A stretch of 35,545 bases of DNA from Clostridiaceae bacterium (lineage in GTDB: Bacteria; Bacillota; Clostridia; Saccharofermentanales; Saccharofermentanaceae): the NCBI GenBank assembly GCA_012523365.1, contig JAAYIQ010000150.1:1-35545 (forward strand), in the 5' to 3' direction. Positions within the stretch are counted from its first letter, which is position 1. Each line of letters opens with the position of its first letter. The position numbers and the translations under genes were made by a program. Below the pieces are notes generated by a model. It was not told the origin of the DNA. It searched no databases and saw only the letters and a list, made by a program, of their open reading frames with translations. This document shows positions 1-35,545 of this stretch, piece after piece.

Positions 1-1
1 C

Positions 2-364
2 GGGACAGGAGTGCTTTTTATGGGGGACGCCGGATTTCCTACCGAAGAAAGGCTGATGACAGATGATGAAATCCGGTCGTTTTTATCCGAAAATACAGAT
101 ATAATTAAAGTTGGTCATCACGGCAGTAAGTACGCATCATCGGAGTTGTTTCTTTTTGCGTTGCTTCCGAAGGCCGCGGTAATATCGGTCGGGACGAACT
201 TTTACGGACATCCGACCGGAGAAGCAATCCACAGGATCGAGCAGTCCGGAGCAGACCTTTACCGGACGGATTTGGGCGGTGCGATAATCGTGGAAATTTT
301 CGAGGACAGGATCGGGATCAGAACGATGCTTCGGCAAGGGGATACCAGTGACAACAAAGGATAA
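2..364 (+). CDS. comEC: ComEC/Rec2 DNA uptake protein, C-terminal fragment
   Basis: This is the C-terminal ~120 residues of a protein whose start lies left of the window; the frame is open from base 2. It carries the end of a metallo-beta-lactamase-like domain: a GDAGF segment, then VGHHGSKYASS (the HHGS block typical of ComEC), then SVGTNFYGHPT and a closing YRTDLGGAIIVE strand. ComEC is the inner-membrane channel for single-stranded DNA in natural transformation, and this domain is its proposed cytosolic or periplasmic nuclease-like part. The gene overlaps the GTG start of holA by 17 bases, a comEC-holA pairing that is common in Bacillota and supports the call. Whether the full gene is intact cannot be judged from here. 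Confidence 0.88.
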   Translation, partial: GTGVLFMGDAGFPTEERLMTDDEIRSFLSENTDIIKVGHHGSKYASSELFLFALLPKAAVISVGTNFYGHPTGEAIHRIEQSGADLYRTDLGGAIIVEIFEDRIGIRTMLRQGDTSDNKG

Positions 365-1403
365 ACCAAATAAGGAAAGTAAAGAGAAACTCCTCATCCT
401 GAATTATGCCGGACTTGCTTCCGATATTAAGTCGGGCCTGATTCGCCCCGTGTATTTATTGGCCGGTGAGGAGGAGTACCTGCTCGACAAGGTGTTGACT
501 GCGATCAAGAAACGCGTTTTGTCCGAAGGATCCGGAGAAGCGGATCTTTATATATCGGACCGGGCTTCCGGGGGAATTGAGTCGGATGAATTGAGGAGTC
601 TTTTATATACTCCGCCTTTTCTTTCATCCCGGAGATTGACGATTCTAAAGAACACCGGTTTGTTTTCTTCGCGATACCCCGAGAATCCCGAACAATTGAA
701 GGTTCTGTCTTCATTATTTATGGGATTGCCTGAATTTTCCTGCGCAATTTTTGTCGAACCCAAGATCGACAAGCGCAGGAAATACCTTCTGGAGATCATA
801 TCGGGAATAGGTGTCATTGCCGATATCGGACGTCAAAAGGATACAGAGCTTTTTTCCTGGGTGTCCGGTATGATGAAACGTGATAATATTCGCATCACTC
901 CGGATGCCGTTGCCAGCCTTTTGGATCGTACCGAGAGAAACATGAGAGTACTGGATCAGGAGACACGGAAAGTAATCCTTTACTGTCAAGCCAACACCAT
1001 CAATGTTGCGGATCAAGAGTTGGTCGAGAAGGTTTCCATTCCGGATTTGCGCGGTTCGGTTTTCAAAATGATGGATGCGATCGGAATGCGGAGAACAGAG
1101 GACGCCCTCTTAATATTTGACAAACTGATTTCGCTCCGCGAACCGATTACCAAGATCCGGTTTCTCCTCTCCAAGCATATCCGGCATTTAATTTGCGCAA
1201 AGGAACTCGGCAAGGCAGATATTGTTTCTGCACAAATCAAAGTTCTTCCATTTGTCGCGCGTAATTTGGTGAATCAATCCAGACTCTTTTCTTCTGAAGA
1301 GTTGGTTGCTTTATACCGGCGATGTTATGAATCCGATGTTCTTTTTAAATCAGGTCGTATGGAGGAGAGACAGTCATTGGAGTGGGTCTTGTTTTCGGTT
1401 TAA
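348..1403 (+). CDS. holA: DNA polymerase III subunit delta
   Basis: 351 residues, normal length for HolA, the clamp-loader subunit that opens the beta sliding clamp. The N-terminal part has the family hallmark PVYLLAGEEEYLLDKVL (AAA-like module I), followed by the FLSSRRLTIL segment, and the C-terminal half has the helical collar region (RGSVFKMMDAIGMRRTEDAL, then LLSKHIRHLI). The start is a GTG at 348 with an AAGGGG ribosome binding site 6 bases upstream; it sits inside the 3' end of comEC, so the two are probably translationally coupled. rpsT, which often follows holA in Bacillota, is not present here. Confidence 0.9.
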   Translation: MTTKDKPNKESKEKLLILNYAGLASDIKSGLIRPVYLLAGEEEYLLDKVLTAIKKRVLSEGSGEADLYISDRASGGIESDELRSLLYTPPFLSSRRLTILKNTGLFSSRYPENPEQLKVLSSLFMGLPEFSCAIFVEPKIDKRRKYLLEIISGIGVIADIGRQKDTELFSWVSGMMKRDNIRITPDAVASLLDRTERNMRVLDQETRKVILYCQANTINVADQELVEKVSIPDLRGSVFKMMDAIGMRRTEDALLIFDKLISLREPITKIRFLLSKHIRHLICAKELGKADIVSAQIKVLPFVARNLVNQSRLFSSEELVALYRRCYESDVLFKSGRMEERQSLEWVLFSV

Positions 1404-1452
1404 AGCCCTCTGTCGTAACGGATCGGTGTTACGCTCCGAAGTTCTTTATTCA

Positions 1453-1481
1453 TTGACGCCTCACACCCGATAATGTAGTAT
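1453..1481 (+). promoter_or_regulatory. Sigma-A type promoter for icd
   Basis: TTGACG at 1453-1458, a 17-base spacer and TAGTAT at 1476-1481, directly preceded by TG. It lies 36 bases upstream of the icd start and would begin a new transcription unit after holA. Confidence 0.6.
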
Positions 1482-1516
1482 AAACGAGATCAAAATTCAG
1501 TCTGGAGGAATCGAAA

Positions 1517-2713
1517 ATGTCAAAAATCGTGATGAAAACACCGCTAGTCGAGATGGACGGAGACGAAATGACCCGGATTATCTGGCAACAGATCAAGGAC
1601 ATTGTCATCCAACCTTTCGTTGACTTGAAGACCGAGTATTTTGATCTTTCACTTGTGAATCGTGATTTGACGGATGATCAGGTGACTGTTGATTCCGCAA
1701 ACCGGACACGAGAGCTCGGTGTGGCCGTCAAGTGTGCTACGATCACGCCGAATGCTCAACGAATGGAAGAGTACAGTCTTAAAAAGATGTGGAAGAGCCC
1801 GAACGGCACCATTCGTGCAATTCTCGACGGAACCGTATTTCGCGCACCGATCCTTGTAGACGGAATCACCCCCTTTGTTTCATCTTGGAAAAAGCCGATT
1901 ACCATCGCACGTCATGCATACGGAGACATTTACAGAGATGCCGAGATGACGGTATCGGGGCCATCTACGGCAGAATTGATTGTTACATATCCGAATGGTC
2001 AGACTCAAATAAAGAAGATTCATGAATTTTCAGGCCCCGGAATTATTCTCGGAATGCATAACACGGATGAGTCCATTGGCGCGTTTGCGCGCTCTTGTTT
2101 CCGTTTTGCTCTCGACGTCGCTCAGGACCTCTGGTTCGCGACAAAGGACACGATCTCCAAGACATATGATCATCGTTTCAAAGATATTTTTCAGGAGATT
2201 TACAATAAAGAGTTCCAGACGCTTTTTGAGAAGGCCGGTATTTCATATTTTTATACGCTGATCGATGATGTGGTCGCTCGTGTGATGCGTTCGGAAGGCG
2301 GATTTGTGTGGGCGTGCAAGAATTATGACGGGGATGTTATGTCCGATATGCTCGCTTCCGCTTGCGGAAGCCTCGCAATGATGACATCTGTTCTGGTTTC
2401 TCCGGACGGCAAATACGAATACGAAGCGGCTCATGGAACGGTTACGCGACACTACTACCGCCATTTGAAAGGTGAAGCGACCTCAACCAATCCGATCGCT
2501 ACTCTGTTTGCCTGGACAGGTGCGCTTCGTAAGCGTGCCCAATTGGACTCGCTACCTGATCTTGAGGACTTCGCGAACCGGGTTGAGAAGGCATCGATTG
2601 ATACGATCGGAAGCGGTATGATTACAAAGGATTTAGATGCGCTATTGGATCATCCCAACAAGATGACCGTGAACACATCCGAATTTCTTAAGAATATTGC
2701 GTCCAGATTATAA
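1517..2713 (+). CDS. icd: NADP-dependent isocitrate dehydrogenase
   Basis: 398 residues of the homodimeric, eukaryotic-like isocitrate dehydrogenase subfamily, which oxidises isocitrate to 2-oxoglutarate and CO2 with NADP+. Seen in the sequence: [10 protein letters not shown] near the N-terminus, GTVFRAPI, the RHAYGDIYR segment with the catalytic Tyr, ATKDT holding the catalytic Lys, LIDDVVA and [10 protein letters not shown] with the metal-binding aspartates, and [11 protein letters not shown], whose Arg-His pair is the NADP phosphate-binding element in this subfamily. A GGAGG site precedes the ATG. In a fermentative anaerobe it probably supplies 2-oxoglutarate for glutamate and NADPH rather than running a full TCA cycle; that last point is inference. 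Confidence 0.95.
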
Positions 2714-2729
2714 GCAGCGGGAGAAATAC

Positions 2730-3245
2730 ATGAACTATTACGATACATGGATTCAAAGATCAGAGGATAACTCCAACCAAACTCTTTATGCCGCATATAT
2801 CAACACATATTATGATAAAGAAAAGTCGGCGTATGCCAAAATACTCGATTTATATCCTGATCAGCAGTCGATCATCGGTACGAATGCTTTGGATTTAGCC
2901 GGCTTCCTCGGATATGGGACGGACGAGATGGACCTGTTTCTGGGCTTTCTGGACGGGATTAACCCGAGCCTTGATGAGCAGTTGGATTTGTCCGGAATTG
3001 CCGATGAATCTCCCGTCAGTCTCAAGATAGATTACGAGAAATTGTACGTGAACATGAGAGATGCGAAGGCAGATTGGTTATACTGTTTGTCTGCATGGAA
3101 AAATGTCTATACGCAGGATGAGCGGGATCGGCTTTCTGTCCGCCACAGGGAATCTAAGCTTGTAAGGACAGAGAAGGTGGGACGTAATGATCCCTGCCCT
3201 TGCGGGAGCGGAAAAAAGTATAAGCAATGTTGCATGAATAAATAG
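2730..3245 (+). CDS. Small SEC-C zinc-motif protein
   Basis: 171 residues starting at the ATG at 2730, chosen because GGGAG lies just upstream; an in-frame start 33 bases earlier would overlap icd without a ribosome binding site. The C-terminus is a clear SEC-C motif, [18 protein letters not shown], the C-x-C-x8-C-C zinc knuckle also found at the end of SecA, where it binds zinc and contacts SecB or ribosomes. The N-terminal ~145 residues are acidic and alpha-helical in look, with many Tyr and Asp, and are not recognised. It follows icd by 16 bases and is probably co-transcribed. The exact role is unknown. Confidence 0.8.
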
Positions 3246-3298
3246 GATCGATGATTTCAGGTTATTTGTATTGAACCGAACTTGAAAGGCGGATAAAT

Positions 3299-3991
3299 AT
3301 GGATAACCGAATTTGTGAAATGCATGTCGGAACCCGGCCGTACGAACGGCTGGAACATCACGGAGCGTCGGCGTTATCCGACGCCGAATTGCTGGCGATA
3401 TTGATACGATCGGGATCGGGCGGCTTATCCGCACTTCAGGTGGCCGGCGAACTCTTGGCTCTGGATCATTCGGGGGAAGGTATATCTTTTCTGAAGGACC
3501 TGTCACTCGAGGAGATAAGATCATGCCGAGGCATGGGGAGAGTGAAGGCTTTGACGATTAAGTCCGCATTGGAGCTCGGCAAGAGATCAATGTTGATGAC
3601 TCCTTACTGGAAGAATACACAGATCAAGTCGCCTGAAGATGCAATTGCGCTTTTTGAATATCGAATGTCGGATTTAAGAAAAGAAGAAGTCCATGTCGTG
3701 CTCTTGGATACGCGCCACAGGCTCATTCGACATGTGGTTGTATCATCGGGCGGGTTGGCTTCGACGGGTGTTTTCCCCAGAGAACTTTTCCGCGAGGCAA
3801 TCAAGTCCAACGCATCAGCGATTGTTTTGGCGCATAATCATCCGAGCGGTGATCCCAAACCCAGTCAAGACGATATATCAACGACACAGTCGCTTCATAA
3901 GGCGGCCTCAATAATCGGTATCGATCTGATTGATCACATTATTGTCGGACGAGGTCGGTCAACGAGCATGAAACAAGAAGGATTGCTTTAG
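3299..3991 (+). CDS. radC: RadC family JAB-domain protein
   Basis: 230 residues, standard length. The N-terminal half is the helix-hairpin-helix-like UPF0758 region (RPYERLEHHGASALSDAELLAI, shortened here to key positions 14-35) followed by CRGMGRVKA. The C-terminal half has the JAMM-type metal motif HNHPSGDPKPSQDD at about residues 179-192, with both histidines and the closing aspartate present. The family is annotated as DNA repair RadC, but its enzymatic function is unproven. In Bacillota it commonly sits just before mreB/mreC, and here it precedes mreC directly. An AAAGGCGG site lies upstream of the ATG. Confidence 0.92.
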   Translation: MDNRICEMHVGTRPYERLEHHGASALSDAELLAILIRSGSGGLSALQVAGELLALDHSGEGISFLKDLSLEEIRSCRGMGRVKALTIKSALELGKRSMLMTPYWKNTQIKSPEDAIALFEYRMSDLRKEEVHVVLLDTRHRLIRHVVVSSGGLASTGVFPRELFREAIKSNASAIVLAHNHPSGDPKPSQDDISTTQSLHKAASIIGIDLIDHIIVGRGRSTSMKQEGLL

Positions 3992-4010
3992 CGAAATTTG
4001 AAATAGTCTG

Positions 4011-4019
4011 TGATATACT
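4011..4019 (+). promoter_or_regulatory. Extended -10 promoter for mreC
   Basis: TGATATACT, an extended -10 of the TGnTATACT kind, 57 bases before the mreC start and just after the radC stop. No good -35 is seen at 16-18 bases, as is usual for extended -10 promoters. Confidence 0.5.
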
Positions 4020-4075
4020 TGTAAATTGATCGGGGCTTTATCCGAATCATACTCAATCGGCATCTGAGGTGAACT

Positions 4076-4969
4076 TTGCGCAGGCTCTTCTCGAACAAAA
4101 TATTTATCGTTATTCTGATCACGCTTCTGGTGGTTGTGATTATTATTATGAGCACAATACCGGGAAATCCAATCAGAACGATAACCGCGCCGGTTTCTTT
4201 TGTGATCGATCCGATTCAAAAAGGTGTAAAGAGCGTCGGCGAAGGGATTACGGGTTTCTTTTCCGCCGTCACGGAGGGGATGGATATTCGAAAGGAAAAC
4301 GAAGAACTGAAAGCTGAAATTGCCCAACTCGAGTATCAGGTCGCTCAGGGAGAAGAAGCGATCCGCAGATGGGAAGAGCTGAAAGACGCCTTTCACATCA
4401 AGGATACTTTTGAAAATTATCGGATCATCGGTGCGCCCGTGTTAACGCGTGAGGCAGATGAGTGGTTCAGCGTGATTCGAATCGATCTGGGACAAAACGA
4501 CGGGTTTCTATTATTTCAAGACCAGTCCTGCGCGGTTGTGGATGCACGCATGAATTTGATCGGACGTATCATGACTTCCGAGCCGGAATCGTCAAAAGTT
4601 CTGCCTCTGCTTCACGAAGGTTTTTCGGTGAGCGCGAAAGTGAATACAGTGAACGGTGCCGTGGTTCGAGTCAGCGGAGAAACGACACTGAAACAAGACG
4701 GCTTGTGCAAAGTGACGCGAATCCCCGTTACCATTGATCTCAAGGTCGGAGATGAGTTGGTAACCAGCGGCCAGGGCGGGCTATTTCCCGCAGGAATCCC
4801 GATTGGCGTAATCATTTCGGTGGATTATTCTTCCGAATTGAATCGGACTGCGATTTTACAGCCATATGCAAACTTGAATGACATTAAGGATGTTTTCGTC
4901 ATGGTGCCCGAAGAAAATTCGGATACTACTGCGGATACGGAAGCTGTCAGTGTTGTGTCCCCCCGCTAG
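4076..4969 (+). CDS. mreC: Rod shape-determining protein MreC
   Basis: 297 residues. MreC is a bitopic membrane protein that links MreB and the peptidoglycan synthases on the outer face of the membrane. The start is a TTG with GAGGT 5 bases upstream; the next in-frame ATG would delete the membrane helix. Seen: a short basic N-terminus, a membrane segment at about residues 8-25, a coiled coil (KENEELKAEIAQLEYQVAQ) around residues 70-95, then the beta-barrel domain, including GGLFPAGIPIGVI, a strongly conserved MreC element. mreD follows after 55 bases. mreB is missing from its usual place between radC and mreC. Confidence 0.93.
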   Translation: MRRLFSNKIFIVILITLLVVVIIIMSTIPGNPIRTITAPVSFVIDPIQKGVKSVGEGITGFFSAVTEGMDIRKENEELKAEIAQLEYQVAQGEEAIRRWEELKDAFHIKDTFENYRIIGAPVLTREADEWFSVIRIDLGQNDGFLLFQDQSCAVVDARMNLIGRIMTSEPESSKVLPLLHEGFSVSAKVNTVNGAVVRVSGETTLKQDGLCKVTRIPVTIDLKVGDELVTSGQGGLFPAGIPIGVIISVDYSSELNRTAILQPYANLNDIKDVFVMVPEENSDTTADTEAVSVVSPR

Positions 4970-5024
4970 TCCGAATATCCAAACGGATCATCGTAATAAG
5001 CCTTAAAGTTCCGGAGATGTCGGG

Positions 5025-5642
5025 ATGAAAAAGAAAGAGATAATAAGAAAGTTCGTCGTATACGGCGTTTATATCATTTTTCTGTCTGCCTTACAGGTTT
5101 CTTTTTCCGATTCCTTTTCCATTAATGGACAGGTCGCGGATTTGATGCTGGTTTTTGTAATCCTGACCGGATACCTTTTCGGGCTCAAGGACGCAATTGT
5201 CGTCGGTCTGATTACCGGACTCCTTCGTGATTATTATGCCGGGCCCGCTTTTGAAGGCGGTACCGATCAGCCCGTCGCATTGTTAGGCCTCGGAATGCTT
5301 CTGATGTTATATGCGGGAGTCATTTCGTCCGTGTTGTTTACTAAAGCTTTTCATAGAAAATTGCCTCTTGGCTTCGTTCAGGTTATGATTGTTACCGTAA
5401 GTTACAAAGTGGTCGGACACGTGTTATTTGTTATTATGCTGGCAATATCCGGCAGAGGATCGGAGTATCTGTCTTTGTTTGAGATCGTAACGGACAGCCT
5501 AATTCCGCAAATGATCGTTAATCTCTTGGCAACGGCTCCGATTTTGTTAATGTTGCGGTACATGGGTCCCTACAAGAATGGGATAAATAAGAGATTGCTT
5601 TTGGGTTCGGGTGAAACGGAGAATTTATGGCGAACAAATTAA
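5025..5642 (+). CDS. mreD: Rod shape-determining protein MreD
   Basis: 205 residues, with about five hydrophobic membrane segments. It starts MKKKEIIRKFVVYGVYIIFL, contains the family-like FSINGQVADLMLVFVI segment and GLITGLLRDYYAGPAFE. MreD is the integral-membrane partner of MreC in the elongasome; its biochemical role is unclear. It ends 16 bases inside the next gene, so coupling with the PBP2 gene is likely. The middle region carries a somewhat longer loop (EGGTDQPV) than in well-known MreD proteins. Identification rests on topology and on the mreC/PBP2 neighbours. Confidence 0.88.
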   Translation: MKKKEIIRKFVVYGVYIIFLSALQVSFSDSFSINGQVADLMLVFVILTGYLFGLKDAIVVGLITGLLRDYYAGPAFEGGTDQPVALLGLGMLLMLYAGVISSVLFTKAFHRKLPLGFVQVMIVTVSYKVVGHVLFVIMLAISGRGSEYLSLFEIVTDSLIPQMIVNLLATAPILLMLRYMGPYKNGINKRLLLGSGETENLWRTN

Positions 5643-7945
5643 TCGATAATGGCTTATATGTTTTCGATCAGGAGAACACAGGCAGCGGCCGACCGGAAAA
5701 GATCAAGCCGATCGATCGTATCAGCGAGATCATCGGCAATCGGTTTGCGCTCATGGCTTTGGCTTATGTTGCCTTCGGCGTTGCGATTTTGATATATACA
5801 ATCACTTTGCAATTATCCGGTGCGGCCGGTTCCGGGGTATCCACAGATAAGGGTGTCCCCCGTCAATATACAGTGACCGCGCCGCGAGGAGATATCATTG
5901 ACAGAAACGGTGCCGTTCTAGCATCATCAGCTGAGGTAAATTCTCTGCTGTTGGCTGAAACCGGAATGGACGAGATCGCTTTGAACGAGATGCTTTTGGA
6001 ACTTTCTTATCTTTTCGATCAATATAACGCCACGCCGGTCTCGAAAATCAGAGATTACTTGTCGATTGAACCGTTTTCTTTTTTAAAAAACGATGAAGAC
6101 GTCACGATATGGCAGACCAGTAAAAACCTTTTTGAACTTCAGGAAGCTTCCGCGAATGTCGTCGTGACACATGCCGATAAATATGTGAAGTTGGATCCGC
6201 AGGTGTTTTTCTTATATCTTCGGAAAAAATTCAATATTGACGGAAACTATTCGAATGATGAAGCTTTTCGAATTATCATGTTCCGTTACCAGATCTTTGC
6301 GGATAGTTGGGCCTTCAAAACCGGAACACCTGTTCAAATCGCGACGGATGTTCCGGATGAGTTGATCAATCTTCTCTTGGAGCAAAACTATAAATACCAA
6401 GGTTTGATTGCTTCGAAGGATTACCGTCGAGTTTATTCTCCGATGGCCAAATGGTCCTCGCATGTGATCGGGTATGTCGGCAGTATTTCCCAGGAGAGAC
6501 TGGCTGAGCTGAAAGACCTTGGGTATTCGATCAATGACATTGTCGGGCAAGCAGGGATCGAGTCTCAAATGGAGCGATACCTTCACGGCCAAATCGGAAA
6601 GAAACCATATAATGTTTGGACCGATAATATGAGCGATGGCGCATTCTATTCCGAAATGATGGGCTTCAATCCGGTCCCCGGTGCGGATGTCTATCTGACC
6701 ATTGATTCGAGAGTTCAGAAGGCAGGATTAGACGCAATAAAAGACTATATTGAAAAAGCCGCCGAAGCCGCGAGCGATCCGAATAATCCGAAATACGGGT
6801 ATAAAACTGCCTCGGCAGGAGCATTTGTGGTATTGGACGTGAAAACCGGAGCCATCATCGGGATGGGTTCTTATCCCGATTTCGATCCGAATGACTTTAT
6901 TCTGGCAATGGAGGGAGATGCGCAAGCAAAAGAACAAGTTGAGTATTATCTCGGCGTCGGCGAATACAAAGAGATGACGGAAGCGGACATGCCTCTTTGG
7001 AATCGCGCGATTATGTCACAGTACGCTCCGGGATCCACATTCAAACTGGTCACGGCGCTTGCCGCTCTTGAAAACGGATTCATTACTCCCAATTCCAACA
7101 CCGTTGTCTGCATAAGCCCGATCAAGATCGGCGGCTATCCTTTTAAGTGCCTGGAGGAGCCGAACGGAGGTCACGGGCCGTTAACTCTTCGGCAAGGACT
7201 GGCTACATCCTGCAATATTTATTTTCAACGTCTCGGCTTCGAAACGGGAATCGACAATATCGACGCTATGGGTAAACAGTTGGGGCTCGGTGAGCTGAGC
7301 GGAATTGATCTGCCCGGAGAGAATTCCGGAATAAGGGCCAGCAGAGAAACAAAGCGACTTCTTCGCGAGAATATTCATGACAGGCTTTGGATGCAGGCCG
7401 ATACAGCTCAGAGCGCAATCGGACAATTCGATAACTGTTTCACAATTCTCCAGCTGGCAAGATATACGGCGGCAATTGCGACCAACACTCTGGTTACACC
7501 TCATATCATCAAAGAAGTCGTTTCGGAAGACGGAACCGTTCTTTATGAAGGCTCTACCGAAATCGTTCCGCTGAATTTCAATGAAGAGAACCTCGCAATC
7601 ATACGCGGCGGCATGAGGGATGTTGTTACTTATACTTACGGAACCGCTTACAAATTCCTGAACAAATTCATTACAACCACCAAAATCAAATTAGCGTGTA
7701 AGACGGGAACCGCGGAAACCGGATTCGAGGATCGCAGGAAGGAATTTTCGAACGGGTTGATTATCGGATATGCACCGGCGGAAGGTGAGCCTGAAATCGC
7801 CATCGCCCTGGTCGTCGAAAAGGGCGAGTGGGGATCATCGACGGCGGTTATTATGGAAAAGATTCTGATGGCGTATTTCGGAGTGCCGGATCCGAATTTA
7901 TCCCAACCCGAGAACACGACCCCGGTAATCGGAGATATGTCATAA
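5627..7945 (+). CDS. mrdA: Penicillin-binding protein 2 (class B transpeptidase)
   Basis: 772 residues; transpeptidase that cross-links peptidoglycan during cell elongation, working with MreCD and a RodA-type glycosyltransferase. One membrane helix at about residues 40-62 anchors it. The N-terminal PBP dimer domain follows (TAPRGDIIDRNGAVLASS). The three penicillin-binding motifs are intact: STFK with nucleophile Ser at about 470, SCN at about 528-530, and KTGT from about 692. It is somewhat longer than the typical 600-700 residues, with a cytoplasmic leader of ~35 residues and an insert in the N-terminal domain. It overlaps mreD by 16 bases. No rodA is found in the window. Confidence 0.93.
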   Translation: MANKLIDNGLYVFDQENTGSGRPEKIKPIDRISEIIGNRFALMALAYVAFGVAILIYTITLQLSGAAGSGVSTDKGVPRQYTVTAPRGDIIDRNGAVLASSAEVNSLLLAETGMDEIALNEMLLELSYLFDQYNATPVSKIRDYLSIEPFSFLKNDEDVTIWQTSKNLFELQEASANVVVTHADKYVKLDPQVFFLYLRKKFNIDGNYSNDEAFRIIMFRYQIFADSWAFKTGTPVQIATDVPDELINLLLEQNYKYQGLIASKDYRRVYSPMAKWSSHVIGYVGSISQERLAELKDLGYSINDIVGQAGIESQMERYLHGQIGKKPYNVWTDNMSDGAFYSEMMGFNPVPGADVYLTIDSRVQKAGLDAIKDYIEKAAEAASDPNNPKYGYKTASAGAFVVLDVKTGAIIGMGSYPDFDPNDFILAMEGDAQAKEQVEYYLGVGEYKEMTEADMPLWNRAIMSQYAPGSTFKLVTALAALENGFITPNSNTVVCISPIKIGGYPFKCLEEPNGGHGPLTLRQGLATSCNIYFQRLGFETGIDNIDAMGKQLGLGELSGIDLPGENSGIRASRETKRLLRENIHDRLWMQADTAQSAIGQFDNCFTILQLARYTAAIATNTLVTPHIIKEVVSEDGTVLYEGSTEIVPLNFNEENLAIIRGGMRDVVTYTYGTAYKFLNKFITTTKIKLACKTGTAETGFEDRRKEFSNGLIIGYAPAEGEPEIAIALVVEKGEWGSSTAVIMEKILMAYFGVPDPNLSQPENTTPVIGDMS

Positions 7946-8009
7946 TTGCGATTTGATTTTCGGCTTCATACCCGCCCGATTTTACATTCCATTTACAGAA
8001 CGGATTTTG

Positions 8010-8038
8010 TTGAAGTTTAGTATCAATATTTGTACAAT
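8010..8038 (+). promoter_or_regulatory. Promoter for the MgsA-like gene
   Basis: TTGAAG at 8010-8015, a 17-base spacer and TACAAT at 8033-8038; the coding start follows 30 bases later. Confidence 0.6.
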
Positions 8039-8068
8039 GATATGGAACCGTTTAATCGGGAGGCGTAC

Positions 8069-8461
8069 ATGAAAATTGTCCTGTTGGCTGACAGCCGCAA
8101 GAATGAACTTCTGGTAAATTTCTGTATTGCTTATTCGCCGCTTTTGGCGAATCATTTGCTGTTTTCTCTTATGAATACCGCCGCTCTTTTGGAGGCATCC
8201 ACTGAGTTACAGATCAACGGAATATCTACCGACTATTCCGGCGGTTTCGATCAACTTGCTTCAAGAACCATGTTTAATGAGATCGACGCCGTGATCTATT
8301 TAAGAGACACGCAATATCCCGGATACGATGATCCGAATCCGCTTCTGAAAGCCTGCGACTATAACAGCATTCCGTATGCGACCAATCTTGCGAGTGCGGA
8401 GATTCTGATACTATCCATTGATCGCGGTGATTTGGACTGGCGCGAGTTGGTTCGCGATTAG
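8069..8461 (+). CDS. Methylglyoxal synthase-like protein, catalytic residues altered
   Basis: 130 residues from the ATG at 8069, which has a GGGAGG site; the open frame extends 13 codons further upstream but without a good site. The whole length aligns by eye with MgsA (dihydroxyacetone phosphate to methylglyoxal): MKIVLLA strand, AYSPLL, YSGGFDQL in place of the GGDQQ block (Asp61 kept), EIDAVIYLRD, and IPYATNLASAEIL closely matching the MgsA end. However, the phosphate loop TGTTG reads MNTAA, the N-terminal AHD His is absent, and the PHxPD segment with the catalytic His reads YPGYDDPNP. It is therefore an MGS-fold protein that may be inactive or have another ligand. The gene has its own promoter and sits after the mre/PBP2 cluster, a place where mgsA is found in some Clostridia. 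Confidence 0.7.
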   Translation: MKIVLLADSRKNELLVNFCIAYSPLLANHLLFSLMNTAALLEASTELQINGISTDYSGGFDQLASRTMFNEIDAVIYLRDTQYPGYDDPNPLLKACDYNSIPYATNLASAEILILSIDRGDLDWRELVRD

Positions 8462-8542
8462 TTCATCGTAGTTTCATTTTTTATATTGTCATATTTCATG
8501 CATTTCTGTTCACAATTCCTCAGATTTCTTTACGTTTTATAG

Positions 8543-8551
8543 TGTTATAAT
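8543..8551 (+). promoter_or_regulatory. Extended -10 promoter for the MBL hydrolase-pheS-pheT unit
   Basis: TGTTATAAT, a perfect extended -10, 29 bases upstream of the MBL-fold gene. The upstream stretch is AT-rich with no clear -35. Confidence 0.6.
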
Positions 8552-8579
8552 TTCACTAGAAAACATTTGGGAGTGTGTT

Positions 8580-9248
8580 ATGGAGGTTCGTTTCTATCCG
8601 TTTGGGCCGCTTCAGGCGATCCTTTATTTGGTTGTCATCGGTAAGGAAGCGATCATCATTGACCCATGCGTGCCTGTAGAGCTTTTGGATTTGGACGGGT
8701 TGGATGTTAAGGGTATTATCTGTACGCATGCTCATTACGATCACATTATCGAAGCGGACAATATTTCCAGAAAAACAAAGAGTGTTCTTCTTGCATATAC
8801 GGACGAAATTCCGCTGATGAAAGATTCCATCCGAAACGGATCGGCAAGAATGTTTCTGCCCTATTCGGTTGAATCACCGGTTTTACCCCTGAAGGACGGA
8901 GACATATTGACGCCGAGAGATTTTATGATGAGCGATACGGAACCGTTTACGATAAAGGTAATCCATACTCCCGGACATACATATGGCTCAATATCTGTTC
9001 TTTTTGATTTTTTTGAAAAGAAGAAGAACGGCAAACATTTATTTACCGGTGATACGGTATTTGCCGACATGATCGGTCGCACCGATCTCGGCGGCGACAT
9101 GAATCAAATGAAACAATCAATCGCCAAAATCGCGATGTTGGAGGATGATGTAATCATCTATCCGGGCCACGGTGAAATGACGACAGTCGGGGCGGAGAAG
9201 CGCCATAACCAGTTCTTTACAGCCGCATTTTACAATGATATCATTTAG
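8580..9248 (+). CDS. MBL-fold hydrolase, glyoxalase II-like
   Basis: 222 residues of the small glyoxalase II-like metallo-beta-lactamase family. The metal ligands are all visible: HAHYDH at about residues 51-56, HTPGHTYGS, FTGDTVFADMIGRTDL with the bridging Asp, and PGHGEMT near the C-terminus. The C-terminal glutathione-binding domain of true glyoxalase II is lacking, so the substrate is probably another thioester or an unknown compound. A GGGAG site precedes the ATG. It lies between an MGS-like gene and pheST; the link to methylglyoxal metabolism is only suggested by adjacency. pheS starts 26 bases downstream, so co-transcription is likely. Confidence 0.85.
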   Translation: MEVRFYPFGPLQAILYLVVIGKEAIIIDPCVPVELLDLDGLDVKGIICTHAHYDHIIEADNISRKTKSVLLAYTDEIPLMKDSIRNGSARMFLPYSVESPVLPLKDGDILTPRDFMMSDTEPFTIKVIHTPGHTYGSISVLFDFFEKKKNGKHLFTGDTVFADMIGRTDLGGDMNQMKQSIAKIAMLEDDVIIYPGHGEMTTVGAEKRHNQFFTAAFYNDII

Positions 9249-9274
9249 GCATTGTCTTATGCGGGGGGTTTATC

Positions 9275-10306
9275 ATGATTCAAATCAAAGAGTCCCTTCT
9301 TCAAATCAAAGATGCTTTTGAGGGGCAACTCAACAATGTTAAAACGTCTTCGGAAGCCGAGGCGATCCGCGTTCGCTTTCTGGGCAAGAAGGGAGAACTG
9401 ACTGCCGTTTTGCGTGGCATGGGTACCCTGTCGACCGAAGAAAGACCGGTCGTCGGCCAAATAGCCAACGATGTTCGATCAGATATGGAATCAAAACTTC
9501 AGGGTGTGATTCACCGAATCGAAGCGGAAGAAAACGACAGAACCCTTGTTGAGCAGAAAATAGATATCACGCTTCCCGGGAATGCTCCTCCGATGGGTGG
9601 TCGACATCCGCTATATAAGGTCATCGATGAGATTTGCGACATTTTCATGAATCTTGGATATTCTATTGCAGAAGGGCCGGAGATCGAATTTGATTCATAC
9701 GCCTTTGAGCGACTGAGACTGCCCGAAGGTCATCCGGCCAGGGACGAGCAGGATACATTTTACATCACTGATAAAATATTGTTGAGGCCGCAGACTTCTC
9801 CGGTTCAGGTTCGTGTTATGGAGAAGACACAGCCGCCGATCAAGATTGTATGTCCCGGAAAAGTATATCGTTCCGACGCGCTTGACAGTACACATTCTCC
9901 GATTTTTCACCAAATTGAAGGTTTATTCGTCGATCAACATGTAACGATGGGAGACTTGATCGGATCCCTTCGACTGTTCGCCAGAAAACTTTTCGGCGAA
10001 GATACAAAAATCAGACTTCGGCCTCATCACTTTCCTTTTACTGAGCCTTCCTGCGAAGTCGATATTTCTTGTTGGGGTTGTGGCGGAACCGGGTGTCGAA
10101 TCTGTAAGAACGAAGGATGGATTGAAGTTCTCGGAGCCGGCATGGTCCATCCCGAAGTCTTGAAGATGTCCGGCATTGATCCGGAAATATACAGCGGATT
10201 TGCTTTCGGGATCGGCGTGGAACGAACGGCGATGGGCAGATACGGCATTGAGGACATTCGACTGCTTTTCGAAAACGACCTTCGTTTCTTAAGGCAATTT
10301 CGATAA
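9275..10306 (+). CDS. pheS: Phenylalanine--tRNA ligase alpha subunit
   Basis: 343 residues, normal length. PheS carries the class II catalytic core of the (alpha-beta)2 enzyme that charges tRNA-Phe. Seen: an N-terminal coiled-coil tRNA-binding region (about residues 1-85), HPLYKVIDEICDIFMNLGY, motif 2 (VYRSDALDSTHSPIFHQIEG), FTEPSCEVDISCWGC, and motif 3 GFAFGIGVERTAMGRYGI. A cysteine-rich stretch CWGCGGTGCRICKNEGW resembles the Cys cluster known in many bacterial PheS proteins. The upstream gap of 26 bases is too short for a T-box leader. pheT follows after 36 bases. Confidence 0.97.
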   Translation: MIQIKESLLQIKDAFEGQLNNVKTSSEAEAIRVRFLGKKGELTAVLRGMGTLSTEERPVVGQIANDVRSDMESKLQGVIHRIEAEENDRTLVEQKIDITLPGNAPPMGGRHPLYKVIDEICDIFMNLGYSIAEGPEIEFDSYAFERLRLPEGHPARDEQDTFYITDKILLRPQTSPVQVRVMEKTQPPIKIVCPGKVYRSDALDSTHSPIFHQIEGLFVDQHVTMGDLIGSLRLFARKLFGEDTKIRLRPHHFPFTEPSCEVDISCWGCGGTGCRICKNEGWIEVLGAGMVHPEVLKMSGIDPEIYSGFAFGIGVERTAMGRYGIEDIRLLFENDLRFLRQFR

Positions 10307-10342
10307 GACTGACGATATTAATCATTACGGGGGATATATTTC

Positions 10343-12757
10343 ATGAAAGCTCCGCTTGAGTGGATCAAAGAGTTTACCAACATCAATGTTTCGGCAAAGG
10401 AATTTGCGGATCGGATGACTTTATCCGGATCAAAGACCGAGGGGATCATGGATCCCGGCTCAGGGCTTCAAAGTGTTGTTGTCGGTCAGATTCAATCCGT
10501 ACAAGATCATCCGGACTCGGACCATTTACATGTGCTTTCGGTCAATGCGGGCGGGGAGGCTCTTCAAATTGTTTGCGGTGCTCCGAATGTTTCTGTTGGC
10601 ATGAAGTGCCCCGTCGCGTTGCTCGGTGCGGTTCTTCCCGGCGGATTTGAGATCAAGAAAGCGAAATTGCGTGGAATTGAAAGCTTTGGCATGTGCTGTT
10701 CCGTTCAGGAATTGGGACTGGACCCGAAAGATTACAGGAATGCCGACTCCGATGGTTTGTGGGCGCTGGAAGACACCGCTGTTATCGGAACGCCGATCAC
10801 TTCTTACCTTGGTTTTGAGGGCGAGGTCATTGAGTTCGAGATCACGTCAAACCGGCCGGATTGTTTTTCGATTGAGGGATTAGCCAGAGAAGCTGCCGTC
10901 ACATTTGACGCGCCGTTCTCTCCGATTCTTCCGATCGTTCGCGAAGAGAGTGAGCGGTTTTCGGGAGATATTGCGCGCATTACCATTGATGCCCCGGAGC
11001 TATGTTACCGTTATTGTTCTCGAGTCATCGAAAACGTTCGAGTTGAGACTTCACCGTCCTGGATGCAAAACCGTCTTCGTGCCGTCGGAATTCGTCCGAT
11101 TAATAATATTGTAGATATTACCAACTATGTTTGTATTGAGATGGGTCAACCGATGCATGCCTTTGACCTTGAATACCTTTCCGGCAATCACATCATCGTT
11201 CGTTCGGCGGAACAAAATGAGAAAACCGTAACTCTTGACGGAATCCAAAGAGAATTGAATCCGTCGATCCTGGTGATTGCGGACGAGGATAAGGTTTGCG
11301 CCATAGCCGGCGTAATGGGCGGTGAAAATTCCGAGGTTAAGGAAACGACGGGAACGGTCCTTTTCGAATCCGCTACATTTAACCCGATTTCTGTTCGCAA
11401 AACCGCGATGGCCGTCGGATTAAGAACGGAAGCTTCTTCGCGTTATGAGAAGGGGCTGGATCCGGAGAATGCCCTCCGTGCATTGGATCGCGCGTGTGAG
11501 TTGGTTGAAAAACTAGGATGCGGAGTGGTTACCCAAGGCGTTATCGACGTGTATCCGACTAGAAGACCCACTGCGCGCATCATTTTTGACGCGGGAAAGA
11601 TTAATGTTCTTCTCGGAACAAACCTTGACGAGCAGTTTATGAGATCAAAGCTGTTGGCAATCGGGTGTTCATTTGAAGCGGAAGACGGGAAATCAATTTG
11701 TATCGCACCATCCTATCGGCCGGATCTCGAGTGTATTGCGGATCTTGCCGAAGAGGTGGCGAGATTTTATGACTATAATAATATCGTCCCAACGTTATCG
11801 GGAGGGCGACAAACCACGGTCGGCGGCAGAAACTTTGATCAGCGGATGCTCGAAAAGATCAAGGATACTATGGTCGCGCAAGGGTTTTATGAAGCGATCA
11901 CTTATTCGTTCGAAAGTCCGAAGGAGTGCGATCGGTTGTTATTGGCTTCGGATGATCCCATTCGCAATCAATTGGTTATTTCCAATCCTCTCGGTGAGGA
12001 ATTTTCCGTGATGCGTTCTTCCACGCTTCCTTCAATGCTTCGAATCGCCGGAAGAAATGCCAGTCGGTCAGTTACAGAAGGAGCTGTATTTGAGATCGCT
12101 TTTATATATTTGCCTTCGGACAGCGCCAAAGAATTGCCCACGGAACAGCGGCTTCTTTCCGCGATTCTTTTTGACGCAAATTCGGACCCCTCCGATCCCG
12201 GTCTGTTTTTTCGCATGAAGGGAGTCGTTGAAACGCTCTTTTCACATTTAAACATAACCGATCCGGAATATATTCGATCGGAAGGTCGCCCGTATCTTCA
12301 TCCGGGACGTTCCGCCGATATCGTATTACAAGGTCAAACAATCGGCTATATCGGATTTATTCATCCGGAAGTCGCCAAACTGTTCGAGGCTCCGATTGAA
12401 TCGGTCGTTGTTGTCATCGAAACGGATCCCCTTGTGAAAAACGCATCCAATGATATTACTTGCGTTCCGCTCCCGAAATATCCCGTTATATCCAGAGATC
12501 TGGCATTTATTGTCAATCGGGATGTGCCGGTCGGGTTGATGGAATCCCTGATCAGAAGTAATGCCGGCGAATTTCTTGAGTCATGCAGGCTTTTCGATGT
12601 GTATTCCGGTAAGCAGATCGACGATGCATCAAAATCCGTCGCGTTTAATTTGAATTTTCGATCATCGGAACGAACACTGACAGATTCGGATATCAATGAA
12701 TCGGTCGATCGCATTATTCAGGCCTTATCGAAGGAATTGGGAGCACAGCTTCGATAA
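10343..12757 (+). CDS. pheT: Phenylalanine--tRNA ligase beta subunit
   Basis: 804 residues, normal for bacterial PheT. Domains in order: N-terminal EMAP/OB-type tRNA-binding domain with QDHPDSDHLHVLSV and VCGAPNV (about residues 40-150), the B3/B4 editing region, B5 (GVIDVYPTRRP onward), the catalytic-like core with DLAEEVARFYDYNNI, and the C-terminal ferredoxin-fold anticodon-binding domain beginning PKYPVISRDLAFIV. It pairs with PheS, and the B3/B4 module edits mischarged Tyr-tRNA-Phe. The ribosome binding site is GGGGGA. A weak rho-independent terminator follows. Confidence 0.97.
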   Translation: MKAPLEWIKEFTNINVSAKEFADRMTLSGSKTEGIMDPGSGLQSVVVGQIQSVQDHPDSDHLHVLSVNAGGEALQIVCGAPNVSVGMKCPVALLGAVLPGGFEIKKAKLRGIESFGMCCSVQELGLDPKDYRNADSDGLWALEDTAVIGTPITSYLGFEGEVIEFEITSNRPDCFSIEGLAREAAVTFDAPFSPILPIVREESERFSGDIARITIDAPELCYRYCSRVIENVRVETSPSWMQNRLRAVGIRPINNIVDITNYVCIEMGQPMHAFDLEYLSGNHIIVRSAEQNEKTVTLDGIQRELNPSILVIADEDKVCAIAGVMGGENSEVKETTGTVLFESATFNPISVRKTAMAVGLRTEASSRYEKGLDPENALRALDRACELVEKLGCGVVTQGVIDVYPTRRPTARIIFDAGKINVLLGTNLDEQFMRSKLLAIGCSFEAEDGKSICIAPSYRPDLECIADLAEEVARFYDYNNIVPTLSGGRQTTVGGRNFDQRMLEKIKDTMVAQGFYEAITYSFESPKECDRLLLASDDPIRNQLVISNPLGEEFSVMRSSTLPSMLRIAGRNASRSVTEGAVFEIAFIYLPSDSAKELPTEQRLLSAILFDANSDPSDPGLFFRMKGVVETLFSHLNITDPEYIRSEGRPYLHPGRSADIVLQGQTIGYIGFIHPEVAKLFEAPIESVVVVIETDPLVKNASNDITCVPLPKYPVISRDLAFIVNRDVPVGLMESLIRSNAGEFLESCRLFDVYSGKQIDDASKSVAFNLNFRSSERTLTDSDINESVDRIIQALSKELGAQLR

Positions 12758-12791
12758 TTTCGGATGATATGTTCATTCGTTCTATCTGTCT

Positions 12792-12821
12792 GCCCGATGC
12801 CCAATACGAATCCGGGCTTTT
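12792..12821 (+). terminator. Weak intrinsic terminator after pheT
   Basis: GCCCGAT pairs with ATCCGGGC across an 11-base loop with one bulged base, followed by a short TTTT run. It is modest, so some read-through into the pilin-like genes is possible. Confidence 0.45.
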
Positions 12822-12876
12822 ACACGCAACTTGTCGAAAATCAATCGCGTTGTCGACAATCTCATACCAGATGATT

Positions 12877-12910
12877 ATCACCTCCTGTTAGCATATGTAC
12901 AGGAGGTGAT
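12877..12910 (+). promoter_or_regulatory. Inverted repeat that masks a ribosome binding site (anti-SD mimic)
   Basis: ATCACCTCCTGT at 12877-12888 is perfectly complementary to ACAGGAGGTGAT at 12899-12910, with a 10-base loop. The 3' arm contains the complete, near-ideal Shine-Dalgarno of the ATG at 12915, and the 5' arm copies the anti-SD at the 3' end of 16S rRNA (ATCACCTCCT). In RNA this 12-bp stem would hide the ribosome binding site, as in a translational switch or thermometer. A DNA operator is the alternative. There is no poly-T tail, so it is not a terminator. Confidence 0.7.
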
Positions 12911-12914
12911 TAAT

Positions 12915-13208
12915 ATGTCAAACACCATTCAAGCGGCCATAGCTTTCCCGGTTGCGTTTATCTTTACTGTCGGAATTCTTTCGGCGGGACCGATTCTTTA
13001 TGCCCAGACAAATGACTGCGCCCGAATGAACTACGAGTATGTCAATGAGCAAAGTAAGAATACTAGTATTTACGAAGTTGGTAACATCTGTGTCAACAGC
13101 GCTGAATCCGATACGATTTATACTTCGCCCGAACGAATGCAGTATCTTATTAATTCATTGAGAGATTCGGCTGAGTTGATTGTGAAAGGGGTTGGATCAC
13201 TTTGGTAA
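12915..13208 (+). CDS. Small pilin-like (TadE-type N-terminus) membrane protein
   Basis: 97 residues starting at the ATG at 12915, which has AGGAGGTGAT 5 bases upstream; a 28-codon longer reading has no such site and would run through the hairpin. One hydrophobic segment at about residues 6-30 (IQAAIAFPVAFIFTVGIL) resembles the N-terminal helix of TadE/TadF and Flp-type pseudopilins. The rest is a small polar exported-looking domain with two cysteines. It is the first of three overlapping genes of similar design, whose translation may be controlled by the hairpin over its ribosome binding site. No precise family is recognised; function is unknown, with surface or secretion pseudopilin the best guess. 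Confidence 0.7.
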   Translation: MSNTIQAAIAFPVAFIFTVGILSAGPILYAQTNDCARMNYEYVNEQSKNTSIYEVGNICVNSAESDTIYTSPERMQYLINSLRDSAELIVKGVGSLW

Positions 13209-14611
13209 AAAAGAGAAGAAGTAACCAACGCGGCGGAGCGATGCTATTTTTATGTATCATCATGAGTGCGGTCATTCTTTCCCAGAGTATTCTTTACAGA
13301 GGCGTTATGCTTCGTTCCGATGAAGTTGAACTTACAAGAGCCGCACACCTTCAGGCCGAGAATATCCTCAGCGGGTATAACCGTGTTCTTCTTAAGCATT
13401 ACGGTGTGTATTGCTACGAAGAATTGGTATTAAACCGACTCATATTCGACACGTGCTGCAGAGTCGACCAAATCGAAACGTTCGAAATCTCAGCGGGCAG
13501 AAGACTATCTGCGGATGATCTTGAAAAAATTATCAATGATTATATGAAAACTCGATTCCCCGCGATGATGGGTAATGAACTTCTGACTCGAATCGGATCA
13601 GCTTTGGGGAATACACGAGATTCCGATTTGATTAAGAAGGCGGAGAAGAGTGGATCCGGAATTTTGAAGAGTTATATGAAGGAATATTTATCATCAACCG
13701 ATAATTGGGCATCCATTTTTGATAGCATTGAGAATTTCATTGATCTGGTCGACTATGACAACAAGCTTGCCGACTTCAAGGATTTTATCGATGATTTGAA
13801 GGAAACCATGAAGAGAGTGGGTACCCTTAAACTTCAGGACGGAAAAGGAGCGATCAAACTCGATTTTTTCGATCCGGACAGCATCGCTCAATTGTTTGGT
13901 GTATTATCCTGCTCGATTGATTCGGATGCTCCGGATTTTCTGAGCTACCTCTATATAAATAAGTATGCCGCTTCGCTTTTCGATTCCGAACTGGAAAGTG
14001 TCAAGAGTGGAACGATTACAGCACAGGAGTCAAATATTTTCGGAACATCGTTCATAGATATAAACGGAGAAAACAAGGCAGATATCGAACATCTTCTTAC
14101 CGGAAAACAGGGAAGCAATGCGGTAAATATATCCAAAACGCTTGTATTTTCAGCAAGAGCATTGTTGAATCTGGGAGCTTTTCTTCTGGACGAAGACAAA
14201 CTGTCTAAATCGGAAGGAGTCGCCGATATCATAGCCGTTTGCGTCGCGGCGTTGTCGTCCGGAACGATAGTGATTGATCCTTCCGTGATCAAGTATCTGG
14301 TCATTGTCACCTGGGCATTACAACAGAGCATTACTGATTTAAATGTTCTGATGAAGGGCGGCGAGGTGACGGTCATCAATCATAGTTCTCTGAATGATAA
14401 GGACGGTGTCAAAGCATCGATGAGCACGAGTTATCGAGATTATCTCGAGATTTTTCTGCTGTTTGTTCCGCGAAATCTATTGCTTCAAAGAATGATTGAT
14501 ATTTTTGAACGATATTCAACAGGAGGTTTGTATGTTTCCGTATACACAAAAGCACGATATAAAGGAAGAGAATTTATGCGAGAAGAATGCTATGACTCAT
14601 ACAGAGTGTAG
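13202..14611 (+). CDS. Tad-locus-like membrane-anchored surface protein (DUF5702-like)
   Basis: 469 residues. The start is a TTG at 13202 overlapping the previous stop by 7 bases, with AAAGGGG 10 bases upstream. After a basic N-terminus with GG (NQRGGAMLFL) comes one membrane helix at about residues 13-33, then LTRAAHLQAENILSGYNRVLLKHYGVY. That last pattern is like the DUF5702 proteins that accompany TadE/TadF pilus genes in Clostridia. A second hydrophobic pair lies at about residues 340-380 (ADIIAVCVAAL, YLVIVTWAL). It is probably exported and anchored. No catalytic motif is seen. The family match is from memory of the N-terminal pattern and should be regarded as moderate. Confidence 0.65.
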   Translation: MVKKRRSNQRGGAMLFLCIIMSAVILSQSILYRGVMLRSDEVELTRAAHLQAENILSGYNRVLLKHYGVYCYEELVLNRLIFDTCCRVDQIETFEISAGRRLSADDLEKIINDYMKTRFPAMMGNELLTRIGSALGNTRDSDLIKKAEKSGSGILKSYMKEYLSSTDNWASIFDSIENFIDLVDYDNKLADFKDFIDDLKETMKRVGTLKLQDGKGAIKLDFFDPDSIAQLFGVLSCSIDSDAPDFLSYLYINKYAASLFDSELESVKSGTITAQESNIFGTSFIDINGENKADIEHLLTGKQGSNAVNISKTLVFSARALLNLGAFLLDEDKLSKSEGVADIIAVCVAALSSGTIVIDPSVIKYLVIVTWALQQSITDLNVLMKGGEVTVINHSSLNDKDGVKASMSTSYRDYLEIFLLFVPRNLLLQRMIDIFERYSTGGLYVSVYTKARYKGREFMREECYDSYRV

Positions 14612-15722
14612 CGTCAATTATACGATCAAAGGAATTCGGGATAGAGATGGCACGGCAGTTTGCGGCCGAGTGAGGTCCGGCAAGGGGACGATCATTTTGG
14701 AAATGGCGATCACGGTTCCGATCGTTCTGATCACGTCTTTGGTGATCCTGTTTTGTATTAATTGCGTGAAGGCGGATGTCGCGTTATCACAGGCTGTGGA
14801 TCAGGTAACCAACGAAGCGTCTTTGGCCATGCCGATCATGGATGTCGGCTTGGATATCATATCCGAGGGGTTATCGGATATCAACAAAGGAAAACTTGCA
14901 GACGGAGAGTTGAATGAAACGCTGTCCAAAGCTACTCATGCGATCGGATTTGTATCGGCCTTGTCGGAGCATATCGGGATAGAAGGCGAAGACATTTTCG
15001 GAACACTGATTTTCGGGAAGTTCATCAGGGATCAGATCGTAAACACATTCGAAGGAATATGTAGTAACGACATCATCTATCGGTCGATTGATAATATCAG
15101 CGTATATGTTGATTATGACGAGAGAAACAGAGTCGTTAACCTGGAAGTCTATTATTGTTGGGTTACACCATTCAGAGAAATCAACAAGAAGATTATTTCC
15201 GCAGTTCCGATTTACGGAGATCTGAACCTGACACTTACGGACAACCAATCATCCGATCAGGCGGATGCGATTTGGGACAAGAGCAACTTTGAACGCGGGC
15301 ACTATTTTCGTGAGTTGTATGGGGCAAATCTTCCGGCATCGTTTCCGGTGATATCATCCTGGAACAAAGGAACGGCTACATCGATAAAGAGTATCGATTT
15401 GACAGCGCCCCATTATCAGGACGGCTCCGGGCTCGAGAAAAAGATCATTGGACATATTAATGATTTGGCTCGCTATAACGGAACCGATAAACCATGGGGA
15501 AAAGATGAGATCAACATCAGAAACTCCGACATCAATAACAGAGTCCTGATCATAATTATTCCCGAGAATTCGACTGAATCAGCACTTAATGAAATGGAGG
15601 AATATTTCGAATACGCCCGGACGAAAGGTGTGGATGTAATATGTAAGAGACATGGTGTTTCCGAGAAATACATGACCAACACGGACGCAGATAATGATGA
15701 AGGCCAAACCGGGGGAGACTGA
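14532..15722 (+). CDS. TadE-like pseudopilin with class III leader
   Basis: 396 residues from the ATG at 14532, which has AGGAGG nearby; it overlaps the previous gene by 80 bases. The key feature is SGKGTIILEMAITVPIVL: a Gly at about residue 52, and a Glu at +5 of the following hydrophobic helix, which is the prepilin peptidase signature of TadE/TadF and type IV pilins. The ~50-residue pre-sequence is unusually long; an internal ATG at 14592 would shorten it to ~32. The exported part of about 320 residues is polar, with a repeated acidic and Asn-rich composition, ending in a hydrophilic tail. No TadA ATPase, TadB/C platform or prepilin peptidase gene is in the window. Confidence 0.68.
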   Translation: MFPYTQKHDIKEENLCEKNAMTHTECSVNYTIKGIRDRDGTAVCGRVRSGKGTIILEMAITVPIVLITSLVILFCINCVKADVALSQAVDQVTNEASLAMPIMDVGLDIISEGLSDINKGKLADGELNETLSKATHAIGFVSALSEHIGIEGEDIFGTLIFGKFIRDQIVNTFEGICSNDIIYRSIDNISVYVDYDERNRVVNLEVYYCWVTPFREINKKIISAVPIYGDLNLTLTDNQSSDQADAIWDKSNFERGHYFRELYGANLPASFPVISSWNKGTATSIKSIDLTAPHYQDGSGLEKKIIGHINDLARYNGTDKPWGKDEINIRNSDINNRVLIIIIPENSTESALNEMEEYFEYARTKGVDVICKRHGVSEKYMTNTDADNDEGQTGGD

Positions 15723-15773
15723 AGCCGGAAAAATTAGCAAAGAAACTTCGGCGAATATCCGAATCCCATGGCA

Positions 15774-15802
15774 TTGTAACATTAGGTTCGTTGCGGTATC
15801 AT
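15774..15802 (+). promoter_or_regulatory. Promoter before the yerC-secA run
   Basis: TTGTAA at 15774-15779, a 17-base spacer and TATCAT at 15797-15802, 47 bases before the small membrane protein gene. Confidence 0.5.
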
Positions 15803-15849
15803 ATTTGTGTTGTTCCGGTCCGTGGAAATGATCGTTTCGGAGGATGCCA

Positions 15850-16092
15850 TTGAAGACAAACAATGATAGGGCTCATACCCCTGCATATACAAGGCCGGCA
15901 TACGGTGACGGTATATCCGAGAGGGATATGTCGGTCGGAGATGTGCTGAGAAGCGCCAGAAAAGCTTTGATACTGCGACAGATTATTCTGTTCTTCCTCG
16001 TATTGGCGATAATTGCTACATTTATTGCGGTCGTAGCGCTCGGAGCTTTCAACGGGGTGTTCAATGCTCTTGTTGATCGTCTTCTGGGTTAA
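15850..16092 (+). CDS. Small single-pass membrane protein, unknown
   Basis: 80 residues if translation starts at the TTG at 15850, which has CGGAGG 6 bases upstream; the ATG at 15844 abuts the same site with no spacing and is less likely. The first ~45 residues are polar, with SVGDVLRSARKALILRQ just before one membrane helix of about 23 residues (IILFFLVLAIIATFIAVVAL), then a short tail. No family is recognised. It lies 15 bases before yerC and is probably in the same transcript as secA. Confidence 0.6.
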   Translation: MKTNNDRAHTPAYTRPAYGDGISERDMSVGDVLRSARKALILRQIILFFLVLAIIATFIAVVALGAFNGVFNALVDRLLG

Positions 16093-16107
16093 CGGGGTGA
16101 TTAATTG

Positions 16108-16428
16108 ATGAACGATAAAATCAGAGATCCGCAGACGGATGCATTGTTTGACGCCATTCTAACACTCAGAACAAGAGATGAGTGTTATAACCTGTTTGAA
16201 GATCTCTGTACAGTTTCGGAGATCAAATCGTTAGCCTCAAGAATTCAAGTGGCTGCTTTACTGAATGAAGGACATACGTATGCCGAGATTTTTGAACGCA
16301 CTGGCGTGAGCACGGCCACGATCAGCAGAGTGAATAGATGTCTCGAATACGGAGCCGACGGATACAAGACTGTTTTAGAAAGAGTCAGCAATAATGAAAT
16401 ATTAACAGACGGAAAGGAATCTCCCTGA
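16108..16428 (+). CDS. yerC: YerC/YecD family TrpR-like DNA-binding protein
   Basis: 106 residues starting at the ATG at 16108 with GGGGTGA upstream. It belongs to the TrpR-related YerC/YecD family: an N-terminal helix pair with FDAILTLRTRDECYNLFEDLCT and a helix-turn-helix in EIKSLASRIQVAALLNEG, TYAEIFERTGVSTATISRVNRCL. The pattern matches the family closely, including the TIS-RVNRCL recognition helix. Its regulatory targets are poorly known; it does not need tryptophan residues for ligand binding in the way TrpR does. Its stop overlaps the secA ATG (TGATG), so it may be coupled to secA. Confidence 0.88.
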   Translation: MNDKIRDPQTDALFDAILTLRTRDECYNLFEDLCTVSEIKSLASRIQVAALLNEGHTYAEIFERTGVSTATISRVNRCLEYGADGYKTVLERVSNNEILTDGKESP

Positions 16429-19238
16429 TGAGTTTATTGACGAATATATTCGGAACACACAGTACAAAAGAAATCAAGAGGATCATACCAATTGTCGACG
16501 CGATTGAAGCGTTGGATGAATTCTATTCACAAATGAGCGAGACAGAGCTAATCGGCACGACCGATAAGCTGAAGGGTCGTTTGTCTGAAGGTGAGACATT
16601 GGATGATATTCTCCCCGATGCCTTCGCCGCCGTCAGGGAAGCCTCGAATCGCGTGCTGGGCATGAAACCATACCGGGTTCAGTTGATCGGGGGAATCATT
16701 CTCCATCAAGGACGTATCGCGGAAATGAAAACCGGCGAGGGTAAAACCCTTGTGGCAACTTTGCCCGTTTATTTAAACGCACTTACCGGAAAAGGAGTCC
16801 ATATTGTTACCGTTAACGATTATCTCGCCAAGCGAGACAGCGAATGGATGGGCAAGATATATAAATATCTCGGATTATCTGTCGGTCTGATCGTTCATGA
16901 CAAATCAAACGATGAGCGACGCGTTGCCTACGCGTCGGATATAACATACGGCACAAATAATGAATACGGATTTGATTATCTTCGGGATAATATGGTGGAT
17001 CGGAAATCTAAATTGGTTCAACGCGAGTTGAATTTTGCTATCGTCGATGAGGTTGACAGCATACTGATTGATGAAGCGCGCACGCCGTTAATCATTTCCG
17101 GCATGGGCGAAGAATCATCCGATATGTATTCCAGGGCTGACCGTTTTGTAAAAGGCTTAAGAAAGCACGTCGTCGTTGAGACGGATGATAAAGTCGATAT
17201 GGACGAGATTGTGGGTGATTGCGATTATGTTGTCGATGAGAAGGCGAAGACTGCGGTATTAACGTCCAGAGGAGTTGACAGAGCCGAGAAATATTTCGGC
17301 ATCGATAATCTATCCGATTCGGATAATTTTGAGATCATGCATTATATCAACAATGCGTTGAAAGCCAACGGTACAATGAACCGGGATCAGAAATACGTCG
17401 TAACAGACGGCGAGGTCATAATCGTTGATGATTTCACAGGAAGACTCATGTACGGAAGACGTTTCAGTGACGGGCTTCATCAAGCTATCGAAGCGAAGGA
17501 AGGTGTCAAAGTCGAGCGTGAGAGCAAGACGTTGGCAACAATTACTTTTCAAAACTATTTCCGTATGTATTCAAAATTGTCCGGTATGACCGGTACTGCA
17601 TACACTGAAGAAGCGGAATTTCGATCGATATACAATTTGGATGTCATTCAAATACCAACGAATATGCCGATGGTTCGTGTGGATGAAAGCGACACGGTAT
17701 ACAAAAGCCAAATCGGGAAACAGAACGCTGTGCTTGACGTAGTTCTTGATGCTACAAGCAGAGGACAACCGGTATTGGTAGGCACGGTAAACGTCGATAA
17801 GTCCGAGCTTTTTTCGAGATTATTCACGAAAGCCGGCATTCGACATAACGTTCTGAACGCCAAGAATCATATGAGAGAAGCTGAAATTGTTGCTCAAGCC
17901 GGGCGTTTCGGTTCCGTTACGATCGCAACGAATATGGCCGGAAGAGGAACGGATATTTTGCTCGGAGGAAACCCCGAGTATATGGCCAAACTCGAGATGA
18001 GGAAGATCGGTTATTCGGATGAGTTGATTGATCAGGCAACCGCTCACAATGAAACGGATGATTCGGTAATTACGGAAGCAAGGACGCGGTTCTCGGAACT
18101 TCATAAAGTTTTTAAGGTGCAAACATCAGCGGAATCTCGAAGGGTGATTGATGCTGGAGGACTACTGATTGTCGGAACGGAAAGACATGAATCAAGACGT
18201 ATAGATGATCAGTTGAGAGGAAGATCCGGGCGTCAGGGAGATCCGGGACGATCCAGGTTCTTTCTTGCGCTTGACGATGATTTGCTGCGTCTTTTCGGCG
18301 GCGAACGTGCGAACGCTCTGTTTAATACCTTCGGAGTTGATGATTCGGTCGAGATCAAATCCGGGTATCTTTCCAAACAAATCGAAACTGCTCAAAAGAA
18401 GATCGAGGGTTTAAACTTCAGTTCCAGAAAACACGTTCTCGAATATGACGACGTCATGAATGTGCAGAGAAACATTACTTACGCGCAGAGAAAAAGAGTC
18501 TTGGACGGAGAAGATATTCACGAAACTTATATCAAGATGATTCGATCCTCTTCTGAGAAAATTATTCAGGATTTTGCTTTGGACGGTACAATATCCTCAA
18601 CAGAGAAGCTCGCGCTATCGTTAAAAATCAAAGAAACATTCGGTGATTTGGAAATCGCGGATCAGATTATCGGATCGGAATCCGATTCGATTGACGCCTC
18701 GGAAATCGCAGGTGTGCTAACCGAACAAGCTCTTGCCCGCTTTGAGCAAAGAGATGAGACGATCACTCCGGAGATTTTCAGAGAAGCGGAAAGACAGATT
18801 CTTCTCTATAATGTAGATCAGAAATGGATGGATCATATCGACGCCATGGATCAGCTGAGATATGCCATCGGAATGAGAAGTGTCGGGCAGAAGGACCCCG
18901 TCATCGAGTATAGGCTGGAAGGCTCCGAGATGTTTGATGAAATGAATGCTTCCATACAAATGGATGCGGTTCGAATGATCATGAAAGCGAACATCGTGCC
19001 GGATCAAAGAATTTCTCGCAAAACCTCTGTTCGCAAACTACAGGAGGGACATGGAGATGACATATCCGGGCCTTCCGCTCAGACGATTCAAACAAAGGCA
19101 TCTGTTCAATCCTCAAGCACTCCGGTTGCCAAACAGCCCGTACGGCGCGATTCGACGAAAATCGGCAGAAATGATCCTTGTTACTGCGGAAGCGGTAAAA
19201 AATACAAGAACTGCTGCGGCAAGGAACAGAGTGAATGA
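16428..19238 (+). CDS. secA: Protein translocase subunit SecA
   Basis: 936 residues; the ATPase motor that drives preproteins through SecYEG. Seen: Walker A in MKTGEGKT at residues 100-107, DVILIDEARTPLIISG-type motif II (EVDSILIDEARTPLI), the preprotein cross-linking domain, ATNMAGRGTDILLGGNP (motif V), QLRGRSGRQGDPG (motif VI), the helical scaffold with QKWMDHIDAMDQLRY, and a C-terminal linker ending in the zinc motif [18 protein letters not shown]. Length is somewhat above the ~840-residue Bacillus protein owing to insertions and a longer tail. AAAGGAA lies 9 bases before the ATG. Its TGA overlaps the punA start. Confidence 0.98.
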   Translation: MSLLTNIFGTHSTKEIKRIIPIVDAIEALDEFYSQMSETELIGTTDKLKGRLSEGETLDDILPDAFAAVREASNRVLGMKPYRVQLIGGIILHQGRIAEMKTGEGKTLVATLPVYLNALTGKGVHIVTVNDYLAKRDSEWMGKIYKYLGLSVGLIVHDKSNDERRVAYASDITYGTNNEYGFDYLRDNMVDRKSKLVQRELNFAIVDEVDSILIDEARTPLIISGMGEESSDMYSRADRFVKGLRKHVVVETDDKVDMDEIVGDCDYVVDEKAKTAVLTSRGVDRAEKYFGIDNLSDSDNFEIMHYINNALKANGTMNRDQKYVVTDGEVIIVDDFTGRLMYGRRFSDGLHQAIEAKEGVKVERESKTLATITFQNYFRMYSKLSGMTGTAYTEEAEFRSIYNLDVIQIPTNMPMVRVDESDTVYKSQIGKQNAVLDVVLDATSRGQPVLVGTVNVDKSELFSRLFTKAGIRHNVLNAKNHMREAEIVAQAGRFGSVTIATNMAGRGTDILLGGNPEYMAKLEMRKIGYSDELIDQATAHNETDDSVITEARTRFSELHKVFKVQTSAESRRVIDAGGLLIVGTERHESRRIDDQLRGRSGRQGDPGRSRFFLALDDDLLRLFGGERANALFNTFGVDDSVEIKSGYLSKQIETAQKKIEGLNFSSRKHVLEYDDVMNVQRNITYAQRKRVLDGEDIHETYIKMIRSSSEKIIQDFALDGTISSTEKLALSLKIKETFGDLEIADQIIGSESDSIDASEIAGVLTEQALARFEQRDETITPEIFREAERQILLYNVDQKWMDHIDAMDQLRYAIGMRSVGQKDPVIEYRLEGSEMFDEMNASIQMDAVRMIMKANIVPDQRISRKTSVRKLQEGHGDDISGPSAQTIQTKASVQSSSTPVAKQPVRRDSTKIGRNDPCYCGSGKKYKNCCGKEQSE

Positions 19239-20071
19239 TGGAAAAAGATCAATACAGTAAAATTGCTGAGGCTTGTGACAGAATTCGGGGAGTTTTCCCT
19301 CCGAATATCCATACAGCAGTAGTTCTTGGATCCGGATTATCGGAACTGTTATCAAGTTACTATGTCATCGGAAGAATGCCATACGCTGACATTCCCAATT
19401 TCCCCGAAACAACTGTTGCGGGACATTCGGGGAACCTTTTGGCAATCGAAATCGGGAACAAGACTGTTTATATTCTTCAAGGCAGATTTCATTATTACGA
19501 AGGTTATTCAACAGAACAGGCTTGTTTTCCTGTAAGAGTTCTGGCTGAGCTCGGAGTCAGAAACTTGATTCTGACGAATTCTGCGGGTGGGTTGAATCCC
19601 GAGATGAATCCGGGCGATATTATGCTGATCACGGATCACCTTTCATTTTTCTGCGAGTCGCCACTCAGAGGTCCCAATTTGGATCGTTACGGACCGAGAT
19701 TTCCGGATCAAACATCTGTTTACGACAAAGAATTATCGGAAATGATACTCGATTTGGCGCAGAAATCATCCTCGAGAATTTCTGCCGGAATTTATGCTTA
19801 TATGCGCGGGCCTCAATATGAAACCCCCGCCGAAATCCGGGTGCTTTCTCTTTTGGGTGCATCTGCCGTGGGCATGTCTACCGTTCCGGAAGCAATTGTT
19901 GCTTCACATAGCGGTTTGAAAGTTGTCGGCTTGTCGCTGATATCGAATATGGCCAGCGGAATGACGGGTAATCCGTTATCTCATGATGAAGTGATACATA
20001 CCGCCGCTCAGTCCGCCCGGAATCTCATCGACTTGATTGTCGCATCAATTCAAACCGAGTCATTTAATTGA
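19235..20071 (+). CDS. punA: Purine nucleoside phosphorylase, trimeric type
   Basis: 278 residues. Splits purine nucleosides with phosphate into base and ribose-1-phosphate. Motifs: VVLGSGLSEL, NFPETTVAGHSGNLL (phosphate-site His), LQGRFHYYEGYS, LTNSAGGLNPEM, GPQYETPAEIR with the Glu that binds purine N1, VGMSTVPE, and SLISNMASG with the Asn equivalent to human Asn243. The Glu plus Asn pair marks the low-molecular-mass class specific for 6-oxopurines (inosine, guanosine) rather than adenosine. The ATG at 19235 overlaps the secA stop; the ATG at 19238 is an alternative, but AAGGA spacing favours the first. ahcY follows 12 bases later. Confidence 0.95.
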   Translation: MMEKDQYSKIAEACDRIRGVFPPNIHTAVVLGSGLSELLSSYYVIGRMPYADIPNFPETTVAGHSGNLLAIEIGNKTVYILQGRFHYYEGYSTEQACFPVRVLAELGVRNLILTNSAGGLNPEMNPGDIMLITDHLSFFCESPLRGPNLDRYGPRFPDQTSVYDKELSEMILDLAQKSSSRISAGIYAYMRGPQYETPAEIRVLSLLGASAVGMSTVPEAIVASHSGLKVVGLSLISNMASGMTGNPLSHDEVIHTAAQSARNLIDLIVASIQTESFN

Positions 20072-20083
20072 TCGGAGGTTAAA

Positions 20084-21340
20084 ATGCAGATTCCTGAATA
20101 CATTATCAAAGATATAGAGTTAGCTCCTTACGGTCATAAGAAAATCGAATGGGCGTATCGGAATATGCCGGTCTTGCGTCGTATCGAGAAAGAACTGATT
20201 GAAGAAAAGCCATTTGACGGTCTTCGAATCGCAATCAGTGTCCATGTCGAGGCGAAGACCGCCTGCCTTGCGAAAGTACTTCGGTCAGGTGGAGCGGATG
20301 TTTATTTGACCGGATGTAATCCTCTTTCTACGCAGGATGATGTAGCGGCGGCACTTGCTTCCGAGGGTGTGCATGTATATTGTGTTCACGGCGCAAGCGA
20401 AGAAACATATTTGAATCATTTGGCAGTAACACTATCTTCAAATCCGCATATCGTGATCGATGATGGCGGAGATTTTTGCATGCTCTTGCATTCTACGTGC
20501 TCAGAAGCGCGCCGCGATCTTATCGGAGGATGTGAGGAAACGACGACCGGTGTCCATCGACTGAAGATTCTTGCGAGTGAAGGACGATTGTGTTATCCGG
20601 CCATAGCGGTCAATGATGCGAGGTGTAAACATCTTTTCGATAATCGATTCGGAACGGGACAATCCGTCTGGACTGCAATCATGTCCGCAACAAACCTCTT
20701 AATTTCCGGGAAAATTGTTGTTGTTGCCGGTTTCGGGATGTGTGGCAAGGGAATTGCTTTACGCGCCAAGGGCCTTGGTGCAAGAGTTGCAGTAACGGAA
20801 ATTGACCCGGTGAAAGCTTGTGAAGCGATCATGGAAGGGTACGATGTTATGACGATGGATGAAGCTTCATCCATCGGTGATATTTTCATAACAGTCACCG
20901 GCTGTAAGGACGTGATTTCGGGCAGGCATTTTAATCGAATGAAAAACGGTGCGATTTGCTGTAATGCCGGGCACTTCGATGTCGAAGTGAACATTGAGGA
21001 TCTGGAGGCTTTGTCGGACTCAAAATCTGAGTTAAGAAACGGAATAGAAGGATATATACTCCGAGACGGAAGAACAATATCGATTTTAGCTGAGGGAAGG
21101 CTTGTCAATTTGGCCTCGGGCGATGGACATCCCGCAGAAATCATGGATATGAGCTTTTCACTTCAAGCGCTCTCCGCAAGATATTTGGCCTTACATGGAA
21201 AATCCTTGGAGATCGGTGTATTTGATATTCCTCCGGAAATCGACGACAGGGTTGCCCGCTTACTTCTTTTAGATAAGAAAAAGGACATTGACGTACTGAC
21301 ACCTGAACAAGAAAAATATATATCTTCGTGGGACATCTGA
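20084..21340 (+). CDS. ahcY: S-adenosylhomocysteine (or S-inosylhomocysteine) hydrolase
   Basis: 418 residues, the shorter Thermotoga/archaeal type of the family. Cleaves S-adenosylhomocysteine to homocysteine plus nucleoside using bound NAD+. Seen: SVHVEAKTACLA, NPLSTQDDVAAAL (the archaeal-type sequence instead of STQDH), DDGGD, CEETTTGVHRL, VNDARCKHLFDNRFGTGQS with the catalytic Lys and Asp-Asn, the NAD fold VVVAGFGMCGKGIALRA, NAGHFDVEV and NLASGDGHPAEIMDMSF. An SAH deaminase gene and an inosine-type PNP adjoin it, so the true substrate may be S-inosylhomocysteine, as shown for a Methanocaldococcus homologue of this type; that is inference. GGAGG precedes the ATG. Confidence 0.93.
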   Translation: MQIPEYIIKDIELAPYGHKKIEWAYRNMPVLRRIEKELIEEKPFDGLRIAISVHVEAKTACLAKVLRSGGADVYLTGCNPLSTQDDVAAALASEGVHVYCVHGASEETYLNHLAVTLSSNPHIVIDDGGDFCMLLHSTCSEARRDLIGGCEETTTGVHRLKILASEGRLCYPAIAVNDARCKHLFDNRFGTGQSVWTAIMSATNLLISGKIVVVAGFGMCGKGIALRAKGLGARVAVTEIDPVKACEAIMEGYDVMTMDEASSIGDIFITVTGCKDVISGRHFNRMKNGAICCNAGHFDVEVNIEDLEALSDSKSELRNGIEGYILRDGRTISILAEGRLVNLASGDGHPAEIMDMSFSLQALSARYLALHGKSLEIGVFDIPPEIDDRVARLLLLDKKKDIDVLTPEQEKYISSWDI

Positions 21341-21351
21341 CGGGAGAAAAA

Positions 21352-22731
21352 ATGAATCGTCCGCTAATCATTAAAGACATTACGCTGGTGACCCCTGATG
21401 AGCAGGGCGGGGCTTCTGTTCTGAGAAACTCCTGCATTTCTGTAAGTGACGGCAAAATTCTTTATGTCGGAACGAGTCCGGATGAAGCCGTACAGTCATT
21501 ATGCCTGGTAGCTGAGTCGAATAATGAAAGTGATGATTCGCAACCCCCTAACATCGCCGGGCGTATTCCCGAATATGATGTTTACATCGGAACCGATCGC
21601 ATTTTATTACCGACTTTTGCGAACGGTCATTCGCACATCCCGATGTCAATACTGAAGAATACAGCAGACGACATGACTCTGGAGGATTGGCTTTTCAAGG
21701 TTATTCTACCCCGTGAAAGCCGTTTAATTGAATCTGACGTTTACTATGCGAGCCTTCTCGGTATCGCGGAAATGATCAGCGGAGGGACGGGAGCGTCAGC
21801 CGATATGTATTTTATGGGCGAGCAGACCGCCCGTGCGGCACTGGAATCAGGTTTCCGATTAAATCTTTCTCATGACGGAAAAATCAACGAAGATGGGAAA
21901 TGGAGGACGGATCCGCATTCTCTCCGTGATTTTCGGAAGTCTTTTCATTCTCTGGATGACGGCCTTCTCCGCGTTTCGCTGATGGTACACTCGATTTATT
22001 TGTATCCGGATTATTTGTATCCCCAATTGGCTGAAGAGGCTCTGGCTTCGGACGTTTCGATACATGTTCATCTGTCTGAGACCCGAACTGAGGTGGATAA
22101 TTGCATTGCCCGATATGGTAAGACACCCGCTGAGGCATTATATGATTTCGGAATCTTTAACGTGCCTTGCATTGCGGCTCACGGGGTTCATTTAGCGGAT
22201 AATGATCGCGCAATACTTGCGGAAAACCATGTAACGGTTGCTCATAATCCGTCGAGCAATTTGAAGCTCGCGTCCGGTATATGCAATGTAAAAGCACTGT
22301 TGGAACGTGGGGTGAACGTTTGTATCGGAACAGATGGAAGCGCAAGCAATAACAGTTTGGATATGTATTCGGAAATGCGCTTGGCGTCTTTGATCGCAAA
22401 AGGTGTGTTCGGTAATCCGGAAGACATGAATGCCGAGGACACCCTGTACATGGCTACCAGGGCGGGATTTTGCGGGTTAGGCTTTGAACATTGCGGCGTC
22501 ATCGCTCCGGGAATGTGTGCTGATTTTCAAATCGTTCGATGCGATAATCCTTCGGTATGGCCTGTTGGGAATCCGATTTCTTCCTTGGTTTACGGAACGC
22601 CTTCTTCAGCCGTGGAGTCCGTTATGATCAACGGGTGCTTTGTTAAATACAAAGGAGAACTGACCACGATTGATTTTGAGAAAGTAAAAGCTGAAACTCT
22701 TCTTTCTGCAAATCGCATCATTGCCGGATAG
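21352..22731 (+). CDS. mtaD: 5-methylthioadenosine/S-adenosylhomocysteine deaminase-like amidohydrolase
   Basis: 459 residues from the ATG at 21352 with CGGGAG upstream. Amidohydrolase superfamily, MtaD/SAH deaminase branch: NGHSHIPM (metal-binding His-x-His), TADDMTLEDWLFKVILPRE (family-typical), HVHLSETRTEV with the third His and catalytic Glu, AHGVHLADND with the fourth His, and GTDGSASNNSLDMYSEM with the metal Asp. It would deaminate SAH to S-inosylhomocysteine, or MTA to methylthioinosine. A ~30-residue polar insert lies near residue 50-65 (ESNNESDDSQPPN). It starts 11 bases after the ahcY stop, so the two are probably co-translated. Guanine or chlorohydrolase-type activity is the alternative. 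Confidence 0.85.
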   Translation: MNRPLIIKDITLVTPDEQGGASVLRNSCISVSDGKILYVGTSPDEAVQSLCLVAESNNESDDSQPPNIAGRIPEYDVYIGTDRILLPTFANGHSHIPMSILKNTADDMTLEDWLFKVILPRESRLIESDVYYASLLGIAEMISGGTGASADMYFMGEQTARAALESGFRLNLSHDGKINEDGKWRTDPHSLRDFRKSFHSLDDGLLRVSLMVHSIYLYPDYLYPQLAEEALASDVSIHVHLSETRTEVDNCIARYGKTPAEALYDFGIFNVPCIAAHGVHLADNDRAILAENHVTVAHNPSSNLKLASGICNVKALLERGVNVCIGTDGSASNNSLDMYSEMRLASLIAKGVFGNPEDMNAEDTLYMATRAGFCGLGFEHCGVIAPGMCADFQIVRCDNPSVWPVGNPISSLVYGTPSSAVESVMINGCFVKYKGELTTIDFEKVKAETLLSANRIIAG

Positions 22732-22791
22732 TCTATTTATTTCCGCGAATCAAATTCTTTCCGGATAATACATTTGGTGCATTTCACGCAC

Positions 22792-22820
22792 TTGACATTA
22801 GGGTTCACTATTTGTATATT
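22792..22820 (+). promoter_or_regulatory. Strong promoter for tRNA-Thr
   Basis: TTGACA at 22792-22797, a 17-base spacer and TATATT at 22815-22820; the tRNA starts 21 bases downstream. The best-matching -35/-10 pair seen in the window. Confidence 0.8.
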
Positions 22821-22841
22821 TTAATGCGTGCCCGAAAGGAC

Positions 22842-22916
22842 GCCGATGTGGCTCAGTGGTAGAGCAATTCACTCGTAATGAATAGGTCGTGAGTTCGACT
22901 CTCACCATCGGCTCCA
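22842..22916 (+). tRNA. tRNA-Thr (anticodon CGT)
   Basis: 75 bases with a complete cloverleaf. Acceptor GCCGATG pairs with CATCGGC; D stem GCTC/GAGC; anticodon stem ATTCA/TGAAT around loop CTCGTAA with anticodon CGT (codon ACG); T stem GTGAG/CTCAC around TTCGACT. Discriminator T and an encoded CCA follow. It stands alone with its own promoter and terminator. Confidence 0.97.
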
Positions 22917-22920
22917 GAAT

Positions 22921-22957
22921 AACTGTACAAGCATTTCATGGCTTGTACAGTTTTTTT
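22921..22957 (+). terminator. Intrinsic terminator of tRNA-Thr
   Basis: Perfect 12-bp stem AACTGTACAAGC/GCTTGTACAGTT with an 8-base loop and a run of seven T, starting 5 bases after the tRNA CCA. Confidence 0.92.
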
Positions 22958-22959
22958 AA

Positions 22960-22968
22960 TGCTATAAT
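22960..22968 (+). promoter_or_regulatory. Extended -10 promoter for the solute-binding protein unit
   Basis: TGCTATAAT, a perfect extended -10, directly after the tRNA terminator and 57 bases before the lipoprotein gene. Confidence 0.6.
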
Positions 22969-23024
22969 GATTTTATTGCACTCTAATCGCTATCAAACGT
23001 GACCGGCGGAGGACTTGAATTAAG

Positions 23025-24500
23025 ATGCGCGGCAACCCTGATCGACATATGCGGATCAACGGCAGACATCAACATTCTTCTGTTTATCAATCGTTTTCTG
23101 TTGTAATAATCTTGTGCCTTTCGGTTATTCTTTCCTCTTCCTGTAAATCCGAGACCTCAATTTTTCCGTCCGTTCCCACAAATTCCGGCACGGCCGGCGA
23201 AACAACTCTGATTATCGAAACGATTCCTTCCCCGAACACGGATATTCCGGATGTTATTCGTGTCGCGGCACCGTTTTCGGAAGAAACTTCGATATATTTG
23301 GCAAAGTTATACGCCGCAAAAAAGACGGGATTGATTGGTTCCGGTATTACGGGACAAACGGTTTCACTGGAATATTTGCAGACAATCGATCCTTTGTTTT
23401 TTGTTGAACATTACACAACATCAGCTACAGGTGCAAGCTTTTCGTCTTACAAGACTTGGGAAGAAGATGGAACAATTCCTGATATTATTTTTACCGATTC
23501 AATGTCAAGGATGGCCGAACTCGGACTTCTTCTGCCGCTTAATGATTTTCTTTCCGGTAACCCGTACATCGCTCCGTCAAACGCTTACCCTTATATGACG
23601 GAGCAGTGTACATACCTGGGAAAACTCTTAGGGATTCCTTATGCCGCTTCGATCACAGTTCTTTTTGCGAATACCGAAATTTTGACAGCTGCCGGAGTTG
23701 AACTTCCCTACGAAGTGAGTTTTCAAGATATAGTCGACGCTGCATCAGCTGTTAATGCTCTCAACACGCCCGAGATTTTGATGGACCGGCATGTGGTTCC
23801 GATATATTCAGGTTCCGATATGTTACCTTTTCTGCCTGCTTCATTTGATTCGACTCTCGGCTATATGGCACGTAAGGATGATGAAATCGATACACATTCG
23901 GCCGGGTTCGCTGATGCGATGAAATTTTTGCGAAATATTGACCCTTCCTATTTTGTGGAAGAAATGAGCGAAGAGAAAATCAATGAGGTTTTCGGAACCA
24001 TGAATCCGATACTCGCGAAAAGAGTTGCGTTCTGGGTCGGAGGTTCTGATGAAATCTCGCGATGGGCGAATTATATGCCGTACACCCTCGCAATCACCCA
24101 GATCCCTTCCGTCAATGAAGGAACTTATTCTCCGCCTGCTCTTACTGTTTTTCCGCTATGTGTATCCGCTTTCACGAAACATCCACATGAAGCATCTGAT
24201 TATGCCGCATTTATTGCCCTGGACCCCGATGCAATCATGTTGCGAATAAGGCTGAATGATTACGAGGGTTTTCTTCCTGTCGTAAAATCTCCGGATGTTT
24301 GGGACTATTCTTTCACGAACGTTAAGTATACCGGATCGTTTTACAAACTGAAAGATTACATGAGCGACGCATTTTATTGTCCGTTTGTTTCTGATTACGA
24401 TTTTTTTGTGCAAACGGAAGATTTCCTGAATCAATACTATGCCGAGTTGATAAATTCTGATTTGCCCCCACACGAGCTGATTGAGTCCATCAATGATTGA
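23025..24500 (+). CDS. Extracellular solute-binding lipoprotein
   Basis: 491 residues. An N-terminal signal peptide (hydrophobic VVIILCLSVILSSSC) ends in a lipobox, with the lipid-attached Cys at about residue 40 after a rather long 23-residue polar leader. A Ser/Thr/Pro-rich linker follows and then a mature domain resembling family 1 extracellular solute-binding proteins of ABC importers (KTWEEDGTIPDIIFTDSM, LGIPYAASITVLFANTEIL, FWVGGSDEISRWA). No permease or ATPase gene is adjacent, so the partner transporter would have to lie elsewhere. GGAGG is 12 bases before the ATG, a loose spacing; an in-frame ATG at 23049 is an alternative. The ligand is unknown; sugars are the usual guess for this family. 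Confidence 0.82.
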   Translation: MRGNPDRHMRINGRHQHSSVYQSFSVVIILCLSVILSSSCKSETSIFPSVPTNSGTAGETTLIIETIPSPNTDIPDVIRVAAPFSEETSIYLAKLYAAKKTGLIGSGITGQTVSLEYLQTIDPLFFVEHYTTSATGASFSSYKTWEEDGTIPDIIFTDSMSRMAELGLLLPLNDFLSGNPYIAPSNAYPYMTEQCTYLGKLLGIPYAASITVLFANTEILTAAGVELPYEVSFQDIVDAASAVNALNTPEILMDRHVVPIYSGSDMLPFLPASFDSTLGYMARKDDEIDTHSAGFADAMKFLRNIDPSYFVEEMSEEKINEVFGTMNPILAKRVAFWVGGSDEISRWANYMPYTLAITQIPSVNEGTYSPPALTVFPLCVSAFTKHPHEASDYAAFIALDPDAIMLRIRLNDYEGFLPVVKSPDVWDYSFTNVKYTGSFYKLKDYMSDAFYCPFVSDYDFFVQTEDFLNQYYAELINSDLPPHELIESIND

Positions 24501-24534
24501 GCAGACCGACATGGTCGGAAAGGGCAGAGGAGCG

Positions 24535-25617
24535 ATGCCAGACGTAACACTTACCCCGGTTCGGATTAACGATTCGGCACGACTCAAGGAATCCGTTTTT
24601 CGCGATATGAAAACAAGCGAGATTTCAGCGTATATCCGCTCTTCGATCGCGGATTCCTCCGTCAGTCTTTATATTGCTTCGGTTACCGGAGACGGTATTT
24701 CATCCATTTGCGGTCTTGCCGGGCTCTATGGCATTCATCCCGTTCACAACAATGCATGGATTTATTGTCGTTTCCCGGAAGTGTGGCCTGCGGATGATGA
24801 TCAAATTGAGATCATTAAACGCAAAATCATCGATACGATTCTTCGGATCGCATTTTTTTCGATGACACTTCATAAGGTGAGTTGGAACATTGCCATATCG
24901 GATATTCGCCTCGGTGAAACGGCGGAAGCATGCGGAATGAGACAGGAAGCGGTTCTCGAAGAAGAGTTGAACCTGAACGGAGTTTATGTTGACGCAGGAA
25001 TGTTTTCGCTTTTAGCTTCCGAATATCCGGATTATTCCGTTGCGTTTGTTCCTTTTCCGAAAGGTGTTATCGCTGTCCGAGGGAGTTCCGATTTCGTTGA
25101 AGGAGTCAGGTTTTATCCGCTTTTCGACAGGATCGAGGACCCGTTCGATCGGACCGTCGCCATTCGGACGGGAGTCGCCGACTCGCTCGGAGTTGTTCGA
25201 CAAGAAATCCGCGCGGACCAAATTGATAACAAGATCGCACTGCCGACTGAGGTGGCCAAAGCCGCCAGAGAAATTTCGGAATATTTGAAGAAAGCCCGGA
25301 CAAAGTTCACCGTAAATGTGAGATTCTCGCACGGAAGTGATTTTCAAAGGCATGTATGGGAAGAAATTAAGAAAATCCCTTACGGTGCCACGGTAAGTTA
25401 TGAGGATATTGCGATGTCTCTTACCGGAAATGATCGTGTTGCCGCTAGAAATCTCACCCGCGCAGTTGGTTCCGCTTGCTCGGACAATCCGGTTCCTGTG
25501 ATTATCCCTTGTCACCGAGTGATCGGCAAGGACGGAAGATTGGTCGGATTCGCAAGCGGAGTAGATATCAAGGAATTCTTGATCGAACATGAGATTTTCG
25601 GTTATTTTGGGAAATAA
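24535..25617 (+). CDS. Fusion of a GNAT-like acetyltransferase and O6-methylguanine-DNA methyltransferase
   Basis: 360 residues from the ATG at 24535, where the domain-like sequence (VTLTPVRIND) begins; in-frame starts exist at 24481, 24493 and 24511. Residues ~1-165 look like a RimJ/RimL-type N-acetyltransferase: ETAEACGMRQEAVLEEELNLNG and VYVDAGMFSLL match the end of that fold, though the acetyl-CoA loop is not clear. Residues ~275-355 are an Ogt/MGMT suicide methyltransferase: FQRHVWEEIKKIPYGATVSY, RAVGSACSDNPVPVIIPCHR with acceptor Cys326, and LVGFASGVDIKEFLIEHE. This repairs O6-alkylguanine. The region between may include the non-catalytic MGMT N-domain. This combination is unusual. Confidence 0.8.
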   Translation: MPDVTLTPVRINDSARLKESVFRDMKTSEISAYIRSSIADSSVSLYIASVTGDGISSICGLAGLYGIHPVHNNAWIYCRFPEVWPADDDQIEIIKRKIIDTILRIAFFSMTLHKVSWNIAISDIRLGETAEACGMRQEAVLEEELNLNGVYVDAGMFSLLASEYPDYSVAFVPFPKGVIAVRGSSDFVEGVRFYPLFDRIEDPFDRTVAIRTGVADSLGVVRQEIRADQIDNKIALPTEVAKAAREISEYLKKARTKFTVNVRFSHGSDFQRHVWEEIKKIPYGATVSYEDIAMSLTGNDRVAARNLTRAVGSACSDNPVPVIIPCHRVIGKDGRLVGFASGVDIKEFLIEHEIFGYFGK

Positions 25618-25640
25618 TGATTCCAAAGGAGTGTGTAGAA

Positions 25641-26381
25641 ATGGTTGAGAGAGTTGAGGACAATCCGGGAAGAGTGGAATTTCCTCCGACAGTTCTTCTT
25701 TACCCTCTTCCGGCAGTAATGGTTTCCTGTGCCGGTTCGGATATTGCGAAGACTAAGGATCGTCCGAATATCATCACGATTGCGTGGGCGGGAACGGTCT
25801 GCTCCGACCCGCCGATGCTCTCGATTTCCGTTCGAAAATCGCGACACTCACACCGGTTGATCTCCGAAACAGGCGAATTTGTTGTAAATTTAGTTGGGAA
25901 GAATTTGGCCCGTGCCTGTGATTATTGCGGGGTCAAGTCCGGTGCTGACGAAGACAAGTTTGCGTCATGCGACTTAAATGCAATTCCGGCGATCGGTCTC
26001 AACATTGCTCCCGCGATTAAACAGACCCCGTTGTATTTGTCATGCGTCGTTCGTCAAGTTCTTGAGTTGGGGTCTCACGACATGTTCATTGCGGAAATTG
26101 TGTCCGTATCCGCTCAGCAAAGCCTGATTGATGAACGAGGTAAAATTTGTCTGGAGCGTGCGGAACTTGTTTCGTATGTACATGGAGATTATTATTCTTT
26201 GGGCGAAATGTTCGGGTTTTTCGGTTTTTCCGTCGCATCGCAGGATAAACTGGCAAAACGAATGAGGGGAAAGGTCGGAATCGCGCCCGCAAAACACACA
26301 AAGAAAAAGGAGCAGAATTCGAAGCCACAGAATAACATTAAAACCAAAAGAGCCGCCCCCGATCGCCCGAAAAGCGATTGA
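25641..26381 (+). CDS. Flavin reductase-like FMN-binding protein
   Basis: 246 residues from the ATG at 25641, which has AAAGGAGTG at a good distance; an earlier ATG at 25617 overlaps the previous stop but has no site. The flavin reductase-like (DIM6/NtaB type) fold is visible: NIITIAWAGTVCSDPPMLSISVRKSRHSHRLI (split by loops), GEFVVNLVGKNLARACDYCG, and SHDMFIAEIVSV. It probably binds FMN and reduces it or another acceptor with NAD(P)H. The C-terminal ~35 residues are a Lys-rich tail (KHTKKKEQNSKPQ) that overlaps the bidirectional terminator shared with pfp. Function beyond flavin binding is unknown. Confidence 0.82.
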   Translation: MVERVEDNPGRVEFPPTVLLYPLPAVMVSCAGSDIAKTKDRPNIITIAWAGTVCSDPPMLSISVRKSRHSHRLISETGEFVVNLVGKNLARACDYCGVKSGADEDKFASCDLNAIPAIGLNIAPAIKQTPLYLSCVVRQVLELGSHDMFIAEIVSVSAQQSLIDERGKICLERAELVSYVHGDYYSLGEMFGFFGFSVASQDKLAKRMRGKVGIAPAKHTKKKEQNSKPQNNIKTKRAAPDRPKSD

Positions 26382-26389
26382 GGCAGCTC
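26350..26389. terminator. Bidirectional terminator between flavin reductase gene and pfp
   Basis: Imperfect hairpin: GAGC/GCTC, GCC/GGC and ATCGC/GCGAT with small internal loops and a 7-base loop. On the minus strand it is followed by TTTTGGTTTT; on the plus strand by a weaker CTTTGATT. It serves pfp best and lies inside the 3' coding end of the flavin reductase gene. Confidence 0.6.
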
Positions 26390-26413
26390 CTTTGATTCCT
26401 GTTTGTGTTATCC

Positions 26414-27658
26414 TCAGACCAATACCTTCTTCAAATTCGCAAAACGGGGTAAACCATCAACGATTTGCTGCTTGGTTTCATTCTGAATGAGCGGAAGGGC
26501 ATAGTCGACAAAATCCTCGGTTACGAAGTTACCTGCTGCGTTGATCCAATCGCGCGGTACTTTTTTCTCGGTGTTGGCTACATCGTTCAGAGGAATCAGC
26601 TCAATATCACACTTGTATTCTTTTCCGGGTGCACGTTCGAATCCGATCATATAATCGGTCAGACCTTCGATCGCTTTGATTACGGCTGTTTGGCCGGCCA
26701 GGAAGGATTCGTCAATATCAGTCTGAGATGCACAGTGAGAAGCACACCTTTGCATCAGAGAAAGCTCAATGCCGCGCACCTTTGCTCCGGTTTCTTTCTT
26801 CAAGATATCAGCAAGAACGACTGCGGTCCCTCCGAGCTGTTTGTGCCCAAAGGAGTCTACGGAAACATCGTCGCCGGCTACTAGTTCCGGAATAAACAGT
26901 CCATCTTTGGTTTGTACTCCCTCAGATACCGCGATAATAACTTTCTTGTTCTTTTCATAAATACGGGTGACATCCGTGATCATTTCGTTGATGTCAAAAG
27001 GTACCTCGGGAAGATAGATAAGATCGGGTCCGCATCCCTTTTCGCAAGCAAGTCGTGTCGCGGCGGTCAACCAGCCGGCGTGACGTCCCATGATTTCGAT
27101 CACGCAGATCATCCCGGTATCGTACACTCTTGCATCGAGGAAAACTTCCATCGTAGTCGTCGCAATATATTTAGCGGCCGAGGCGAATCCGGGACAATGA
27201 TCGGTTCCGAAAAGATCGTTATCAATCGTCTTCGGTACGCCCATTACGCGGCATTCGTAACCGGATTTCTGGAGAAATTTGGATATCTTATTGCATGTGT
27301 CCATTGAATCGTTTCCTCCGTTATAAAGAAAATAACGGATGTTGTATTTGCGGAAAACTTCCAAGAGACGCTGATAATCGGTGTCGTCCTTGTTTACGTC
27401 GGCAAGTTTATATCTGCAGGAACCGAGGCTGGATGAAGGAGTGTACTTGAGCATTTCCAACTCTTCGGGATCTTCTTGACCTATATCGTAGAATTTTTCA
27501 TTCAAAATTCCGACGATGCCGTTTGCCGCACCGTAGACCTTTTCGATCACGTCACTGTGTTTCAATGCTTCAATGAATACACCGGCAGCGGAAGCGTTGA
27601 TCACGGATGTGGGGCCGCCGGATTGCCCGAACATAAGGTTTCCTTTGAGTGTAGTCAT
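26414..27658 (-). CDS. pfp: Pyrophosphate-dependent 6-phosphofructokinase
   Basis: 414 residues from the ATG at 27658, with AAAGGAGG just upstream; the open frame runs 43 codons further but has no site. Phosphorylates fructose-6-phosphate, reversibly, using PPi. Seen: GQSGGPTSVIN at residues 11-21, YNGGNDSMDT at 112-121 with Asp where ATP-type enzymes have Gly, PKTIDND at 142-148 with the Lys typical of PPi users, IMGRHAGWLTAA, and the C-terminal ELSLMQRCASH substrate block. The Asp and Lys pair is the accepted PPi-specificity marker. It is monocistronic and divergent from the GGDEF gene. Confidence 0.92.
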   Translation of the reverse strand: MTTLKGNLMFGQSGGPTSVINASAAGVFIEALKHSDVIEKVYGAANGIVGILNEKFYDIGQEDPEELEMLKYTPSSSLGSCRYKLADVNKDDTDYQRLLEVFRKYNIRYFLYNGGNDSMDTCNKISKFLQKSGYECRVMGVPKTIDNDLFGTDHCPGFASAAKYIATTTMEVFLDARVYDTGMICVIEIMGRHAGWLTAATRLACEKGCGPDLIYLPEVPFDINEMITDVTRIYEKNKKVIIAVSEGVQTKDGLFIPELVAGDDVSVDSFGHKQLGGTAVVLADILKKETGAKVRGIELSLMQRCASHCASQTDIDESFLAGQTAVIKAIEGLTDYMIGFERAPGKEYKCDIELIPLNDVANTEKKVPRDWINAAGNFVTEDFVDYALPLIQNETKQQIVDGLPRFANLKKVLV

Positions 27659-27731
27659 GATGAGTGTCCTCCTTTTGGATTCGGTTGAAGTAGCCGGGAC
27701 AAATCCTTGCACGGCAGTATGAACCGGGAAA

Positions 27732-27740
27732 ATAATACCA
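27732..27740 (-). promoter_or_regulatory. Extended -10 promoter for pfp
   Basis: On the minus strand the sequence reads TGGTATTAT, an extended -10, 74 bases upstream of the pfp start. No clear -35. Confidence 0.45.
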
Positions 27741-27839
27741 TGATTTACTCTGAATTGTACAGGCAGGCACGGGAAAAAGAGTGGCAAAAAAAAATAACGT
27801 AATCATTTACACATTATTTTATATTTATAAATGATCGAG

Positions 27840-27848
27840 TGCTATAAT
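27840..27848 (+). promoter_or_regulatory. Extended -10 promoter for the GGDEF gene
   Basis: TGCTATAAT, identical to the element at 22960, 36 bases before the coding start. The stretch upstream is very AT-rich (27784-27832). Confidence 0.6.
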
Positions 27849-27883
27849 TTCTCTAAGATACAAAAAATGAGTTGTAGGTGTCA

Positions 27884-29059
27884 ATGAAGAACCGTACTTC
27901 CAAAATGATTAGTGATATCGGCTCACTGGACGCACGTGTATTCTTGTGGAAAGTGGCTCGTTATCTGTTTGTTTTCGTTTTCATTTTTTCGATTATTGCC
28001 GGATTACTCGTGTATTTTGTCGTATCGTTCGCGATGGGCTTTTCGCCTTTTTCTTCATGGGGAGAGATGAATAATTTCCATATTCAATTTGCCGTTTCCC
28101 TGGCCTTGGGAATGGTATTGTTCTCTGTTCTTCTGACATTGATGCTGATCGAGATATACCAGAAAGTGATTTATTACCCCATTCGGGAACTGTTAAATGA
28201 GTTCAATATTTTCTCTCATAAGAATCGTATTATTTCCCGCAACAAGAAGGATGTCTCTACGCATGAACTCGGAATATTCAAAGTTTTCACTCCTCAGGAC
28301 AACTGGACAGAGGCGGTAAGGAACGCTGTTAATCACGTCAGCGAAGATTTATATACAGACGAGTTGACGCAATGTATGAATCGTAAGTACCTGTCCGATA
28401 TCGTTCCGGAACTACTCAGAACATATATTTTATGCTCGGTCAGTGATCAGAACATGCCCAAGACGAACGCTTCAGCCTGTTGCGGAATCTATTTGATCGA
28501 TATCGATTTTTTCAAATCTATAAACGATGAATTCGGACATCTATGTGGTGATGAGGTTCTGAAAGAGGTTGGGGCTACTTTGATGAAGTGTGTCTCTGAC
28601 CGCGGATTTGTGATCCGAAACGGAGGAGAAGAGTTCCTTGTGTTTATCAGCCAATCATACCCGATGGATTACGCCGCTCATGCTGAAACTCTTCGAAAAA
28701 CTTTCGCTGAATCGGTTCGAGTTCCCGCTGATGCCAACCATCCCGAGCGAAATGTAACATGCAGTATCGGCTTTACTCCTTATCCATTGTTTGATGGTCC
28801 GAACCGCGATTTGTCGCTTCAGGAGCATGTCGACATTGCGGACCAAGCCATGTATATCGCGAAGGGCGGAGGACGAAACACTTGGCGAGGCATCGAACCG
28901 ATTCGTATGCCGGGCGATGCAAAGGAATTGGAGATGGCGCTCTCTTCGTTGGAATACGGAATAAGCAGAGGTTACTATAAAATTGTCAAACCCGAAGAGA
29001 AACAATTGTTTAAAGAGCTCCATCGTCCCGGCAATTATTTCATTCGGGGTAACGGTTGA
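27884..29059 (+). CDS. Membrane GGDEF-domain diguanylate cyclase
   Basis: 391 residues from the ATG at 27884 (a GTG two codons upstream is possible). Two membrane helices, at about residues 25-50 and 65-95, followed by a ~60-residue linker and a GGDEF domain at about residues 155-330. Domain hallmarks: DELTQCMNRKYL, IYLIDIDFFKSINDEFGHLCGDEVL, and the active-site GGEEF at 247-251 in RNGGEEFLVF, then ITCSIGFT-like NVTCSIGFT and ADQAMYIAKGGGRN. This predicts c-di-GMP synthesis. The RxxD inhibitory site expected nine residues before GGEEF is absent (SDRG there). A 50-residue C-terminal tail is unassigned. No EAL or PilZ gene is nearby. Confidence 0.9.
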   Translation: MKNRTSKMISDIGSLDARVFLWKVARYLFVFVFIFSIIAGLLVYFVVSFAMGFSPFSSWGEMNNFHIQFAVSLALGMVLFSVLLTLMLIEIYQKVIYYPIRELLNEFNIFSHKNRIISRNKKDVSTHELGIFKVFTPQDNWTEAVRNAVNHVSEDLYTDELTQCMNRKYLSDIVPELLRTYILCSVSDQNMPKTNASACCGIYLIDIDFFKSINDEFGHLCGDEVLKEVGATLMKCVSDRGFVIRNGGEEFLVFISQSYPMDYAAHAETLRKTFAESVRVPADANHPERNVTCSIGFTPYPLFDGPNRDLSLQEHVDIADQAMYIAKGGGRNTWRGIEPIRMPGDAKELEMALSSLEYGISRGYYKIVKPEEKQLFKELHRPGNYFIRGNG

Positions 29060-29094
29060 TTTGCGTTCAAACACTCACGCTTAATAATATCGTG

Positions 29095-29123
29095 TTTACA
29101 TCCTTATCGCGTTGTGGTAAACT
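29095..29123 (+). promoter_or_regulatory. Promoter for rpsO
   Basis: TTTACA at 29095-29100, a 17-base spacer and TAAACT at 29118-29123 preceded by TGG (extended -10). Transcription would start near 29130. Confidence 0.65.
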
Positions 29124-29128
29124 TCCTT

Positions 29129-29180
29129 GATGTCAGCCGATAGCACGGTTTCCGGACAGTCCGACCGGTTACTGAGCATC
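29129..29180 (+). promoter_or_regulatory. Structured rpsO leader, possible S15 autoregulatory element
   Basis: Between the promoter and the rpsO ribosome binding site the RNA can form GATG/CATC, CAG/CTG inside it, then a hairpin CGGT-CGGA/TCCG-ACCG with a TTC bulge and CAG loop. Similar compact junctions bind S15 in other bacteria. The fold is hand-drawn and the class is not certain. Confidence 0.4.
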
Positions 29181-29198
29181 AGGAATAAGGAGGAAGAT

Positions 29199-29459
29199 AT
29201 GGGCATTAACAAAGCAGAAATCATCAAAGAGTATGGCCTTAAGGAAGGCGACACGGGGTCACCCGAGGTTCAGATTGCTATTTTAACGGCTCGAATTAAC
29301 CATTTGACGGGCCACTTGAAAGAGCATGCGAACGATCATCACTCAAGACGCGGCCTTTTGATGATGGTCGGTCAGAGAAGAGGTCTTCTGGATTACCTGA
29401 TGAAGATTGATGTGGAGCGTTATCGTTCCATAATCGCCAGATTAGGTATCAGAAAATAG
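29199..29459 (+). CDS. rpsO: 30S ribosomal protein S15
   Basis: 86 residues, exactly as expected of bacterial S15, which binds the 16S rRNA central domain early in assembly. The ATG at 29199 has AAGGAGG 5 to 6 bases upstream; a 24-codon upstream extension in the same frame is the leader, not protein. Seen: [43 protein letters not shown] with the conserved [11 protein letters not shown] block, and [16 protein letters not shown]. Followed by a strong terminator and then pnp, the usual rpsO-pnp order. Confidence 0.98.
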
Positions 29460-29473
29460 TTTTTGCTTATGAG

Positions 29474-29498
29474 GGCGGGCAGAAATGCCCGCCTTTTT
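29474..29498 (+). terminator. Intrinsic terminator of rpsO
   Basis: GGCGGGC/GCCCGCC 7-bp perfect stem, 6-base loop AGAAAT and five T. Confidence 0.9.
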
Positions 29499-29521
29499 AA
29501 GAATATAGGTCTGAATTGAGT

Positions 29522-29527
29522 TATAAT
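29522..29527 (+). promoter_or_regulatory. Possible -10 box of the pnp promoter
   Basis: Consensus TATAAT with no good -35 at 16-18 bases and no extended -10. It lies between the rpsO terminator and the pnp leader hairpin, the place a pnp promoter is needed. Confidence 0.4.
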
Positions 29528-29554
29528 AATCTCAGTTCATTGCATGCCGTTAAC

Positions 29555-29621
29555 CCGGGTAGTAGAGGGTAGGTTGATGATTTGACCGTGTCAAAGCATG
29601 AATCTACAAGCTACCACCCGG
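29555..29621 (+). promoter_or_regulatory. Long leader hairpin upstream of pnp
   Basis: A nearly continuous stem folds the pnp 5' untranslated region: CCGGGT/ACCCGG, GTAG/CTAC, GTAG/CTAC, TTGATG/CATGAA with one mismatch, and TTTGAC/GTCAAA around a CGT loop, broken only by small internal loops. In E. coli a comparable pnp leader hairpin is cut by RNase III and then degraded by PNPase for autoregulation. The CCCGGG at 29554-29559 is also complementary to CCCGGG at 29635-29640, which overlaps the ribosome binding site, giving an alternative pairing. Confidence 0.7.
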
Positions 29622-29649
29622 ACGGCTCATTATTCCCGGGAGGTTTTTT

Positions 29650-31974
29650 ATGGAAAGAAAGTTTGAATTTGAGTTTGCCGGCAGACAACTAACAGTCGAA
29701 ATCGGCAAGTTGGCACAGTTTGCCAATGGGTCATGTCTGGTACGTTACGGTGAAACAGCTATCTTGTCGACGGCAACCGCTTCCAATTCTCCGAGAGACG
29801 GAATCGATTATTTTCCGCTTTCCGTCGATTATGAGGAGAAGCAATACGCAGCCGGAAAAATACCCGGAGGGTTTATTAAGCGAGAGGGCAGACCTTCTGA
29901 GAAGGCGATTCTGACATCACGCGTAATTGACCGTCCGATGCGTCCTCTTTTCCCGAAAGATCTGCGAAATGATGTTTCCGTTTCGAATTTGGTTCTTTCG
30001 GTAGATCAGGATTGCTCACCCGAAATTGTTGCGATGATCGGTTCGTCAATCGCAGTCTCTATATCCGATATTCCGTGGGACGGCCCTATCGGCGGAGTGA
30101 TTCTGGGACTCATCGGTGATGAGGTCATTGTCAACCCCACCGAAGAACAACGTCAACAGAGCAGGATGTATGTTACCTTGGCCGGAACCGAAAGCAAAAT
30201 TTGCATGATCGAGGCCGGTGCTAATGAAGTCCAGGATGAAATTATGCTTGAGGCGATCCGTATTGGTCATGAATCGATAAAGGGATTGGTCCGCTTTATT
30301 TCCGGTATCGCTTCCGAAATCGGAAAAGCGAAGTTCAGTTATGAGTCCTGCGATGTTCCTGAAGAGGCCTTTGCCTTAATTAAGGAGTATGCGTGGGAAG
30401 ATATGCGAAATGCTGTCCTGTCCGATGATAAAAGTGTTCGCGACGGACAAGTTGCGGAGTTGACAGAGAAAGTTCGCGCCTATCTTTCCGAAAATAACGA
30501 AGATTATCTCAAGTATCTCGGTGACGCGATATACAAACTCGAAAAGAAGGTGGTTCGACACTACCTTTTCAGTGAGCATGTTCGTGTGGACGGCAGAGAC
30601 CTCTTCAGTATTCGTCCCCTTTCCTGCGAAGTAGGATTGCTTCCGAGAGTTCACGGTTCGGGACTTTTCCAAAGAGGGCAAACACAGGTTCTTACAACTT
30701 GCACACTTGCTCCGTTGTCGATGTCGCAAACCTTGGACGGTCTAGACAGCGAAGACAGCAAGCGCTATATGCATCATTATAACTTCCCTGGATATTCCGT
30801 CGGAGAAGCCAAACCGTCCAGATCGCCCGGAAGACGTGAAATCGGACACGGTGCTCTTGCAGAAAAGTCATTGATCCCGGTTTTGCCTTCTGAAGATGAT
30901 TTTCCTTATGCGATTCGTACTGTTTCGGAAATTCTGATGTCGAACGGATCGACGTCTCAAGGATCCGTCTGTGCAAGCACGTTAGCACTGATGGATGCAG
31001 GCGTACCGATCAAACGCCCGGTTGCGGGAATTTCCACCGGATTGATTGTTAACGAAGAAGACGACAAAGATTTTCTGGTCTTCATGGACATTCAGGGGAT
31101 CGAGGATTTCTTCGGAGATATGGATTTTAAGGTTGCCGGAACAACGGAGGGTATCACCTCGATTCAGGTGGATATTAAGGTCGACGGTCTGAGTCTGGAC
31201 ATCATCGCACAGGCTTTTGAGATGACCCGTAAAGGTCGTCTTCAAATAATCAATGACATTCTCCTTCCGTGTATGCCCGAGCCGAGAGCGGAACTCTCCA
31301 AGTACGCGCCCAGAATCATTACAATTCAAATTCCCGTTGATAAAATCAGGGAAGTGATCGGGTCCGGCGGAAAGGTCATCAATAAGATCATCGCCGATAC
31401 CGGTGCTCAAATCGACATCGAAGATGACGGAAGGATATACATAGCGACTCCGGACGCCGAGAAAGCACAACGTGCTTTGTCGATCATCAACGGCATCGTA
31501 AACGACCCCGAGCCCGGAGCTGTTTATGACGGTGTTGTCACCCGGCTGATGGCATTTGGTGCGTTTGTGGAATTCCTGCCCGGTAAGGAAGGATTGGTCC
31601 ATATCTCAAAGATGGCATGGCAACGCGTCGAAAAGGTTGAGGACGTTGTTAAAGAAGGCGATGTGGTCAAGGTTAAGGTTCTCGAGATCGATAATCAGGG
31701 TAGGATCAACCTTTCCATGAGAGATTGTACTGATAAGCCCGAAGGTTATACCGAATCCGCGGAACCCACCAGAAGAGACGGAGGAGATCGTTTCAAAAGG
31801 GAGCGCAGAGGCTCCTCCGATGAACGCAGAGACAGACCGGAACGGTTTGACCGCAGACCCGATCGAGGAGAAGGAGGATCTGATTTCCCTAATCGCAACA
31901 TCAGAAAACAACCCGATTCTCCTGCCGGTTCGGATGAAACTCCGAGGCCCGGATCCAGAAGCAGAGAATTTTAG
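29650..31974 (+). CDS. pnp: Polyribonucleotide nucleotidyltransferase (PNPase)
   Basis: 774 residues; phosphorolytic 3'-to-5' exoribonuclease, usually a trimer. Domains: first RNase PH (VRYGETAILSTATAS, then YEEKQYAAGKIPGGFIKREG with the family GGFxKREGRP block), an all-helical domain, second RNase PH (RTQVLTTCTLAPL-like RGQTQVLTTCTL, and FPYAIRTVSEILMSNGSTSQGSVCAS), KH domain (IREVIGSGGKVINKI) and S1 domain (GAVYDGVVTRLMAFGAFVEFLPGKEGLVHIS). The C-terminal ~65 residues are an Arg/Asp/Gly-rich, disordered-looking tail. Start ATG with GGGAGG upstream. Expression is probably controlled through the leader hairpin. Confidence 0.98.
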   Translation: MERKFEFEFAGRQLTVEIGKLAQFANGSCLVRYGETAILSTATASNSPRDGIDYFPLSVDYEEKQYAAGKIPGGFIKREGRPSEKAILTSRVIDRPMRPLFPKDLRNDVSVSNLVLSVDQDCSPEIVAMIGSSIAVSISDIPWDGPIGGVILGLIGDEVIVNPTEEQRQQSRMYVTLAGTESKICMIEAGANEVQDEIMLEAIRIGHESIKGLVRFISGIASEIGKAKFSYESCDVPEEAFALIKEYAWEDMRNAVLSDDKSVRDGQVAELTEKVRAYLSENNEDYLKYLGDAIYKLEKKVVRHYLFSEHVRVDGRDLFSIRPLSCEVGLLPRVHGSGLFQRGQTQVLTTCTLAPLSMSQTLDGLDSEDSKRYMHHYNFPGYSVGEAKPSRSPGRREIGHGALAEKSLIPVLPSEDDFPYAIRTVSEILMSNGSTSQGSVCASTLALMDAGVPIKRPVAGISTGLIVNEEDDKDFLVFMDIQGIEDFFGDMDFKVAGTTEGITSIQVDIKVDGLSLDIIAQAFEMTRKGRLQIINDILLPCMPEPRAELSKYAPRIITIQIPVDKIREVIGSGGKVINKIIADTGAQIDIEDDGRIYIATPDAEKAQRALSIINGIVNDPEPGAVYDGVVTRLMAFGAFVEFLPGKEGLVHISKMAWQRVEKVEDVVKEGDVVKVKVLEIDNQGRINLSMRDCTDKPEGYTESAEPTRRDGGDRFKRERRGSSDERRDRPERFDRRPDRGEGGSDFPNRNIRKQPDSPAGSDETPRPGSRSREF

Positions 31975-31994
31975 ACGTCGGATATAATTTCTAC

Positions 31995-32025
31995 GACCGC
32001 CTCAGAAATGGGGCGGTTGTTCTTT
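31995..32025 (+). terminator. Intrinsic terminator of pnp
   Basis: ACCGCC/GGCGGT stem extended by a T-G and a C-G pair, loop around AGAAAT, followed by TTGTTCTTTT. Confidence 0.75.
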
Positions 32026-32038
32026 TATCGAAAAGGAA

Positions 32039-32067
32039 AACACCGGCAGAACGAATCTGCCGGTGTT
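32039..32067 (-). terminator. Intrinsic terminator of tRNA-Pro
   Basis: Perfect 12-bp stem AACACCGGCAGA/TCTGCCGGTGTT with a 5-base loop. On the minus strand it begins 2 bases after the tRNA CCA and is followed by TTTTCCTTTT. Confidence 0.85.
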
Positions 32068-32068
32068 C

Positions 32069-32145
32069 TGGTCGGAGTGACCTGACTTGAACAGGCGACC
32101 TCTTGCACCCCAAGCAAGCACTCTAGCCAACTGAGCTACACCCCG
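32069..32145 (-). tRNA. tRNA-Pro (anticodon GGG)
   Basis: 77 bases on the minus strand. Acceptor CGGGGTG/CACTCCG with one G-T pair, D stem GCTC/GAGT, anticodon stem CTTGC/GCAAG around TTGGGGT with anticodon GGG (codons CCC and CCU), T stem GCCTG/CAGGT around TTCAAGT, discriminator A and encoded CCA. The flanking GT and AC could extend the acceptor but would break the standard lengths. Confidence 0.95.
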
Positions 32146-32156
32146 ACGCCTTTACA

Positions 32157-32184
32157 ATTTTATCATACGAATGTCGCATGTCAA
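32157..32184 (-). promoter_or_regulatory. Promoter of tRNA-Pro
   Basis: On the minus strand TTGACA (32184-32179), a 16-base spacer and TAAAAT (32162-32157) preceded by TGA, 11 bases before the tRNA 5' end. It therefore lies very close to the gene, but the match is good. Confidence 0.7.
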
Positions 32185-32240
32185 TTGATTCGATTTATTC
32201 TTTATTTGCATTGAAACAGATCATAATTCTTTGGGTGAAG

Positions 32241-32269
32241 TTGTCGTTAGAATAATTTCATGCTATCAT
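32241..32269 (+). promoter_or_regulatory. Promoter of the zinc-ribbon membrane protein
   Basis: TTGTCG at 32241-32246, a 17-base spacer and TATCAT at 32264-32269 preceded by TGC (extended -10). Coding starts 46 bases later. Confidence 0.6.
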
Positions 32270-32314
32270 GAAAACCAGATCTTTATTAAAGATTTCGAAA
32301 ATACGGAGGTGTGA

Positions 32315-33001
32315 ATGTTTTGTTCTGATTGCGGAAAAGAGATTCCGGATAGTTCCGTTCAGTGCCCTGAATGCGGGAAGAAGTTTGTGGAGGAAGTGGT
32401 GCCGGCTGTAGAGAAGACGGAAACACCGAAATCATCCGCCGACGTTAATGTGGGGGCGTTTTTGTCTGAATTCTTCAAGAATCCGATCGACGCCATCATG
32501 AATCGTTCCGCAGATTCTTATTGGTTGTGGGGATTAATTTCTCTCGGCGCATTTGCGATCGTGTATTTCTTACGCTTTGCCTTTGATGATGAGGTGGGTG
32601 GAGGAAGTGGATTCGCCTTGATGTTTGCACTTTTGTGCGGAATGGCAGGCTTGATTTTCTCGTTCTTCCTTCTTCAATCAGCATTTAAGTTGGAGAAGAA
32701 AAGCCTCCCTTCAATCATTGCCGTTGTTGGTCTTTCAATGATTCCCGCCGTGCCCGTTATCGTTATCGCAAGCATATTCGACTTTCTTTTCCTGTCTGAT
32801 ATATCCTTCATGTCGATATTTCTCATGCCGATGATTGGTTTTGTATATCTGTTTTCCGGAATTATTTTATCTTTTTTCTATCTTGAAAAAGATGAAAGCG
32901 GTTACATGAAGAGCACGATGCTTGTTGTCACTTCATTTGCAATCTCCGTATTCATCACATCCTTGTTCGGAGCTTTTGTTTGGAACAATCTGTTCCTATA
33001 G
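32315..33001 (+). CDS. Zinc-ribbon integral membrane protein, unknown role
   Basis: 228 residues. Begins with a zinc ribbon, Cys3-x2-Cys6 and Cys17-x2-Cys20 (MFCSDCGKEIP, VQCPECGKKF), then an acidic linker with EKTETPKSS, and five or so membrane helices from residue 70 to the end. The layout matches the widespread zinc-ribbon plus polytopic membrane proteins of Clostridia (YIP1-like), whose function is unknown. The ATG has ACGGAGGTG upstream. It is monocistronic, with its own promoter and terminator. Confidence 0.82.
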   Translation: MFCSDCGKEIPDSSVQCPECGKKFVEEVVPAVEKTETPKSSADVNVGAFLSEFFKNPIDAIMNRSADSYWLWGLISLGAFAIVYFLRFAFDDEVGGGSGFALMFALLCGMAGLIFSFFLLQSAFKLEKKSLPSIIAVVGLSMIPAVPVIVIASIFDFLFLSDISFMSIFLMPMIGFVYLFSGIILSFFYLEKDESGYMKSTMLVVTSFAISVFITSLFGAFVWNNLFL

Positions 33002-33026
33002 TGATTATTTCTTCATTCATTTAATG

Positions 33027-33054
33027 GGCTCCTTTGATAAGGAGCCTTTTTTTT
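33027..33054 (+). terminator. Intrinsic terminator
   Basis: Perfect 8-bp stem GGCTCCTT/AAGGAGCC, 4-base loop, eight T. Ends the zinc-ribbon gene. Confidence 0.92.
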
Positions 33055-33153
33055 ACAACAGCGTAGTGTTGCGGCGTGTTCAATTGGATAGTAAGATATA
33101 TTTGTAATACTGCTTTTATTGAATCAATCTGCGTAAGAATTGGGAAATGGATA

Positions 33154-33894
33154 ATGAAGACGCGAAGACACGCATTAATTACAGGTTCTTCCAGAGGAAT
33201 CGGTGCCGAAACGGCAAGACTGTTTGCTCGAAATGGTTATGCGGTTTCCGTAATCTACCGCAAGAACTCTTATTTGGCCGACCAGGTTGTTTCTGACATC
33301 AGAAGATTGGGCGGCGAGGCGGTGTCGTATCGCGTGGATCTGGTTGATTTTCATGCCGTCAAAAGTGTTGCTTCACAAGCAATGCTTGAATTCGGCGCCG
33401 TTGATGTTCTGGTCAGTAACGCAGGAATATCTAATTTCGGGTTATTTCAAGATGTGACTCCGGAAGCTTTTCGAGAAACGATCGACACGCATATTACCGG
33501 ACTGTTCAATGTCACACAGGCTATCCTGCCCGGTATGCTGTCGAGAAAAGTCGGTTCGATCGTTACCGTTTCTTCGATTTGGGGGATGACCGGTGCTTCC
33601 TGTGAAGTGGCGTATTCAACGGCAAAGGCCGGGATCGTCGGTTTTACGAAGGCTCTGGCCAAGGAGGTCGGGCCATCCGGAATCCGCGTCAATTGTGTCG
33701 CTCCCGGTTTGATCGACACGGACATGAATTCAAGACTGAGTGTTAAAGAGATTCAGGATATCTGTGATGAAACACCACTCGGGCGTATCGGGTCGGCTGC
33801 CGAAGTTGCCGAGGCCATATATTTTTTGGCTTCCGATCAAGCGGATTTCATTACCGGACAGGTTCTCAGCCCGAACGGCGGATTGCTGATATGA
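33154..33894 (+). CDS. Short-chain dehydrogenase/reductase, FabG-like
   Basis: 246 residues from the ATG at 33154; a 26-codon upstream extension in frame is not typical of the family. Classical SDR: cofactor loop TGSSRGIG at about residues 10-17, VLVSNAGIS (NAG motif), VTVSSIWG with the catalytic Ser, AYSTAKAG with the YxxxK pair, and VNCVAPGLIDTDMN. The closest type by eye is 3-oxoacyl-ACP reductase FabG, but no fatty acid genes are nearby, so the substrate is open. NADPH preference is likely from the Arg after the first strand-loop. The ribosome binding site is weak (TGGGAAATGG). Confidence 0.88.
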   Translation: MKTRRHALITGSSRGIGAETARLFARNGYAVSVIYRKNSYLADQVVSDIRRLGGEAVSYRVDLVDFHAVKSVASQAMLEFGAVDVLVSNAGISNFGLFQDVTPEAFRETIDTHITGLFNVTQAILPGMLSRKVGSIVTVSSIWGMTGASCEVAYSTAKAGIVGFTKALAKEVGPSGIRVNCVAPGLIDTDMNSRLSVKEIQDICDETPLGRIGSAAEVAEAIYFLASDQADFITGQVLSPNGGLLI

Positions 33895-33964
33895 TACGCT
33901 TTTCGATTAATGATAAGTCAAATGTTGTTCCGGAACCGTAATGAATTTAGAAAGGAAGAATGAT

Positions 33965-34450
33965 ATGAAATCTTTGGAGTATGCGCTTCAGACCGAATTG
34001 GACGGGATCGATTTTTATTTGAAACAGGCAGACGACAATAAGGAAAACGCGTTACACAAAATTTTTATTATGTTGGTCAAAGATGAGAACCGCCATGCCG
34101 AGATCATTCGCAAAATGATGCAAGGGGCAATCGATACGTTGCCGGATAATGAAGCTCTGGCTACAGTCGGTTCTATATTTGACGGTGCAGAAGTATTGTC
34201 CGAGGGCATGTATTCATCATCGGAGCAACTCGCGGTATACCGATTGGCACGTGAAATTGAATCTAAAGGTATAGATTTGTATCTTCAGCTGTTTTCCGAC
34301 GCCCGTAGTGATTCGGATAAGGCCGTATTCAAGTATCTGATGGAGCAGGAACGACAACACTACGATCTTTTCGATGAACTCGCGAAAAGAGTCGGTCGCC
34401 CGGAAGAATGGGTGGAGTCGGCTGAGTTCGGTGCGAGAGAGGAATACTGA
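33965..34450 (+). CDS. Ferritin-like/rubrerythrin-type di-iron protein
   Basis: 161 residues from the ATG at 33965; an in-frame ATG at 33941 would add eight residues, but AAAGGAAG (33951 onwards) fits the later start. A four-helix bundle of the rubrerythrin family is indicated by MKSLEYALQTELDGIDFYLKQA (helix 1 with Glu), DENRHAEIIRKMM (ExxH), AREIESKGIDLYLQL and EQERQHYDLFDELAKRV (ExxxH type). The carboxylate and His ligands for two irons are present. No rubredoxin-like CxxC is seen at the C-terminus, so it is not a full rubrerythrin. Likely role: peroxide or oxygen defence, or iron handling, in an anaerobe. Confidence 0.82.
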   Translation: MKSLEYALQTELDGIDFYLKQADDNKENALHKIFIMLVKDENRHAEIIRKMMQGAIDTLPDNEALATVGSIFDGAEVLSEGMYSSSEQLAVYRLAREIESKGIDLYLQLFSDARSDSDKAVFKYLMEQERQHYDLFDELAKRVGRPEEWVESAEFGAREEY

Positions 34451-34496
34451 TGTCTTGATCCGTGTACTTAAAATATGGTCAAAAGGAATGGAAACG

Positions 34497-35545
34497 ATGC
34501 TCTCAAATAAGAAGTGCTCTCGTTCTGTGGTTATATTTTTGTGCTCCGCTCTGATTGTGCTCGGAATCTTTTTTCCCGGAGTACGAGCGAACTCGGATTT
34601 ATCGGTAGATTTGAATTTGATCAATCAATGGAAAGAGGGATCCCTCTATAAAACTCAATATAGCATGTCGATCGTAAACAACGGATCGACAGAGGTTTCG
34701 TCCTGGACAGTTTATCTGTCAGTTCCCGGAGATTCTTCCATCAGTCAATCGGACGGATGGAATGGTGTTTTCAAAATCTCAGATGGTAATCTTATTATCA
34801 AACCCATGAAATATAACAGCAACATCGCCCTGGGACAAGAAATCACGGATATCGGCTTCATTATCACATCAAAAGCAAAGCCCTCCGTGACTGTGATTTC
34901 GGCGCAATCCGATAATGGAAATAACGAAACGAAGGAATTCGCTGATCCCACTCCGGCTGTGGTTCCCGATCCGAACCGCCCGGCCGGTATTGCAGACGAT
35001 GATTATCTGACGACGCGAGGAAACCGGATCGTCGATCAGGACGGCAACCGGGTGTGGCTGACCGGAATCAACTGGTTCGGATATAACACCGGAACGAATA
35101 TTTTCGACGGGGTATGGTCCTGTAACATGGAAGAGGCACTGGAATCGATTGCGGATCACGGTTTCAATCTCTTGCGTATTCCGATTTCATCCGAATTGGT
35201 ACTGGAGTGGAAGAAGGGCATCTTTCCGGAAGCCAATTATAATCGTGCGATCAATCCGGAGCTCAATTCGATGAACAGCCTTGAAATTTTCGATTACGCG
35301 ATCAATATTTGCGCAAAGAACGGTATGAAGGTCATGTTTGATATCCACAGTGCCCAAACCGACGCGATGGGACACATGACAAATCTGTGGTATACCGATC
35401 GGATCTCTGTCGAACAGTACTACGCTTCGATCGAATTTCTGGCGGACCGATATAAAGACGACGATACATTGATCGCATTCGACCTCAAAAACGAGCCGCA
35501 CGGCAAGCCGCACGAGGTCGGGGCGATCTGGAATGACTCGGAGGA
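34497..35545 (+). CDS. Secreted CBM2-GH5 endoglucanase, N-terminal part (cut by window end)
   Basis: 349 complete codons are visible, with the frame open to the window end. The ATG at 34497 has AAAGGA 9 bases upstream. Residues 1-31 are a signal peptide ending near GVRA. Residues ~35-137 resemble a family 2 cellulose-binding module (NNGSTEVSSWTVYLSVPG, DGWNGVF, ALGQEITDIGFII). A polar linker with DPTPAVVPDPNRP follows, and from about residue 172 a glycoside hydrolase family 5 domain: DQDGNRVWLTGINWFGYNTG, GFNLLRIPIS, MFDIHSAQ, and FDLKNEPHG with the acid/base Glu. The catalytic nucleophile lies beyond the window. It likely hydrolyses cellulose outside the cell. Confidence 0.9.
   Translation, partial: MLSNKKCSRSVVIFLCSALIVLGIFFPGVRANSDLSVDLNLINQWKEGSLYKTQYSMSIVNNGSTEVSSWTVYLSVPGDSSISQSDGWNGVFKISDGNLIIKPMKYNSNIALGQEITDIGFIITSKAKPSVTVISAQSDNGNNETKEFADPTPAVVPDPNRPAGIADDDYLTTRGNRIVDQDGNRVWLTGINWFGYNTGTNIFDGVWSCNMEEALESIADHGFNLLRIPISSELVLEWKKGIFPEANYNRAINPELNSMNSLEIFDYAINICAKNGMKVMFDIHSAQTDAMGHMTNLWYTDRISVEQYYASIEFLADRYKDDDTLIAFDLKNEPHGKPHEVGAIWNDSE

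Follow-up and report, generated by a model that had tools for sequence, protein, structure and literature searches.

We analysed a stretch of 35,545 nucleotides (the window) from a 2.0 Mb assembly (198 contigs) of a bacterium of the family Saccharofermentanaceae. As can be seen from Table 1, pheT is followed on the same strand by an operon, which starts with a small gene for a TadE-like or pseudopilin-like protein and continues with a gene for a DUF5702 protein and a third gene. No strong terminator was found after pheT, the best candidate being the weak terminator-like site listed in the table. In the product of the third gene, an N-terminal pilin-like membrane segment is joined to a C-terminal PF21111 domain (CDI toxin EC869-like, with a restriction-endonuclease-like fold). 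Elsewhere in the window, a penicillin-binding-protein-like gene (5627–7945) has just downstream of it a gene for a methylglyoxal-synthase-like protein (8030–8461; NCBIfam E 1e-18, below the equivalog cut-off), and a metallo-beta-lactamase (MBL) gene adjoins pheS on its upstream side.

The DUF5702 gene is present in 109 of 115 genomes of the family. For comparison, 106 of the genomes that have it were used, in each of which we examined the sequence preceding the small gene (g1 to g5 below are genus labels for these genomes, as given by the search tool). The same kind of small gene lies downstream of the promoter in these 106 loci. The upstream neighbour is pheT at 65 loci and the MBL gene at 37 (102/106), and it is co-directional wherever it was identified. 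The alternation of pheT and the MBL gene upstream of the operon could be explained by loss or movement of pheST.

Table 1. Features of the region between pheT and the operon, and the genes on either side (RBS, ribosome binding site; SD, Shine-Dalgarno sequence)
Feature	Position	Strand	Remarks
pheT, co-directional housekeeping gene, putative source of read-through RNA	10343–12757	+	804-aa ORF, ends 157 nt before the ATG at 12915
Weak terminator-like site 3' of pheT	12761–12779	+	−6.3 kcal/mol, poor T tract; about as frequent in shuffles
TTGTCG box, distal (0A-box-like)	12831–12836	+	in relatives, several copies of TTGTCG on a 10-bp lattice
TTGTCG box, proximal (0A-box-like)	12850–12855	+	39 nt upstream of the −10; offset 39 in 6/6 g1/g3/g5 genomes
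Left arm of hairpin, ATCACCTCCTGT (anti-SD mimic)	12877–12888	+	12/12 pairs, covariation; carries the TG of the extended −10 (TGT, 12886–12888)
Hairpin loop, TAGCATATGT	12889–12898
−10 element TAGCAT, in the loop, after TGT	12889–12894	+	predicted; fixed TAnnnT-to-TTGTCG offset in relatives
Right arm of hairpin, ACAGGAGGTGAT, SD region	12899–12910	+	SD is AGGAGGTGAT at 12901–12910
Predicted start of the operon's own mRNA	12899–12901	+	from the position of the −10
First gene, 97-aa TadE-like/pseudopilin-like protein	12915–13208	+	Pfam TadE E 0.012, below cut-off
Second gene, DUF5702 (PF18960) protein	13202–14611	+	Pfam E 4.4e-15; overlaps the stop of the first gene
Third gene	14532–15722	+	PF21111 E 2.3e-12, above cut-off; putative start chosen by AGGAGG at ~14521

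The hairpin over the Shine-Dalgarno sequence

A sequence-only reading of this DNA had proposed that a perfect 12-bp stem encloses the SD of the gene with its ATG at 12915, and this was borne out by the pairing of the two arms (12/12 pairs), by the fold and by the energy needed to open the SD. The hairpin folds with −22.5 kcal/mol (z −3.6), and an equally good fold was seen in 0 of 200 shuffles. The SD is sequestered on the longer transcript: the calculated cost of opening it was 16.6 kcal/mol for RNA begun inside pheT, and 16.7 kcal/mol when the pheT read-through RNA was taken from −90 to +30. In a sample of 90 genes with an SD from this genome, the 12915 gene itself included, this SD was by far the hardest to open; the next one required 8.8 kcal/mol, and the mean was 3.8 kcal/mol (sd 2.2).

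The left arm had also been described as a copy of the anti-SD of 16S rRNA. The copy is there, but it simply follows from pairing with a near-consensus SD; indeed, in relatives with GGGGGT or AGGGAG as SD, the left arms match those SDs instead.

Across the family (Saccharofermentans relatives), the hairpin recurs at this gene, and pairing of its arms, the conservation of which the same reading had proposed to examine, is kept through compensatory and G–U changes. In an alignment of 16 g2 loci (A2), pairing is kept in 97% of cells, and both sides have changed in 18 cells, compared with 6.2 after shuffling; in a second alignment, of 11 g1/g3/g4/g5 loci (A3), 92% of cells pair, and both sides have changed in 7, compared with 2.2. 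As the rows of both alignments were picked for strong hairpins, the percentages paired are partly circular, the compensatory changes less so. The covariation scores of A2 and A3 exceeded those of all 500 shuffles and of all slid versions. When arms were swapped between loci, they paired as well as the loci's own arms in 0 of 5,000 permutations for the g2 hairpin loci and in 20 of 5,000 for g1/g3/g5; for g4, where the hairpins are weaker, the difference was not significant (598/5,000).

Apart from the SD, the −10 and the pairing itself, neither the stem sequence nor the loop is conserved, and loop length varies widely between species. The SD, however, lies under the stem in all hairpin loci. 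G–U pairs are frequent and on the sense strand (at column 14 of A2, for example, in 10 of the 16 loci), and this speaks for the repeat acting as RNA rather than as a DNA palindrome.

The promoter of the operon

The two TTGTCG boxes in the window are 19 bp apart. In relatives, the offset from TTGTCG to a TAnnnT element is 39 nt in 6/6 g1/g3/g5 genomes, 39 (62%) or 49 (33%) in g4, and 40, 30 or 29 in most g2 genomes; offsets of 39, 40, 49 and 50 dominate across the family. The density of TTGTCG in upstream coding controls was 0.007 per 75 nt. TAnnnT is preceded by TG in g1, g3, g4 and g5, which gives a conserved extended −10 (TGnTAnnnT), here TGTTAGCAT at 12886–12894, straddling the border between the left arm and the loop.

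The promoter named in the sequence-only reading had paired TTGTCG at 12850 with GATTAT at 12873. GATTAT is present, but TAnnnT stands at its offset in 0/6 g1/g3/g5 genomes, and an offset of 23 is nearly empty in the family, whereas TAGCAT at 12889 is at the conserved offset (39, 6/6). That promoter was therefore rejected, since its spacing is not conserved in relatives.

By the position of the −10, the operon's own transcripts should start at ~12899–12901, i.e. 6–7 nt past the −10 and after the left arm; they should lack the left arm because the −10 sits at the border of left arm and loop. For RNA from this predicted start, the calculated cost of opening the SD is 3.5 kcal/mol. The leader would be 14–16 nt long with the SD at its extreme 5' end, which is unusual though possible. 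The hairpin tracks the −10: where the −10 is located between −35 and −52 relative to the ATG, the stem moves too, and the right arm stays downstream of the −10. The transcript from the operon's own promoter should be without the left arm in nearly all relatives.

The TTGTCG boxes resemble the Spo0A (0A) box, the core of which is TGTCGAA: TTGTCG agrees with this core in its first bases, the contacted G, C and G among them (PMC3485338). In most relatives the copies are 10 bp apart. However, the AA after TGTCG is not conserved in the boxes of the family. The Spo0A DNA-binding domain is encoded in the genome in a single protein of 201 aa (L133:7591–8196, minus strand), in which the Spo0A C-terminal domain is the sole Pfam match (PF08769, E 5e-9), with no receiver match; across the VER..R region, the protein weakly matches the Spo0A structure 1lq1. 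Such a protein is present in 31 of 33 genomes searched. It could be the regulator of the boxes, although, unlike Spo0A, this candidate is diverged and has no receiver, and its binding to the boxes is a prediction. In a whole-genome search for a regulon, closely spaced TTGTCG pairs elsewhere amounted to two probable chance matches, of which one falls within a coding frame. The pattern of box plus extended −10 recurred at one other site, which is GC-rich and probably also due to chance. With so few, probably chance, matches elsewhere, the promoter looks dedicated to the TadE-like/DUF5702 operon.

Exchange between hairpins and terminators

Each locus received two scores, one for the cost of opening the SD in the read-through RNA (cut-off 11 kcal/mol) and one for the best intrinsic terminator in the interval from the upstream gene to the −10 (cut-off −10 kcal/mol). 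By these scores, 37 of the 106 loci have the hairpin only, 50 a terminator only, 2 both and 17 neither, the last class depending on the cut-offs, with several loci borderline. The Spearman coefficient for hairpin versus terminator scores was 0.70 (106 loci). A Pagel-type comparison on a tree built on ~160 residues of the same operon favoured dependent over independent evolution (LR 38.9, 4 df, p ~7e-8), and the dependent model was significant at four other pairs of cut-offs too (p 1e-5 to 1e-9). The fitted rate of hairpin loss was 9.1 with a terminator and 0.24 without one. With terminators scored a little less strictly, independent contrasts gave p 0.013. One locus (L098) keeps a strong hairpin next to a terminator with an interrupted T tract. 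At four g4 loci (L015, L018, L021 and L045), the stretch with the TTGTCG boxes itself forms a terminator hairpin, which lies between the boxes and the −10 (about −72 to −45 relative to the ATG).

The comparison thus indicates that, in the family, the hairpin takes the place of a strong terminator behind the upstream gene, and vice versa. Such an exchange would be expected if both do the same job, i.e. shielding the operon from upstream housekeeping transcription.

Probable insulation from read-through and its alternatives

We consider that the hairpin is probably best explained as a read-through insulator embedded in the promoter. RNA polymerase would run past pheT, which lacks a strong terminator, and the read-through RNA, carrying both arms, would fold into the 12-bp hairpin that buries the entire SD. 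The TadE-like first gene would then be left untranslated from this RNA, and the overlapping DUF5702 gene would probably be held low by coupling. The TTGTCG boxes and the extended −10 would span the left arm and the loop, and the operon's own transcripts, beginning at or just before the SD, would be freely translated without the left arm. With its own transcripts unmasked and the read-through RNA masked, expression of the operon would require activity of its own promoter. The downstream genes of the operon have possible RBSs of their own, and could be translated from read-through RNA.

An alternative that we regard as unlikely, but the most serious, is that the hairpin mainly serves the upstream gene as an intrinsic terminator, overlapping the promoter and the RBS, and stops the polymerase instead of, or besides, ribosomes. 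The replacement of upstream terminators by the hairpin in evolution would fit this, the purpose being the same, exclusion of upstream transcription. In g2, T makes up 5.6 of the 8 nt preceding the ATG in hairpin genomes and 3.4 in the others (p 1.3e-8), and TTTT is found in 18 of 26 g2 hairpin genomes; in many g2 species the hairpin may also terminate transcription, because a T-rich stretch follows the stem. However, TTTT occurs in only 2 of 7 g4 hairpin genomes, and what is common to every hairpin locus is an SD covered by the stem. In the window, TAATATGTC follows the stem. It holds no T tract, and by the definition of a terminator that we used (at least 5 T in 8), the hairpin does not qualify. 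Because of this missing T tract, translational masking of the read-through RNA is most likely here. It is also possible, though improbable, that the hairpin acts on the operon's own mRNA as a regulated translational switch (an RNA thermometer, a riboswitch, or a structure opened by a protein or a helicase), opening by heat, a ligand or a protein being what the sequence-only reading had put forward. The geometry is that of a classic SD-masking hairpin, and a very stable one; graded RNA thermometers, for their part, differ from a 12-bp perfect stem of −22 kcal/mol. Against a switch, the start predicted from the conserved promoter falls beyond the left arm, loci with a terminator have lost the hairpin, contrary to expectation for a sensor, stem and loop sequences are free to vary as described above, and a search of the window with Rfam 15 returned only two tRNAs, with no match to a riboswitch or thermometer family. 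A caveat of the same reading, that the hairpin would form on read-through RNA only, does better than the regulated switch once it is combined with the different promoter. Its corollary, a predicted difference in translation between long read-through transcripts and short ones from the operon's own promoter, agrees with the calculated opening costs (16.6–16.7 versus 3.5 kcal/mol), even though the promoter it named did not hold.

The inverted repeat does overlap the promoter, including the −10, and might be taken for the DNA operator of a dimeric repressor. This is very improbable, as the common G–U pairs break the DNA palindrome, the arms drift with compensation, loop length differs widely among species, and the hairpin is exchanged with terminators. 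Even less credible is a chance likeness of a strong SD to an upstream pyrimidine tract. The pattern CACCTCC-N4..34-GGAGGTG has one site in the genome and its reversed control also has one, and the 7-bp core match on its own is near chance genome-wide. The earlier claim that the match is unlikely by chance stands for the 12-bp match centred on the SD, which is not chance: it is the outlier of the 90 genes and is conserved with covariation. Chance similarity is refuted by the comparative data.

An insulator of read-through within the promoter has parallels in bacteriophage T4. Long upstream transcripts of the T4 genes e (lysozyme), soc and 49 and of the homing endonucleases I-TevI/mobE fold a hairpin over the RBS (PMC3014915, PMC2988022). 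For e and I-TevI, early read-through RNA masks the RBS, and a late promoter within the 5' arm frees it (PMC3014915, PMC2988022). As in these genes, read-through RNA would hide the SD under a hairpin, which here is a prediction. The T4 cases, in contrast, are experimentally proven temporal switches in phage polycistronic transcription, whereas the present hairpin belongs to a bacterial chromosomal operon beside pheT or the MBL gene and alternates with an intrinsic terminator across the family. Fold-back inhibition in IS10 protects the insertion element from impinging transcription. IS200 uses one stem–loop as a terminator while another occludes the RBS, against impinging transcription (PMC3196728). 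The purpose, keeping outside transcription from expressing a gene, would be the same here. Unlike IS200, the operon involves no mobile element, the terminator and the hairpin substitute for each other in different species instead of acting jointly, and the −10 of the promoter lies within the hairpin. An incomplete literature search found no chromosomal operon of such a design and no exchange of hairpin and terminator; precedents may exist.

We tentatively suggest, while thinking it somewhat doubtful in full, that in the family ~35 bp serve simultaneously as promoter −10, RBS, mask of read-through RNA and, in many species, intrinsic terminator of the upstream operon, in back-and-forth evolution with a separate terminator. 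The borders of operons are usually credited to terminators. Here, a conserved translational insulator seems to stand in for a terminator, with the promoter hidden within it. Should the suggestion hold in full, fold-back insulation would be a general substitute for terminators at the borders of neighbouring operons, one that has been overlooked. For its part, the apparent insulator predicts that certain genes show up in RNA-seq as transcribed, by read-through from pheT, but are not translated, so that operon maps from RNA-seq would mislead. The exchange of hairpin and terminator over ~100 genomes makes the idea of an insulator directly testable.
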